Source of the DNA: Pseudomarimonas salicorniae
Lineage (GTDB): Bacteria > Pseudomonadota > Gammaproteobacteria > Xanthomonadales > Xanthomonadaceae
NCBI RefSeq assembly: GCF_023156535.1
Contig: NZ_JALNMH010000002.1
Coordinates: 62,001-126,000 of the forward strand
Length of the DNA: 64,000 nt
Direction of reading: 5' to 3'
The position numbers and the translations under genes are program-made. Each line of letters begins with the position of its first letter. Position 1 is the first letter of the stretch. Below the pieces are notes generated by a model. It was not told the origin of the DNA. It saw only the letters and a program-made list of their open reading frames with translations, and ran no database searches. Of the stretch, positions 1 to 64,000 are shown piece by piece.

Positions 1-1
1 T

Positions 2-802
2 CCGGTGGCGGCGGGCTTCCATACCCGCTTCGACGACTACATGCGGCGATACGGGCTGCCTTTCCTCGCCCCCTTGGCGCTGGGCTGGATGCGCCGTTTC
101 CACAACCGCGCCCAAGGCACCCTGGTGCCGACCCGCGAACTCGCGGACTACCTCTCCGCCCAGGGCTTCCGGCGACTGCACCAGCTCGGCCGGGCGGTCG
201 ATTGCAGCGTGTTCGATCCGGCACGCCGGGACCGGACGCTGCGCACCGAGTGGGGCCTGGACGACGGCGAACTGGCCGTCATCCACGTCGGACGACTGGC
301 TGCCGAGAAGAACCTGCCCCTCCTGGTTCGCGCCTTCCGCGGACTACAGGGGGTCGAGCCGGATGCGCGGCTGGTGCTGGTCGGTGACGGCCCCGAACGC
401 GTCCGTCTGGCGCGGGCGCACCCGGACTTCATTTTCGCCGGGGTCCACCTCGGGGCGGCGCTGGGCCGGCAGGTCGCGTCGGCCGATCTGTTCCTGTTTC
501 CGAGCCTCTCCGAAACTTTCGGCAACGTCACGCTGGAAGCAATGGCTGCCGGCCTGCCCCTGGTCGCCTTCGACTATGGCGCGGCACGCGAGGTGGTGCG
601 TCATGGAAAGAACGGCTGGCTGGTCGCTCGCGATGACCCCGAAGGCTTCGTCGCCGCGGCCCGCACCCTCGCCGCCGAGCCGGCCCTGCGCCAGCGCCTC
701 GGCGCCGCCGCGCGCCGATCGATGATTGAGTCCGACCCGGCGGCACTGGCCCGCCGGTTTGCCGATCTCCTGGCGGAACTGCCCAGACCGGAGCTGCGCT
801 GA
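2..802 (+). CDS. GT-B glycosyltransferase (GT4-like), C-terminal part
   Basis: This is the 3' part of a glycosyltransferase gene; the reading frame is open to the left edge, so the start lies outside the window. About 266 residues are visible. The nucleotide-sugar-binding half of a GT-B fold is recognisable: HVGRLAAEKN near residue 94 of the visible part, then LVLVGDGPE, then SETFGNVTLEAM near residue 169, which carries the E-x7-E motif of GT4 retaining enzymes. Proteins of this type often transfer mannose or another hexose from a nucleotide sugar to a lipid or glycan at the inner membrane; the substrate cannot be read here. The stop codon overlaps the next start by one base (TGATG), so it is probably co-translated with the PAP2 phosphatase gene. 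Such pairing suggests lipid or glycolipid metabolism (inference). Confidence 0.85.
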   Translation, partial: PVAAGFHTRFDDYMRRYGLPFLAPLALGWMRRFHNRAQGTLVPTRELADYLSAQGFRRLHQLGRAVDCSVFDPARRDRTLRTEWGLDDGELAVIHVGRLAAEKNLPLLVRAFRGLQGVEPDARLVLVGDGPERVRLARAHPDFIFAGVHLGAALGRQVASADLFLFPSLSETFGNVTLEAMAAGLPLVAFDYGAAREVVRHGKNGWLVARDDPEGFVAAARTLAAEPALRQRLGAAARRSMIESDPAALARRFADLLAELPRPELR

Positions 803-1338
803 TGCCGACCAGAGCCCTGATCTTCGATGGCGTGAAACGGCGCGAGCTGGCCTGGTGCCTCGCCGCCAACCGCTGGGCCCGCGGCGGCAGCGCCGGGCGG
901 GTGTTCACCTGGATCAGCCGAGCCGGCGACGGGCCGATCTGGTATGCACTGATGCTGGCCGTGGTCATGCTGGACGGCTGGAACGGCCTATCCGCCTCGG
1001 TGCACATGGCGGCCACCGGCCTCGTGGCCCTGATCCTTTACACGCAGCTCAAGCGGCGCACCCGCCGTCCGCGCCCGTTCAGGGACGACGCACGCATCAA
1101 GGCGATCACTCCGCCGCTCGACGAATTCAGCTTTCCCTCCGGCCACACCCTGCACGCCGTTTCGTTCACCATCATCGCCGTGGCCTGGTATCCGGCGCTT
1201 GCCCTGATCCTCGTGCCGTTCACCGTCGCCGTGGCCGCGTCGCGGGTGATCCTGGGCCTGCACTATCCGAGCGACGTCGCTGCCGCCGCCCTCATCGCCT
1301 CGGTACTGGGGCTGGGCTCGCTGATTCTCGCCGCCTAG
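802..1338 (+). CDS. PAP2-family membrane phosphatase
   Basis: A 178-residue membrane protein of the type 2 phosphatidic acid phosphatase superfamily. All three catalytic motifs are present: K84-x6-R91-P92, then P112-S-G-H115, then S147-R148-x5-H154-x3-D158. H115 is the expected general acid and H154 the nucleophile. Hydrophobic segments lie around residues 46-60, 67-82, 117-145 and 160-176. The family dephosphorylates lipid phosphates such as phosphatidate, lysophosphatidate or undecaprenyl pyrophosphate; the substrate here is undetermined. It is translationally coupled to the upstream glycosyltransferase gene. A short perfect hairpin (GCACCG-TAGA-CGGTGC, 1356-1371) follows the stop but has no T tract. 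Confidence 0.85.
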   Translation: MPTRALIFDGVKRRELAWCLAANRWARGGSAGRVFTWISRAGDGPIWYALMLAVVMLDGWNGLSASVHMAATGLVALILYTQLKRRTRRPRPFRDDARIKAITPPLDEFSFPSGHTLHAVSFTIIAVAWYPALALILVPFTVAVAASRVILGLHYPSDVAAAALIASVLGLGSLILAA

Positions 1339-1410
1339 GATTCCTCCCCGATCCGGCACCGTAGACGGTGCGAGCGCCCTCTTCCCGGGCGACTGGGCTA
1401 GGCTTGGCCC

Positions 1411-3432
1411 ATGGTTTCGACGTCCCTGATGGTCGCCCAGCTGCTCGGCGCCCTGCTGCTCGCGGGCGTGCTCGGCACGTTCTGGCGCCAGTATCGCCAG
1501 GCCTACCTTGGCTGGTGGTCGATGAGCTTTGTCGCGCTGGCGCTGTATCTGGCCACGGTGATGGTGGCCTACCAGTTCCGGGCCGGCGGATCGGTGGCCA
1601 CCGATCCGGGAATGATCGGACTCGCGCTCGGCTACACCACTCTGGGCTTCCTCCAGCTGCTCACCCTGTTGATCGGCCTGCACCTGCTGATCCGACCCGA
1701 ATGGTCCCCCGCGCGACGCCCGGTGCTGCTTCTTCTCGCCTGCCTGCTGCTGGGCGCCTTGGTCACCCTGCCCTACGCCACGGCCCCGGACGGCAACCTG
1801 TCGCGGCTGTTCCTGCGCACCGGCCTGCGCTACCTGCTCACCGGCCTCGCCCTCATCGCAGCCAGCATCGGCGTGCTGCGGGCCCGCGCGCCCTGGCACG
1901 CGGGCCGGTGGCTGGTCGCGGCCGGCCTTGGCCTGTACGGAGTGCTGCTCGCCGTCATGGGTACGATGAGCATGCCGGCACTGCCCACCGCCGGCAGTGC
2001 GACCCTCGGCCTGCTGGCGCGGCTGCAACCGGTGGTGGAACTGCTGGCCTACCAGGTGATCGGGCTGGGCCTGGTGATCTGGCTGCTGGCCATCGAGCGG
2101 CGCCGGGCCGAGGCCGCCGACCGGCGGGTACTCACCCTCAGCCGCAGTGATCCGCTGACCGGCCTGCCCAATGACGCCGGCCTGCGCCACGCCCTGCACG
2201 CGTGGTTCACCGCCCATCCCGGCCAGAACGTGCTGCTGGCAATCGCCGGCCTCGACAACTTCCGACTGGTCAACCAGACCCTTGGCATGCACGGCGGGGA
2301 TGCGGCACTGGCCGCCCTGGGACAGCGCCTGACCCGGCGGCTGCCCGCCGGCCTGCACGTCGGCCGCTTCGGTGGCGACCAGTTCCTGCTGTTCACCGCG
2401 GACGACGACTCGGCGCTGGAACGACTCGCCGATCTTCAGATGCTGATCCACGAGCGCCTGCAGGTCGGCGGCCAGAACGTGCCCCTGTCGGCCAGCATGG
2501 GCTGGTCACGGCTGCGCTCCCCTTCGGCCTGGGACAGCGTGTTGCGCGAGGCGGAGATCGCCCTGCATGCCGCCAAGATGCACGGCGACGGACAGTGCCT
2601 GGGCTATTCGCGCGACATGCGCGGCCGGCTGCAGGACTGGGTCAGCCTCTCCGACCAGGTCCAGCACGCCTTCGACAACGACGCCTTCGCCGTGCACCTG
2701 CAGCCCTTGTTCGACTGCCGCAGCGGCGCGCTGGCCGGGTTCGAGGCGCTGGCGCGCTGGCCGCACCCGCGGCGCGGACTGCTCGGGCCGGGTGCGTTCC
2801 TGCCGCAGCTGCAGACCTTGCGCCTGATGCCGCGCTTCGACCTGATGATGCTGCGCCGCGCGATCACCCTGCTGGGCTCGGAGCAGGGCGGGCGGATTCC
2901 GAGGCTGGCAGTGAATCTGTCGGCCGAGTCGCTCGAACACCCGAGTCTTGTCGACGACGTCGGTGAGCTGCTCCGCCGGCATGGGGTGCCGGCCGAGCAG
3001 CTGCTGGTCGAGGTCACCGAAGGCGCGGCGATGCGTTCGATGCAGGGTGGGCTCGATGCACTGCGGCGGCTGGGCGAGCTGGGCGTGGCGGTGGCGGTGG
3101 ACGATTTCGGCACCGGCTACTCGTCGCTGACCTATCTGAAGGACCTGCCCGCGCAGTGGATCAAGTTCGACCGCGCCTTCATCGCCTCGCTGGGCGAGAC
3201 CGAGCGGATGGTGCTGGAGGCCCTCGTGCCGCTCTGCCACAGGCTGGGTCGCCGGGTGGTCGCAGAGGGCGTCGAGACGCAGGCGCAATTCGAGTTGGCC
3301 CGATCGCTCGGATTCGACCTCGCGCAGGGCTACCTGCTCGCCCGCCCGACCGAGGCGGACGAGGCGCTCGCGGTCTGGCTGCCCGCCGAATCCAGGGACC
3401 AGACCCGGCGCGCCGGTCTCGAAGTCCCCTGA
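1411..3432 (+). CDS. Membrane GGDEF-EAL protein with degenerate GGDQF motif
   Basis: A 673-residue c-di-GMP signalling protein. The N-terminal ~230 residues form about seven hydrophobic segments with no large periplasmic domain. A GGDEF domain begins at SDPLTGLPND (residue ~246), but its signature is GGDQF (321-325), so the usual catalytic Glu is replaced by Gln. An EAL domain follows (FEALARW, EAL at 445-447) and keeps VNLS, VEVTEGA, DDFGTGYSS, the Lys in WIKFDRAF and AEGVET. The sequence therefore favours c-di-GMP hydrolysis with a regulatory or inactive GGDEF part (inference). The ATG lies 72 bases after the PAP2 stop. It is a single-gene unit upstream of the BON gene. Confidence 0.9.
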   Translation: MVSTSLMVAQLLGALLLAGVLGTFWRQYRQAYLGWWSMSFVALALYLATVMVAYQFRAGGSVATDPGMIGLALGYTTLGFLQLLTLLIGLHLLIRPEWSPARRPVLLLLACLLLGALVTLPYATAPDGNLSRLFLRTGLRYLLTGLALIAASIGVLRARAPWHAGRWLVAAGLGLYGVLLAVMGTMSMPALPTAGSATLGLLARLQPVVELLAYQVIGLGLVIWLLAIERRRAEAADRRVLTLSRSDPLTGLPNDAGLRHALHAWFTAHPGQNVLLAIAGLDNFRLVNQTLGMHGGDAALAALGQRLTRRLPAGLHVGRFGGDQFLLFTADDDSALERLADLQMLIHERLQVGGQNVPLSASMGWSRLRSPSAWDSVLREAEIALHAAKMHGDGQCLGYSRDMRGRLQDWVSLSDQVQHAFDNDAFAVHLQPLFDCRSGALAGFEALARWPHPRRGLLGPGAFLPQLQTLRLMPRFDLMMLRRAITLLGSEQGGRIPRLAVNLSAESLEHPSLVDDVGELLRRHGVPAEQLLVEVTEGAAMRSMQGGLDALRRLGELGVAVAVDDFGTGYSSLTYLKDLPAQWIKFDRAFIASLGETERMVLEALVPLCHRLGRRVVAEGVETQAQFELARSLGFDLAQGYLLARPTEADEALAVWLPAESRDQTRRAGLEVP

Positions 3433-3585
3433 GCCGGGTCCCAGCCTGGCCAGACCCGGCATGGTCCGGATCTGCCGGCAGCCCGTGCAGGTTGCCCGCC
3501 CGCCCTTGCACCCTGCCCCGGCGAGCGCTGGCACCGGGCTTCGGGAGATCACCCAACACACTGATTTTATTGACATCCTCTCGAT

Positions 3586-3601
3586 TGGCACGGGCCTTGT
3601 T
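3586..3601 (+). promoter_or_regulatory. Sigma-54-like -24/-12 promoter of the BON gene
   Basis: TGGCACG at 3586-3592, four bases, then TTGTT at 3597-3601. This gives GG at -24 and GT at -12 with the canonical ten-base interval; the consensus has GC at -12. A start of transcription about 12 bases downstream would leave a ~50-base leader before the BON start codon. Almost the same 14-base string occurs upstream of the DUF1328 gene. A TTGACA at 3570-3575 is an alternative sigma-70 -35, but no good -10 lies at the right distance. Confidence 0.5.
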
Positions 3602-3661
3602 TGTCCATGGATGCGTCCCTGCTACGACGCCCACAAGAAATCCATGCAGAGGAGTTACATC

Positions 3662-4288
3662 ATGATCAAGAAGACCCTTCCGTTCGCCCTGTCCCTTGCC
3701 CTCGGCGTCGGCTTCGGCGGCGGCGTCGCCATCGCCGATGACCATGCCGACCACGACCGCACCGTCGGCCAGGTGATCGACGACTCGACGATCACCGCCA
3801 GCATCAAGACCAAGCTGATGGATGACGAGCGTACCGAGGCCTTCGACATCAATGTCACCACCAAGAGCGGCGTGGTCACCCTGAAGGGTGGCGCCGACAG
3901 TGAGGCGGCCCGAGACGTGGCCACCCACATCGCCCGCACCACCGAAGGCGTGGTTTCGGTCGACAACCGCATCGTGGTGGCCCCCGAGGGCAGCCTGGCC
4001 CGGCGTGAGGCCAACACCGCGACGCTGAGCGGCGAGGCCCGTGCCGAGGCGGCGGAGCTGGGCGAGAAGTCCAAGGACGCCTGGCTGACCACCAAGGTCA
4101 AGAGCCAGCTGCTGGCCGAGGATGATGTCGACGGCAGCAAGATCAACGTCGAGACGAAGAACGAGGTGGTTCACCTCAGCGGCGTGATCGAGAGCGACAC
4201 CATGAAGGCCATGGCCATCCGCATCGCCGAGAACACCGAGGGTGTCCGCGATGTCGATGCCAAGCGGCTCAAGGTGATCGAGGGCTGA
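3662..4288 (+). CDS. Periplasmic protein with two BON domains (OsmY-like)
   Basis: A 208-residue exported protein. Residues 1-25 form a signal peptide ending near VAIADD. Two BON domains follow: one from about residue 34 (VIDDSTITASIKTKLMDDE ... VTLKGG ... VDNRIVV) and one from about 120 (DAWLTTKVKSQLLAED ... VHLSGV ... VDAKRLKVIEG). BON domains are found in envelope stress proteins such as OsmY and DolP and are thought to bind phospholipid surfaces. The start was chosen because AGAGGA at 3648-3653 precedes this ATG by eight bases and a signal peptide follows directly; the frame is open further upstream without such signals. A strong terminator follows. Stress induction is plausible from the family and the promoter motif, not shown. 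Confidence 0.88.
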   Translation: MIKKTLPFALSLALGVGFGGGVAIADDHADHDRTVGQVIDDSTITASIKTKLMDDERTEAFDINVTTKSGVVTLKGGADSEAARDVATHIARTTEGVVSVDNRIVVAPEGSLARREANTATLSGEARAEAAELGEKSKDAWLTTKVKSQLLAEDDVDGSKINVETKNEVVHLSGVIESDTMKAMAIRIAENTEGVRDVDAKRLKVIEG

Positions 4289-4320
4289 GCATCGCCCGAC
4301 TGAGGCAACTCCAAGCCCCT

Positions 4321-4357
4321 GCGCCGCGCCCCTTCTAGGGCGCGGCGCGCTTGTTTT
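4321..4357 (+). terminator. Rho-independent terminator after the BON gene
   Basis: An 11-bp GC stem (4321-4331 with 4338-4348) with a six-base loop is followed by TTGTTTT. It lies between convergent genes. The TAG stop of the opposite-strand GGDEF gene falls in the loop, so the hairpin also covers that gene's 3' end. Confidence 0.75.
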
Positions 4358-6038
4358 CGGGCAGCGCCTCGAAGAGCCGGTCGCGACCGCCGGCCTTGGC
4401 CTGGTAGAGGGCCGAATCGGCCCGACCCAGCAGCCATTCGGCCAGCTGGTCCGGCGTCCGGCCGGCCCCGTTCCTGCAGCTGGCAATGCCGATGCTGACC
4501 GACACCGGCACCCTCATCCGGCCAACCGCCAGCGGCGAGGCCTGGCGGATTCGCTGCAGCAGGCGCTCGGCGAGCGCCAATCCCTCCCCGGCGGACGTAT
4601 CCGCTGCAAGCACGGCGAACTCCTCGCCGCCGATCCTCGCCACCATGTCGGCAGGGCGGACCGACTCGCCCAACAGCCTCGCCATCTGGCGCAGCACCTC
4701 GTCACCGACCGGATGCCCGTGGCGGTCGTTGATCCGCTTGAAGTGGTCGATGTCGACCAGGAGCAGGACCGTGGCGCCGTGGCCCTCCACGCAGCGGCCG
4801 GTCGCCAAAAGCAGTCGCTCGTCGAAATGCCGGCGGTTATAGAGGCGGGTCAGCGGGTCGGTGATGGCCAGCTCCGCCAGGCGGCGGTTGGCGGCCTCCA
4901 GCTCGGCCGTCCGCTCGGCCACGTCGCGCTCGAGGCTGCTCGCGGCCTGCTCCAGCTCGGCGCGCCGGCGACCCAACGATTCCATCAGCGTGTGCAGGGC
5001 CATGCTCAGCTCGACCGACTCGCGGTAGCCGCGGACCACCGCGAAGTCGCGCGATTCGCCGGCGATGATCTGCTTGGCCTCGCGCGACAGGCGCCGCAGC
5101 GGGCCGCTGATCAGCCTCGCCATCACGCTGGCAAAGGCCAAGGCCAGCAAGGCGATGACGCCGGCGACGCCGGCAATCGCCCAACGGACCGGGCCGATCT
5201 CGCTCAGCGCCTGCTCGCGCGGCACGCGCACCAGCACCGACCAGCCGAGGCCGTTCGCCGTCGGATGGCCGGCAGTGGCAGCCAGGCCGACCAGGTAGCG
5301 CGACTCGCTCATCAGCTCCCACATCGGCCGACCTTGCGAAGCCGGCGGTCCGATCAGCACGGCGCCGGCGCGGTTGATGATCAGCACCTCGACATCGCCG
5401 AGCGGCAGGACCTGGCGGCCCATGCGCTCCTGCAGGGCATCGGCCCAGCCCAGCGAGAGATGCGCGCCCAGCACGCCGACCGCGCGGCCTTCGGCATCCA
5501 GCACCGGCGCGGCGACATCGATGAACAGGGGGGCACGGCTGCCTTCGGGCGCGGTGACTGTCGGGGACAGCGGCCCGGAATCGTGGGCGTCGCCCAGGAA
5601 CGGCCCCTGTAGCGCCTCGCTGAACCAGGGCCGCTCGGCCACCGAAAGACCTTCGAGGCGCGGATCACTGGCCGCGATGATCCGACCCTCCCCATCGCTT
5701 CGGGCGATCCAGGCGTACTCGGGTACTTCCTGGCCCAGCTGCCGGAACACCGCACGCATCTCCACCGGGTCGGCGTCAGCGCGCGCCATCACCGGCAGGC
5801 TTGCCAGTAGTCGCATGTCACCGAGGCGCTCGGCCAGCGCGTCGTCAAGGCGCTGGGCCAACGACATCGCCTGCACGGCGATCCGCTGTCCTGCCCACTC
5901 GGTGAGGATGCGATGCACCCGGTCACCCACCGCCCAGGACAGCGAGACCGCCATCGCCACGACAAGCGCCACGTACGACAGCAGCAACGACCGGCGCAGG
6001 CTGGCGCCGCGGGTGCCGGACCTCACACGTTCAAGCAT
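4335..6038 (-). CDS. Membrane diguanylate cyclase with periplasmic dCache-like sensor
   Basis: A 567-residue inner-membrane protein. A transmembrane helix near the N-terminus (RRSLLLSYVALVVAMAV) is followed by a ~250-residue periplasmic region of dCache type, with YAWIARSDGEGRIIAASDP and FIDVAAPVLD-like strands. A second helix (AIAGVAGVIALLALAFASVM), a HAMP-like linker and a coiled coil (LERDVAERTAELEAANRRL) come next. The C-terminal GGDEF domain has TDPLTRLYNRRHF and an intact GGEEF, so it should make c-di-GMP from two GTP. No EAL domain is present. The start is uncertain: the frame is open to an ATG at 6158, but the ATG at 6038 was chosen because membrane-protein sequence begins just after it. 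Neither start has a clear ribosome binding site. Confidence 0.85.
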   Translation of the reverse strand: MLERVRSGTRGASLRRSLLLSYVALVVAMAVSLSWAVGDRVHRILTEWAGQRIAVQAMSLAQRLDDALAERLGDMRLLASLPVMARADADPVEMRAVFRQLGQEVPEYAWIARSDGEGRIIAASDPRLEGLSVAERPWFSEALQGPFLGDAHDSGPLSPTVTAPEGSRAPLFIDVAAPVLDAEGRAVGVLGAHLSLGWADALQERMGRQVLPLGDVEVLIINRAGAVLIGPPASQGRPMWELMSESRYLVGLAATAGHPTANGLGWSVLVRVPREQALSEIGPVRWAIAGVAGVIALLALAFASVMARLISGPLRRLSREAKQIIAGESRDFAVVRGYRESVELSMALHTLMESLGRRRAELEQAASSLERDVAERTAELEAANRRLAELAITDPLTRLYNRRHFDERLLLATGRCVEGHGATVLLLVDIDHFKRINDRHGHPVGDEVLRQMARLLGESVRPADMVARIGGEEFAVLAADTSAGEGLALAERLLQRIRQASPLAVGRMRVPVSVSIGIASCRNGAGRTPDQLAEWLLGRADSALYQAKAGGRDRLFEALPENKRAAP

Positions 6039-6312
6039 TCGGCCAGGCCGATGGAGGACGGTGGGTAACGTCGATGGGACGAGCCAACGAGAAGATTCCG
6101 CAGCAAGGACCCCGGCATTCTCGCCGCTGGGACGGGCGCTGACCATCCGGAAGCTCACCGACCGCCGCGGGCGCCCAGAGCAGCCAAACCACTGTTGCCC
6201 GGGCTCGACGGCCCTGCGGGGTGACGCCGCAGGTGAATCGGCGCCAAACGGAACCCGCGACCAGGACGGCCGCGGGCGAAGGTCCTGCCCGGGTCAGACC
6301 CGGCAGCGGCGA

Positions 6313-7590
6313 TCAGTGGACCGGCGCGCCCGCACAGCCCGTCTCGCTCTGCACCGACTTCAGCTGGCCCTTGAAGTCCAGCACGCCGGCGAAGGTCAGG
6401 TTGGCCCAGTCGTCGAAGTCGTCCAGCTTGCGCATGGCGGTGCCACAGGTCGCCGCGTCATTCGGGTTCAGGTCCATGGCCAGACCTTCCTGCAGGGTGC
6501 CATCGCGGTTCCAGTCGATCGCCGGATTGCCGCACACGCCCTGCGGCTCGCGCAGCGCGTTTTCGTCCAGGCTCAGCCGGTCGCCGCGGGAGAAATCGTC
6601 AGCCGCGAAATCGCCCTGCGCGTCACACTGGGTATCGACGCCCTGGAACTGGTAGCGGTAGTTCATCAGCGAGTTGTAGTTCGGCTTGTTGTTGCACTCC
6701 TCGAAGCCGCCGTGATGCAGGCCCAGCAGATGACCCACCTCGTGGGCGATGGTGCGGGCCACATTGCTCTCGCTGTTCTGGCAGTACAGCGAGACGATGG
6801 CGTCGTCGCCGACGATTTCGGCATAGCCCGAGGAGCTGCTGCCGCCGTTGTAGCGGTGCGGCATCATCACGTAGCGGAAGTAGCCCAGTCGCGCAGGATC
6901 GAAGTTCTCGTTCTTGATCTGATGGAAGGTTGCGTCGAGGCTGCCCGGGAGAATGGCGTCATGTCCCTCGATGCGGTTGCCGCCGACAAACAGGCCGCCC
7001 TGGCCGTAGTCCTGGATCACGTTGATCCCGCTGCTGCCGTCCGGATTGAGCACCGGCGCCGAGGCGAACATGGCGGCGACACGGGCGGCGATGGCAGCGG
7101 TGGGGCGCTGGCTGTGGGGGCCGCAGTCGTAGCTGCTGTCGAACCAGTCATACTCGATCAGCAGATCGCGACGCAGCGGGCTGACGCCGAGCGCCGGCAG
7201 GTCGAGCCCGGTCTCGGCACCCAGCACCTCCTCTCCATCACGCAGGCCGTCCCCATCCGTGTCCGCGTGATCCGGGTCGGTGCCGGTATCGGAGACGCTG
7301 ACAAAGCGCCCCGTGTTGGTCTCGACGCAGTCCGGGAGCCCATCGCCGTCGCGGTCACTGTCGCAGTTCTGCTGCGAGCTGGCGGCGACTTCGAAGCTGT
7401 TCTGGAACAGCGTATCGGCCGACACCTTGCCCTTGGGAGAAGCATCCAGGATTCCGGCCAGCAGCGCCTGACGCGCGGCGAACGCCTCGCGGGCCTGGTC
7501 GCCGTAGACGACATCGGCGCTGGCAGCGCTCGCCACACCTCCCAACATGCAGGCAATGGCGAGACGCTGGAAACGGAACTTGCGGGACAT
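6313..7590 (-). CDS. Secreted metzincin-type zinc metalloprotease with calcium-binding TSP3-like repeats
   Basis: A 425-residue exported protein. Its signal peptide (RFQRLAIACMLGGVASAASA) starts directly at this ATG, and AGGAG (7598-7602) lies seven bases upstream. Two Asp-rich thrombospondin type-3-like motifs follow: DSDRDGDGLPD (~77-87) and DTDGDGLRDGEE (~110-121), expected to bind calcium. The zinc site HEVGHLLGLHH (~283-293) fits HExxHxxGxxH of metzincins, and MNYRYQ further on may be the Met-turn. The protein is probably an extracellular calcium-stabilised peptidase; the substrate is unknown. It is a single gene. A near-perfect hairpin at 6285-6306 follows the stop without a T tract. 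The 274 bases between this gene and the diguanylate cyclase start hold nothing else recognisable. Confidence 0.85.
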   Translation of the reverse strand: MSRKFRFQRLAIACMLGGVASAASADVVYGDQAREAFAARQALLAGILDASPKGKVSADTLFQNSFEVAASSQQNCDSDRDGDGLPDCVETNTGRFVSVSDTGTDPDHADTDGDGLRDGEEVLGAETGLDLPALGVSPLRRDLLIEYDWFDSSYDCGPHSQRPTAAIAARVAAMFASAPVLNPDGSSGINVIQDYGQGGLFVGGNRIEGHDAILPGSLDATFHQIKNENFDPARLGYFRYVMMPHRYNGGSSSSGYAEIVGDDAIVSLYCQNSESNVARTIAHEVGHLLGLHHGGFEECNNKPNYNSLMNYRYQFQGVDTQCDAQGDFAADDFSRGDRLSLDENALREPQGVCGNPAIDWNRDGTLQEGLAMDLNPNDAATCGTAMRKLDDFDDWANLTFAGVLDFKGQLKSVQSETGCAGAPVH

Positions 7591-8093
7591 CGGGTTTCTC
7601 CTGGTTCGATTCGCCCTGGGGCGTTTGAACAAGGAATTGCAACCGCGATGCCAAGCTGGAGTCCTTCTATGTTTTCCTTATTTATCTTTTACTTACAGCT
7701 ACATCATGAGGCGTGATCGAAGCCCGCTTCAGCCGGCAGCAAGGCTTGTCCTGCAGGCTGCGGATCCGTGCCCGGCGCAATGCAGGGCGAGGCGCTCGCG
7801 AAACTGATCGGCTCATTAACAGAACCGTATACGCCTGATGAAGAAGCCGTTGTTTGCCCATGGAGTCGCCCGGCGGGAACTTACCTTGGGATCCGCCCCT
7901 GCCCCGCCCACAACATGACGTTCAATCGGAGATGGATCGGCTGCAGCATCCGGCACGCCCAGCAGCATCGGGTCTGTCCGGTCGAGCTTGGCCTGCCTCA
8001 CCGAGGCGCCGGCAGGCCAAGGCGAACTGGCCGCCCTGGGCATGAAGTTTGGCAAGGGGTGGACAGCGCGACCGGCACCGCGCCGTTGGCGGG
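7591..8093. other. Intergenic region with an AT-rich island
   Basis: About 500 bases between the protease start and the 3' end of the sensor kinase gene. A stretch around 7670-7715 is strikingly AT-rich for this genome (TTTTCCTTATTTATC and similar) and lies ~80-125 bases upstream of the protease start, where a promoter or activator site would be expected. No clean -35/-10 pair was found. No gene with a ribosome binding site is seen in the rest. Confidence 0.4.
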
Positions 8094-9236
8094 TCAGTCG
8101 CCCGACTTGCCCTCACCGCGATAGCCGGGCACCTGGGGGCCGGCCTGCGGAAGCTTGAAGACGAAGACCGAACCGCCTTCGGAACGCGGCTCGTGCCACA
8201 GCTCGCCGCCCATCCACTCGGCCTCCTGACGGGCCAGGGCAAGGCCCACTCCCGAGGAGGATGCGGCCTCGCCCGACTCTGCGGAAAGCCTCACATAACG
8301 CTTGAAGAGCTTGGCCTGCTCCTCACGGCTGATTCCCGGGCCACGGTCGGCGACCCACAGTCGCACGGTGCCGCCGGCCCCGGCTTCCGCGCCGAGCTCG
8401 ATCTCGCTGCCCTCGGGCGAATACTTGATCGCGTTGGACAGCAGGTTGCGCAGGATCATCAGCGCCGAGTCCCGGTCGCAGGCGACCTGCGGAACCGAGG
8501 CGTTCCTGACCTGCTGCAGGATCTGGCCGCGCCGCGTCGCGTCCTCCTGCAACTCGCTGCAGGCCGCACCGATCAGTGCATGCGGCGAGTGAGCCTCCGG
8601 CGCGTAGCGCTCGCGCAATTCAAGTGATGCACGCCGCCCGAGATAGCGCTCGACAAAGTCCATGGCGCGCCGCGCCGAGGATTCGATCGAGTTGGCACGC
8701 TTGGCGGTCTCGCTGTCGGCCGGAGCCTCCTCGCGCAGGAGTGAGGCGTTGAGACTGATGTTGAACAGCGGATTCTTCAGGTCGTGAACCACGATGGTGG
8801 CGATGTCCTCGCGCTCGCGGATCGACTGTCGCAGCTGGTCGCGATATCGCTTGTGCTCGCTGTGCGTGCGCACGCGCACGATCAGCTCCTCGGTGACGAA
8901 GGGCTTGGTCAGGTAATCCGAGGCGCCGGCCTCGAAGGCCTTGACCAGCAGCTCGCGCTCGTGGGCGGCGGTCAGGAACAGCACCGGGATATCGGCCCAT
9001 TCCGGGCGTCCTCGGATGTGCTGCAGCACCTCGTAACCATCCATGCCCGGCATCCGCATGTCGAGCAGCACGACGTGAGGCACCTCGGCCTCCATCCGCT
9101 TCAGGGCCTGCTCGCCGGACGAGGCCGGCATGACGTCGAAACCGGCCTCGCTCAGCACCCGGCCGAGCAATCTGAGGTTGGCCTCCTGGTCATCGACGAT
9201 CAGCACGAGCGCTGACTTGGCGCCGGACAGCGGCAT
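8094..9236 (-). CDS. Response regulator-histidine kinase hybrid (REC-HisKA-HATPase)
   Basis: A 380-residue soluble signalling protein with the receiver domain first. REC: VDDQEANLRLL, phospho-acceptor D59 in LLDMRMPGMDG, and the Lys of YLTKPF. A HisKA-like helix has phospho-His151 in VVHDLKNPL. The ATPase has NLLSNAIKYS (N box), DRGPGI (G1) and GVGLAL (G2). There is no transmembrane segment, so the protein is cytoplasmic and probably responds to phosphorylation by another kinase or to an internal cue. The ATG at 9236 was chosen over a GTG at 9242 because AGGAG (9242-9246) lies five bases before the ATG and overlaps the GTG. It follows the sigma-54 regulator gene by 92 bases on the same strand, so the two may form one pathway (inference). 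Confidence 0.88.
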   Translation of the reverse strand: MPLSGAKSALVLIVDDQEANLRLLGRVLSEAGFDVMPASSGEQALKRMEAEVPHVVLLDMRMPGMDGYEVLQHIRGRPEWADIPVLFLTAAHERELLVKAFEAGASDYLTKPFVTEELIVRVRTHSEHKRYRDQLRQSIREREDIATIVVHDLKNPLFNISLNASLLREEAPADSETAKRANSIESSARRAMDFVERYLGRRASLELRERYAPEAHSPHALIGAACSELQEDATRRGQILQQVRNASVPQVACDRDSALMILRNLLSNAIKYSPEGSEIELGAEAGAGGTVRLWVADRGPGISREEQAKLFKRYVRLSAESGEAASSSGVGLALARQEAEWMGGELWHEPRSEGGSVFVFKLPQAGPQVPGYRGEGKSGD

Positions 9237-9328
9237 GGACACTCCTGGACACGTGGCTCACCGGCAGATGCCGGCAAGCCATTATGGACATGAGCCGGAC
9301 GGCGGGCGAGCCCGCCATCAAACGGGCC

Positions 9329-10696
<1,368 letters not shown>

Positions 10697-10847
10697 GGGA
10701 GCGGACTTTCCAAGGTTGGAGGACGCGGCATCGAGCATGCCATAGGCCCGGTCCCGCGCAGTGCCACGGGTCGTGGCCTGCGCGGGGTCGGGGCGGTTGC
10801 CGATGCTCGGGTGCATGGCGGCGCTTCGCGAGGCGGACATGGCCTGC

Positions 10848-11012
10848 TCAGATCTTCGGCCGGCGGCCGACCAGGAGCGAGATCACGAACAGCACCAGGA
10901 AGACGAAGAACAGGATCTTGGCGATGCCGGTGGCGGCGCCGGCGATCCCGCCAAAACCGAACACGGCGGCAATCAGGGCGATGACGAAAAAGACGATGGC
11001 GTAGTACAGCAT
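10848..11012 (-). CDS. Small membrane protein, DUF1328 (YtjA family)
   Basis: A 54-residue protein made of two hydrophobic helices: [20 protein letters not shown] and a second around residues 31-48, ending LLVGRRPKI. Length and sequence fit the DUF1328/YtjA family of small inner-membrane proteins, whose function is not established. The start has AGGGAG at 11020-11025, seven bases upstream of the ATG. The gene lies 151 bases upstream of the sigma-54 regulator on the same strand and may be the first gene of that unit. A sigma-54-like promoter motif lies ~50 bases upstream. Confidence 0.9.
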
Positions 11013-11062
11013 GGTGGGACTCCCTTCGATGGCACGCCTCCGGGGGCGCTCGTGGAAGGATG

Positions 11063-11078
11063 TTCAAGACCCGTGCCA
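11063..11078 (-). promoter_or_regulatory. Sigma-54-like -24/-12 promoter of the DUF1328 gene
   Basis: On the minus strand, TGGCACG (11078-11072) is followed by four bases and TTGAA (11067-11063). The -24 half matches the sigma-54 consensus; the -12 half has GA where GC is expected. A start ~12 bases further on would give a leader of about 40 bases. The 14-base string is the same as upstream of the BON gene apart from one Y position. Confidence 0.45.
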
Positions 11079-11179
11079 GTCGCCCGGCGCATCGTGCATG
11101 AGCCGATAATGTTTCGTTTTTTCAACGTCTTGCATCGAGGCTTTCCGAGTCCGGAAAGAACCGCGCCCCGCGCCGGTAA

Positions 11180-11224
11180 TGCAAAATGCAAGAATCCTGC
11201 AGGGTGCATGCATTGCATCCTGCA
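11180..11224. promoter_or_regulatory. Cluster of seven TGCA tetramers upstream of the amylase gene
   Basis: Seven TGCA palindromes occur in 45 bases (starts 11180, 11187, 11198, 11205, 11209, 11214, 11221). ATCCTGCA is directly repeated at 11194-11201 and 11217-11224, 23 bases apart, roughly two helical turns. The cluster lies between the divergent DUF1328 and amylase genes, ~270 bases before the amylase start. It looks like a multi-site operator; the protein that would bind it is not known. The rest of 11013-11495 holds no gene that I can support. Confidence 0.4.
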
Positions 11225-11495
11225 AGACCGTCCGGGCAACGCCAGGATCGCCCGCTCCTTCAGCGCCCGGATCGAAAGGCCTGAAGTGAATACGTATGCA
11301 GGCCCTTTGGCCGAGGGCGCCGGGCGCATAGGCTAACTACCGCAATCACATCGCTTCCGAAACGTCAGGGAGAAGGACGTTTCCGCACCATCCGTCTGAA
11401 AGGGGCAGGCGGGGCGACCGTACCGGCCGGGAGGGCCGCGCGGACGCATGCCGGGCCGGGGCATTCCGCACCGCCCACCAACGGGAGCACACACC

Positions 11496-12926
11496 ATGCT
11501 TTGTCGAATCGCCGCGGCGCGCGCCGACGCCCGCGTTCGCCCGCTCTTCGGGCTTGCCATCCTCGTCCTGATCACTCTTGCGCCGGCCCTGGCCCGCGCG
11601 GATGTCATCCTGCACGCCTTCAACTGGCGCTATGCCGACGTCACTGCCCGCGCCGACCAGATCCGCGATGCCGGCTACCGGGTCGTCCTGGTCGCCCCCG
11701 CCTACAAGTCCCAGGGCAGCGCATGGTGGGCGCGCTACCAGCCGCAGGACTATCGGGTCATCGAGCATCCGCTGGGCAACTCCGAGAGCTTCAAGGCGAT
11801 GGTCAGCGCCCTGGCGCAGCGCGGCATCCGCACCTACGCCGACGTCATCTTCAACCACATGGCCAACGAGGCGGCACAGCGGAGCGACCTCAACTACCCG
11901 GGCAGCGCCGTGCTCGCCGACTACGCCGCGCGCAGCAGCTACTTCAGCCGCCAGCGCCTGTTCGGCAACCTGTCGAACGGCCTGTTCAGCCAGTGGGACT
12001 TCGGCCCGGCACAGTGCATCACCGATTACTCCAACGTGTTCCAGGTCACCACGTACCGCCTGTGTGGAGGTGGTGGCGACCCCGGCCTGCCGGACCTGGT
12101 CGCCAACGACTGGGTGGTTGGCCAGCAGCAGGCCTACCTGCAGGCGCTGAAGACCATCGGGGTCAAGGGATACCGCGTCGATGCCGCAAAACACATGCCG
12201 GTCTCGCACATCAACCGGGTGTTCACCAGTACGATCAAATCAGGCATGCATGTGTTCGGCGAGGTGATCACCGGCGGCGGCGCTGGCGAGAGCGAGTACG
12301 AGAACTTCCTCCGCCCCTACCTCACGAACACCGACCACGGTGCCTACGACTTCCCGCTGTTCAACACCCTGCGCGGCGCCTTCGGCTTCGGCGGCAGCCT
12401 GTCTTCGCTGGTCGATCCACTGGCCACCGGCCAGGCCCTGCAGCCATCGCGCGCGGTCACCTTCACGGTCACCCACGACATCCCGAACAACGCAGGCTTC
12501 CGCTACCTGATCATGGACCCGACCGATGAAACCCTCGCCTATGCCTACGTGATGGGCCGCGATGGCGGCGTGCCGATGGTCTACTCGGACAACAACGAAA
12601 GCGGCGACAACCGCTGGCGCAATGCCTGGAGCCGCAGCGACATCAAGGGCATGGTGCGCTTCCACAACGCGGCCCAGGGCAGCGACATGCAGGTGCTCTC
12701 GCACGGCAGCTGCCACCTGGTTTTCCGACGTGGCAGCCTGGGCATCGTCGGCATCAACAAGTGCGGCAGCACGGTCAATGCCAGCGTCAACATGAACAAC
12801 AGCGTGCTCTGGTGGAACACCAACTACACCGACACGCTGGGCAGCGGCAACGTGGTCCGCATCACCGGCAGCCCCTATACCTTCAGCCTGCCGCCGCGCG
12901 GCGCAAGGATGTGGCTGCGTCCGTAA
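11496..12926 (+). CDS. Secreted alpha-amylase (GH13)
   Basis: A 476-residue exported glycoside hydrolase that should cleave internal alpha-1,4 bonds of starch or glycogen. A signal peptide ends near LAPALARA, so the mature protein starts at about DVILHAFNW. The four GH13 regions are present: DVIFNH (I); GYRVDAAKH (II, nucleophile Asp); FGEVI (III, acid/base Glu); VTHDIPNN (IV, transition-state Asp). The C-terminal ~85 residues have the look of an all-beta domain C; there is no starch-binding module. The start is supported by GGGAG (11483-11487) eight bases upstream and by the signal peptide. A perfect 12-bp stem follows the stop. The TGCA cluster upstream may control it. Confidence 0.93.
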
Positions 12927-12933
12927 CCAGGGG

Positions 12934-12962
12934 CCAACCGGGCGCCTGCCGCGCCCGGTTGG
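12934..12962 (+). terminator. Terminator-like hairpin after the amylase gene
   Basis: A perfect 12-bp stem (12934-12945 with 12951-12962) with a five-base loop starts eight bases after the amylase stop. No T tract follows, so it may protect the 3' end or aid termination rather than be a full intrinsic terminator. Confidence 0.5.
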
Positions 12963-13065
12963 CGGCGCAAGCCGAGCGCAAACCGGAAACGGAACGATTC
13001 TTGTGCCGGCCCGCAGCGTGGCTTCCGTGGATAATCGGCCGCAGGAAAGAACCGAGAGCCCCAGG

Positions 13066-13542
13066 ATGAAAGGCCACCCCGAAGTCGTCGACTATCTGAA
13101 GTTTCTGCTCCGCGGCGAGCTGGCCGCGCGGGACCAGTACTTCATCCACTCCCGGCGCTACGAGGACCTGGGCTTCCACAAGCTCTACCAGCGGATCAAC
13201 CACGAGATGGAGGAGGAGGGCCAGCACGCCGACGCCCTGCTCAAGCGCATCCTCTTCCTCGAAGGCGAGCCGGACATGCGTCCGGACCCGTTCGAACCTG
13301 GCACCACGGTCGAGGAGATGCTCGAGCGCGACCTGCAGCTGGAGTACGCCGTACGCGGCCACCTCGCCCGCGGCGTGGAACTCTGCGAGAAGCACGGCGA
13401 CTTCGTCAGCCGCGGGATCCTCGTGGCGCAGATGGAGGACACCGAGGAAGACCACACCCGCTGGCTCGAGCAGCAGCTGCGGCTGATCCGCATGCTCGGC
13501 AGCACGCTGTATCTGCAGGCGCAGATCGGCGAGCCCGAGTAG
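13066..13542 (+). CDS. Bacterioferritin-family iron storage protein lacking the heme-ligand Met
   Basis: A 158-residue four-helix ferritin-like protein, the normal length for the family. It starts [11 protein letters not shown] and ends [10 protein letters not shown], typical of bacterioferritins. Ferroxidase ligands are visible: E18 (GELAARDQY), E51 and H54 (EGQHAD), the Glu of QLEY and the E/H pair of EDTEEDH. E. coli Bfr has the heme-ligand Met at position 52; here the residue is Gly, so this subunit should not coordinate heme at the dimer interface. From memory, this resembles Pseudomonas aeruginosa FtnA (formerly BfrA), which also lacks that Met. Role: ferroxidation and storage of iron in a 24-subunit shell. 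The frame is open upstream to 13003, but family alignment sets the start here. Confidence 0.9.
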
Positions 13543-13573
13543 GCGAGAGCAGGCGAGAGCGGCCGGCCGGGCC

Positions 13574-15700
13574 TCAGCGGCCCTCGAGATGCCCGGCGGT
13601 GAATTCCGCATCGGGCACCGGGCGCCCCAGCCAGTAGCCCTGGGCGAAATCGCAGCCGCGCTCGCGCAGCAGGTCGAACTGGGCCTCGGACTCGACACCC
13701 TCGGCGACCACGGTGAAGCCCAGCGAGTGGGCCATGGCGATGATCGCCGAGGTCAGGGCGAGGTCGTCTGGATCGCGCAGCAGGTCGAAGACGAAGCTCT
13801 TGTCGATCTTGACCCCGTCCACCGGCACCCGGCGCAGGTGACTGAGGCCCGAGAAGCCGGTGCCGAAATCGTCCAGCCAGATCTTCACTCCGATCGCGCG
13901 CAGCCGGCTGACCAGCACGGCGACCTGGGCCTCGTCGCCCATCACTGAGGTCTCGGTCAGCTCGAGATGAAGCAACTCCGCTGGCAGGCCGCTCGCGGAC
14001 AGGGCGGCCTGCACCTCCTCGACCAGATCGCCCTTGCGCAGCTGCAGGGCCGAGACGTTGACGGACACGAAGGGACGCGTGCCGGCGATATGCCAGTCGG
14101 CCGCCGCGCGGCAGGCCGCGTGCAGCACCTCGCGGCCGATCGACTCGATCAGCCCCGAACGCTCGGCCACCGCCACGAAGACCGTGGGTGGCACCACGCC
14201 CAGCATCGGATGGGTCCAGCGCAGCAGCGATTCCGCGCCGACCAGCCGCCGATTGGCCAGATCGTAGATCGGCTGGAACGACAAGCTCAGCTCATCCCGA
14301 TCCCAGGCCCCACGCAGCGCCTGTTCAAGCTGGGCCGACTCGGCCACCGCGTGGTCCATGGCGGCATGGAAGAAGCGGATGCAGTTCTTGCCGGCCAGCT
14401 TGGCCTGGTACATCGCCAGGTCACCCGCCTTGAGCAGGGAGCGTGGCTCGCTGGCGTCGTCCGGGAAGCGTGTGATGCCGATCGAGGCGCCGAGGAAGGC
14501 CTGCTTGCCGAGCACGGTGAACGGCCGCTGCAGCTCGTGCAGAAGGGTCTCGGCCAGCTGCCGCGCTGCGTCGTGCTCGGCACCGGTCGCCAGCAGGACG
14601 ACGAACTCGTCGCCGCCCAGCCGCGCCAGCAGGGCGGTCTCGGCATCGGCCTGCGGCAGGCAGCGCGAGAGCCGCGCTGCCACCTGCTCCAGCACCTGGT
14701 CGCCGGCATCGTGGCCCATCGAGTCGTTTATTCGCTTGAAGTCGTCGAGATCGATGAACAGCAGGGTCAAAGACTGCCCTGCGGCCCGCGCGCCGACGAT
14801 GCGCTGCTCGAGGCGCTCGCGGAAGGCCAGCCGGTTGGCAAGCCCGGTCAGCGGATCGGTGTAGGCCATGCGCAGCACGTCCTGGTCGTGGCGGCCCAGC
14901 GCATCGGCCATGCGCACGAAGGCACGCTCAAGGTCGCCGAGTTCATCGGTGCGCCGCCCGGGCAGGCTGATCCTGTAATCACCGCGTTCGATCTGCCGGG
15001 CCGCGGCGGCCATCCGCTGGATCGGTCGCAGCACGCCGCGGTTGACCAGCAGCATCAGGCCGATGCCGCCGAGCAGGAGCAGGCCGACCAGGGCGAAGAG
15101 CAGGCGCAGGCTGCGTCCGCGGTCGGCCGCGGCCCGGCGCTCGAGATCGCCGCGGGCCAGGGCTTCGAGACGCTGGGGATCGGCCCGCGACAGGCCGACC
15201 CGCACACCGCCAAGGCGTTCGTCGCCGATCAGGATCGGCATTGCCACGTCCACCGCGCGCTCATCGTGCTGGGTCAGCAAGCCGCGCGCATGGATGGCGT
15301 CGAAGGCCAGCGGATCGTCCATGTCGCTGCCGAAGGCGTCGATATCCAGCGAACCGTCGTGCAGCACCCTGCCCTGCTCGTCGAAGACCAGAACGTAGGA
15401 CACGCCCGGCAGGCGCTTGGCCGAGCGAACGGTCTCGCCGATACGCGCGAGGTCGAAGTAGTACATCGGGTTGGCCAGTGACTCGGCGAGCAGCCGCGCG
15501 ACGGCCTCGCCGCGACGCTGCAGGGCCTCGGTGACCAGGCCCTGCATGGCCTCCGAGCTCGTCGCGACCATGCCATCCTGGGCGCGGTGCTGGTGGCGCG
15601 CGCTCAGCCAGAAGCTGGTCACCACCACCGCCAGGACCAGCAGCAGCAGGCCGAATGCCCGTGCCCGCAGACCGTTCCAGCGTCTGCCGGGCATGCTCAC
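13574..15700 (-). CDS. Membrane GGDEF-EAL protein with periplasmic sensor
   Basis: A 708-residue bifunctional-type c-di-GMP protein. An N-terminal helix (RARAFGLLLLVLAVVVTSFWL) and a second at about 200-220 flank a ~165-residue periplasmic domain. A HAMP domain follows, then GGDEF with intact LGGDEFV and TDPLTGLANR. The EAL domain reads ESLLRW in place of EALxR but keeps the Glu, plus VNVSALQL, LELTETSVM, DDFGTGFSG, Lys in GVKIDKSF and AEGVES, so both activities are possible. The GTG at 15700 overlaps the upstream stop by four bases (GTGA); an ATG at 15694 is an equally reasonable start. Coupling to the PhnD-like binding protein gene suggests a sensor pair. Confidence 0.9.
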   Translation of the reverse strand: MSMPGRRWNGLRARAFGLLLLVLAVVVTSFWLSARHQHRAQDGMVATSSEAMQGLVTEALQRRGEAVARLLAESLANPMYYFDLARIGETVRSAKRLPGVSYVLVFDEQGRVLHDGSLDIDAFGSDMDDPLAFDAIHARGLLTQHDERAVDVAMPILIGDERLGGVRVGLSRADPQRLEALARGDLERRAAADRGRSLRLLFALVGLLLLGGIGLMLLVNRGVLRPIQRMAAAARQIERGDYRISLPGRRTDELGDLERAFVRMADALGRHDQDVLRMAYTDPLTGLANRLAFRERLEQRIVGARAAGQSLTLLFIDLDDFKRINDSMGHDAGDQVLEQVAARLSRCLPQADAETALLARLGGDEFVVLLATGAEHDAARQLAETLLHELQRPFTVLGKQAFLGASIGITRFPDDASEPRSLLKAGDLAMYQAKLAGKNCIRFFHAAMDHAVAESAQLEQALRGAWDRDELSLSFQPIYDLANRRLVGAESLLRWTHPMLGVVPPTVFVAVAERSGLIESIGREVLHAACRAAADWHIAGTRPFVSVNVSALQLRKGDLVEEVQAALSASGLPAELLHLELTETSVMGDEAQVAVLVSRLRAIGVKIWLDDFGTGFSGLSHLRRVPVDGVKIDKSFVFDLLRDPDDLALTSAIIAMAHSLGFTVVAEGVESEAQFDLLRERGCDFAQGYWLGRPVPDAEFTAGHLEGR

Positions 15701-16638
15701 TCGACCCGGCTCCGCACCTGCTGCGCCGAATCGCGCAGCCGCTGCAGCCCGGCCCGCTGGGCCTCGTCGATGGCAAAGAAGCCATCGGTTCCGAAAAAGC
15801 GGCGCAGCGCTTCGCGGGCCGCAGGATCCGCTGCCGCGCCCAGCAACACCTCGCGCAGGCGCTCGACGCGCGCGGCCGTCATCCCCGAGCCGACGATCTC
15901 GAGGCCGCGCGGGAAGTCCGGGGTCTCGGCAATCACCACCAGGTCGGCGCGCATGCTCTCCGGCAGGCGGCCGAGGTCGTTCCAGTCAAGGTTGCTGAAC
16001 GCGCCGGCATCGACAAGCCGCTTGTGCACCCAGGTGCCGATGTTGGATTCCGACTGGGCGAAGACGTAGCCGGTGGCATCGCTGCGCGGCCGGTCCTTGG
16101 GCGAAAGCAGGATCTCGAGCTCGACGCCGGCATCGAGCAGGGTCGCGGCCGGCGCATAGAAGGCGCTGGTGGACTGCGGGTTCTGGAAGGCGATCGAACG
16201 ACCGCGGAGATCGGCAAGGCTGCGGATGCCGCTGTCGCGGCGGGCGAAGATCAGGCTGCGGTACATGGCGACCCCGTTGCGCTCGGTGCCGACCAGCACC
16301 TGGCCGCCGCTGCGCTCGGCCAGCAACAGCCCGGTAGCCGCGGTCTCGGTGACCCAGTCCACCCTGCCCCGCCGCAGATAGCTGGCCATCTGCTGGAAAT
16401 CCCGCGCCATCAACACCCGCCCGCGGCGGATGCCGACCGAGCGCATGCGCGGTACCACATAGTCGAGCAGGGCGCGCAGCGGGTCATGGTGACGACGCGG
16501 ATCGTCGCTGATCCGGCCGAGCACCAGCTCGCCGTCAGCGACCTCGCCGGGATCCGGCTCCCAGGCGGCGCCCGGACCCGGAAAGAAGCCAAGGAAGGCC
16601 AGTAGGAGGCAGGCGAGCCTGGCGGGCGTCGCGCTCAT
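15697..16638 (-). CDS. PhnD-like periplasmic substrate-binding protein
   Basis: A 313-residue exported protein of the phosphate/phosphonate-binding (PhnD/SsuA) superfamily. The signal peptide is ARLACLLLAFLGFFPGPGAAW. Family-like features are LVLGRISDDPRRHHDPLRALLDYV, the hinge region SLADLRGRSIAFQNPQSTSAF and the second-lobe segment VVIAETPDFPRG. No ABC permease or ATPase gene is adjacent. Instead it overlaps trmJ upstream by four bases (ATGA) and the GGDEF-EAL gene downstream by up to four, so it is probably a ligand sensor for that protein rather than a transporter component (inference; compare NspS with MbaA in Vibrio). The ligand is unknown. Confidence 0.8.
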   Translation of the reverse strand: MSATPARLACLLLAFLGFFPGPGAAWEPDPGEVADGELVLGRISDDPRRHHDPLRALLDYVVPRMRSVGIRRGRVLMARDFQQMASYLRRGRVDWVTETAATGLLLAERSGGQVLVGTERNGVAMYRSLIFARRDSGIRSLADLRGRSIAFQNPQSTSAFYAPAATLLDAGVELEILLSPKDRPRSDATGYVFAQSESNIGTWVHKRLVDAGAFSNLDWNDLGRLPESMRADLVVIAETPDFPRGLEIVGSGMTAARVERLREVLLGAAADPAAREALRRFFGTDGFFAIDEAQRAGLQRLRDSAQQVRSRVE

Positions 16639-17432
16639 CCGCGGTCCTGCCCCCCGGCCGCGTCGGCCAGTCGCGCCATGCGTTCGGCGTCGGCGAGGAT
16701 GCCGTGCAGGATCCGGATCTCCCGCTCGCTGGGCGCGGCGCGGAAGAACAGGCGGCGCAGGCGGCGCATCACCGTGTCCGGCGAACGCCCCTTGTGGAAG
16801 TCGATCGCGTGCAGGGCGCGGTCGAGATGGCCGAACAGGCCTTCCAGCTCGGCGTGCGTGGCCGGTGGCTCCGGCCCGCCCTCCTCGGGGTCGGACGCAT
16901 CCGGAGCGGTCGCCGGCGGCGCACCGTCCAGCTCTGCCATGCGCAGCTCGTAGGCGACCACCTGCACCGCCGCGGCCAGGTTGAGCGAGGAGAAGGCCGG
17001 GTCGGTAGCGATGTGGATGGCCGCGTGGCAACGCTGCAGCTCATCGTTGTTCAGCCCGCTGCTCTCACGACCGAACAGCACGGCCACCCGCTGACCGGCG
17101 CGCGCGGCGGCCAGCAGCCGGGAGGCCGCCTCGCGCGGGGACAGTCCCGGCATGCGCACGCCGCGCTGCCGCGCGGTGGTGCCGAACACCAGCGTGCAGT
17201 CAGCCAGCACCGGGTTGAGGTCATCCGCCCGTTCAGCCTTGGCAATGAGGTCGTCGGCCCCGGCAGCGAGGGCCATGGCGTCGCGGTGACCGGGGTCGCA
17301 CTCCGGGGCGACCAGAGCCATCTGCCGCAGGCCCATGGCCTTCATCGCCCGGGCAGCCGAGCCGATGTTGCCGGGGTGCGAGGTGCCGACCAGGACCAGG
17401 CGGAGATTTTCGAGCGGTTGTTCTGGACTCAT
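16635..17432 (-). CDS. trmJ: tRNA (cytidine/uridine-32-2'-O)-methyltransferase TrmJ
   Basis: A 265-residue SPOUT methyltransferase that methylates the ribose of position 32 in several tRNAs using S-adenosylmethionine. Family features: [24 protein letters not shown] at the N-terminus, [13 protein letters not shown] and the knot segment [20 protein letters not shown]. The C-terminal extension of ~100 residues is also seen in TrmJ. It lies divergent from suhB with 77 bases between, the usual gammaproteobacterial arrangement. Unusually, a binding protein and GGDEF-EAL gene are coupled downstream. Confidence 0.92.
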
Positions 17433-17509
17433 CTGCTAGACTTCGGGCCCTTCGCGCCGGCCAAGAGGGTCGAGCGCCCGATCTCTCACAGCGCCATGGA
17501 ATCCACCGC

Positions 17510-18319
17510 ATGCAGAAGCCCGCGGTCACCGTAATGATCAAGGCCGCGCGGCAAGCCGGCAATACCATTCTCCGCCAGATCGGCCGGATCGAGGGCCTCA
17601 ACGTCGTCGAGAAGGCCCGCCATGACTTCGCCAGCGAGGTGGATGCCCAGGCCGAGAAGGACATCGTCCGCGAGCTGAAGCGCGCCTTCCCGCAGCATGC
17701 CTTCCTCGGCGAGGAGGGCGGGCAGCAGGGCCGCGGCCGGTTCACCTTCGTGATCGATCCTCTGGACGGTACCAGCAATTACCTGCGCGGTATTCCCCAC
17801 TACTGCGTCTCGATCGCCATGCTGGACGGCGAGGAGCCGATCCATGCGGTGGTCTACGACCCGCTGCGCAACGAGATCTTCTACGCCACCAAGGGCTCCG
17901 GGGCTTACCTCGACGAGCGCCGCATCCGTTGCGCCACGCGCCAGGAGTTGCCCGGCTCGCTGCTGATTACCGGATTCCCGCCGCGCGAGCGCAAGCGGCT
18001 GTCGCCCCAGCTGGAGACCATCCGCAGGCTGCTGGTCGAGCACGAAGCCGAAGACATCCGACGCAGCGGCTCGGCCGCGCTGGACCTCGCCTACGTCGCC
18101 GCCGGCCGCGCCGACGGCTATTTCGAGGCCGGCGTGAAGCCCTGGGACATCGCCGCCGGCGTGCTGCTGGTCCGCGAGGCCGGCGGCAAGGTCTGCGACT
18201 TCCGCGGCAGCAGCGACAAGCTGCTCGACCGCGGCCAGATCGTCGCCGCCAACGTCAAACTCTGCGACCCGCTGCAGAAGGCGATGGTCGACTCCGGATA
18301 CGCCGCGGCCTTCGACTGA
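17510..18319 (+). CDS. suhB: Inositol-1-monophosphatase / SuhB
   Basis: A 269-residue Mg-dependent phosphatase of the inositol monophosphatase family; in enterics SuhB also joins the rRNA antitermination complex. Metal-binding motifs are GEEGG (~68-72), DPLDGTSNY (~83-91) and the C-terminal KPWDIAAG. Divergent from trmJ. A -10-like TAGACT at 17437-17442 lies in the shared upstream region. No partner gene follows; the next 495 bases are repeats. Confidence 0.93.
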
Positions 18320-18427
18320 AGCCGGCGCCGCCGCGCGTCCAGAGCGTCTGCGGAAACCGGCCGCGCGCCACCTCCCCCGGATGAGAGGGCTTGTCGTAGG
18401 GGCGGACCCTTCGTACCTCAGGACAGG

Positions 18428-18510
18428 CATGGCCGCGACCCCGGAGATCCGCTCTGGCCGCGCTCTGTGGCGAACCTGCCACGCCGGAGTCGCGCCCATG
18501 TGCGCTCCTG
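18428..18510. repeat. Decayed family B REP doublet
   Basis: The string GATCCGCTCTGGCCGCGCTC and its flanks resemble the spacer of the intact family B copy at 43884-43980, and GTCGCGCCCATGTGCGCTCC near the end resembles its right arm. The left arm has largely lost its match. Confidence 0.5.
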
Positions 18511-18590
18511 CGGTCGGGCCTCGCTGTATCGCGGCAGGTTGCTCGAACGCGCCTGGACAAGAGCGAGAGAGATCGGTCGCCCGGACATCC

Positions 18591-18662
18591 GTAGGGTGCG
18601 CCTTGGGCGGACCGCAGGTGCAGTCCGAATGCCTGTACCCGTGCGCCCAGGGCGCACCCTAT
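18591..18662. repeat. Family C palindromic repeat
   Basis: Arms GTAGGGTGCGCC and GGCGCACCCTAT enclose a ~48-base spacer. A related copy lies at 46068-46137. This is a typical intergenic REP-doublet layout. Confidence 0.7.
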
Positions 18663-18814
18663 GAAGATTCGGCAACGCGCGGCGAACGACACCCATGCGC
18701 ACGATGTGCGCCTCCCCCGCGGCGCCCCCCCTTTGGCGGGCGATGACCTGGCCCACGGCGTGTCGCGAGCGCGCCGACCGCTGTGGGACACTGCGCGCGG
18801 ATAGGGAGGTTGGC

Positions 18815-19807
18815 ATGGACGAACACGGAGGGATGATCCGCAACTGCGTCGCCTACACCGACCAGGGCGGGCGCGGGCCGGATATCGACCTTGCCGCGGT
18901 CAGCGACGTGCTGGAGCGCGGCAAGGGCTTCGTATGGGTGGGCCTGCACGAGCCCGACGAGCCGCTTCTGGAGAGCCTGCAGGCCGAGTTCGGCCTGCAT
19001 GACCTGGCGGTGGAGGATGCGCACAACGCGCACCAGCGGCCCAAGATCGAGTCCTACGGGGAGTCGCTGTTCATCGCCGTGCACACCGCCCAGCTGGTCG
19101 ACGGCCATATCCGCTTCGGCGAGACCCACATCTTTCTCGGCCGCGCCTACCTGCTCACCGTGCGCCACGGGGCCTCGGCCTCCTACGCCCCGGCCCGGGC
19201 CCGCTGCGAGCGGGAGGCGGAGCTGCTCGCGCTCGGCCCGAGCTATGGCCTGTACGCCGTGCTCGACCTGATCGTCGACAACCTGATGCCGATCGTCGAC
19301 GCCTTCCAAGGCCAGCTCCGCGAGCTCGAGGACGACATCTTCGGCGACACACAGGGCCGCAGCCGCGGCACCATCCAGCGGCTCTACCGGCTCAAGCGCG
19401 AGCTGGTGTCGCTGCGCCTTGCGGTCACGCCGCTGCAGGACATCCTCAACCAGCTGGTCCGCTTCCACCCGACCCTGATCCGCGACGAGGTTCGGGTCTA
19501 TTTCCGTGACGTCTACGACCACGCGGTACGCATCAACGAATCGGTGAGCACCCTGTCGGAGATGCTCTCGGCCGCGCTCAGCGTCAACCTTGCCCTGGTC
19601 TCGGTGAACCAGGGCGAGGTGGTCAAGCGCCTGGCCGGCTGGGCCGCCCTGCTCGCGGTGCCAACCCTCGTCGCCAGCTGGTATGGCATGAATTTCGCGC
19701 ACATGCCCGAGCTGGGCGGGCGCTACAGCTACTACCTGATGCTTGGCGCCACCGGGCTTGCCATGGGCGTGGTCTTCGCCCTGCTCAAACGCGCACGGTG
19801 GCTGTAA
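18815..19807 (+). CDS. corA: CorA-family magnesium/divalent cation transporter
   Basis: A 330-residue inner-membrane channel of the CorA/2-TM-GxN family. The large cytoplasmic domain (VWVGLHEPDE, DLAVEDAHNAHQRPK, the long helix around LEDDIFGDTQGRS) precedes two C-terminal membrane helices joined by the signature YGMNFAHMPE. The protein ends VVFALLKRARWL, a basic tail usual for the family. The start was chosen for AGGGAGG (18803-18809) five bases upstream; the frame is open further back without signals. It lies alone between repeat regions. Confidence 0.92.
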   Translation: MDEHGGMIRNCVAYTDQGGRGPDIDLAAVSDVLERGKGFVWVGLHEPDEPLLESLQAEFGLHDLAVEDAHNAHQRPKIESYGESLFIAVHTAQLVDGHIRFGETHIFLGRAYLLTVRHGASASYAPARARCEREAELLALGPSYGLYAVLDLIVDNLMPIVDAFQGQLRELEDDIFGDTQGRSRGTIQRLYRLKRELVSLRLAVTPLQDILNQLVRFHPTLIRDEVRVYFRDVYDHAVRINESVSTLSEMLSAALSVNLALVSVNQGEVVKRLAGWAALLAVPTLVASWYGMNFAHMPELGGRYSYYLMLGATGLAMGVVFALLKRARWL

Positions 19808-19877
19808 GGCACGATCGGGTGCGCGAGCAGAGCAGAGGCTGCTTGGGGCGCGAAGAAGACCTTCCACAACACCCGAA

Positions 19878-19944
19878 TGTAGGAGCCAGCTTGCTGGCGA
19901 TCGTCCCATCCGGGGCGCCTATCGCCAGCAAGCTGGCTCCTACA
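19878..19944. repeat. Family A REP doublet, intact copy A1
   Basis: A 67-bp palindrome from TGTAGGAGCCAGCTTGCTGG to its inverted arm ending GGCTCCTACA. Outside the left arm, 19845-19877 reads, on the minus strand, ATTCGGG then GGAAGGTCTTCTTCGCGCCC; the same tail flanks the other two copies. It resembles Pseudomonas-type REP sequences. Copy A2 (44074) carries the IS110 insertion, so A1 shows an empty target. Confidence 0.85.
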
Positions 19945-20050
19945 GCGGGACCGGGGCGAATGCGAACTTCGCGCCCGAACCGGTCCTTCTCCTTCGATCT
20001 CCCGACCAGGGTCGAACAGTGGCCACGACCGGACGGCGGCTCTGTCCGGG

Positions 20051-20242
20051 CTAGCCGCGGACCCACTGCAGCAGGAGCAGGCCAAGGCCGGCCAGGATGG
20101 CGCCACCGATCCGCAGGGTGCCGGTCGGCACCTCCTGCATCTGCGCGGCCATGCGCTTCCAGGCGGAAGCGCCGGCAAGCAGGAACAGTCCCTCGATCAC
20201 CAGGACCAGGCACAGGGCGGCGAGCAGATCCTGGCTGATCAC
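20051..20242 (-). CDS. Small membrane protein, DUF2065 (YjeT-like)
   Basis: A 63-residue protein with two hydrophobic segments (LLAALCLVLVIEGLFLLAG and IGGAILAGLGLLLLQW). It matches the short DUF2065 proteins that sit just after hflC in many gammaproteobacteria; function is unknown. Start codon is GTG, five bases after the hflC stop. In many relatives purA comes next; here it does not, and a REP region ends the operon. Confidence 0.85.
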   Translation of the reverse strand: MISQDLLAALCLVLVIEGLFLLAGASAWKRMAAQMQEVPTGTLRIGGAILAGLGLLLLQWVRG

Positions 20243-20247
20243 GGCAC

Positions 20248-21120
20248 TCAGCGCTGCGGCGTGCCGCCCCGCTCGAAGTAGCGAAGGAACTCGGCGTTCT
20301 TGTCCAGGACCAGCACGCCCTCGCCGTCGGCGAAGCCGTTGCGGTAGGCCTCGAGCGAGCGGTAGAAGGCGTAGAACTCGACATTGTCCTGGTAGGCGCG
20401 GGCATAGGTGTCGGCGGCCTCGGCATCGCCTTCACCGCGCAGCCGCTGGGCGTCACGCTCGGCCTCGGCGACGATGATCGCCCGCTGCCGGTCGGCATTG
20501 GAGCGGATCGTCTCGGACTGCTCGGTACCCTCGGCGCGCAGCTCGTTGGCGACGCGCAGGCGCTCTGCGCGCATGCGCTCGAACACCGAACCGATCACCT
20601 GGCCGTCCTCGGGCAGGTCGATGCGTTTGATGCGGATGTCGACGATCTTGACGCCCAGGCTCTCGGCCGCCGGGTTGGCAACCTCCACGAAGCGCTCGGC
20701 GAGGTTGGTGCGCTCGCCGCCGACCACGTCCTTGAGGGTGCGCTGGTTGATCTCGTTGCGGATGGCTTCCTTCACGATCGGCGACAACCGCTGCTGGGCA
20801 TTGATCTCGTTGCCCGCGGTGGCCTGGTAGAAGCGGCGCACGTCGTCGATGCGCCACTTGACGAAGAAGTCGACGTTGACGTCCTTCTTCTCCGAGGTCA
20901 GGTAGCGCTCCGGCTGGCCGTCCAGCGACAGGATGCGGCGATCGAACTTCAGCACGTTCTGCACCAGCGGCAGCTTCAGATGGAAGCCGGGCTGGATCTC
21001 GGTCTCGACGATGCGGCCGATCTGGAAGCGCACCGCGACCTGGCTCTCCTGCACCTGGTAGACCGAATCCATGGCCAGGAAGAGCAGGATGATGATGACG
21101 ATCGGAATGGCGGGCTTCAT
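20248..21120 (-). CDS. hflC: HflC, FtsH-modulating SPFH membrane protein
   Basis: A 290-residue inner-membrane protein with one N-terminal helix (IPIVIIILLFLAMDSVYQV) and an SPFH/band-7 domain on the periplasmic side (VRFQIGRIVETEIQPGFHLKLPLVQ). With HflK it forms the cage around the FtsH protease and limits its action on membrane substrates. Its ATG overlaps the hflK stop (ATGA), ensuring matched synthesis. Length is normal for the family. Confidence 0.95.
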   Translation of the reverse strand: MKPAIPIVIIILLFLAMDSVYQVQESQVAVRFQIGRIVETEIQPGFHLKLPLVQNVLKFDRRILSLDGQPERYLTSEKKDVNVDFFVKWRIDDVRRFYQATAGNEINAQQRLSPIVKEAIRNEINQRTLKDVVGGERTNLAERFVEVANPAAESLGVKIVDIRIKRIDLPEDGQVIGSVFERMRAERLRVANELRAEGTEQSETIRSNADRQRAIIVAEAERDAQRLRGEGDAEAADTYARAYQDNVEFYAFYRSLEAYRNGFADGEGVLVLDKNAEFLRYFERGGTPQR

Positions 21121-22265
21121 CGACGGGCCTCCTCTCGGCCGGTTCGGTCGGGGCGTCTGAGGTCACGCTCGGCGCCTGAGGAACCTTGCAGGCCCGGCAT
21201 CAGCGGGGTGGCGGCGGGCAGGCGGCCGCCCGGACCGCCCGGCAGCGGCGCGCCGCCCTCCATGGGCAGGTAGAGCACGTTTCCGCCGTCGCCGGCGTAG
21301 ACCTTGCGGTTGCGCGAGAGCACGTCCTGCATGGTTTCGAGATACAGGCGCTGGCGGGTGACCACCGGCGCCTTGCGGTACTCGTCGGCGAGCAGGGAGA
21401 AGCGCTGCGCGTCACCTTCGGCGCGGGCGATCATCGACTGCTTGTAACCTTCGGCCTCGGCGCGGATGCGCGCGGCCTCGCCTCGGGCCTCGGGGACCAC
21501 CTTGCTGGCGTAGGCCTCGGCTTCGGACTCGATACGCTCCTTGTCCTCGCGGGCGCTGATCGCATCGTCGAAGGCCTCGCGGACCTCGGAGGGCGGGCGC
21601 GCGTTCTGCAGGTTGAAGACCGAGACCTGCAGGCCGGTGTTGTAGAAGTCCAGCGTGCCCTGCAGGCGTAGACGGGCTTCGGCAGCCAGGGCGGCACGCT
21701 CGCCGGTCAGCACCTGGTCCATCTCGCTCGACCCGATCACGTCGCGCACGGCGCTCTCCGCCGCCTGCTTGAGAGTGTCGTCGGGGTCGCGGGCGCCAAA
21801 CAGGTAGAGCTGGGGGTCGGCGACCAGGTACTGCACGTTGAACTCGATCTGCACGATGTTTTCGTCGCGGGTCAGCATGCGCACCTGGTCGCTGATGCTG
21901 CGCAGCTGGGTGACGTCGACCTTGGTCACCGATTCCAGCGGCCGGGGCAGCTTGAAGTTCGGCCCCGGGGTGAGGATGCGGTCGAACTTGCCGAAGCGCA
22001 GGACCACGCCGCGCTGGCGCTCGTCGATCATCACCCAGGCATCCAGCGCGAACCACAGCGCGATCAGGACGCCGATGATCAGCATGAAGTTGGGACCGCC
22101 CTGGCCGGTCCGGCCATCGCCGCCGCCCCCGCCGCCGAAGACGCGGTTGATATTGCCTTTCAGACGGTTGAGGAACGCCTCGACATCCGGACCCTGGTCA
22201 CCGCCACCGCTACCGCCTTCGTTCCAGGGATCCTTCTTGCCACCGCCGGGTTGGTTCCACGCCAT
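21117..22265 (-). CDS. hflK: HflK, FtsH-modulating SPFH membrane protein
   Basis: A 382-residue partner of HflC. The Gly/Pro-rich N-terminus (MAWNQPGGGKKDPWNEGG) is typical of HflK. A transmembrane helix (FMLIIGVLIALWFALDAWV) is followed by the SPFH domain (IDERQRGVVLRFGKFDRILTPG) and long helices rich in Ala, Glu and Arg. The C-terminus is Gly/Pro-rich. It overlaps hflC by four bases and follows hflX by 109 bases. Confidence 0.95.
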   Translation of the reverse strand: MAWNQPGGGKKDPWNEGGSGGGDQGPDVEAFLNRLKGNINRVFGGGGGGDGRTGQGGPNFMLIIGVLIALWFALDAWVMIDERQRGVVLRFGKFDRILTPGPNFKLPRPLESVTKVDVTQLRSISDQVRMLTRDENIVQIEFNVQYLVADPQLYLFGARDPDDTLKQAAESAVRDVIGSSEMDQVLTGERAALAAEARLRLQGTLDFYNTGLQVSVFNLQNARPPSEVREAFDDAISAREDKERIESEAEAYASKVVPEARGEAARIRAEAEGYKQSMIARAEGDAQRFSLLADEYRKAPVVTRQRLYLETMQDVLSRNRKVYAGDGGNVLYLPMEGGAPLPGGPGGRLPAATPLMPGLQGSSGAERDLRRPDRTGREEARR

Positions 22266-22374
22266 CGCACTACTCCGTCTGTGTCCCGCGCTGCGGCCTC
22301 ATGCCACCCGCGGCTTGGTCAAGGCCGGCGATTCTAGCCCAGCCTGCGTCTGTGCCAGGTCTGCGTCGCTCCGC

Positions 22375-23694
22375 TCAGGCGTCGGCGAGGTCAGCCGGCG
22401 CATCGAGCAATTGTTCGCGTAGCGCCGCCGCCTGCCGGTCCGGATCGGCGCAAAGCTGTTCGGCCAGCCGCCTCGGCAGGTCCAGCTCCAGCTGCCAGCC
22501 CTCGTCGTCGCTGCGCTCGGCACGCACCGCTCCGGCGGCGAACAGCCGGGCACGCAGCCGTCCTGCCAGCGGCGACAGCCGCACCCAGCGGTGGATGCGC
22601 TGCTCGGCGAAGCGCTCGCCGATCGCGCCGCGCAGCAGATCGAGGCCTTCGCCCTGCATCGCTGACAACCAGACCCGGTCCACCTGGCCCTCTTCGTCGC
22701 GGTCGGCCCGGGCGGCGAAGTCCTCGAGGCGGTCGATCTTGTTGTAGACCATGAGCTGCGGCAGCTCGCCGGCACCGATCTCGTCGAGCACCTGCTGCAC
22801 CTGGGTGATGCGCAGGTCGCGGTCGGGATCGGCGGCGTCGACGACGTGCAGCAGCAGGTCGGCCTCGCGCGCCTCGGCCAGGGTCGAGCGGAAGGCGGCG
22901 ACCAGGTCATGCGGCAGGTCGCGGATGAAACCCACGGTATCGGCCAGGGTCACCGGGCCGCAGTCGAGGTCCGGAAGCCGTCGGACGGTGGGATCCAGCG
23001 TCGCGAAGAGCTGGTCGGCGGCATAGGCCACGGCGCCGGTCAGGGCGTTGAACAGGGTCGACTTGCCGGCGTTGGTGTAGCCGACCAGGGCCACGCGCGG
23101 CACCTCGTTGCGCACGCGCGCCCGGCGCATTTGGGCGTGCTGCACCTCGACCTTCTCCAGCCGACGCTGCAGCTGGTCGACGCGCTTGGCGAGCAGGCGG
23201 CGATCGGTTTCTAGCTGGGTCTCACCCGGGCCGCGCAGGCCGATCGCACCGCCGCGCTGGCGCTCCAGATGGGTCCAGCCGCGCACCAGGCGGGTGGCGA
23301 CGTGCTTGAGCTGGGCCAGCTCGACCTGCAGCTTGCCCTCGTGGGAGCGGGCGCGCTGGGCAAAGATGTCGAGGATCAGGCCGGTACGGTCCACCACCCG
23401 GCGCTTGAGCAGCCGCTCGAGGTTGCGCTCCTGCACCGGGCTCAGCGGATGGTTGACCAGCACCAGGTCGGCGCCGGTGGCCTCGCACATGGCCTCGGCC
23501 TCCTCCGCCTTGCCGCTGCCGATCAGCAGCGCCGGATTCGGCCGCTCGAGGCGGGCAGTCAGCCGACCGACCACCCGGGCGCCCGCCGAGCGGGCCAGCT
23601 CGGCGAACTCTTCCAGCACCGACTCGTCGTTCTCGCCGGGCGCATAGGGCTGGATCAGCAGGGCGTTCTCGCCGCCCCGTGAGCGTTCAAACAC
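22375..23694 (-). CDS. hflX: HflX, ribosome-associated GTPase
   Basis: A 439-residue GTPase that splits stalled 70S ribosomes, notably after heat stress. The N-terminal HflX domain includes GSGKAEEAEAMCEATGADLVL and the Gly-rich GGAIGLRGPGETQLETDRR. The G domain has G1 GYTNAGKSTLFN, G3 DTVGFIRDLP and G4 NKID. It follows hfq by 39 bases in the classic miaA-hfq-hflX-hflKC order. Confidence 0.95.
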   Translation of the reverse strand: MFERSRGGENALLIQPYAPGENDESVLEEFAELARSAGARVVGRLTARLERPNPALLIGSGKAEEAEAMCEATGADLVLVNHPLSPVQERNLERLLKRRVVDRTGLILDIFAQRARSHEGKLQVELAQLKHVATRLVRGWTHLERQRGGAIGLRGPGETQLETDRRLLAKRVDQLQRRLEKVEVQHAQMRRARVRNEVPRVALVGYTNAGKSTLFNALTGAVAYAADQLFATLDPTVRRLPDLDCGPVTLADTVGFIRDLPHDLVAAFRSTLAEAREADLLLHVVDAADPDRDLRITQVQQVLDEIGAGELPQLMVYNKIDRLEDFAARADRDEEGQVDRVWLSAMQGEGLDLLRGAIGERFAEQRIHRWVRLSPLAGRLRARLFAAGAVRAERSDDEGWQLELDLPRRLAEQLCADPDRQAAALREQLLDAPADLADA

Positions 23695-23733
23695 CGGGTT
23701 TCACCTGCTCCGTCAGGGACAAGGCCGGGCGCC

Positions 23734-24036
<303 letters not shown>

Positions 24037-24159
24037 TCAGCGGCCGCGGCACCCGATCCTCCTGGTTCCCAAATGGGGGGCGGATCGGGCAAGTCAAGCG
24101 CATGGTACACGGGCGCCGCAGCGGCAAGGAGAGGGCGCGTTCACGGCTGGGGGCGCCGT

Positions 24160-25089
24160 TCAGAGGAAGCCGTCGACCAGGCGCTGCAGCCGCGTCTCAT
24201 CGACCGGGTCGACCCAGAAAAGATCCGCCTCGGAGCGCAGCCAGGTCAGCTGCCGTTTGGCCAGCTGCCGGGTCGCGGCGATGCCGGCGGCCAGGAAGCC
24301 GGCCAGGTCGGTCTCCCCGTCGAGGTGGGCAAGGGCCTGCCGGTAGCCGACCGCGCGCATCGCCGGCAGTTCCGGGTCGAAGCGCGGATCGGCGCGCAGC
24401 CGGCGCACCTCGTCCAGGAAGCCGGCCTCGAGCATGGCGGCGAACCGATCGGCGATGCGCCGGTGCAGCAGGCTGCGGTCGGGCGGGGCAAGGGCGATCT
24501 TCAGCACGCAGAAGGGCCGTCGCGGGGGGGCAGCCGCGGCCTGCCACTCGGACAGCGGCCGGCCGCTCAGCCTGAACACCTCCAGCGCGCGCAGGACGCG
24601 CTGCGAATCGCCCGGCCGGATCCGTGCGGCCGAGGCCGGGTCGACGGCCGCCAGCTCGGCGTGCATCGCCGGCGCGCCGCGCTCGGCACACTCGGCGACC
24701 AGGGCAGCGCGCAGCCCGGGATCGCTCTCCGGCATTGGCGAGAGCCCGTCGAGCAGGGCGCGGAAGTACAGGCCGGTGCCGCCGACCAGCAGGGGCGTCC
24801 GGCCGCGGGCGTGGATCTCGGCGACCAGGCCGCTGGCCTCGCGGGCGAACTCCGCGGCCGAATAGGGCGCCCAGGGCTCACGGATATCGATCAGGTGGTG
24901 CGGTACCGCGGCGCGCTCGGCGGCGCTGGGTTTGGCGCTGCCGATGTCGAGGCCACGGTAGACCAGGGCCGAGTCGACACTGATCACCTCGGCCGGCAGG
25001 CGCGCGGCCAGAGCCAGCGCCGCGGCGGTCTTGCCCGAGGCGGTCGGGCCCATCAGGGCGATCACTCGGGGTCGGGAGTCGGCAGGCAT
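24160..25089 (-). CDS. miaA: MiaA, tRNA dimethylallyltransferase
   Basis: A 309-residue enzyme that transfers dimethylallyl from DMAPP to N6 of A37 in tRNAs reading U-starting codons. Motifs: P-loop [40 protein letters not shown] and [13 protein letters not shown] near the C-terminus. It is the first gene of the leftward miaA-hfq-hflX-hflKC operon and diverges from tilS with 60 bases between. A 162-base gap precedes hfq and may hold an extra promoter, though none is clear. Confidence 0.95.
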
Positions 25090-25149
25090 CCGGACACGTT
25101 AGCAGGGCCGGCGCTGGTCGCCGCGCCCGTCGCGCGGCAGGATTCGCGG

Positions 25150-26427
25150 ATGGACTGCCCGGTCACCCAGGCGCTGGCCGAATGGCCCGCCGACACCCTT
25201 GCCGTCGGCTTCAGCGGCGGCCTTGATTCCAGCGTGCTGCTGCATGCCCTCGCCCGGCAGCGTCGCGGCGGGCTGCTCGCGCTGCATGTCGACCACGGCC
25301 TGCAGACGGCATCACGCGACTGGGCGCGCCACTGCCTCGACACCGCGCGCCACTGGGGCGTCGATTGCCGGAACCTGCACGCCGAGATCGCATCCGGCGA
25401 CCCGCGCGGCCTCGAGGCCGCCGCCCGCGAGGCGCGCTACCAAGCGCTGGCCGCCGCCCTGCCACCGGGAGCCTGGCTGGCCCTCGCCCACCACCGCGAC
25501 GACCAGGCCGAAACCGTGCTGCTCAGGCTGCTGCGCCGCGCCGGCGCCCGCGGGCTCGGGGGAATGCGCGAAACCAGCGACTCGGCTTCCGGGCTGCGCC
25601 TGTGGCGACCCTTTCTGGGCCTGCCGCGGGCGGCCCTGGTCGACTACGCGCAGCGCCATGGCCTGGCCTTCATCGAGGACCCGATGAACGCCGACGGCCG
25701 CTTCGACCGGGTCTACCTGCGACACCAGGTCCTGCCTGCGCTGGCCCGGCGCTGGCCGCAGGCCGCCGAGGCGCTTGCCTCCAGCGCCGCCCTGCTGGCC
25801 GCCGAGGACGAGCGGCGCCAGGCCGCCGTGCAGGACGCGCTGGCCCGCTGCCGGGGTCTGGACCCGGCCTGCCTGCTGCTGGGACCGCTGATGGACGAAT
25901 CCGAGCCGCTGCGCCGGCCGCTGATCGAGGCCTGGTGCCAGCAACAGGGCGCCCCGGCCCTGCCCGGCGCCCTGGTCGAGCGACTGGCCCGCGGGCTGCC
26001 CCGCCGCGAACCGCGGGGCTTTGCCTCGCTGGTCTGGCAGGGCTGGCGGATCGAACGCTACCGCGGGGCCCTGCACATCGAAGCCGAGCGCCCGACCGGC
26101 TTCGTGGCCCGCCCCTGGGACGGCCGCGCTTCGCTGCAGCTCGGCCACGGCCGGCTGGCACTCATCGGTGCCGAAGCCCTGCCCTGGCCGGTCTCGGTCG
26201 CCCCGCGCCGCGGCGGCGAGCAGATGCGCCTGCCGGGCCGCGCGCACCGTCACGCGCTCAAGGACTGCCTGCAGTCGCTCGGCCTGCCACCCTGGGAGCG
26301 CCGCGGGCTGCCGCTGCTGCTGGGCGCCGACGCCGAGCTGGATGCAGCCGGCGACCTGCTCTACAGCGCCCGCTTCGAGGATTGGCTGAACGAGCGCGGG
26401 GCGCGGCTGCGCTGGATACCCGGCTGA
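25150..26427 (+). CDS. tilS: TilS, tRNA-Ile lysidine synthetase
   Basis: A 425-residue ATP pyrophosphatase that converts C34 of tRNA-Ile(CAU) to lysidine, changing its codon reading from AUG to AUA. The PP-loop is GFSGGLDSSVLL; other family motifs are HVDHGLQ, AHHRDDQAETVLLRLLRRAGARGLGGM and RPFLGLPR. The C-terminal domain has the RRGGEQMRLPGRAHRHALKDCLQ pattern. The frame is open far upstream, but the ATG at 25150 gives MDCPVTQALAEWPADTLAVGFSGG, the right distance to the P-loop. It is upstream of pyrH on the same strand. Confidence 0.94.
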   Translation: MDCPVTQALAEWPADTLAVGFSGGLDSSVLLHALARQRRGGLLALHVDHGLQTASRDWARHCLDTARHWGVDCRNLHAEIASGDPRGLEAAAREARYQALAAALPPGAWLALAHHRDDQAETVLLRLLRRAGARGLGGMRETSDSASGLRLWRPFLGLPRAALVDYAQRHGLAFIEDPMNADGRFDRVYLRHQVLPALARRWPQAAEALASSAALLAAEDERRQAAVQDALARCRGLDPACLLLGPLMDESEPLRRPLIEAWCQQQGAPALPGALVERLARGLPRREPRGFASLVWQGWRIERYRGALHIEAERPTGFVARPWDGRASLQLGHGRLALIGAEALPWPVSVAPRRGGEQMRLPGRAHRHALKDCLQSLGLPPWERRGLPLLLGADAELDAAGDLLYSARFEDWLNERGARLRWIPG

Positions 26428-26494
26428 ACCGCGCCGGGCAGTGAGGTCGCACACCATCGGCGCGATCCCGGGCGACCTTGCCGGCCATCCGGGC

Positions 26495-26500
26495 TAGAAT
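26495..26500 (+). promoter_or_regulatory. Possible -10 (TAGAAT) of the pyrH operon
   Basis: TAGAAT lies 30 bases upstream of the pyrH start in the 102-base gap after tilS. No recognisable -35 at 16-18 bases was found, so only the -10 is proposed. Confidence 0.35.
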
Positions 26501-26529
26501 GCGGCGGTTTTGTCTGCCTGGAATCACCG

Positions 26530-27258
26530 ATGAGCACCTCTGCCCTGAAATATCGACGCATTCTGCTCAAGCTCAGCGGCGAGGCGCTGATGGGGCGCGA
26601 GGACTACGGCATCGACCCCGAGGTGCTGTTCCGCCTCGCCCGTGAAATCCAGGAGGTCAACCGAGCCGGGGTGCAAGTCGGCGTGGTGATCGGCGGCGGC
26701 AACATCTTCCGCGGCGCCGGCCTTGCCGCGGCCGGCATGGACCGCGTCACCGGAGACCACATGGGCATGCTGGCGACGGTGATGAACGCCCTGGCCATGC
26801 AGGATGCGCTGGAGAAGATTGGTTCCTACGCACGGACGATGAGCGCGCTGAAGATCAACGAGGTCTGCGAGGACTTCATCCGCCGGCGGGCGATCCGGCA
26901 TCTGGAGAAGGGGCGCATCGCGATCTTCGCCGCCGGCACCGGCAATCCGTTCTTCACCACCGATTCCGCCGCCGCGCTGCGCGCGGTGGAGGTCGGCGCC
27001 GAGCTGATGCTGAAGGCGACCAAGGTCGACGGCGTCTACGACAAGGATCCGAAGAAGCACGCCGATGCGACCCGCTACGAGAAGCTCACCTACGAGGACG
27101 TGATCACCCGCGACCTGAAGGTGATGGACACCGCCGCCATCGCCCTGTGCCGCGACTACGACATTCCGCTGCGCATCTACGACATGTCGCGCAGCGGCGA
27201 CCTGATGCGGATCGTCCAGGGCGAGCCGATCGGCACCCTGGTCCACAACCGCGGCTGA
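26530..27258 (+). CDS. pyrH: UMP kinase PyrH
   Basis: A 242-residue hexameric amino-acid-kinase-fold enzyme that phosphorylates UMP to UDP. Motifs: [66 protein letters not shown] and [12 protein letters not shown]. It opens the pyrH-frr-uppS-cdsA-dxr run. The usual upstream rpsB-tsf are not here; tilS takes that place. Confidence 0.97.
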
Positions 27259-27330
27259 GTCGCGCGCCGCGCCGCAGCACGTATCATCCCCACACCAAAC
27301 GAGCCGCCAAGGCATAGAACGGAGCTGGCC

Positions 27331-27888
27331 ATGATCAATGACATCAAGAAGGACGCCGAGACGCGCATGCAGAAGAGCGTCGAGTCCCTGCGCCACGACC
27401 TGACCAAGCTGCGCACCGGCCGCGCCAGCACCGCCCTGGTCGACAATCTCAAGGTCAACTACTACGGCTCCGATGTGCCGCTCTCGCAGGTTGCCAGCGT
27501 CGCCATTTCCGATGCGCGCACCCTGACCATCACGCCGTGGGAGAAGAACATGGTCGGCGTGGTCGAGAAGGCGATCTTCGCCTCCGACCTCGGCCTGACC
27601 CCGAACACCGCCGGCCAGATCATCCGCATCAACCTGCCGCCGCTCACCGAGGAGCGCCGCAAGGAGCTCTCCAAGCACGTCTCGCACGAGGGCGAGAACG
27701 CCAAGGTGGCGATCCGCAACATCCGCCGCGACGCCATGCACCAGGTCAAGGAGCTGCTGAAGTCCAAGCAGATCACCGAGGACGAGGAGCGCAAGGCCGA
27801 GGAGGACATCCAGAAGCTCACCGACAAGTTCGTCAAGGACGTAGACGGCGTGGTCAAGGACAAGGAAACCGAGCTGATGGCGGTCTGA
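27331..27888 (+). CDS. frr: Ribosome recycling factor
   Basis: A 185-residue protein that, with EF-G, splits post-termination ribosomes. The sequence is recognisable throughout: [27 protein letters not shown] at the N-terminus, [32 protein letters not shown] and the C-terminal helix [15 protein letters not shown]. The length is standard. It begins 72 bases after pyrH and ends nine bases before uppS. Confidence 0.97.
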
Positions 27889-27897
27889 GACACCCTC

Positions 27898-28644
27898 GTG
27901 ACCGAGCTCCCCGCCGCGGCCCTGCCCCGGCACATCGCCATCGTGATGGACGGCAACGGCCGCTGGGCCAGGGCCCGCGCGCGGCCGCGCAGCATCGGCC
28001 ACCGCGCCGGCGCCCGGGCGGTCAACCGCTGCATCGACTGGTGCATCGAGCGCGGCATCGACGCCCTGACCCTGTTCGCCTTCTCGTCTGAGAACTGGCG
28101 CCGTCCGGAGGAGGAGGTCGGCGCGCTGATGCAGCTGTTCATGCGCGCGCTCGATCGCGAGGTGGACGAACTGGCGCGGCGCTCGGTGCGCCTGCGCTTC
28201 ATCGGCCACCGCGAGGCCTTCTCCCCCGACCTGCAGACGCGCATGCAGCGCGCCGAGGCGGCGACCGCGAGCGGCGAGCGCCTGCAGCTGTCGATCGCTG
28301 CCAGCTACGGCGGACGCTGGGACATCGCCCAGGCCGCCCGCACGCTGGCCGCGGACGTGGCCGCCGGACGACTGCGGGCCGAGGAGATCGACGAAACCCT
28401 GCTCGGCACCCGCACCTGCCTTGCCGACCTGCCCGAACCCGATCTGTTCATCCGTACCGGCGGTGATCGCCGGATCAGCAATTTCCTGCTCTGGCAGCTG
28501 GCCTACAGCGAGCTGCATTTCACCCCGGTCCTGTGGCCGGATGTCGACGCGGCGACGCTGGATGCGGCGCTCGACGACTTCCAGCAGCGCGAGCGGCGGT
28601 TCGGCATGACCTCGGAGCAGGTCGCAGCGGGAACCCCCCGATGA
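27898..28644 (+). CDS. uppS: Undecaprenyl pyrophosphate synthase
   Basis: A 248-residue cis-prenyltransferase that makes the C55 carrier precursor for peptidoglycan and O-antigen. Motifs: [14 protein letters not shown] with the catalytic Asp, [29 protein letters not shown] and [20 protein letters not shown]. Start codon GTG at nine bases after frr; the first family-conserved residues begin 11 codons later, as expected. It overlaps cdsA by four bases (ATGA). Confidence 0.96.
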
Positions 28645-29452
28645 AACAACGCATCCTGACGGCGCTGCTGATGCTGCCGCTGGCCATCGCCGCCGTGCTC
28701 TGGCTGCCGACCGGGTGGTTCATGGCCCTGGTGGCCGCGGTCCTGCTCCTCGGCATCTGGGAATGGGCACGCCTGAGCGGCCTGCCCAAGCCGCATCAGC
28801 GCGCCGTGGTCCTGCTGCTGCATGCCGTCGCCATGGCGGCCCTCGCGCGGCTGGCCTGGCCGGAAGGCTTCCCCAGCGTGGTCGCTGTCGGCTGCCTGTG
28901 GTGGCTGGCCGCGGCGGTCTGGCTCGGCCGCAGCCAGCTGGCCGGCGTGCCGAACCGCGGCAACGCCCTGATCAAGTCCGTGGCCGGCCTGTTCATGGCG
29001 GTTCCGGCCTGGGCCGGCGCTGCCCTGCTCCACGCCGATGGCGACCTCGGCCCGCGCTGGATGCTGTACGCGCTCTGCCTGGTCTGGGCCGCCGACACCT
29101 TCGCCTACTTCACCGGCAGCCGGATCGGCGGCCCCAAGCTGGCGCCCTCGATCAGCCCGAACAAGACCTGGGCCGGCTTCTGGGGAGGCCTCGGCGGCGT
29201 CCTGATCGTCTCGGTGGCGGCCACGCCCCTGCTCGGTCTCGACTTCTCCTATGCCCTGCCGATGCTCGCCCTGGCCGCGGTGACCTTTGTCGCCTCGGTC
29301 GTTGGCGACCTGTTCGAGAGCCTGATCAAGCGGCACAGCGGCGCCAAGGACTCGGGGGCGCTGATTCCCGGCCATGGCGGCGTGATGGACCGCGTCGACA
29401 GCCTGCTCGCCGCCCTGCCCGTCTTCGCCCTCGGCAAGCTCTGGCTCGGCCT

Positions 29453-29456
<4 letters not shown>
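28641..29456 (+). CDS. cdsA: Phosphatidate cytidylyltransferase
   Basis: A 271-residue polytopic membrane enzyme making CDP-diacylglycerol from phosphatidate and CTP, the branch point of phospholipid synthesis. The family signature is intact: [26 protein letters not shown] near the C-terminus. About seven to eight hydrophobic helices precede it. It overlaps uppS and dxr by four bases each, indicating tight translational coupling. Confidence 0.95.
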
Positions 29457-30628
<1,172 letters not shown>

Positions 30629-30647
30629 GCGGATCAGGACAGCACTC

Positions 30648-32003
30648 ATGACGGAATTCTTCGGGTCGGTATGGTGGTTGATCGTCAGCCTCGGGCTGCT
30701 GGTCACCTTCCACGAATTCGGCCACTACTGGGTGGGCCGGCGCTTCGGCGTCAAGGTGCTGCGCTTCTCGGTCGGCTTCGGCAGCCCGCTGTGGAAGCGC
30801 ATCGGCAAGGACGGCACCGAGTGGGTCGTGGCGGCGCTGCCGCTGGGCGGCTACGTGAAGTTCCTCGACGAGCGCGAGGGCGAGGTGCCGCGCGAGCAAC
30901 TCGACCAGGCCTTCACCCGCAAGAGCGTCGGCCAGCGCTTTGCCATCGTCGCCGCCGGACCGGCCTTCAATCTGATCCTGGCCATCTTCCTGCTCTGGGT
31001 GATGTTTCTGGTCGGCAAGGGCGACTACGCCCCGATCGTCGGCCGCTCGACCGACACCGCGGCGGCCGCCGGGCTGCAGCTTGACGACCGCCTGCTCAGC
31101 ATCGATGGCGAGCCGGTGGCGACCTGGACCCAGGCCGGCATGGCCCTGACCACGGCAGTCATGGACCGTCGCGCGGTAGAGATCGAGGTCGAGCGCGACG
31201 GCGCCCGCCGCCAGCTGACCCTCGACCTGTCGCGCATCGATCGCGAGATCGACGAAACCCGGGCCATGCGCCAGATCGGCCTGATCCCGCGCCAGCTGCT
31301 CCTGCCGCCGGTCATCGGCGCGGTGCTCGATGACGGCGCCGCGGCCCGGGCCGGGCTCCGTGAAGGCGACCGAATCCTCGCCCTGGGCGGGCGAGATATC
31401 GAGTTTTTCGACGACATTCCCCGCGCACTCGCCGAACATCCCCCCGAGGGCGGCCCGATCGAGGTCACCCTGGAGCGCGAAGGCCGGCGCCTTGACGTGT
31501 CGCTCAGCCCGACCTGGCAGGCCGGGGAAGCCGGCGAGGGCGGACGCTGGCTGCTGGGCGTGCAGGCCCAGCGCAGCGAAGCCCCACATGATGCGATACT
31601 GCGCTACGGTCCCGGCGAGGCGGTCGGTGCGGCGCTCAGGGAGACCTGGCGGCTGACCGAGGCCACCCTGGGCATGCTCTACCGGATGGTCACCGGGGTC
31701 GCTTCGCTGCAGAATCTGTCGGGCCCGATCTCCATCGCCCAGTACGCCAATGCCTCGGCCCAGATGGGCGCGGCCTGGTTCTTCTTTTTCCTCGCCGTGC
31801 TGTCGCTCAGCCTGTGCATCATGAACCTGCTCCCGATCCCGATCTTGGACGGGGGTCACCTGCTGTATTACCTTATCGAGATGATAAAGGGCTCTCCGGT
31901 GAGCGAGCGCATGCTCGTTGCCGGACAGTACGTCGGCCTGGCGTTCCTTGCCGGGCTTATGGGACTGGCCTTCTATAACGATATCGTGCGCCTCGTGGGC
32001 TGA
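30648..32003 (+). CDS. rseP: RseP, site-2 zinc metalloprotease
   Basis: A 451-residue intramembrane protease that releases sigma-E from its anti-sigma factor and clears signal peptides. HEFGH (H22-E23-x2-H26) in the first helix binds zinc, and the second ligand motif is NLLPIPILDGGHLL near residue 395. Two PDZ domains lie between (about 115-195 and 215-300). It begins 19 bases after dxr and is followed by bamA, the usual neighbour in this outer-membrane biogenesis cluster. Confidence 0.95.
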   Translation: MTEFFGSVWWLIVSLGLLVTFHEFGHYWVGRRFGVKVLRFSVGFGSPLWKRIGKDGTEWVVAALPLGGYVKFLDEREGEVPREQLDQAFTRKSVGQRFAIVAAGPAFNLILAIFLLWVMFLVGKGDYAPIVGRSTDTAAAAGLQLDDRLLSIDGEPVATWTQAGMALTTAVMDRRAVEIEVERDGARRQLTLDLSRIDREIDETRAMRQIGLIPRQLLLPPVIGAVLDDGAAARAGLREGDRILALGGRDIEFFDDIPRALAEHPPEGGPIEVTLEREGRRLDVSLSPTWQAGEAGEGGRWLLGVQAQRSEAPHDAILRYGPGEAVGAALRETWRLTEATLGMLYRMVTGVASLQNLSGPISIAQYANASAQMGAAWFFFFLAVLSLSLCIMNLLPIPILDGGHLLYYLIEMIKGSPVSERMLVAGQYVGLAFLAGLMGLAFYNDIVRLVG

Positions 32004-32037
32004 TGGCCCACGGCCTGTTTCTCTTTCGGAAGTGACA

Positions 32038-34473
32038 ATGAAACGACTTGCCGCAGCCATCCTGATGGCGCTCGCCTGTGCGCCCGGACTCTCGGCGGCC
32101 CAGGCCCTCGCCCCCTCACCGATCAGGGGCTTCGAACCGTTCACGGTCGCCGACATCCGCGTCGACGGGCTCCAGCGCATTTCGGCCGGCACCGTCTACA
32201 CCTACCTGCCGATCGAGCGCGGTGACCGCATCGACCGCTCGCGGGTGGCCGAATCAATCCGCGCGCTGTTCCGCACCGGGTTCTTCAACGACATCGAGAT
32301 CGAACGCCAGGGCGACATCCTGGTGATCAAGGTCAGCGAGCGCCCGGCGATCAACAAGATCACCCTGGTCGGCAACAAGGACATCAAGTCCGAAGAGCTG
32401 CTCAAGGGCCTGAAGGACATCGGTCTGGCCGAAGGCGAGACCTTCGACCGCCTGCAGCTGCAGCGGGTCACCCAGGAGCTGGTCCGCCAGTACAACAACC
32501 GCGGCAAGTACAACGTCTCCATCTCGCCGACCGTCACCGACCTCGACCGCAACCGCGTCGACCTGACCATCGACGTCAAGGAAGGCAAGGCGGCCAAGAT
32601 CAAGCACATCAACATCGTCGGCAACGAGACCTTCAGCGACGAGGAGATCCTCGACGGCTGGGAGTCGGGCACCACCAACTGGCTGTCCTGGTACCGCCGC
32701 GACGACCAGTACTCGCGCGAGAAGCTTTCGGGCGACCTTGAGAAGCTGAACTCGTTCTACCTCGACCGCGGCTATGTCGACTTCAACATCGACAGCACCC
32801 AGGTCTCGATCGGCCCTGATCGTCGCGAGATGTACCTGACGGCCAATGTCCGCGAGGGTGAGGTCTACACGATCTCCGGCACGCGAATCAGCGGCGACAC
32901 CATCATCCCGGTCGAAGAGCTGCAGCGCCTGGTCCTGATCAAGGAAGGCGACACCTTCTCGCGCCGGCTGCTCGAGCTGACCCGTGACTCGATCATCTCG
33001 GTGCTGGCCAACATCGGCTATGCCTTCGCCGAGGTCGAGCCGATCCCCGAGATCGACCGCGACACGCGCACGGTCAAGGTCAATTTCTACGTGCAGCCGG
33101 GCAAGCGCGTCTACGTGCGCCGCATCCTCTACAAGGGCAACACGCGGACTTCGGACGAGGTCATCCGCCGCGAGATGCGCCAGTTCGAGGGCATGTGGTA
33201 CTCGCAGGCCGCCATCGACCGCTCCAAGATCCGCCTGCAGCGCCTCGGCTTCTTCGAGGACATCAGCATCGAGACACCGCAGGTGCCGGGCAGCGCCGAC
33301 CAGGTCGACGTGGTCATCAGCATGAAGGAGCGCACCTCGGGCAGCTTCGTGTTCGGCCTCGGCTACTCACAGCTCTCCGGCGTCATCACCTCGGTCTCGG
33401 TGCAGCAGAACAACTTCTTCGGCAGCGGCGACCGGGTCGGCTTCACGGTGCAGAACAACCGCTTCGTCAAGCGCTTCGACTTCAGCTACCTCGACCCCTA
33501 CTTCACCGACGACGGCATCTCGCTCGGCTACAACGTCATCTACCGCGAGCTCGACCAGGGCCAGGCCAACATCGCCAACTTCACCACCGACAACGGTGCG
33601 CTGCAGGCGGTGTTCGGGGTGCCGATCACCGAGACCGATACCGTCGGCGTGGTCTTCGGCATCGACCGCAACCAGATCAACGTCATCCCGGGCGCGACGC
33701 CGGACCCCTTCATCGACTACATCGATGCCCTCGGCCGGCGCACCTTCAACGCCTGGCGCACCGAGATCTCCTGGGCCCGCGACTCGCGCAACGCGTTCTT
33801 CAATCCCACCCGCGGTACCTACCAGCGGATCGGCGCCGAGATCACCCTGCCCGGCTCCACGGTCGAGTACTACAAGCTCAACTACCAGTTCGCCAAGTAC
33901 TGGCCGATCTCGCGCAGCCTGGTCCTGCTCAGCGCGGCGGAGATCGGCTATGGCGACAGCTACGGCGACGCCATCACCCGGAGCTTCCCGGTCACCGCGG
34001 AGAATCCGTTCGATCCGAATGGACCGCGCGTGCCCGTGCTGGACGACAACGGCGACCCGCTGCTGCGCGTGGTCACTGCCGACGGCCTGCCGTTCTTCGA
34101 GAATTTCTACGCAGGCGGCGTTCGCTCGATCCGTGGCTTCGAGGACAACACCCTCGGCCCGATCTTCCGCTTCCCCGGATCGGACTTCAACCAGCCGCTG
34201 GGCGGCTCGTTCAAGACCACCGGTACGCTGGAACTGATCTTCCCCACCCTGCTCGATTCCGACACCACGCGCGTCTCGGCCTTCCTCGACTTCGGCAACG
34301 TATTCGCCGATACCGACGCCTTCGACGTCGGCGAGTTCCGGGCTTCGGCAGGCGTGGCACTGCAGTGGCAGGCGCCGATCGGTCCGATCATCCTCAACCT
34401 GTCGACACCGGTGAAGAAGCAGGACGGCGACGAGATCGAGCGCCTGCAGTTCACCTTCGGCACCCAGTTCTGA
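32038..34473 (+). CDS. bamA: BamA, outer-membrane protein assembly factor
   Basis: An 811-residue Omp85 protein, the core of the BAM complex. The signal peptide ends near GLSAAQA. Five POTRA domains cover about residues 35-430 (first: FTVADIRVDGLQRISAGTVYTYLP). The C-terminal 16-strand barrel carries the conserved VRSIRGFEDN motif and ends in Phe (FTFGTQF), the beta-signal. The start was set at the ATG giving the signal peptide; the frame is open upstream inside rseP. It sits between rseP and the Skp-like gene. Confidence 0.97.
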   Translation: MKRLAAAILMALACAPGLSAAQALAPSPIRGFEPFTVADIRVDGLQRISAGTVYTYLPIERGDRIDRSRVAESIRALFRTGFFNDIEIERQGDILVIKVSERPAINKITLVGNKDIKSEELLKGLKDIGLAEGETFDRLQLQRVTQELVRQYNNRGKYNVSISPTVTDLDRNRVDLTIDVKEGKAAKIKHINIVGNETFSDEEILDGWESGTTNWLSWYRRDDQYSREKLSGDLEKLNSFYLDRGYVDFNIDSTQVSIGPDRREMYLTANVREGEVYTISGTRISGDTIIPVEELQRLVLIKEGDTFSRRLLELTRDSIISVLANIGYAFAEVEPIPEIDRDTRTVKVNFYVQPGKRVYVRRILYKGNTRTSDEVIRREMRQFEGMWYSQAAIDRSKIRLQRLGFFEDISIETPQVPGSADQVDVVISMKERTSGSFVFGLGYSQLSGVITSVSVQQNNFFGSGDRVGFTVQNNRFVKRFDFSYLDPYFTDDGISLGYNVIYRELDQGQANIANFTTDNGALQAVFGVPITETDTVGVVFGIDRNQINVIPGATPDPFIDYIDALGRRTFNAWRTEISWARDSRNAFFNPTRGTYQRIGAEITLPGSTVEYYKLNYQFAKYWPISRSLVLLSAAEIGYGDSYGDAITRSFPVTAENPFDPNGPRVPVLDDNGDPLLRVVTADGLPFFENFYAGGVRSIRGFEDNTLGPIFRFPGSDFNQPLGGSFKTTGTLELIFPTLLDSDTTRVSAFLDFGNVFADTDAFDVGEFRASAGVALQWQAPIGPIILNLSTPVKKQDGDEIERLQFTFGTQF

Positions 34474-34505
34474 TCGGCGGCAACGCGGCCCACGGATAAC
34501 CCGGC

Positions 34506-35063
34506 ATGAACCGGCCCATCCACGCCAGGGGACGCGCCAGCCGGCGCATCCTCTGCGTACTCGGCTGGCTGCTGCTCGGGTTCTCGGCGCTGACCGGTGC
34601 GCAGGAGCGCGCTCAGAAGATCGCCCTGGTCGACATGCAGCGCCTGCTCGACGAGGCGCCCCAGATGGCGGCAGCGAAGACCCGCCTGACCCGCGAATTC
34701 GCCGATCGCAATGCCGACTTGGTCCAGCAGCGCAGCCAGCTCGAACAGATGCAGCGCCGGCTGCGCGAACAGGGCGCCTCGATGCCGCAGGCCGACGCCG
34801 AACAGCTGGCCCGTGACATCGACGTGTTGCGCCGTGCGCTGGAACGCGCCCAGGATCGCCTGCGCGATGAGCTGGCGGCGCGCAACCGCGAGGAGCGCGA
34901 CCGGGTCTGGCTGCAGCTGAACGATACCGTCGCGCAGTACGCGCGGGATGCGGGCATCGATCTGGTGCTGCCAACCCCGGTGCTGTACGCCAGCGCCCGG
35001 GTCGACATCACCGACCGCATTCTCGACCGGCTTCGCCAGCAGGCGCGCGAGGAGTCCCGATGA
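34506..35063 (+). CDS. skp: Skp/OmpH-family periplasmic chaperone
   Basis: A 185-residue protein with a signal peptide or anchor (ILCVLGWLLLGFSALTGAQ) and long charged coiled-coil arms (residues ~55-140, rich in Gln, Arg and Glu), the tentacle shape of Skp. IALVDMQRLLDEAPQ is the family's N-terminal strand. Skp holds unfolded outer-membrane proteins for BamA. Sequence identity to E. coli Skp is probably low, as usual for this family. It overlaps lpxD by four bases. Confidence 0.85.
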   Translation: MNRPIHARGRASRRILCVLGWLLLGFSALTGAQERAQKIALVDMQRLLDEAPQMAAAKTRLTREFADRNADLVQQRSQLEQMQRRLREQGASMPQADAEQLARDIDVLRRALERAQDRLRDELAARNREERDRVWLQLNDTVAQYARDAGIDLVLPTPVLYASARVDITDRILDRLRQQAREESR

Positions 35064-36085
35064 GTGCCCGCTTCCGCCTCGACGCGCTCGCCGAGCGCTT
35101 CGCGCTGGAGCTGCGCGGCGATCCCGCGCAGGAGATCACCGGCGTCGCCACGCTGGCCTGCGCCGAGCCGCACCAGCTGGGCTTCCTGGCCAACCCGAGC
35201 TATCGCAAGCAGCTGACGGAGAGCCGGGCAGGCGCCGTGGTGCTGGGCGCAGGCGACGCCGAGGGCTACGAGGGCAATGCGCTGATCAGCCGCAACCCCT
35301 ACGCCGACTTTGCCCGCGTCGCTGCCCTGTTCGAGCAGCGCAGCCCGGCGCGTCCCGGGATCCACCCGACCGCATCGGTCGACGTCGAGGCACGCGTCGA
35401 CCCCGGTGCCGAGATCGGCCCGCAGGTCAGCATCGGCGCGCGCAGCCGGATCGCTGCCGGAGTGCGCATCGGACCGGGCTGCGTGATCGGTGAGGACTGC
35501 GAGATCGGCGAGGGCTGCGAGCTGGTCGCCCGGGTCACCCTGGTCGCCCGCGTCCGGCTCGGCGTCCGCGTGCTGGTCCACCCCGGCGTCGTGCTGGGCG
35601 CCGACGGATTCGGCCTCGCCTTCGACGACGGCCACTGGCTGAAGGTGCCGCAGCTGGGCGGGGTGCGCATCGGCGACGACTGCGAGATCGGCGCCAACAC
35701 CTGCATCGACCGCGGTGCGTTGGACGACACCGTCCTCGAGGAGGACGTCCGCCTCGACAACCTGATCCAGGTCGGCCACAACGTGCATATCGGCGCGCAC
35801 ACCGCGATCGCCGGCTGCACCGCCATTGCCGGGTCGACGCGGATCGGCCGATACTGTCTCATTGCCGGAGGCGTGGGCATCGCGGGCCACCTGAACATCG
35901 GCGACCGGGTACGGATCAATGCCATGGCCCTGGTCAGCCGCTCCCTGGAGGGTCCCGGCGAGTACGCCTCGGGCACTCCTATCCAGACCGCGCGTGCCTG
36001 GCGGCGCAGCGCAGCGCGCTTCCGCCAGCTTGACCAGCTGGCCCGCGCGATATCGAAACAGAACAAGGATCTACCCGATGACTGA
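35060..36085 (+). CDS. lpxD: LpxD, UDP-3-O-acylglucosamine N-acyltransferase
   Basis: A 341-residue left-handed beta-helix acyltransferase adding the N-linked hydroxyacyl chain in lipid A synthesis. An N-terminal uridine-binding domain (~1-100) is followed by hexapeptide repeats (IGARSRIAAGVRIGPGCVIG and later) and the catalytic His region VGHNVHIGAHTAIAG. The C-terminal helix ends [16 protein letters not shown]. It overlaps skp by four and fabZ by eight bases. Confidence 0.95.
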   Translation: MSARFRLDALAERFALELRGDPAQEITGVATLACAEPHQLGFLANPSYRKQLTESRAGAVVLGAGDAEGYEGNALISRNPYADFARVAALFEQRSPARPGIHPTASVDVEARVDPGAEIGPQVSIGARSRIAAGVRIGPGCVIGEDCEIGEGCELVARVTLVARVRLGVRVLVHPGVVLGADGFGLAFDDGHWLKVPQLGGVRIGDDCEIGANTCIDRGALDDTVLEEDVRLDNLIQVGHNVHIGAHTAIAGCTAIAGSTRIGRYCLIAGGVGIAGHLNIGDRVRINAMALVSRSLEGPGEYASGTPIQTARAWRRSAARFRQLDQLARAISKQNKDLPDD

Positions 36086-36551
36086 GGCCCCTGCCGCGCT
36101 GACCCTCCCGGTCGACGTGACCCGCATCCAGCAGATGCTGCCGCACCGCTATCCCTTCCTGCTGGTCGACCGCGTCATCGAGCTCGAGCCGCACAAGCGG
36201 ATCCGCGCGATCAAGAACGTGACCATCAACGAACCCTTCTTCCAGGGCCACTTCCCGGGCCACCCGGTGATGCCGGGCGTGCTGGTGGTCGAGGCCATGG
36301 CCCAGGCCGGCGGCCTGCTGTCCCAGCTCTCCGATGGCATCCCGAGCACCCAGCGCAACAAGCTGTTCTACCTGGTCAAGGTCGACAAGGCGCGCTTCTC
36401 GAAGATGGTGGTCCCGGGTGACCAGCTTGAACTCGAGGTGGAACTCAAACGCACCCTGCGCGGCATGGCCCAGTACGCCTGCACCGCTCGGGTGGAAGGT
36501 CGCGAGGTCGCCTGCGCCGAAATCCTCTGCGCCGAAGGAAAGAACGGATGA
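36078..36551 (+). CDS. fabZ: FabZ, 3-hydroxyacyl-ACP dehydratase
   Basis: A 157-residue hot-dog-fold dehydratase of fatty acid synthesis. The active-site segment is [20 protein letters not shown], with catalytic His in GHFPGHP and Glu in [18 protein letters not shown] is the conserved N-terminal strand. It competes with LpxA for hydroxymyristoyl-ACP, so its place between lpxD and lpxA is functional as well as traditional. The ATGA overlap couples it to lpxA. Confidence 0.96.
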
Positions 36552-37318
36552 TCCATCCCAGCGCCGTCATCGACCCCAAGGCCCGTATCGGCGAGAACGT
36601 CAGCATCGGCCCGTTCTGCATCATCGGTGCGGACGTCGAGATCGGCGCAGGCACCGAGATCGGCTCGCACGTCGTCATCGAGGGCCCGACCCGGATCGGC
36701 CGCGACAACCGCATCTTCGCCTTCAACGCCCTGGGTGGCGCGCCGCAGGACAAGAAGTACGCCGGCCAGCCCACCGAGCTGGTGATCGGCGACCGCAACC
36801 TGATCCGCGAGTACTGCACCTTCAACCGCGGCACCGTCGAGGACGCCGGCATCACCCGGATCGGCAACGACAACTGGATCATGGCCTACGTCCATGTCGC
36901 GCACGACGTGGTGGTCGGCAACCACTGCATCTTCGCCAATGCAGCCTCGCTGGCCGGGCATTGCCGGGTCGACGACTACGCCATCCTCGGCGGCTTCTCC
37001 CTGGTCCACCAGTTCTGCCAGGTCGGCGCCCACGCCTTCACTGCCATGGGCAGCGTGATCAACCGCGACGTGCCACCCTTCGTCACCGTCGCCGGTACCT
37101 ATGCCGAGCCCCACGGTATCAACAGCGAAGGCCTCAAGCGTCGCGGCTTCGACCGCGAACGCATCTCGGCGATCAAGCGCGCCTACCGGACCATCTACAA
37201 GTCCGGCCTGCCCCTGGCCGAAGCCCGCATCCAGCTCGCCGAGGCCGCCAAGTCGGCCCCTGACGTGGCCATGATGCTCGACTTCATCGACCGCTCGCAG
37301 CGGTCGTTGGTGCGCTGA
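36548..37318 (+). CDS. lpxA: LpxA, UDP-GlcNAc acyltransferase
   Basis: A 256-residue hexapeptide-repeat trimer that starts lipid A synthesis by acylating UDP-GlcNAc. Repeats run from [20 protein letters not shown] onward; the catalytic His is in [13 protein letters not shown], and FNRGT and GGFSLVHQF are conserved. Length is standard. The last 20 codons ([12 protein letters not shown]) run to just before a dispersed repeat that separates it from lpxB. Confidence 0.96.
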
Positions 37319-37323
37319 AGCCT

Positions 37324-37459
37324 GTGATTGGTGATTCGTGATTCGTGTTTCGAAAGAGCAAGCAGCCGCGAGCCGGTAGGCGGCCTGGCATGACAATCGG
37401 ACCGCGGCGCCCAGGAGTGCCGTCTTGAACGAATCACCAATCACGAATCACCAATCACG
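37324..37459. repeat. Dispersed inverted repeat E1 (GTGATTCGTGATT type)
   Basis: GTGATTGGTGATTCGTGATT at the left and its inverse (AATCACGAATCACCAATCAC) at the right flank ~80 bases. The right arm includes the first 11 codons of lpxB. A second copy is at 55386-55546, where it supplies the start of queE. Confidence 0.8.
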
Positions 37460-38690
37460 GCGCGAAGCGCCAATCCGCATTGCGCTGATCGCCGGCGAAG
37501 CCTCCGGCGATCTGCTGGGCGCCGACCTTGCCACGGGACTGAGGCGTCTGCTGCCCTCGGTGGAACTGGTAGGCGTGGCCGGGCCGGCCATGCGCTCGGC
37601 CGGCGTCGAGGCCTGGGTCGACTGCGAGGAGCTGGCGGTGATGGGCCTGGCCGAGGTGCTCCGCCACCTGCCGCGGCTGCTGCGCCTGCGCCGCCGGCTG
37701 CGTCAGCGTCTGCTCGACTGGAAGCCCGACCTCGTGGTCGGCATCGACGCCCCGGACTTCAATCTGGGCCTCGAGCGCTGGCTCAAGCAGCGCGGCGTGG
37801 CCACCGCCCACTACGTCAGCCCCTCGGTATGGGCCTGGCGCGAGGGCCGGGTGGAGAAGATCGGTGCCAGCTGCGATCGCGTGCTCTGCCTGTTCCCGAT
37901 GGAGCCCGACATCTACGCCCGCCACGCGATCGACGCGCGCTTCGTCGGCCACCCCCTCGCTTCGCGCTTCGCGATGGCGCCCGACCGGGCCGCTGCACGC
38001 CGCGCGCTGGGTCTGGCGCCCGACTCGCGCTGGCTGGCCGTGCTGCCGGGCAGCCGCCGCGGCGAGATCGGCCGCCTCAGCCGCCCCTTCCTCGAGGCTG
38101 CTGCCCTGTTCCGTCGCCAGGCACCCGAGTTGGGCGTGCTGGTGCCGATGACCGGCCCGCGCACCCGCGACGCCTTTGAACAGGCCCTGCGCGAAACCCT
38201 GTCTTCGGCGCCGCGCGAGGAGCGACCGGATCGCCCCTCGCAGGCCGAGCTGTGGTCGCTGCAGCGCAGCCTGCGTATCGTCGAGGGCCGCTCGCAGGGC
38301 GTGCTGGAGGCCGCCGAACTGGTCCTGCTCGCCTCGGGCACGGCGGCGCTCGAGGCGATGCTGGCCAAGCAGCCGATGGTCGTCGGCTACCGCATCGCGG
38401 CCCTGACGCATGCCCTGGTCATGGGCCTCGGGATGATGCGCACGACCCACTACAGCCTGCCCAACATCCTCGCCGGCCGCGAACTGGTGGCCGAACGCAT
38501 GCAGGGCGACTGCACCCCGTCACGACTGGCCGAAGCCCTGCTTGCCCTGCACAGCGATCCGACCCGGCGCGCCGCGCTCGATCCCGAGTTCCGGCGCCTG
38601 CACGAGGCCCTGCGCGCGCCCGAGCCGGACGCCGCGGCCCGCGCCCTGCTGGACCCCCTGCCGACCGGCACATGCGCTACGTCGCCCTGA
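37425..38690 (+). CDS. lpxB: LpxB, lipid A disaccharide synthase
   Basis: A 421-residue GT-B glycosyltransferase joining UDP-diacylglucosamine to lipid X. Recognisable are [56 protein letters not shown] and LPGSRRGEI. The start is TTG with AGGAG (37413-37417) seven bases upstream. The first 16 residues ([16 protein letters not shown]) come from a dispersed repeat and precede the family's normal start at about [11 protein letters not shown]. There is no in-frame ATG between. It overlaps rnhB by 19 bases. Confidence 0.94.
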
Positions 38691-39292
38691 CCCCCGACTC
38701 CGCGATCGCCGGCGTCGACGAGGCCGGCCGCGGCCCGCTGGCCGGCCCGCTGGTGGTAGCGGCGGTGATCCTCGACCCGCGGCGCACGCCTGCCGGGCTG
38801 GACGATTCCAAGAAGCTCACCGAAGCGCGCCGCGAGGCGCTCTACCAGCCCATCCTCGACAGCGCGCTGGCCCACTGCATCGTCTTCATCGCGCCCGAGG
38901 AGATCGACCGCCGCAATATCTTCCAGGCCACCCTGCACGGCATGCGCGAGTCTCTGCGCGGGCTGGCCGCGGCGCCCCGGCTGGCCCTGGTCGACGGCAA
39001 CCGGATACCCGACGACCTGCCCTGCCCTGCCGAGTACCGGATCGGTGGCGATGCTCTGGAACCTGCGATCAGCGCCGCCTCGATCCTGGCCAAGGTCAGC
39101 CGCGACCGCGCCCTGATGGCCCTTCACCAGCAGTTCCCCCAATACGGTTTCGACCGGCACAAGGGCTACCCGACGCCCGCGCACCTCGATGCGCTGCGCC
39201 GCCACGGCCCCTGCGCGGTCCATCGCCGCAGTTTCGCCCCGGTGCGCGATGCGCTGCGCGCACCGCCGGAGCAGGCCGGGCTCGGTTTCTAG
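38672..39292 (+). CDS. rnhB: Ribonuclease HII
   Basis: A 206-residue RNase H that cuts RNA in RNA-DNA hybrids and single ribonucleotides in DNA. Active-site motifs: [15 protein letters not shown] (Asp-Glu), [16 protein letters not shown] (third Asp) and [30 protein letters not shown] is also typical. The ATG lies inside lpxB with a 19-base overlap, giving coupled translation. Confidence 0.96.
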
Positions 39293-39315
39293 CCGGTAGA
39301 CCTTCCCCGCGGCAC

Positions 39316-39422
39316 GGCATGACTTCCGGCCTACATAGCCTGCCCCTTCACCGACGGACGGTCGGAAATCCGAACCCGGGCTTAAGGATCGGCCCTGCCT
39401 GAAGTCAAGGCATGACTTCCGG
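39316..39422. promoter_or_regulatory. Direct repeat and dyad upstream of the DUF1232 gene
   Basis: GGCATGACTTCCGG occurs at 39316-39329 and again at 39409-39422. The second copy is part of a perfect dyad, GAAGTCA (39401-39407) and TGACTTC (39413-39419). It may be an operator for the gene starting at 39508; no regulator is suggested. Confidence 0.3.
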
Positions 39423-39507
39423 ATGCGTCACACCGGGCAACTTTCCTCCATCGTGTTGCATCAGAGGTGCACAACACCACCTCGTCCATCCGAACCGGAG
39501 CAGCACC

Positions 39508-40074
39508 ATGAGCCTTGCCATCCACGTCACCATGAACGAAGCGTCCCTGGCCCCGTTCCGCACGGCCTGGATCGAGGCCATCGCCGGGGTGGGCGAGTCG
39601 GAGAACGGCGCCCTGGTCGAGGCCGCCCGCCGACACGTCGGCGAGGCCCGGCAGCGCCGCCTGCCGCCCTTCCTGCAGTCGCACGTCGACAGCATCGACG
39701 ACCTCATCCGCATGCTGGCCGACCGCAGCTGGCCGCTGCCGACGGGCATCCGCCGCGACCTCGAGGGCGCACTGGCCTACTTCGTTGACGAGAAGGACCT
39801 GATCCCCGACGACAACCCCAAGTTCGGCCTGCTCGACGACGCCATCGTGCTGGAGCTGGCGCTTTCCAGCCACGAGCACGAATGGCTGGCATGGCGCGAG
39901 TACGACCGCTTCCGCCGTGACTATCCCGAGCTTGGCCCGCTTGACCGCGGCAGCTGGATGTCACTGCGCCGCAACGAGCTGGATGCCGCGCTGCGCCACC
40001 GGCGCCGCATGCAGCAGCCAGGGCGCCAGCGCTACAGCGTCCGGCCGGACCTCGTGCCGTTCAACGTCAACTGA
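39508..40074 (+). CDS. DUF1232 (YkvA-like) domain protein
   Basis: A 188-residue protein. The segment EGALAYFVDEKDLIPDDNPKFGLLDDAIVLELAL (~90-123) carries the DLIPD ... LDD pattern of DUF1232/YkvA proteins, whose role is unknown. Unlike many members it has no clear membrane helix. The basic C-terminus (RHRRRMQQPGRQRYSVRPDL) might bind nucleic acid or membrane lipid (speculation). CGGAG at 39496-39500 lies seven bases before the ATG. It sits between rnhB and dnaE on the same strand. Confidence 0.75.
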   Translation: MSLAIHVTMNEASLAPFRTAWIEAIAGVGESENGALVEAARRHVGEARQRRLPPFLQSHVDSIDDLIRMLADRSWPLPTGIRRDLEGALAYFVDEKDLIPDDNPKFGLLDDAIVLELALSSHEHEWLAWREYDRFRRDYPELGPLDRGSWMSLRRNELDAALRHRRRMQQPGRQRYSVRPDLVPFNVN

Positions 40075-40272
40075 CCGGCAGCCCCAGCCTCCCGCGCGAC
40101 CTCCCCACGCGCGGGTATCCGGGCGGGCCGCCAGGGAAGGGCGGCCCGCCGGGGCATCGAGGCGAAGCGCCCGCGGCCAGTGCCGGCGCCGAGGCCCGCG
40201 GATCTGCGCCACGTCAAGCCTTGTCCCTCCCCTGCCCCGGGGCTACGCTGCAGGGCCAACGCGCCCGCTGCC

Positions 40273-43791
<3,519 letters not shown>

Positions 43792-43883
43792 CAACCTCCG
43801 AAAGCGCCAACCGTAGGGACATCGGTGGGCTACTACGCGCGCGAGCTTCGCATTCGCCCGAACGAACAAACCGGTGCGCCTTC

Positions 43884-43980
43884 TGTGGGAGCGCCCTTGG
43901 GCGCGACCGCGGAGTCCCGCTCTGGCCACGGTCTGTGGTGAGTCCGTGGCGCTGCGGTCGCGCCCAAGGGCGCTCTCACA
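43884..43980. repeat. Family B REP doublet, intact copy B1
   Basis: A 97-bp element: TGTGGGAGCGCCCTTGGGCG and its inverted arm enclose a spacer containing CCGCTCTGGCCACGG. Copy B2 at 46169-46265 has the same length in the opposite orientation. Confidence 0.85.
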
Positions 43981-44073
43981 GCCGGGTCTCGTTGAATTGC
44001 GGGAATGGGGTCGAAGGGGGCGGGATTCAGACGCGCCGGAAGGGCGCAAACCGGACCTGGCAGCGCCCTTGCG

Positions 44074-44137
44074 TGTAGGAGCCAGCTTGCTGGCGATCGT
44101 CCCGTCCGGGACGCCTGTCGCCAGCAAGCTGGCTCCT
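44074..44137. repeat. Family A REP doublet A2, split by the IS110 element
   Basis: The left 64 bases of the element, from TGTAGGAGCCAGCTTGCTGG to GGCTCCT, end at the IS110 left junction. The missing end, ACA, and the conserved tail ATTCGGG...GGAAGGTCTTC resume at 45404 beyond the IS110 right end. Confidence 0.9.
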
Positions 44138-44139
44138 TG

Positions 44140-44145
44140 TACCTT
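44140..44145 (+). promoter_or_regulatory. Left-end -10-like TACCTT of a circle-junction promoter
   Basis: TACCTT lies two bases inside the left end. It comes to 17 bases from the TTGACA at 45383-45388 only when the two ends are joined around one CT core. The match to TATAAT is weak (three of six). Confidence 0.5.
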
Positions 44146-44151
44146 GGATCC

Positions 44152-44312
44152 GGCTTCAGATTCGCCTATACCACCGGTCGATTTCCGGGGAAGCCGCTTG
44201 CTCCTTGGGGCAGCTTTGGCTGACCTCGTATGTAGAGCGGCTCCCCGCCCCATTTGCAGAGCACGAAGAGTGTCACGGGCCAAGAGCCGGCGTAACAAGG
44301 CTGTGCCGCAAG
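44152..44312 (+). ncRNA. Predicted IS110 bridge RNA
   Basis: The left-end sequence folds by hand into two bulged hairpins. First loop: stem 44187-44197 with 44237-44246; inner hairpin 44208-44214 with 44219-44225; between them, 44197-44205 (CTTGCTCCT) matches the left target 44129-44137 in eight of nine bases, and 44226-44235 is complementary to the right target 45402-45411 in nine of ten, one being a G-U pair. Second loop: stems 44254-44257/44308-44311 and 44261-44264/44303-44306; 44267-44274 (AGAGTGTC) equals the right element end 45395-45402, and 44295-44299 complements CTTGT at the left end. Strand choice follows the IS621 rule. The transcript ends are guesses. Confidence 0.7.
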
Positions 44313-44381
44313 GGATTCGGGGTCGGGGAACCTGGGAGTCAGTCTACCCATGCATCTCTGAGTGACAAGGAGGTATCCCTG

Positions 44382-45386
44382 ATGGATCAATCGCCGCGCA
44401 GCGCTTTTCTCTCGTTGGATATCGGCGCTGCCGAGCATGCTTTTTGTTTCGAGGACGGCAATACCAGCAAGGCTGGAAAGGTCGACAGCGCCCCCGAGGA
44501 AGTGCGCCGATTCATCGCTTCCAAGGTGCGAAAGGACAGGCCCCTTCGCGTCATCATGGAGGCGACTGGCATCTACTATCTGGATGCTGCGGTGATCGCC
44601 GCCGAGCTGGGCGCCGAGGTGTTCGTGGTCAACCCAAAGGCCGCCCACAACTTCGCCAAGGCCCTGCAGCAGCGCAGCAAGACCGATGCACTGGACGCCG
44701 CCATGCTGCTGGAATTCGTCAAGCGCATGCCGCTCAAGCGCTGGACTCCGCCGAGCCAAAGTCACTTGGCGCTGCGCTACTACGGCCGCTATCTCACCCA
44801 GCTCACCGAGGACTGTACGGCGGCCAAGAATCGGCTGCACGCGCTGTCCAGCACACAGGCCTGTCCCAAGGCACTGCGTACCGACATGCAGCGCGCTATC
44901 GCCGGCTTGGAACGGCGGATCGACCGCCTCCGAGGCGAGGCGGTGGAGCTGATCCGCGAGGATCCCGACCTGCAGTCCATGTTCGAGGCACTGATCTCGA
45001 TGGTTGGGGTCGCAGAAACCAGCGCCGTCTCCCTGCTCGGTGAACTGGCCGTCCTGCCCCGCGATATGAGCGCCCGGGCCTGCGTATGCCATGCCGGCCT
45101 GGATGTCCGCGTATTCGAGTCAGGGTCCAGCCTGGCCAAGGCGCCGCGCATCACGCGCCACGGCAACAAGTATCTGCGCCGGGCACTGTTCCACCCTGCA
45201 CTGGTTGCCGGCCGGCACGACCCCTACGCCCGCGCGTTCAAGGAGCGCTTGATCGCCCGCGGGAAAAAGAAGATGCAGGCAAACGTGGCGGTCATGAGAA
45301 AGCTGCTCACCGCTGCCTGGACCCTCGTCAAAAGCCCAGAAAAGTACGACGGGAGCAGGCTGTTCCCGAGCCAAGAAATCGCTTGA
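44382..45386 (+). CDS. IS110-family transposase (DEDD recombinase)
   Basis: A 334-residue RNA-guided-type recombinase. The RuvC-like N-terminal domain (DEDD_Tnp_IS110) shows D13 (LSLDIGAAEH), E60 (VIMEATGIYY), D102 and D105 (SKTDALDAAML). The C-terminal Tnp_20 domain has SMVGVAETSAVSLLGEL and the serine region FESGSSLAKAPRITRHGNKYLRR; S247 of ESG is the likely catalytic serine. AAGGAGGT (44367-44374), a perfect ribosome binding site, lies seven bases before the ATG. The frame is open further upstream but overlaps the bridge RNA region. No frameshift or stop is seen, so it is probably active. Confidence 0.95.
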   Translation: MDQSPRSAFLSLDIGAAEHAFCFEDGNTSKAGKVDSAPEEVRRFIASKVRKDRPLRVIMEATGIYYLDAAVIAAELGAEVFVVNPKAAHNFAKALQQRSKTDALDAAMLLEFVKRMPLKRWTPPSQSHLALRYYGRYLTQLTEDCTAAKNRLHALSSTQACPKALRTDMQRAIAGLERRIDRLRGEAVELIREDPDLQSMFEALISMVGVAETSAVSLLGELAVLPRDMSARACVCHAGLDVRVFESGSSLAKAPRITRHGNKYLRRALFHPALVAGRHDPYARAFKERLIARGKKKMQANVAVMRKLLTAAWTLVKSPEKYDGSRLFPSQEIA

Positions 45387-45388
45387 CA
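45383..45388 (+). promoter_or_regulatory. Right-end consensus -35 (TTGACA) of a circle-junction promoter
   Basis: A perfect TTGACA overlaps the transposase stop codon and points out of the element. In the integrated state the -10 position is ATTCGG of the REP tail, which is poor. In a circle the left end supplies TACCTT at 17 bases. Such junction promoters are known for IS110 elements. Confidence 0.6.
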
Positions 45389-45468
45389 GGGAACAGAGTG
45401 TCTACATTCGGGTTCTGCGGAAGGTCTTCTTTGCGCCTGTATCCGCCCGACAACCCGACCCGGGTCGC

Positions 45469-45960
45469 TCAATCCTTGGCGCAGGCCATCAGGTGTACAT
45501 CGACGTACTCGCCTTCGCGCAGTGCGTAGCCACGGGCAGTCCCCTCGACAACGAAGCCCTCCGACTCGTACAGGGCCAGCGCGCCGGCGTTGTCCACATA
45601 ACACTCGAGTTCGATGCGGCGCACGCCCAGCCAGCCGAAGCACTGCGCCTTGGCGGCCCGGACCAGGGCCCGGCCGACGCCCTGGCGGCGAGCATCCTCG
45701 CAGACCGCCATGCCGATATTGGCAACGTGCCGGCGGCGCGCGGCGGTGAACACCTCGATCCCGACCTGCCCAAGCAGCCGCCCCTCACGCAGCGCGACCA
45801 GGCTGGTGAAGTGGTCCGGCGGATTGCCGAGCCGCCGCTCCCAGAGCGTCAGCGAGGGATGCGGCAGCTGCAGGGTCGCCGCAAGGCAGCTCGGCTGCGC
45901 GTAGAGATCACGGATGGCCGGGATGTCGGCCGGTTCGCTGTGGCGGATCTGCAGGGTCAA
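45469..45960 (-). CDS. yhhY: GNAT N-acetyltransferase, YhhY/AaaT-like
   Basis: A 163-residue GNAT acetyltransferase. The acetyl-CoA loop is ARRQGVGRAL. Similarity to E. coli YhhY (AaaT, an L-amino acid N-acetyltransferase) runs along the whole length as remembered: IRHSEPADIPAIRDLYAQP, TLQLPHPS, RRIELECYVDNAGALALYESEGF and YALREGEYVDVHLMA. Substrate is inferred only. The start is TTG with GGGAG (45967-45971) six bases upstream. It ends 66 bases after the IS110 right junction, so the insertion lies just past its 3' end and does not break it. Confidence 0.85.
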   Translation of the reverse strand: MTLQIRHSEPADIPAIRDLYAQPSCLAATLQLPHPSLTLWERRLGNPPDHFTSLVALREGRLLGQVGIEVFTAARRRHVANIGMAVCEDARRQGVGRALVRAAKAQCFGWLGVRRIELECYVDNAGALALYESEGFVVEGTARGYALREGEYVDVHLMACAKD

Positions 45961-46067
45961 GGCGGGCTCCCGAAGGATTGGAGAACGTTCGACCCGGCAT
46001 CATCACCTCGCCGCGGGGGCGCCGGCAACGGCCCTGTGGCGCGGGCGGGAGGGTCGAGAAGACGTTC

Positions 46068-46137
46068 ATAGGGTGCGGCTTGCCGCACCGGGCGTACCGT
46101 CCGAACGCCCATATCGGTGCGCCAAGGCACACCCTAT
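46068..46137. repeat. Family C palindromic repeat, copy C2
   Basis: ATAGGGTGCGGCTTGCCGCA at the left and GTGCGCCAAGGCACACCCTA at the right form the ends. Related to 18591-18662. Confidence 0.7.
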
Positions 46138-46168
46138 AGGCCTTCGCCGGCCCCCAACGGTGCCCGAC

Positions 46169-46265
46169 TGTGGGAGCGCCCTTGGGCGCGACCGCTGCGC
46201 CACGGATTCACCCCAGACCGCTGCCAGAGCGGAACTCCGCGGTCGCGCCCAAGGGCGTTCCCACA
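46169..46265. repeat. Family B REP doublet, copy B2
   Basis: Ninety-seven bases from TGTGGGAGCGCCCTTGGGCG to GGGCGTTCCCACA. The spacer is the reverse complement of that in B1, so this copy is inverted. Confidence 0.85.
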
Positions 46266-46323
46266 ATTCGACTGCGGCAAGGCCTGCGTTGCGGCGCAAA
46301 CCGAACCTTGCAGCGCCGTTGCT

Positions 46324-46388
46324 GTAGGAGCCAGCTTGCTGGCGATCGTCCCGTCCGTGGCGCCTATCGCCAGCAAGCTGGCTCCTAC
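46324..46388. repeat. Family A REP doublet, intact copy A3
   Basis: TGTAGGAGCCAGCTTGCTGG to GGCTCCTAC, followed by GTTCGGCTTTCGCGGAAGGT and CCTCTTCGCGCCC. This downstream tail matches the one beyond the IS110 right end and confirms where that element is inserted. Confidence 0.88.
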
Positions 46389-46431
46389 GTTCGGCTTTCG
46401 CGGAAGGTCCTCTTCGCGCCCGAGCCTGCCA

Positions 46432-49377
46432 TCACCCCTTGCGCGGCGGTGGCGCGGGGCCGGGGGCGGCCTCGACGCGGTTGCGGCCGGCTTCCTTGGC
46501 CCGATAGAGGGCGGCATCGGCAAGCGCGACGAGGTCGGCATGCTCGGTCAGCGCCCCACCCGGGCGGGTCGAGGCGACGCCGATCGAGATCGTCGTGCCT
46601 CCCAGCTCGGCCTCGACCCCGGCACGCAGCGACTCGGCGAGTTCCAGGGCGACTTCCATGGTGGCGCCGGGCATCACCACCAGAAACTCCTCCCCTCCGT
46701 ATCGGGCCACCAGGTCCTCGCTGCGCCGCATGCCGGTGCGCAGGAGGTCGGCCATGCGCCGGATCAGCTCGTCGCCGGCGAGATGGCCCTGGGTATCGTT
46801 GTAGTGCTTGAAGTGGTCGATATCGACCAGCAGCAGGGCCAGCGACCGGCCGCGCTGGACGCAGCGCTCCCAGGCGATGGGCAGGTACTCGTCGAGACGG
46901 CGCCGGTTGGCGATGCCGGTCAGGCCATCAAGATCGGCCATGGTTCGCAGCCGCCGGTTGGCTTCGGCCAGCTCTTCGGTCCGGCTGACCACCTGCTGCT
47001 CCAGCAGGGCGTTCTGCCGCGAGATCCGCCGGGTGCGGCCGCGAGCCGCGGCGCGCAGTGTGAGGGCGAGGCCGGCCAGAAACAGCAGCGCCGCGGCCAG
47101 ACGGACGTCCGAGCGCTCGAACCAGCGCGGGTGCACCTGCAGCGTGTACGGCCTCATCCGCGAGATCCGTCCGGCGCTGTCGCGCGCCTCGACCTCCAGC
47201 GTGTAACGCCCGGGCGCCAGCCCGAAGTAGGTGTAGGCGTTGGACGGTTCCCAGTCCGAGAAACCGCTCTCCTGGCCAACCAGCCGGCCGCGATAGCGCA
47301 TGGCTCCGGGCTGGTCCAGGTCGATCGCGGCGAAGCGGAAATAGGTCGCGCCGCCCGCCATCACGACCTCGGGCACCCCCTCGGGTGCCAGCGGCAGATG
47401 CCGGATGCCGCGACCGGCCTCCTCGACCCAGACCTCGCGCAGGCGCACCGGCGGCGCCCCCTGTGCGCCGGCCTCGCGCCCGGGGCGGTGGATCAGCAGG
47501 GCATGGTCGGAAACCAGCAGCAGCCCGTCACCGTGCAGCCGGGCGTCGAGGATGGCACCGCGCCGCAGGCGCCCGGCCGGATGCTCCTGCCAGCCCGATT
47601 CGCCGCGCTCGAGCACCCGGTAGTGGCTCCAGGCGAAGCGTGGCTCGCCCTCCTGCAGGAGAATCCGCAGCACCTCCTCGCGGCCGCGCAGGGCTTCGAG
47701 GCCATCCAGTTCGACTTGTTCGAACCCCGACTCGGGCGTGCCCTGCCAGAACCCGCGCGCGGTGCTGAGCAGCAGTTCCCCGTCGTCCATGCCGACCAGG
47801 CTGAGGCTGGCGACGGGGCCACAGGCCACCTGCAGGCGGACGTCCAGGCGCTCGCCCTGCCAGCTTCCACTCGCCGGATCGAGCGCGTAGCGCCAGAGCC
47901 CATGCCGCTCGCTGCCCGCCAGCACGCTGCCGTCGGGACGCTCGACCAGGCTGTTCAGCCTGACTGCGAGATCGGGCCGGGCAGCTGCGGACAGCGACGG
48001 ACGCTCGCCGCCAAGATCGACGTGGCGCAGCCCGAACTCGGTGCCGACCAGCACCCGGCCGGGCGCCACCTGCGAGCGAACCAGCAGGCGCGGATAGCTG
48101 AAGCCCGGGCTCAGAGGCTGTGCCTGGTCCTGGTCGATCAGGACCAGCTTTCGCGCCCGGGCCAGCAGCGCTCGCCCGGCATCCAGCGGATGCAGGGCCT
48201 GGAGGCCGAATTCGGCCCAGCGCGTCCCGCCGAGCGTGACCGCGCGGTGCGGACCCGAGTCGTTCAGCGGGCGGGCGCCCGCGCTGCCCAGCAGCCACCA
48301 GCGATCCTTCCAGGCCGCGACCGCGGCCAGCGAGCCCTCGACCCCATGCTCTTCGCCGATCAGGGTCCAGGCGCTGGGCCAGCGCAGGTGGTAGACACCG
48401 CTATCGGAGGAGATCAGCAGGCCGCCCGAGCCGCTCTCGGCAATGCCGGAAAGAAATTCGTGCCCGAGCTGGAATCGCCGCGCGGCGGAGAGGTCGCCCT
48501 GGAGTTCGAACACACCTCCGTTTGCGGAGGCGAACCACAGCGTGCCATCGCTGCGCGCCAGCGAGGATTCAAGCGACGAAGGGGCCGGCATCGGCTCGGG
48601 CAGGACGATGGCCTCGGCCTCGCCCTCGCGGTTGAAGGCCCACCATTGTTCGTCGACGCCAAAGCCGAGCACCCGCCCGTCGGCAAGCGGCAGAAGGCCG
48701 AAGAGCAGTTCGCGAGGACCGGGCGCGGGACCCAGCGCCTGCCAGTCCTCCCCCTGACGCCGGCGCAGGCCCTCGCCGCGGAACTGCAGCCAGGTCTCAC
48801 CGCCGACCCGGGCCATTGCCCCGAACCGGCCGGTATGCTTCCAGTGCCGCGTCGCGCCATCTTCCGGGCGCCAGCAGAACAGGTCGACCAGCGCCTTGAA
48901 GTAGACGCACTCCGGCGTCACCTGCAGGTCCCAGATGTCGGCGAACTCGCGTCCCGCCAGCGCCCCGGCAAATTCAGCGGTGAGATCGCGGTAGCTGACC
49001 GTGCCGGCGGCGTCGGTCTCGAGATAGCCGAAGGCGTTGTAGCCACCGACATAGATCCGACCGTCCTCGGCCACCGCCAGCGACCGCACAAGCTCGTGGT
49101 TGGGCAGACGCCACAGCCGCCAGCCCTCGCCGTCGAACTCCAGCACGCCCTCGGCATTGCCGATCCAGATCCGTCCGCTCGGGCCCTCGGCCACGGCATA
49201 GTGGCTGGGGTAGACGGGCAGGTCCGGCCGGTGCAGGGCGAAGGGCGGACTGCCCAGCGGCAACGGAGGCAGGGCCAGGGCCGCAATCGGCAGGCCCACC
49301 AGCAGCGCACACAGCGCCTGCCGGATCGGTCGAGGAATCGCCCGCGCGAACCCCCGCTGCCCCTGTTCGCTGGCCAC
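46432..49377 (-). CDS. Two-component-propeller (Reg_prop) sensor diguanylate cyclase
   Basis: A 981-residue membrane protein. After a signal/anchor helix (ALCALLVGLPIAALALPPL) comes a long periplasmic region of beta-propeller repeats (GRIWIGNAEGVLEFDGEGW, GRIYVGGYNAFGYLETD, GTLWFASANGGVFELQGD) and a Y_Y_Y-type domain (YRGRLVGQESGFSDWEPSNAYTYFGLAPGRYTLEV). A transmembrane helix (VRLAAALLFLAGLALTL), coiled coil and GGDEF domain follow, with intact YGGEEFLVV and DIDHFKHYNDTQGH. It should make c-di-GMP in response to an extracytoplasmic ligand. GTG at 49377 was chosen for GGAGG (49383-49387) five bases upstream; an ATG at 49419 is possible. Confidence 0.88.
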   Translation of the reverse strand: MASEQGQRGFARAIPRPIRQALCALLVGLPIAALALPPLPLGSPPFALHRPDLPVYPSHYAVAEGPSGRIWIGNAEGVLEFDGEGWRLWRLPNHELVRSLAVAEDGRIYVGGYNAFGYLETDAAGTVSYRDLTAEFAGALAGREFADIWDLQVTPECVYFKALVDLFCWRPEDGATRHWKHTGRFGAMARVGGETWLQFRGEGLRRRQGEDWQALGPAPGPRELLFGLLPLADGRVLGFGVDEQWWAFNREGEAEAIVLPEPMPAPSSLESSLARSDGTLWFASANGGVFELQGDLSAARRFQLGHEFLSGIAESGSGGLLISSDSGVYHLRWPSAWTLIGEEHGVEGSLAAVAAWKDRWWLLGSAGARPLNDSGPHRAVTLGGTRWAEFGLQALHPLDAGRALLARARKLVLIDQDQAQPLSPGFSYPRLLVRSQVAPGRVLVGTEFGLRHVDLGGERPSLSAAARPDLAVRLNSLVERPDGSVLAGSERHGLWRYALDPASGSWQGERLDVRLQVACGPVASLSLVGMDDGELLLSTARGFWQGTPESGFEQVELDGLEALRGREEVLRILLQEGEPRFAWSHYRVLERGESGWQEHPAGRLRRGAILDARLHGDGLLLVSDHALLIHRPGREAGAQGAPPVRLREVWVEEAGRGIRHLPLAPEGVPEVVMAGGATYFRFAAIDLDQPGAMRYRGRLVGQESGFSDWEPSNAYTYFGLAPGRYTLEVEARDSAGRISRMRPYTLQVHPRWFERSDVRLAAALLFLAGLALTLRAAARGRTRRISRQNALLEQQVVSRTEELAEANRRLRTMADLDGLTGIANRRRLDEYLPIAWERCVQRGRSLALLLVDIDHFKHYNDTQGHLAGDELIRRMADLLRTGMRRSEDLVARYGGEEFLVVMPGATMEVALELAESLRAGVEAELGGTTISIGVASTRPGGALTEHADLVALADAALYRAKEAGRNRVEAAPGPAPPPRKG

Positions 49378-49527
49378 TGCGTCCTCCGGGCCTGCCCTGG
49401 ATTCCTCCCAACCTACCATCCGGAGGCGCCGGGACAAGCCCCCGGCCCGCCGCGATCGGTCAACGCGAGCACGGCCGGGGCGGCCCTTCGCATCGCCTGC
49501 AGGTCGACTGGGCGACGCTTTCCGGGC

Positions 49528-50007
49528 ATGGATCTCCCGGGCCTCCGCCTCATTCTCTGTCTCCTGCTCGGCGCGGCCCTGCTGCCGGCCGGCCTCGCGC
49601 CCGCCCTGGGCGGGCCGCTGGCGGACTGGCGGTGGCAGGCGCGGTTGCTGCTGGTCTTCGCCCCGGACGCGACGCATCCCGATCTGCTGCGCCAGCGCGA
49701 GCTGGTGGCCGGCGCGGCCGCCGGCGCCCGCGAGCGCGAGCTGCTGGTGATCGAGGTGGCCGGCGACGAGGTCACCCCGGCGCCGGGCGGGACGGCACCC
49801 GCCGCGGCGGACCTGCGACGTCATTTCAGCGTCCCCGCCACGGACTTCGCCGTGCTTCTGGTCGGCAAGGATGGCGGCGTCAAGCAGCGCGCACAGTCAG
49901 CGCTCGAGGCCTGCGCGCTGTTCGCGCGGATCGACCTGATGCCCATGCGGCGCCGCGAATCGGGCGGGTCCGGCGGCGCCTGTCCGGAGCAGGCGACCGC
50001 GGATTGA
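49528..50007 (+). CDS. DUF4174 domain protein, exported
   Basis: A 159-residue protein with a signal peptide (LRLILCLLLGAALLPAGLA). The body resembles DUF4174: WQARLLLVFAPDATHPDLLRQREL at the start and FAVLLVGKDGGVKQRAQSALEACALFARIDLMPMRRRE near the end, a thioredoxin-like pattern without the CxxC. Function unknown. Divergent from the Reg_prop gene with 150 bases between, and convergent with the amidohydrolase gene. The ribosome binding site is weak. Confidence 0.78.
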   Translation: MDLPGLRLILCLLLGAALLPAGLAPALGGPLADWRWQARLLLVFAPDATHPDLLRQRELVAGAAAGARERELLVIEVAGDEVTPAPGGTAPAAADLRRHFSVPATDFAVLLVGKDGGVKQRAQSALEACALFARIDLMPMRRRESGGSGGACPEQATAD

Positions 50008-50043
50008 GTGGCCGGGCGGGCAGGCGCCCGCCCGGCAGCCGGC

Positions 50044-53000
50044 TCAGTGGCGGTGGTTGCCCTTCGGGCAGTGGCAGACCGCGGTCGGTCCGTAGTTCAG
50101 TCCGAAGCTCTGCGCGGCGCGGTGGCGCTGCCAGTGGAAGGTCGGCGCCGGGGCCTCGCGGCCGCCGATCTCGGCCATGGTCGCGGTGTCGAACAGGCGG
50201 CCGTTGACCATCACGTGGGTGGTGTCGTCGGTATCGCGGATGTCCTCCAGCGGATTGCCGTCGACCACCACCAGATCGGCGCGCTTGCCGGGCTCCAGCG
50301 AGCCGAGTTGCTTGCCGAATCCGAGGTAGTCGGCACCGTCGATGGTCGCCGCGCGCAGGGCCTCGAAGTTGCTGAAGCCCCCCTGGACCAGCATCCAGGT
50401 CTCCCAGTGCGGGGCGAGGCCCTGCATCTGACCATGTCCGCCGACCTGGATCTTGACCCCTGCGTCGCGCAGCACCTTGGCCGCCCTGGCCACCTCGATG
50501 TGGTAGTAGTCCCAGTCCGGCGCGATCTCGCGGCGGATCGACTGCGCCGCCAGCGTCTCGCGCGGGAAGAAGCGGTTGAGCTTCTCGTCCTCGAAGACGT
50601 TGTCGCGCGAGTAGAACCAGCGCTCGCCGGAGAGCCCGCCGTAGCTGACCACCAGGGTCGGCGTGTTGCGCACGTCGGTCTGTGCCATCAGCTGGACGAC
50701 GTCCTTGTACAGCGGCGCGATCGGCAGGTTGTGCTCGATGCCGGTGGCGCCGTCGAGCACCATCGGGATGTTGTGGAAGAAGGTGGCGCCGCCCTCCTCG
50801 ACCACCAGCATCTCCAGCTCGCGGGCGGCCTGGTTGATCTGCTGGTGCTGGTTGCGCCGCGGCTGGTTGTAGCTCTTCACCGAGAAGGCGCCCAGCGCCT
50901 TCATCCGGCGCAGGTGCGAGCGGGCGTCATCCAGCGAATCGACCACCGCCTTGAAGTCGAAGTCAGCGCCGTAAAGGATGGTGCCGGTCGACATCACCCG
51001 CGGGCCGACCATTTCGCCGGTCTTGACCAGCTCGCTCTGCGAGAACACGAACTCGTTGCTCGCGCTCGGGTCGTGCATGGTGGTGACGCCGAAAGCGAGG
51101 TTGGCGTAGTAGGCCCAGTTCTGCTGCGGAATCACGCCGCCGCCGAAGTGCGCGGCATGGGCATGGGCATCGACGATGCCGGGGAAAACGGTCTTGCCCG
51201 AGACGTCGATCACCCGCGTGCCGTCCGGCACCCGGACCTCGCTGCGCGGTCCGACCGCGACGATCTCGTCGCCGGCCACCAGCACCACGCCGTCCTCGAT
51301 CACCTCCTGGGTGTTCTCGGCATCGCGCATGGTGATCACCCGGCCGCCGACCAGGGCGACCCGGCCCTCGGGCTGGTAGACCGGCTGTGAGAGGCCCAGC
51401 TCGACGCCGCGCAGGTCGGCGGGTTTGGGCAGGGTCTTGGGCGCGTCCGGCAGGAAGGCGAAGGCGTCCTTCAGATCGCGGGTGTAGTACTGGTTGCCGA
51501 CCGTCCAGTGCAGGCTGTCGGAGTCGCTCCAGTGCAGGTAGGAGCCGGCGTCGTGGCTGATCTTCGCCACCGGTACGGCCTTGCTGTCCTTGGACAGCTC
51601 GACGCTGCCGCCGGTCGCCGGCAGCGGCGCGACGTAGGCATTGAACAGCTCGCTGAAGGCAATCCAGCGGCCGTCCGGGCTGAGGCTGACCGCGTCCGGA
51701 TACTTGAAGCTGAAGTGCTGACGCGGCTCCTCGCCGGCAAGGCCGACGCTCATCAGCTTGCGGCCGGATTCCTTGTTGGTGAAACTCCCGGTGAAGTAGA
51801 ACACGCGATTGCCATCGGCATTGAACTGCGGATCGCGACCCTCGCGGGCGATGCGGGCCGGCGCTTTGGAGTCGCCGCGCAGCAGGTAGATGCCGGGGTC
51901 CTTGGCCCAGACCCGACCGGTCAGCTCGCTGCCCGAGGTCTTTGCATAGACCACGTCGCGGCCGTTGGGCGCGTAGCGCGGCCCGTAGAAATAGCCGCTG
52001 CCGGTCGGCAGCTCGCGCTCGCTGCCGCTGGCGAGATCGCGCTCGATCACGCGCACCAGGTCGGCATCGTTCCAGCGGGTGTAGACCAGCTTGCGGCCAT
52101 CCGGGCTGAAGCTCGGCTGGTACTCGAAGTCCGCCGCCTGCGTGGTCAGCCGCTGCGGCTTGCCGCTGGGCATGGTTCGCGTCCACAGCTTGCCGACGGC
52201 GTGGAAGACCACGAGACGACCGTCCGGCGAGGTGGCGACGTCGCGGATCATCTTCGGCGCGAACACGCTGTCATCGAGCTTCTGCTCGAAGCGCAGCGGC
52301 TCGGCGACCTTCTGCTCGACCTCGGCGGTGAAGGGGATACGGCTGGCCTCGCCGGAGCCGGCATCGACCTTCCAGAAGCCGCCCTGGGCCCAGACCACCA
52401 GAGCTGAGCCGTCCGGCAGCCAGTCGTAGTTCGGATACGGCCCGAAGATCGCCCAGCCTTCCTGCTGGTCGTGGCTCATGCCGTCCCAGAGCGGACGCAC
52501 CACGCCGGACTCGAGGTCGAGCAGGTGCAGCACCGACTTGTCGCGCACGCGCTTGACGAAGGCCAGGCTGCGGCCGTCCGGCGAGGGCTGCGGGCGCACC
52601 GCGCCGCCGGGCGAGCGGACCACGTCATCGACCTCGCCGCTCTCGCGATCGAGGCGGCGGATCGCATAGATCAGGCCGTGCGGATCCTTGTTGTACTGGA
52701 AGGACGGGCCGGGGCTGACGTCCTCGGAGAAGTAGACGTAGCGGCCGTCCGGGCTGACCGCCGGCTCGCCCTGGTCCTGCTGGTCGTTCTTCTGCTTGGT
52801 CAGCTGCAGGCCGGCGTGGCCGCCGGACACGTGGTACATCCAAAGCTCGCCGGCACCCGCCGAGCGCATGCCGGTGAAGTGCTTGCGGCCGATCAGGTAC
52901 TCGCCGTCGGCGGTCCAGGCCGGATTGTTCAGCAGGCGGAAGTCCTCCTTGCTGACCTGCACCGGATTCTTGCCGTCGACGTCGATGCGCCAGAGGTTGT

Positions 53001-53340
53001 TGGCGCCGTCTCGGTCGGAGGTGAAGGCGACCTGCCGGCCGTCCGGAGAGAAGCGCGGCTGCACGTCGAAGACACGCCCCGAGGTCAGCCGCGTCGCCTT
53101 GCCGCCCTCGATCGGCAGCAGATAGAGGTCGCCCAACAGGTCGAACACGATGCGCCGGCCGTCCGGCGACACGTCGAGGTTCATCCAGGTGCCCTCGTCG
53201 GTGTCGAAGCGGATGGTCTTCGACGCGGCCAAGCTGGTCTCGACCGACCACTCGTCCTTCTTGTCATCCTTCTTCGCCGCCAGCGCGGCGGGCGGCAGGA
53301 GGGCGGCGGCAAGGGCAAGACAGAGCAGGCGCGGCGTCAT
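50044..53340 (-). CDS. Exported TolB-like propeller-amidohydrolase fusion protein
   Basis: A 1098-residue exported protein. The signal peptide is LLCLALAAALLPPAALA. Residues ~30-650 are PD40/WD40-like TolB propeller repeats (SPDGRRIVFDLLGDLYLLP, FSPDGRQVAFTSDRDGANNLW and many more). The C-terminal third is an amidohydrolase barrel: GRVITMRDAENTQEVIEDGVVLV, the metal motif DAHAHAAHFGG, VGGHGQMQGLAPHWE and the closing LGSLEPGKRADLVVVDGNPLEDI. It is likely a peptidase or imidase acting outside the cytoplasm; the substrate is unknown. The His-rich tail HCPKGNHRH may bind metal. GGAG lies eight bases upstream of the ATG. Confidence 0.88.
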   Translation of the reverse strand: MTPRLLCLALAAALLPPAALAAKKDDKKDEWSVETSLAASKTIRFDTDEGTWMNLDVSPDGRRIVFDLLGDLYLLPIEGGKATRLTSGRVFDVQPRFSPDGRQVAFTSDRDGANNLWRIDVDGKNPVQVSKEDFRLLNNPAWTADGEYLIGRKHFTGMRSAGAGELWMYHVSGGHAGLQLTKQKNDQQDQGEPAVSPDGRYVYFSEDVSPGPSFQYNKDPHGLIYAIRRLDRESGEVDDVVRSPGGAVRPQPSPDGRSLAFVKRVRDKSVLHLLDLESGVVRPLWDGMSHDQQEGWAIFGPYPNYDWLPDGSALVVWAQGGFWKVDAGSGEASRIPFTAEVEQKVAEPLRFEQKLDDSVFAPKMIRDVATSPDGRLVVFHAVGKLWTRTMPSGKPQRLTTQAADFEYQPSFSPDGRKLVYTRWNDADLVRVIERDLASGSERELPTGSGYFYGPRYAPNGRDVVYAKTSGSELTGRVWAKDPGIYLLRGDSKAPARIAREGRDPQFNADGNRVFYFTGSFTNKESGRKLMSVGLAGEEPRQHFSFKYPDAVSLSPDGRWIAFSELFNAYVAPLPATGGSVELSKDSKAVPVAKISHDAGSYLHWSDSDSLHWTVGNQYYTRDLKDAFAFLPDAPKTLPKPADLRGVELGLSQPVYQPEGRVALVGGRVITMRDAENTQEVIEDGVVLVAGDEIVAVGPRSEVRVPDGTRVIDVSGKTVFPGIVDAHAHAAHFGGGVIPQQNWAYYANLAFGVTTMHDPSASNEFVFSQSELVKTGEMVGPRVMSTGTILYGADFDFKAVVDSLDDARSHLRRMKALGAFSVKSYNQPRRNQHQQINQAARELEMLVVEEGGATFFHNIPMVLDGATGIEHNLPIAPLYKDVVQLMAQTDVRNTPTLVVSYGGLSGERWFYSRDNVFEDEKLNRFFPRETLAAQSIRREIAPDWDYYHIEVARAAKVLRDAGVKIQVGGHGQMQGLAPHWETWMLVQGGFSNFEALRAATIDGADYLGFGKQLGSLEPGKRADLVVVDGNPLEDIRDTDDTTHVMVNGRLFDTATMAEIGGREAPAPTFHWQRHRAAQSFGLNYGPTAVCHCPKGNHRH

Positions 53341-53545
53341 GGACGAACTCCGGAGGGCAAAGCCTGCGAGGGTAACCCAAGCCGGCCGGCCGAACTTCAT
53401 GCCCGCACCCTCGCTCCGCCCGGCCGACGGCTCGCTCCGTCGCGGGGAGGGAAGAGCGGGAAGAGCGGGAAGTGTTGGAACCGCCAAGGACGCGAAAGTG
53501 CGAATGCGGCAAGGGCATGCCCGAGGCGATCAGCGGCCGCCAGCC

Positions 53546-53572
53546 TGTGGGAGCGCCCTTGGGCGCGACCGC
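53546..53572. repeat. Single family B REP arm
   Basis: TGTGGGAGCGCCCTTGGGCG followed by CGACCGC matches the arm of B1 and B2. The second arm is absent or unrecognisable. Confidence 0.75.
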
Positions 53573-53780
53573 AGCGCCGGGATCTGCCCCGGTCCGCGGT
53601 GATCGGACAGCCGACGACGCTCGCGTTTGCACGGCGAGGTGTTCGATAGCAACCCGATTGAACAACGAGTTATGAGTCGGCTCGAAAAGCGACGCGAGGG
53701 GACCAGAGCGCGGCTTCAGCGCAGCAAGCTGCGCTCTACGACTCCCCTTTGCGCCTTTTGCGTCCTTTGCGGACCGCGTT

Positions 53781-53807
53781 GTCTGCTCTATTACGAGACC
53801 AACTGCG
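53781..53807 (-). pseudogene. Fragment of a tRNA-Lys copy
   Basis: The minus strand carries a D-arm-like and anticodon-stem-like remnant. GAGACCAACTGCG here (53795-53807) is repeated exactly 72 bases on at 53867-53879, marking a former tandem unit. Confidence 0.4.
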
Positions 53808-53819
53808 CATCGGGATGGC

Positions 53820-53880
53820 GGGTCGTCGGATTCGAACCAATGACCTGCGGATTGAGTCCGCTCTGCGAGACCAACTGCGG
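53820..53880 (-). pseudogene. Decayed tRNA-Lys copy
   Basis: Read on the minus strand, the T arm (GGTTCGAATCC) and variable region match the functional gene at 53886-53961, but the anticodon loop is shortened by two bases and the D arm and 5' acceptor strand are degraded. It cannot form a working tRNA. Confidence 0.6.
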
Positions 53881-53885
53881 CGCGG

Positions 53886-53961
53886 TGGTGGGTCGTATTG
53901 GATTCGAACCAATGACCTACGGATTAAAAGTCCGCTGCTCTACCAACTGAGCTAACGACCC
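53886..53961 (-). tRNA. tRNA-Lys (anticodon UUU)
   Basis: Seventy-six bases including encoded CCA. The minus-strand acceptor GGGTCGT pairs with ACGACCC; D arm GCTCAGTTGGTAGAGC; anticodon stem GCGGA/TCCGT with loop CTTTTAA; T arm with GGTTCGAATCC. The anticodon TTT reads AAA and AAG. Confidence 0.97.
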
Positions 53962-54038
53962 GGGAGCGCGCAAGGGGGCGAAGTGTAGTCATGACGGTGC
54001 CCGGGCTCAAGCGACGCGGCGTGAACGGGCGGCGCCGA

Positions 54039-54725
54039 TCAGCCCGCGTCGACGTAGCGGGTGGGGTCCGCGGCGCCCGCGGCAGCAAAGCCTTCGGCGC
54101 GAAGGTGGCAGGCGTCACAGTGGCCGCAGGCGCGGCCCTCGGCATCGGCCCGATAGCAGCTAACGGTCGCGGCGAAGTCGACGCCCAGGCGCAGACCCTC
54201 ACGGACGATGTCGGCCTTGGTCAGGTCGATCAGCGGGGCATGGATGCGCAGGCGGTGGCCCTCGACGCCGGCCTTGGTGGCGAGGTTGGCCAGCTGCTCG
54301 AAGGCGGCGATGAAAGCCGGCCGGCAATCGGGATAGCCCGAATAGTCGACCGCGTTGACCCCGCAGAACAGGTCATCGGCGCCGAGCACCTCGGCCCAGC
54401 CCAGCGCGACCGACAGCATGATGGTGTTGCGCGCCGGTACGTAGGTGACGGGAATGCCGGCGCCACCGGCCTCGGGCACCTCGATATCGTCGGTGAGCGC
54501 CGAGCCGCCAATGCTGCGCAGGTCGACATTGACCACCTTGTGCGCCACCGCGCCCAGCTGGGCCGCAACCCGGGCGGCGGCATCGAGCTCGGAGGTGTGG
54601 CGCTGCCCGTAGGAGACGCTGAGCGCGTGCAGGGCAAATCCCCGCTCGCGCGCCATGGCGAGCACCACGGCCGAATCCATGCCGCCGCTGACCAGTACCA
54701 CCGCTTTCTTTGCGTTCTCGCTCAT
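54039..54725 (-). CDS. queC: QueC, 7-cyano-7-deazaguanine synthase
   Basis: A 228-residue ATP-dependent enzyme that converts 7-carboxy-7-deazaguanine to preQ0 in queuosine synthesis. The PP-loop is [14 protein letters not shown]. Zinc ligands are the Cys of VSCYRA and the CGHCDAC cluster. [15 protein letters not shown] is a family motif. It starts nine bases after queE, which makes its substrate. Confidence 0.96.
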
Positions 54726-54734
54726 CTGTCCTGC

Positions 54735-55424
54735 TCAGCGTCCGGGCGACTCGCCCCAGAGGATCTTGTGCAGCTGCACCTGCATGCGCACCGCCAGCTT
54801 CGCGTCGAGGACCCACTGCGCCAGTTCGGCCGGCGGCAGCGACTCCCAGACCGGCGAGAACAGCACCTCGCAGCGCTCGGTCAGCCGGTGCTCGCCGAGC
54901 ATGCCCACTGCCCAGTCGAAATCCGCGCGATCAGCCAGCACAAACTTCAGCTGATCGTGCTCGGTCAGCAGGGCGATGTTCTCCAGCCGGTTGCGGGCGA
55001 TCTCGCCCGATCCCGGCGCCTTCAGGTCCATCACCCGGCTGACCCGCGGATCGACGGCGCCGATGTCCAGCGCACCCGAGGTCTCCAGCGACACTTCGTG
55101 ACCGGCATCGCAGAGGGCCGTCAGCAGATCAAGGCAGCGTTTCTGCGCCAGCGGCTCGCCACCGGTGACGCAGACGTGCCTCGCGCCGTGCCGGGCGACC
55201 TCGGACAGGATGTCCTCGATGCTCCACCACTGTCCGCCCTGGAACGAGTAAGTGGTATCGCACCAGGTGCAGCGCAGTGGGCAGCCGGTCAGGCGCACGA
55301 ACACGGTCGGCCAGCCGACGCTCCGCGACTCGCCCTGCAGCGAGCAGAAGATCTCGGTCAGCTTCAGCCGGCCCTCTGGGCCGGCGTGATTCGTGATGGG
55401 TGATTCGTGATTCGTCTTACTCAT
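54735..55424 (-). CDS. queE: QueE, 7-carboxy-7-deazaguanine synthase
   Basis: A 229-residue radical SAM enzyme of the queuosine pathway. The cluster motif is GCPLRCTWCD (CxxxCxxC), with EIFCSLQGES before it and VTGGEPLAQ after. The only ATG start gives [20 protein letters not shown] before the family region, and those first codons come from dispersed repeat E2. No convincing ribosome binding site precedes the ATG; a CTG nearer to LKLTEIF could be used instead. queC follows by nine bases. Confidence 0.92.
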   Translation of the reverse strand: MSKTNHESPITNHAGPEGRLKLTEIFCSLQGESRSVGWPTVFVRLTGCPLRCTWCDTTYSFQGGQWWSIEDILSEVARHGARHVCVTGGEPLAQKRCLDLLTALCDAGHEVSLETSGALDIGAVDPRVSRVMDLKAPGSGEIARNRLENIALLTEHDQLKFVLADRADFDWAVGMLGEHRLTERCEVLFSPVWESLPPAELAQWVLDAKLAVRMQVQLHKILWGESPGR

Positions 55425-55546
55425 GGCAATTCGCGGCCGCAGGTCAATGTCATGGCCAGCGGCCTCAAAGCAAGCCTGTTGAGCGTTCGCTCAGCGTGGC
55501 GGCTCTTGGCTCTTGCGAATCACCAATCACCAATCACGAAACACGG
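55386..55546. repeat. Dispersed inverted repeat E2 (GTGATTCGTGATT type)
   Basis: GTGATTCGTGATGGGTGATT at one end and GAATCACCAATCACCAATCA at the other flank ~100 bases. It fills the 126-base gap between cpoB and queE and runs into the queE coding sequence. Related to 37324-37459. Confidence 0.8.
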
Positions 55547-55550
55547 CTCC

Positions 55551-56462
55551 CTACTGCCTCGCCTCCAGCCGCAGCGCGCGCAGACGGCCCTGGGCCAGAC
55601 GCGAGACGGTGCTGTCGGGGTAGCGTTCGACCACCTGGTTGAGGGTGGCCTCGGCCTCGGCCCACTGGCGCAGTTCGTACTGGCAGTAGCCGACCTTGAG
55701 CAGCGCGTCCGGCGCCTTCAGGCTGTTCGGGAAGCGGTTGAGCAGGGTGCGGAAGGAGTCGAGGGCGATCTGGTAGTTCTGGGTGACGTAGTAGCTCTCG
55801 CCCAGCCAGTAGTGCGCGTTGGGGGCGAATTCGCCGTTCGGATAGGCGTTGAGGAAGCCCTGGAAGCGACGCGCAGCCTCGGCGTAGCGGCCTTCCTTCA
55901 GCGCATCGAAGGCCGACTCGTACATCCGGCGCTCGTCGGCGGGGTTGGCGATGCTCTCGGCCGCCGCGGCATCGCCACCGGCCACGCCCGCGGTCTGCGA
56001 GGGCACATCGAGCGGAGCGCGGACTTCGGGCTCTTCCATCAGCACCGGCGTCGGCGTGGTCACGTTAGGATCGGCCGGCCCGGCCAGCGGCTGGGCATTG
56101 TCCGGCATCGTCACGCCCTGCGGCGCGGCGGCGGGATCGGGCGCCAGCGGATTGCCCTCGATGCGGCCGATGCGGCTGTCTAGGTCGAGGTACTGGTCGC
56201 GCGAGCGCTTCTTAAGCGACTCGATCTCGAAGCTCTGCTGCTCGACGAGGCCGCGCAGCGACTGCACCTCGGTCTGCAGCTGTTTGATCCGGTTGAGCAG
56301 ATCCAGCGTCTGCTCGCTGGCATTGCCCTGTGCCTGATCCTGCTCCAAGCGGGCGACCCGCTCGGCAAGGCTCAGGCGCGAACTTTGTGCCGACGCCGAA
56401 AAGGCAACGGCGGTCGCAAGGACCGCCGTGCCCAGGGTCAGCTTGCGCAGACCCGACCGCAT
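55551..56462 (-). CDS. cpoB: CpoB (YbgF), Tol-Pal-associated periplasmic protein
   Basis: A 303-residue exported protein that links peptidoglycan synthesis with Tol-Pal during division. The signal peptide ends near AFSASAQ. A coiled coil (SLAERVARLEQDQ through QQSFEIESLKKRS) drives trimerisation. The C-terminal TPR domain starts ERRMYESAFDALKEGRYAEAARRFQGFL. A GTG at 56465, directly after the pal stop, is an alternative start three bases earlier. A stretch rich in Pro, Ala and Asp joins the two domains. Confidence 0.94.
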   Translation of the reverse strand: MRSGLRKLTLGTAVLATAVAFSASAQSSRLSLAERVARLEQDQAQGNASEQTLDLLNRIKQLQTEVQSLRGLVEQQSFEIESLKKRSRDQYLDLDSRIGRIEGNPLAPDPAAAPQGVTMPDNAQPLAGPADPNVTTPTPVLMEEPEVRAPLDVPSQTAGVAGGDAAAAESIANPADERRMYESAFDALKEGRYAEAARRFQGFLNAYPNGEFAPNAHYWLGESYYVTQNYQIALDSFRTLLNRFPNSLKAPDALLKVGYCQYELRQWAEAEATLNQVVERYPDSTVSRLAQGRLRALRLEARQ

Positions 56463-56465
56463 CAC

Positions 56466-56978
56466 TTACTTCGCCGTGTAGACGATTTCGACGCGACGGT
56501 TCTGGCCCCAGCAGCTGTCGCTGCTGTCATTGCAGGTCGGGCGCTCTTCGCCGTAGCTGACAACGCTCAGCTGGCTGGCGCTGCCGCCGTTGCCCTGCAG
56601 GGCGTCGGAGACGGCGTTGCCGCGGCGCTCGCCGAGGCCGAGGTTGTACTCGCGGGTACCGCGCTCGTCGGCGTGGCCCTCGAGGGTGATGCGCGCGCTC
56701 GGCCGGTCACGCAGGTACTTGGCGTGGCAGCTCATGATCGCGGCGAACTCGGCCTTGACGTCGCTCTGGTCGAAGTCGAAGTAGACAACGCGCTGGCGCA
56801 GGCAGCTGTCGGTGTCGAGATCGGACGGATCGTACTTGCCGTCATCGACGGGAGCCGGAGCCGGGGCGGGAGCCGGCGGCGGCGGCGGCGGCGGAGCCTC
56901 TTCCTTCACCTTCTTGGCGCAGGCGGCCATCGTCGCGCAGAGCGCGGCGGCGAGCAGGATGCGGGTCATATTGTTCAT
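56466..56978 (-). CDS. pal: Pal, peptidoglycan-associated lipoprotein
   Basis: A 170-residue outer-membrane lipoprotein. The lipobox is TMAAC after ILLAAALCA. A Pro/Ala linker follows, then the OmpA-like domain with VVYFDFDQSDVK and the peptidoglycan-binding motif LEGHADERGTREYNLGLGERRGNAV. Extra Cys residues (CLRQR, CHAKY and a CNDSSDSC pair) suggest disulfides. It follows tolB by 90 bases. Confidence 0.95.
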   Translation of the reverse strand: MNNMTRILLAAALCATMAACAKKVKEEAPPPPPPPAPAPAPAPVDDGKYDPSDLDTDSCLRQRVVYFDFDQSDVKAEFAAIMSCHAKYLRDRPSARITLEGHADERGTREYNLGLGERRGNAVSDALQGNGGSASQLSVVSYGEERPTCNDSSDSCWGQNRRVEIVYTAK

Positions 56979-57068
56979 TTCGGCGATACCTGTGGTTCGG
57001 GTGTGTGTCGGGGGGGGGTAGGACAACCAATTTACTTAACAGCTGGTACAGCCCGTCCTTGCTTTTCT

Positions 57069-58385
57069 TCAACGCTGCCGGAACGGCGACCAGGCGGGCT
57101 CCCGGACGTCGCCATCGGCTAGAACAAGACGCTGCCTGACCCGCGCATCGGCGGAGACTGCGTACAGCACACCGCGCCTTCCCTCTCGCGATGCGTACAG
57201 GACCATGCTTCCATTCGGGGCGAAGCTCGGCGACTCATCCAGGTTGCCGGGGGACAGGGTCAGGAACTGGCCCGGCTCGCCAAGGGTTTTGTCCAAAACC
57301 GCAATACGATAAACGTTTCCACTACCCTGCGCCATAGCCACCTTCTTGCCGTCGCAGCATACCGTGGCGCGGGCGTTGTACTCGCCCTGGAAGGTCAGCC
57401 GCTGCGGCTCGCCGCCGCTGGCCAGAACCTTGTACAGCTGCGGCTTGCCGGAGCGGTCCGAGGTGAAGATGAGGGAACGCCCGTCCGAGGTCCAGACAGG
57501 CTCGGTGTCGATGCCCCAGTGCCGGGTGATCTGGTTCAGCGCCTTGCTGCCGAGGTCCATGACATAGATCTCGGGATTGCCCGAGCGGGACAGGGTCAGG
57601 GCCAGCTTGCTGCCGTCCGGGGAGAAGGCCGGGGCGCCGTTGATGCCGCGGAAGCTCGCAACCACCTCGCGGGCGCCGGTGGCGATCTCCTGGATGTAGA
57701 TCGAGGAGTTGCCGCGCTCGAAGCTGACATAGGCCAGCTTGCGGCCGTCCGGGCTCCAGGCCGGCGAGAGCAGCGGCTCGCGCGAGCGGACCACCGTCTG
57801 CGGGTTGTGGCCGTCGGCGTCGGCGATCATCAGCGAGTACTGGATGCTCTGGCCAAGACCGCTGGCGGTGACATAGGCGATGCGGGTCCAGAAGGCGCCT
57901 CGGATGCCGAGGATCTTCTCGTAGACCAGGTCGGCGATCTGGTGGGCGACGTCGCGCATGTTGCCGGGGCGGCCGGCCAGGGCGAGGCCGAGCAGGCGCT
58001 CCTGCTTGGCCACGTCCATCAGCTCGAACTCGGCGCGGTAGCCGCCGTCGCCGTTGTCCAGCACCCGGCCGACCAGCAGGAAGTCCTGCTTGAGCAGGCG
58101 CCAGGTGGCGAAGTTGACGTCCGACAGCCGCGCCGGCTTTTCGACGATGTCCTGCTCGGAGAGGGTGCGGAACGCGCCGGAGCGATTCAGGTCGGCGCGG
58201 ATCACCGCGGCGATGTCGGTATCGGGCGCAACGCCGGTGCCGAGGTAGTCCATGCCGACCACGGCAATCGGCAGGGCGGCGGCGTTGCCGCCGATGATGT
58301 CGATCTCAAGCGCCTGGGCCTGGGCATGGCGCCCGGCAAAGAGGGCGGTGAGCAGGAGCACGCAAGCAAGTAGCAATCGGGGCAT
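57069..58385 (-). CDS. tolB: TolB, periplasmic propeller protein
   Basis: A 438-residue exported protein of the Tol-Pal system. The signal peptide is LLLACVLLLTALFAGRHAQA. The N-terminal D1/D2 domain (LEIDIIGGNAAALPIAVVGM) is followed by a six-bladed propeller with SPDGRKLAYVSFERGNSSIY-type repeats, where Pal binds. It starts four bases after tolA. Confidence 0.95.
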   Translation of the reverse strand: MPRLLLACVLLLTALFAGRHAQAQALEIDIIGGNAAALPIAVVGMDYLGTGVAPDTDIAAVIRADLNRSGAFRTLSEQDIVEKPARLSDVNFATWRLLKQDFLLVGRVLDNGDGGYRAEFELMDVAKQERLLGLALAGRPGNMRDVAHQIADLVYEKILGIRGAFWTRIAYVTASGLGQSIQYSLMIADADGHNPQTVVRSREPLLSPAWSPDGRKLAYVSFERGNSSIYIQEIATGAREVVASFRGINGAPAFSPDGSKLALTLSRSGNPEIYVMDLGSKALNQITRHWGIDTEPVWTSDGRSLIFTSDRSGKPQLYKVLASGGEPQRLTFQGEYNARATVCCDGKKVAMAQGSGNVYRIAVLDKTLGEPGQFLTLSPGNLDESPSFAPNGSMVLYASREGRRGVLYAVSADARVRQRLVLADGDVREPAWSPFRQR

Positions 58386-58389
58386 CGGT

Positions 58390-59313
58390 CTATTCACCGT
58401 CGTAGCGGAACGTGAAGAGGATCTCGCGGCGGAACACCGACTCATAGCCGCTGTAGGGCAGCGGCTGCGCCTTGAGCACCGCCGCCTCGATGGAACGCCG
58501 CGTGAGATCGTCAGCATTGCAGGGCGTGCTGACGCTGGCCTGAATCACTTCCCCCCCGGGAATCTGGACGATGCGCAGCGCGCAGCGAATTCCCGGGCGC
58601 GTCGACTCAGGCCGCAGCCAATTCTGCGTCACTGCCTGCTGGATGGCCAGCTGGTAGCGGCCGAGCAGGCTGTTGTCGACGCCGTTGTTGCCCAGCTGCT
58701 GCCCCGGGGGGGCCTCGCGAGGCTGGGCAGCGTCCGCCGCCTGGCGGCGGGCGTCGGCGATCTGCTGCAGGCGCTCGGCTTCCAGCTTGCGCTGGCGCTC
58801 GGCCGCCTCGCGCTGGCGACGGATCTCGGCCAGCTGCTTCTCGCGCTCCTCCTGCTGCTTGCGCAGGCGCTCGCGGCGCTCGACCTCTTCCTGGCGGCGC
58901 TGCTCCTCCAGCAGGACCTGCTCCTGGCGGCGGCGCTCGCGCTGCTCCTCGCGGGCCTTCTCCTCGGCCTGCTGGATGGCCAGCCGCGCAGCGGCCTCGG
59001 CATCGCGGGTGTCGGGCTGCGGCGGCGGCGCCTGGGGCTTGGGCTGCGGCGGCGTCTCGGCCTGCTGCGGAGCCGGCGTCGGCTTGGGCTGCGGCGGCGG
59101 CGCCGCAGGCGGGTCAGGCCGGGCCGGGCGCGGCGGCGCGCTGGCGGCAGACGGGGGCGCGCTCACCAGGGTGGCCTCCACCACGCTGCCGGCCACGCTG
59201 ATCGGCGCCTCCTTGCGGGTCCACCAGACGCCGGCGCTGATCAGCAGTACGCAGAGCAGGTGGACGCCCAGGGACAGGCCGAAGGCGCGCAGGTTGTCAC
59301 GCTGCGAGATCAT
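58390..59313 (-). CDS. tolA: TolA, envelope-spanning protein
   Basis: A 307-residue inner-membrane protein with one N-terminal helix (LRAFGLSLGVHLLCVLLISAGV). A Pro-rich segment (PPQPKPTPAPQ) is followed by a long helix of Ala, Arg, Glu and Gln (~110-190) that spans the periplasm. The C-terminal domain (LGRYQLAIQQAVTQNWLRPE, CALRIVQIPGGEVIQASV, a TonB-like fold) contacts TolB and Pal. It starts 15 bases after tolR. Confidence 0.93.
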   Translation of the reverse strand: MISQRDNLRAFGLSLGVHLLCVLLISAGVWWTRKEAPISVAGSVVEATLVSAPPSAASAPPRPARPDPPAAPPPQPKPTPAPQQAETPPQPKPQAPPPQPDTRDAEAAARLAIQQAEEKAREEQRERRRQEQVLLEEQRRQEEVERRERLRKQQEEREKQLAEIRRQREAAERQRKLEAERLQQIADARRQAADAAQPREAPPGQQLGNNGVDNSLLGRYQLAIQQAVTQNWLRPESTRPGIRCALRIVQIPGGEVIQASVSTPCNADDLTRRSIEAAVLKAQPLPYSGYESVFRREILFTFRYDGE

Positions 59314-59328
59314 CTGCGTAGCGCGTCC

Positions 59329-59784
<456 letters not shown>

Positions 59785-59856
59785 GGCAGGGGCCTGGGTG
59801 GCGTGTTGGCGTGCGAAGGGGCGCTTGGCTGCGCCAGGGCTCAGGGGCTAGGGGCT

Positions 59857-59960
59857 AGGGCTCAGAAGAAGCGAAGGGCAAACGCTGACGGGTCCGTGCT
59901 CTTCTGAGCCCTGAGCCCTGAGCCCTGAGCCCTGAGCCCTGAGCCCTGAGCCCTGAGCCC
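59857..59960. repeat. Heptamer array (TGAGCCC)8 with inverted-repeat partner, tolQ-tolR gap
   Basis: Eight perfect TGAGCCC copies run from 59905 to 59960. AGGGCTCAGAAGA (59857-59869) is an exact inverse of TCTTCTGAGCCCT (59900-59912), so a 13-bp hairpin can form. The array lies just downstream of the tolQ stop. Confidence 0.9.
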
Positions 59961-59964
59961 TCCC

Positions 59965-60798
59965 TCAATGCTCTTCCGCATGCGACTGGCGCTGCAGGAT
60001 CGAGCTGAATTCCTCGGCGAAGGCCTCGTAGCGCGAGTTCATGCGCTCGACCTTGGTCGCGTAGCGGTTGTAGGCCCAGACCGCGGGGATGGCGGCGAAC
60101 AGGCCCATGGCGGTGGCGACCAGGGCCTCGGAGATGCCCGGGGCGACGGTGGCGATGGTCGCCTCCTTGACGTTTGCCAGGCCCTGGAAGCTGATCATGA
60201 TGCCCCAGACAGTGCCGAACAGGCCGACGTAGGGGCTGATCGAGCCGACGTTGGCGAGGAACTCGAGGTTGTGTTCCAGATCGTCCATCTCGCGCGAGAG
60301 CTGGGCACGCATCGCGCGCTGGGCGCCCTCCAGCTGGGTGCGGGTATCGACGCCGCGCTTCTGCCGCAGACGGGCGAACTCGCGAAAGCCGGCCTCGAAG
60401 ATCGCCTCCAGCCCGCCGATGCTGCGCTCGGGCTTGGTCGCCTCGCGGAACATCGCCGACAGGTCGACGCCGGACCAGAACTTCTCCTCGAACTGGTCGG
60501 CCGAACGCCGCGCGCCGTCGAGCTGTGCCTTTTTCCGGAAGATGATCATCCAGGACGCAATCGAGCCCAGCACCAGCAATGCCATGACCAGCTGGACCGG
60601 AATCGATGCGTGCAGGATCAGCACCCAGAGATTCAGGTCCTGGCCGATGACCGTGGCCGCGGCCGGAATCGTGTCGGCGGCGGCGGCGACCTCGGCGGGC
60701 AGCGCCTCGGGCGCAGCCGCATCCTGGGCCAGGGCCAGGGATGCCGGGACCAGCGCAGCCAGCGACACCGCGCCACGCAACCACCCATGCTTGCTCAT
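59965..60798 (-). CDS. tolQ: TolQ, proton-channel subunit
   Basis: A 277-residue protein of the ExbB/TolQ/MotA family. Membrane helices are SIPVQLVMALLVLGSIASWMI, the VGSISPYVGLFGTVWGIMISF region and ATVAPGISEALVATAMGLFAAIPAVWAY. The N-terminus is unusual for TolQ: residues ~8-25 (RGAVSLAALVPASLALAQ) look like a cleavable signal peptide, followed by an Ala/Glu-rich stretch, more as in some ExbB proteins. GGAGTGA is upstream of the ATG. It follows ybgC by two bases. Confidence 0.94.
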   Translation of the reverse strand: MSKHGWLRGAVSLAALVPASLALAQDAAAPEALPAEVAAAADTIPAAATVIGQDLNLWVLILHASIPVQLVMALLVLGSIASWMIIFRKKAQLDGARRSADQFEEKFWSGVDLSAMFREATKPERSIGGLEAIFEAGFREFARLRQKRGVDTRTQLEGAQRAMRAQLSREMDDLEHNLEFLANVGSISPYVGLFGTVWGIMISFQGLANVKEATIATVAPGISEALVATAMGLFAAIPAVWAYNRYATKVERMNSRYEAFAEEFSSILQRQSHAEEH

Positions 60799-60800
60799 CG

Positions 60801-61262
60801 TCACTCCGTTCCAGCTCGATCTGGCTGGTTGATCTGGTTGTCGGTGCCCGCCGGCAGCAGCCGGCGGATGTGTTCTGGGATGGGACTCGGCCTGAAGCGG
60901 CTGGCCGACAGGCACGCGGCGCGCACCGTGGCGGTCAGCAGCAACGCGCCGCCTTCCGGCGCCTGGCGCAGGATCGACTGTTGGAAGGACAGGCTGGCCC
61001 GCCCGACCACCACCCGGTCGACCTGCACCCGGAGCAGGTCGTCCAGACGCGCCGGCAATCTGAAGTCGATCTGCATGCCGCGTATGGCGAACACCCGGTC
61101 CTGCTCCGACTTCAGCGCCTGCTGCCCGACCCCCAGCGCACGCAGCCATTCGCTCCGCGCGCGCTCGAGGAAGCGCAGGTAGTTGGCGTGGTAGACCACG
61201 CCCCCCGCATCCGTATCTTCCCAGTAGATCGGTAAGGTGATGCTGAACGGAAGTTCGCTCAC
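60801..61262 (-). CDS. ybgC: YbgC, acyl-CoA thioesterase
   Basis: A 153-residue hot-dog thioesterase, commonly the first gene of tol-pal operons. The catalytic motif is [29 protein letters not shown] with Asp near residue 18. It acts on short acyl-CoA or acyl-ACP; its link to Tol-Pal is not fully understood. The start is GTG overlapping the ruvB stop by four bases (GTGA). Confidence 0.94.
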
Positions 61263-62302
61263 GGGCCGGACTCCGCCTCCGCCGCGAACAGGTCCCCGGC
61301 TCGGCCGGCCGGCGTGCGCAGGCCAAGATAGCGGTAGGCCTTGGCGCTGGCCATCCGGCCACGGGCGGTGCGGATGAGGAAGCCCTGCTGGATCAGGTAG
61401 GGCTCGATGACGTCCTCGAGCGTGCCGCGCTCCTCGGAGAGCCCGGCGGCCAGCGACTCGACGCCCACCGGCCCGCCGTCGAAATTCTCGATGATCGAGC
61501 GCAGCAGGCGGCGATCCAGCTCGTCGAAGCCCTCGGCGTCGACCTTCAGCATGCCCATGGCCTGGTCGGCCACCTCGCGGGTGATCGCCCCATCGGCCAT
61601 CACCTGGGCGAAGTCCCGCGCGCGGCGCAGCAGGCGGTTGGCAATGCGTGGGGTGCCGCGCGAGCGCTTGGCGATCTCCGCCGCGCCCTCGGCCTCGCAG
61701 GCGATGCCGAGGATCTTGGCCGAGCGGCGCACGATGTCGGTCAGCTCCCCGGCCGAATAGAACTCGAGGCGCTGGACGATGCCGAAACGGTCGCGCAGGG
61801 GGCCGGTGAGCAGGCCGGCGCGGGTGGTGGCGCCGATCAGGGTGAAGGGCGGCAGGTCGAGCTTGATCGAGCGGGCGGCCGGGCCCTCGCCGATCATGAT
61901 GTCGATCTGGAAGTCCTCCATCGCCGGGTACAGCACTTCCTCGACCACGGGCGAGAGGCGATGGATCTCGTCGACGAAGAGCACGTCATGCGGCTGCAGG
62001 TTGGTCAGCAGGGCGGCAAGGTCACCGGCACGCTCGATCACCGGCCCCGAGGTCTGCCGCAGCTGCACGCCCATCTCGTTGGCGATCACGTGCGAGAGCG
62101 TGGTCTTGCCGAGCCCGGGCGGGCCGAAGATCAGCACGTGGTCCAGCGCTTCGCCGCGCCGCTTGGCCGCCTCGATAAAGATCTTCAGCTGGTCCCGCAC
62201 CGGCTGCTGACCAAGGTACTCGTCCAGCCGCTTCGGGCGGATCGAGGCCTCCAGCCGCTCGTCGTCGAGGGCAGCGTCGGGTGAGATTACGCGGTCGGTC
62301 AT
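61259..62302 (-). CDS. ruvB: RuvB, Holliday junction branch-migration helicase
   Basis: A 347-residue AAA+ motor that with RuvA moves Holliday junctions. Walker A is [18 protein letters not shown], Walker B is LFVDEIHRL, sensor 1 is LIGATTRAG. The C-terminal winged helix has [28 protein letters not shown] at 62302 gives the family N-terminus MTDRVISPD. The immediately upstream sequence is a GGGATTCGGGAATCGG-type repeat with no ribosome binding site, which is odd for this gene. Confidence 0.96.
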
Positions 62303-62491
62303 GGGGGGCCGGGATTCGGGAATCGGAATTCGGGATTCGCAAGCGCGGACCGCGACGATCCCGGTCCGCGGGCTTCGCCGGCGGCGCCCACCGGAGCCGG
62401 CGATCGCCTTGCAGCCCCGCTGAGCCGGGATCACGAATCCTCAAGCGGCACAGGCTAACCCAAGTTGCCGCTCCGGGTCTTGCGTGCCGCC

Positions 62492-63487
62492 CTTCCTCGA
62501 CTCCGTTCGTGGTGAGGTATCGAACCGCGGACGGCGGCGCTGCGGAGCCCGTTCGGTCTTCGATACCTCAGCCCGAACGGCCGTAGCGCTGCGCGAGCCT
62601 TGTAGAGCAGGGTTGCCCGCGGCCGAGGTGTCTCGGCTTTCCCGCGCGGCGGGGGACACAGCGGCGCCGCGGTCGCGCCCAAGGGCACTCCCACAGGGAA
62701 GGGCCAGAACGCATCGATGGATCCGCCACCGCCCGCTGCAGGAGTAGGCTTGCCCGCGACCGCGGCGTGTCGGCTTTCCCGTGCGGGAGGAGACATCGCA
62801 GCGCCCGGCACCCCCCTCCCAGCCTCCCCCTACACCGCCTGCGGCGGCGCAAGGGGAGGGGCAGAATCCGGCAGCGCTTTCGCGCCCTGCCGCGGGTGGT
62901 CGCCGAGGACCCGAGTTCCGAGTCCCGCTCCGCGAACCTCCCCTCCTCGACCCCATTCGCGGTGAGGTATCGAACCGCGAACGGCGGCGCTGCGGAGCCC
63001 GTTCGGTCTTCGATACCTCAGCCCGAACGGCCGTGGTGCTGCGCGAGCCTTGTAGAGCAGGGTCGCCCGCGGCCGAGGTGTCTCGGCTTTCCCGCGCGGC
63101 GGGGGACACAGCGGCGCCGCGGTCGCGCCCAAGGGCACTCCCACAGGGAAGGGCCAGAACGCATCGATGGATCCGCCACCGCCCGCTGCAGGAGTGGGCT
63201 TGCCCGCGACCGCGGCGTGTCGGCTTTCCCGTGCGGGAGGAGACATCGCAGCGCCCGGCAACCCCCCCAGCCTCCCCCTACACCGCCTGCGGCGGCGCAA
63301 GGGGAGGGGCAGAATCCGGCAGCGCTTTCGCGCCCTGCCGCGGGTGGCCGCGGAGGACCCGAGTTCCGAGTCCCGCTCCGCGAACCTCCCCTCCTCGACC
63401 CCGTTCGCGGTGAGGTATCGAACCGCGAACGGCGGCGCTGCGGAGCCCGTTCGGACTTCGATACCTCAGCCCGAACGGCTGTGGCGT
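62492..63487. repeat. Tandem ~450-bp repeat, two full copies and part of a third
   Basis: Units begin near 62492, 62942 and 63390; matching landmarks (GAGGTATCGAACCGCG) lie at 62514, 62964 and 63412, so the periods are 450 and 448. The third copy stops near 63487. Each unit holds a GAGGTATCGAA/TTCGATACCTC hairpin (first at 62514-62524 with 62559-62569), one family B arm (62669-62695, 63119-63145) and other short palindromes. No gene is supported anywhere in 62303-63630, which separates ruvA from ruvB. Confidence 0.88.
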
Positions 63488-63576
63488 CGCGCCCGGTCGC
63501 AACGAAACGGATCCCGCGGCGACCCTGTCGCCCTAAGCCCTGACCGAGCGAAGCGAAGGCGAGCCGCGAAGCGGCC

Positions 63577-63639
63577 GAACCCTAGGCCCTAGGCCCTGAA
63601 CCCCAGGCCCTGAGCCCTGAGCCCTAGCCCCTAGGCCTT
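63577..63639. repeat. Degenerate GCCCTGA/GCCCTAG heptamers at the ruvA 3' end
   Basis: A run of seven-base units (CCCTAGG, CCCTGAG and variants) reaches into the last codons of ruvA; the TAG stop at 63631-63633 lies inside the repeat. Similar to the array at 59905-59960. Confidence 0.7.
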
Positions 63640-64000
63640 CAACGCCGCCTTCAGCGCATGACGGATGAGCTCTTCCGCACTGGCGCCGTCGGGGGCGCCT
63701 TTCAGCAGTCGGGTGATTTCCTGCGGCTTGTAGCCGAGCTGCTGCAGGGCGACGCTGGCCTCGGCCTGGGGGTCGGCCGGGACGGCGCCGCGGGCGGGGA
63801 CCGCGCCGCCGCTGCCGAAATCCGCCGCGCGATCGCGCAACTCGACCACGATGCGCTCGGCGGTCTTCTTGCCGATACCGGGAATCCGGGTCAGGGCGGT
63901 GACGTCGCTGCCCGCCACCAGCCGGGCGAACTCGGCGACGCTCACCCCCGATAGAATCGCCAGGGCGATCTTGGCGCCGATGCCGGTGACCTTCTGCACG
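63631..64000 (-). CDS. ruvA: RuvA, Holliday junction-binding subunit, C-terminal part
   Basis: The last ~122 residues of RuvA; the gene enters from the right edge. Helix-hairpin-helix motifs [16 protein letters not shown] and [21 protein letters not shown] are visible, then a flexible linker and domain III ([21 protein letters not shown]), which contacts RuvB. It should bind four-way junctions as a tetramer. The stop codon is within a heptamer repeat. Confidence 0.94.

Follow-up and report, generated by a model that had tools for sequence, protein, structure and literature searches.

The window studied here, that is, the whole stretch of 64,000 nucleotides, contains an IS110 element at positions 44138-45401, whose limits were established by comparing its copies in the host genome and its relatives, and a CT core is found at each junction. 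These coordinates, and a non-coding left end of 244 nt, had been proposed in the initial annotation and were borne out. All parts of the element lie on the forward strand. The left copy of the core (44136-44137), located from the junctions of copies and relatives, precedes the non-coding left end (LE, 244 bases, 44138-44381), delimited by the same comparison; an RBS-like GGAGG can be read at 44369-44373, followed by the recombinase gene (44382-45386) and by a short right end (RE) of 15 bases (45387-45401), identified by junction comparison, whose AGAGTGT (45395-45401) is the left donor. The right copy of the core (45402-45403) and the right target CTACATTCGGG occupy 45402-45412 of the sequence. 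When the last 60 bases of each end were compared, the longest exact inverted match between LE and RE had 7 letters and was located away from the tips. With an LE of 244 bases, an RE of 15 and the RNA region upstream of the gene, the element belongs to the IS110 group and not to IS1111. Elsewhere in the window, ARAGORN reported a tRNA-Ser (tga) at 37740-37820 on the reverse strand, where the Rfam tRNA family had no match at the gathering score; the tRNA-Lys at 53886-53961 is the only tRNA in the window found by both ARAGORN and Rfam.

The recombinase, of 334 aa, presents the RuvC-like DEDD domain and the Tnp domain with a conserved serine that characterize the IS110 family. It matches Pfam PF01548 (E 1e-22) and PF02371 (E 6.6e-16), both above the cut-off, and aligns to PDB chains of IS621 (8wt6, E 1.6e-35) and ISCro4 (9t56, E 7e-38). 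Residues D13, E60, D102, D105 and S247 are all present; E60, D102 and D105 were kept in 21 of the 21 aligned proteins, and D13 and S247 in 20, with one gap each. As read from the alignment, S247 would be the equivalent of S241 of IS621, assuming two extra residues in the PDB chain, which agrees with E60. The element had been described as intact; the open reading frame and the five catalytic residues sustain that description to the point that we regard it as an apparently intact IS110 jumping gene.

A REP palindrome lies immediately to the left of the insertion (44075-44137), with arms at 44075-44097 and 44119-44137 and the left target CTGGCTC at 44129-44135, as read from the sequence and from the REP arms at the host junctions. 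Written with a single CT, the flanks give ..CTGGCTC-CT-ACATTCGGG.., a REP end with many empty copies in the host; the REP target sequence is CTGGCTCCTACATTCGGG. A second type of palindromic repeat (GGGAGCGCCCTTGGGCGCGACC and its complement) was seen by eye just left of the REP, at about 43885-43985, and translations suggest similar words near 46150-46330.

In the host draft genome, of 32 contigs, and among the 40 of 197 candidates scored, there is one full copy, the one in the window, and there are at least 19 partial copies, some 100-130 bases long, every one at a contig end; the last of the 21 host matches is a 31-base match within the recombinase gene. Partial copies at contig ends are expected of a short-read assembly facing a repeat. 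At least 19 contig ends of this assembly (G000, L002-L020) are inside the element, which is thus a main cause of the assembly breaks. Of the partial copies scored in that set, 18 of 19 are 100% identical to the ends in the window and one is 99% identical, a near-identity that suggests a recent spread. Counting those of the window, at least 9 left and at least 12 right host junctions were available. In 9 of 9 cases a REP arm with CTGGCTCCT at its end forms the left flank, which upholds the proposal that REP is the target, and the right flanks start with CTACA in 12 of 12 and with CTACATTCGGG in 9 of them.

Four guide-like segments are present in the LE in the order and strand of the IS621 bridge RNA, as had been claimed. 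The left target guide CTTGCTCCT (44197-44205) has the same sense as the left target CTGGCTCCT and agrees with it in 8 of 9 letters, just as previously counted; besides this match, covariation supports it. At the third left-target position the host has G and the guide U (target forms CTTGCTCCTACAT and CTGGCTCCTACAT), and this one mismatch with the host REP is found at 9 of 9 left junctions. The supported part of the right target guide is ATGTAG (44230-44235), the complement of CTACAT, assigned by covariation and junction preference. For this guide the initial annotation had given 44226-44235 with 9 of 10 complementary bases; there are 8 Watson-Crick pairs and one wobble in that interval, and 9 Watson-Crick pairs and one wobble out of 11 when 44225-44235 is set against CTACATTCGGG. 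The claim stands as far as CTACAT, but the count included stem letters: 44225-44227 belong to the inner stem of the target loop, and 44225-44229, which also partly matches the right target, has no covariation support. Matches beyond CTACAT are probably due to chance, since they involve inner-stem letters and show no covariation across the relatives, and the extension of the guide past this point was dropped for that lack of covariation.

The left donor guide AAGAGTGTC (44266-44274), supported by match and covariation, includes AGAGTGTC (44267-44274), which agrees in 8 of 8 letters with the right end AGAGTGT followed by the C of the core, as had been noticed. Also as noticed, ACAAG (44295-44299) complements CTTGT; by eye, the pairing extends to the whole right donor guide GCGTAACAAG (44290-44299), which forms 7 pairs with CTTGTAC, made up of core and LE letters, and leaves one base bulged. 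Two handshake bases were placed by analogy with the IS621 structure (PMC11208158): A at 44236 in the target loop, whose predicted partner is the final T of the left donor, and G at 44300 in the donor loop, whose predicted partner is the C that precedes the target core.

How often such matches arise by chance was evaluated with 3000 dinucleotide shuffles of the 244-nt left end, using targets of 9, 11, 11 and 8 letters. The observed match was equalled in 4.8% of the shuffles for the left target guide, 3.0% for the right target guide, 20% for the left donor guide and 60% for the right donor guide, whereas all four jointly were equalled in 1 of 3000, and in the correct order in none of 3000. Singly, then, the guide matches are not compelling, and the full set is. 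Given that each match alone arises in 3-60% of the shuffles, independent support was needed.

Part of this support comes from the RNA itself. A covariance model, R1, was trained on 22 relatives, without the window element and without its closest relative, L022. In the 64 kb of the window R1 gave one match, at 44185-44344 (109.9 bits, E 1.9e-27), and no other up to E 10, so the comparison with a bridge-RNA covariance model that the initial annotation proposed came out in its favor; R1 also recovers the held-out L022 (E 2.9e-31). The matched region is homologous to bridge RNA and is preceded by a variable 5' part before 44185; its bounds need not be those of the transcript. At two other IS110-type genes of the host, G000:C10:48057-48476 and G000:C19:9518-11727, the bridge RNA model found no match among the 150 of 1707 candidates scored. 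Rfam showed no family above the gathering score inside the element, and up to E 10 there were four sub-gathering matches around it, none of them a bridge RNA.

The RNAalifold consensus of 20 left ends, together with pair counts, contains two stem-loops, in each of which one guide pair sits in an internal loop. The target-binding loop (44187-44246) has an outer stem at 44187-44195/44239-44246 and an inner stem at 44207-44214/44219-44227; the donor-binding loop (44255-44310) has an outer stem at 44255-44265/44302-44310 and an inner stem within 44277-44289. In the 32 named pairs, 95.3% of the cells are paired versus 84.4% after shuffling, and changes on both sides were observed in 19 pairs, where shuffles averaged 9.8; covariation scored 0.344 versus 0.148 in shuffles and 0.05-0.10 in slid controls. 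None of 500 shuffles was as high in any of these three measures. Further pair types, another of the five structure measures, were not raised (34 versus 33.0 in shuffles; 210 of 500). Stems and pair counts come from one alignment, and for that reason the structure is somewhat favoured in these figures. Folding of the single sequence was not unusually stable (z -0.62, with 52 of 200 shuffles as good; z -1.04, with 28 of 200) and, with z not significant, was dropped as evidence. The two-loop fold proposed earlier is therefore present in the consensus, with compensatory changes, but the lone sequence is not unusually stable; similarly, the outer stem of the target loop exists, but with 8 pairs in the consensus instead of the 11 bp claimed.

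Relatives were sought at increasing distance. In the 198 genomes of the family that were searched, apart from the host itself, a close relative turned up in only one (L022, 61% identity). At the level of the class, 369 genomes yielded 6 others at E 1e-50, and at the level of the order, 299 genomes yielded 4 others at E 1e-60. When genome contigs were scanned, 52 loci were recovered, with identities of 40-47% for the closer ones from gammaproteobacteria. The left ends of 19 relatives align with that of the window across the four-guide region. No nhmmer match was obtained in the distant loci L023-L035, L059-L063, L065-L072, L074-L079 and L080, a search that left L081 and L083-L087 outside; the covariance model, run on 22 loci, gave weak matches in L023 and L024 (E about 1e-4) and, in L025 and L026, none below 0.1. 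In L073 (Pseudomonas sp. Root562) the right end seems tandemly repeated, with two AGAGTAT-CTACAGG ends 103 bases apart.

The other part of the support comes from guides that change together with targets and ends. Each guide was compared with the flanks or ends of its own element and with those of reassigned elements. This permutation test comprised 28 elements, of which 27 served for the left target, 26 for the right target and 26 for the left donor (L058 and L064 are without a right end, L132 without a left flank). L050, L057 and L080, with left ends cut or absent, and L128 were left out, G442 was represented by 4 of its 5 copies, and L120, L129 and L130, which look like the records of L056, L053 and L052, were not counted again. 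For the left target, 143.8 of 189 letters matched versus 93.3 (sd 6.5) in reassigned elements; of the nine positions, 3 to 6 carry the signal, position 2 shows it weakly (p 0.04) and position 1 not at all, and position 7 is invariant. The right target gave 100.5 of 182 versus 86.2 (sd 3.8), with signal to CTACAT only, and the left donor 205 of 234 versus 186.7 (sd 2.4). Of 7 letters, the left guide of the window matches 6 in its own target and likewise 6 in the targets of three other elements; its right guide fits its own target best (6 of 7, the next 5); for its left donor guide, its own right end and one other tie at 8 of 9.

Owing to the shared history of the relatives, 10 disjoint closest pairs (20 elements) were also tested. 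This test took in 21 of the 28 elements (L022, L056, L073, G442, L118, L124 and L132 were out), treated letters as independent and used the commonest letter where there were several copies; its positions were picked after the permutation test, and some pairs are distant. For the left target, guide and flank changes coincide: the target differed at 15 of 19 changed guide letters versus 8 of 31 unchanged ones (Fisher p 3e-4). The corresponding figures were 8 of 9 versus 4 of 23 for the right target (p 4e-4) and 3 of 4 versus 0 of 44 for the left donor (p 2e-4). The guide-like segments, whose conservation had been put forward as a decisive point, are thus kept in place in the relatives and covary with targets and ends.

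Individual elements illustrate this behavior. Between L044 and the P. siliginis element a single G to A change is found in guide and target alike; the copies of P. siliginis have the G target in 3 of 4 cases, and the fourth differs. L053 (CGCATCCT) and L039 (CATGACCT) have differing flanks and matching guides, and donor guide and right end agree in L052 (TAAGTATC) and in L048, L049 and L056 (GGAGTATC). The distant relative L123 inserts at CTAA, not CTAC, and its otherwise constant guide GTAG is TTAG. In genome G336, the left ends of L118 and L124 are nearly identical and their right guides differ (TTCCGTAG and TCCCGTAG); that of L124 fits its own right flank CTACGGGA in 8 of 8 letters. Misfits were also observed: in parts of the right target (L039, L048, L082 and the G442 element), in the left target (L064, L123) and in one left donor letter (L053, L121, L122, L123, L124). 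For the right donor guides, which the permutation test did not include, the alignment was read directly. In most of the family CTTGTATG pairs with GCAU-N-ACAAG with one bulged base, and in L121 and the G643 element the pairing has no bulge. In the window, CTTGTAC faces GCGU-A-ACAAG, so that a T to C change in the LE is matched by A to G in the guide; in L022 and L036 a G lies opposite T, as a wobble. Being one event read by eye (n = 1), this compensatory change supports the right donor pairing and does not prove it.

The host genome itself offers a further comparison. Unoccupied sites comprise 143 of CTGGCTCCTACAT and 249 of CTGGCTCCTACA[ACG], and CTACAT ends are preferred, at 9 of 12 occupied versus 143 of 392 empty sites (Fisher p 0.009); 3 of the 12 right junctions are without the T read by the right guide. 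A preference for the T form is what the right guide AUGUAG predicts. The T end may also be favoured for some other reason, since the two ends of a REP unit often differ in that letter, as judged on 100 of the 249 and 100 of the 143 sites listed. As for the left side, TTGCTCCTACA, which would fit the left guide at its mismatched letter, occurs at one genome site (G000:C23:300878-300888), which is empty, and the 392 empty CTGGCTCCTACA sites carry the mismatch found at all 9 left junctions. The T does not follow TTGCTCCTACA, because all 143 TNGCTCCTACAT sites are CTGGCTCCTACAT.

Another aspect to mention is a putative promoter at the circle junction, such as has been reported for IS110 elements (PMC11208160). 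A -35-like TTGACA overlaps the stop codon (45383-45388), a weak -10-like TACCTT (3 of 6 letters) lies at 44140-44145, and the joining of RE to LE would set them 17 bases apart; both boxes were read from the sequence, and their promoter activity is presumed. With the 17-base spacing imposed, and without a shuffle control, 17 of 17 elements have TTG at the -35 position and TATGTT, TATGAT or TACCTT at -10; in a free search over spacings 15-19, likewise without a shuffle control, the junction site ranks best in 16 of 17 (not in L039). The -10-like box overlaps the right donor, and donor pairing may account for part of the conservation of the boxes. In the host copy L002 (1501-1506) the left end has TGTACA versus TGTACC, which brings the -10-like box nearer to the consensus and is outside the donor pairing; there, CTTGTACA stands in place of CTTGTACC, outside the paired part.

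The anatomy of the element, the homology and structure of its RNA, the covariation of its guides, its insertion at REP ends and its catalytic residues support the earlier proposal of a bridge-RNA recombinase programmed for REP, and we consider it almost certain that this IS110-group insertion sequence works as IS621 does. Transcription, circle formation, RNA binding and catalysis are steps that we infer. The element would leave as a circle, whose joined ends would form the promoter (TTGACA, 17 bases, TACCTT) that transcribes the LE into the bridge RNA. One loop of this RNA would bind the two strands of a REP end by base pairing around the CT core (..CTGGCTC-CT-ACAT..), and the other would bind the element's own joined ends in the same way (AGAGTGT-CT-TGTAC); the RNA-bound DEDD/serine recombinase would then exchange strands at the CT core, and the element would be inserted at one REP end in a fixed orientation.

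It could be argued that the recombinase alone, or the REP hairpin, picks the site, the guide-like segments being a coincidence or a result of shared ancestry. REP arms do stand beside 9 of 9 left junctions, the transposases of IS1397 and ISKpn1, REP seekers of the IS3 family, were thought to set the target specificity (PMC1525189), and the single guide matches are within chance. However, guides that covary with targets, across the relatives and in disjoint closest pairs, speak strongly against selection by protein or hairpin only, and elements with flanks as different as those of L053 and L039 carry guides that match them; we consider such a selection highly improbable. The same covariation bears on the possibility that the left-end RNA is a regulator of the recombinase (antisense or leader) and not a guide: regulation would leave the agreement with flanking host DNA unexplained, although both roles are not mutually exclusive, and a regulator in place of a guide seems to us scarcely credible.

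A different question is whether a once functional bridge-RNA element is now dead, with its ends and RNA kept only by recency. In this regard, one full copy is assembled among the candidates scored, and the interiors of the other copies are outside the assembly. Against this stand the right junctions, at least 12, the identity of the partial copies to the ends in the window (complete in 18 of 19, 99% in the other), the open frame and the five catalytic residues, and we regard a dead element as unlikely. The left guide of the element, one letter off the REP end at every left junction seen, might indicate that the element was caught between targets, the bridge being a tolerance for mismatch at the third target position. 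We advance this idea tentatively, as a rather doubtful one; it draws on the cases in which single guide and target letters change together (the P. siliginis element versus L044, G to A; the right guides of L118 and L124). If it were true, the clade would be a natural record of bridge RNAs re-aimed one base at a time.

In summary, we describe a clean, probably active bridge-RNA recombinase, judging by its sequence, whose natural target is evidenced by at least 12 insertions in the host, within a small clade (28 elements compared) that allows guide and target changes to be followed. There is also a first sign that, within a single genome, the choice among REP ends can be predicted from the right guide. 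For work on bridge recombination the element offers a candidate orthologue that differs from both IS621 and ISCro4. The mechanism was published in 2024, and we add a new, well-supported example of it; the mechanism itself is not new, and knowledge of it is unchanged by this element. What is new here is the member, its REP and its clade. Among the papers listed from the open-licence literature, judged by title and the start of the abstract and with supplementary tables outside the scope, none was on this element.

Regarding known systems, REP-specific IS110 elements were known by 2006 (PMC1525189). ISPpu10 of Pseudomonas putida, an IS110 element, was associated with REP in 7 of 7 cases (PMC1525189), and a bridge RNA has been predicted for it (PMC11208160); ours likewise belongs to IS110, is specific for REP and has two-base repeats where it joins the flanks, a likeness drawn from the description only. 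RNA work on the same families includes the seekRNA elements ISPa11 and ISEc21 (PMC11187229), which also combine a DEDD transposase with an RNA from a non-coding region that reads the target, and ISPa11 targets REPs (PMC11187229). ISPa11 belongs to the IS1111 type: its RNA lies downstream of the gene, and its target-matching regions are ordered in reverse with respect to the IS110 type (PMC11187229); unlike it, the window element has its RNA region upstream of the gene. The recombinase of ISCro4 (PDB 9t56) is homologous to that of the window, a comparison made by protein alignment only. The closest model is IS621, for which the mechanism of the bispecific bridge RNA was described by Durrant in 2024 (PMC11208160). 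The REP and the guide letters are other than those of IS621, and the two RNAs were compared by layout, not by sequence. Both elements share an LE-encoded RNA with a target loop and then a donor loop (PMC11208160; PMC11208158; PDB 8wt6), the guide order left target, right target, left donor, right donor, the CT core, a REP target, a DEDD plus serine recombinase and a discontiguous right donor pairing; for IS621, a promoter across the circle junction has been reported.
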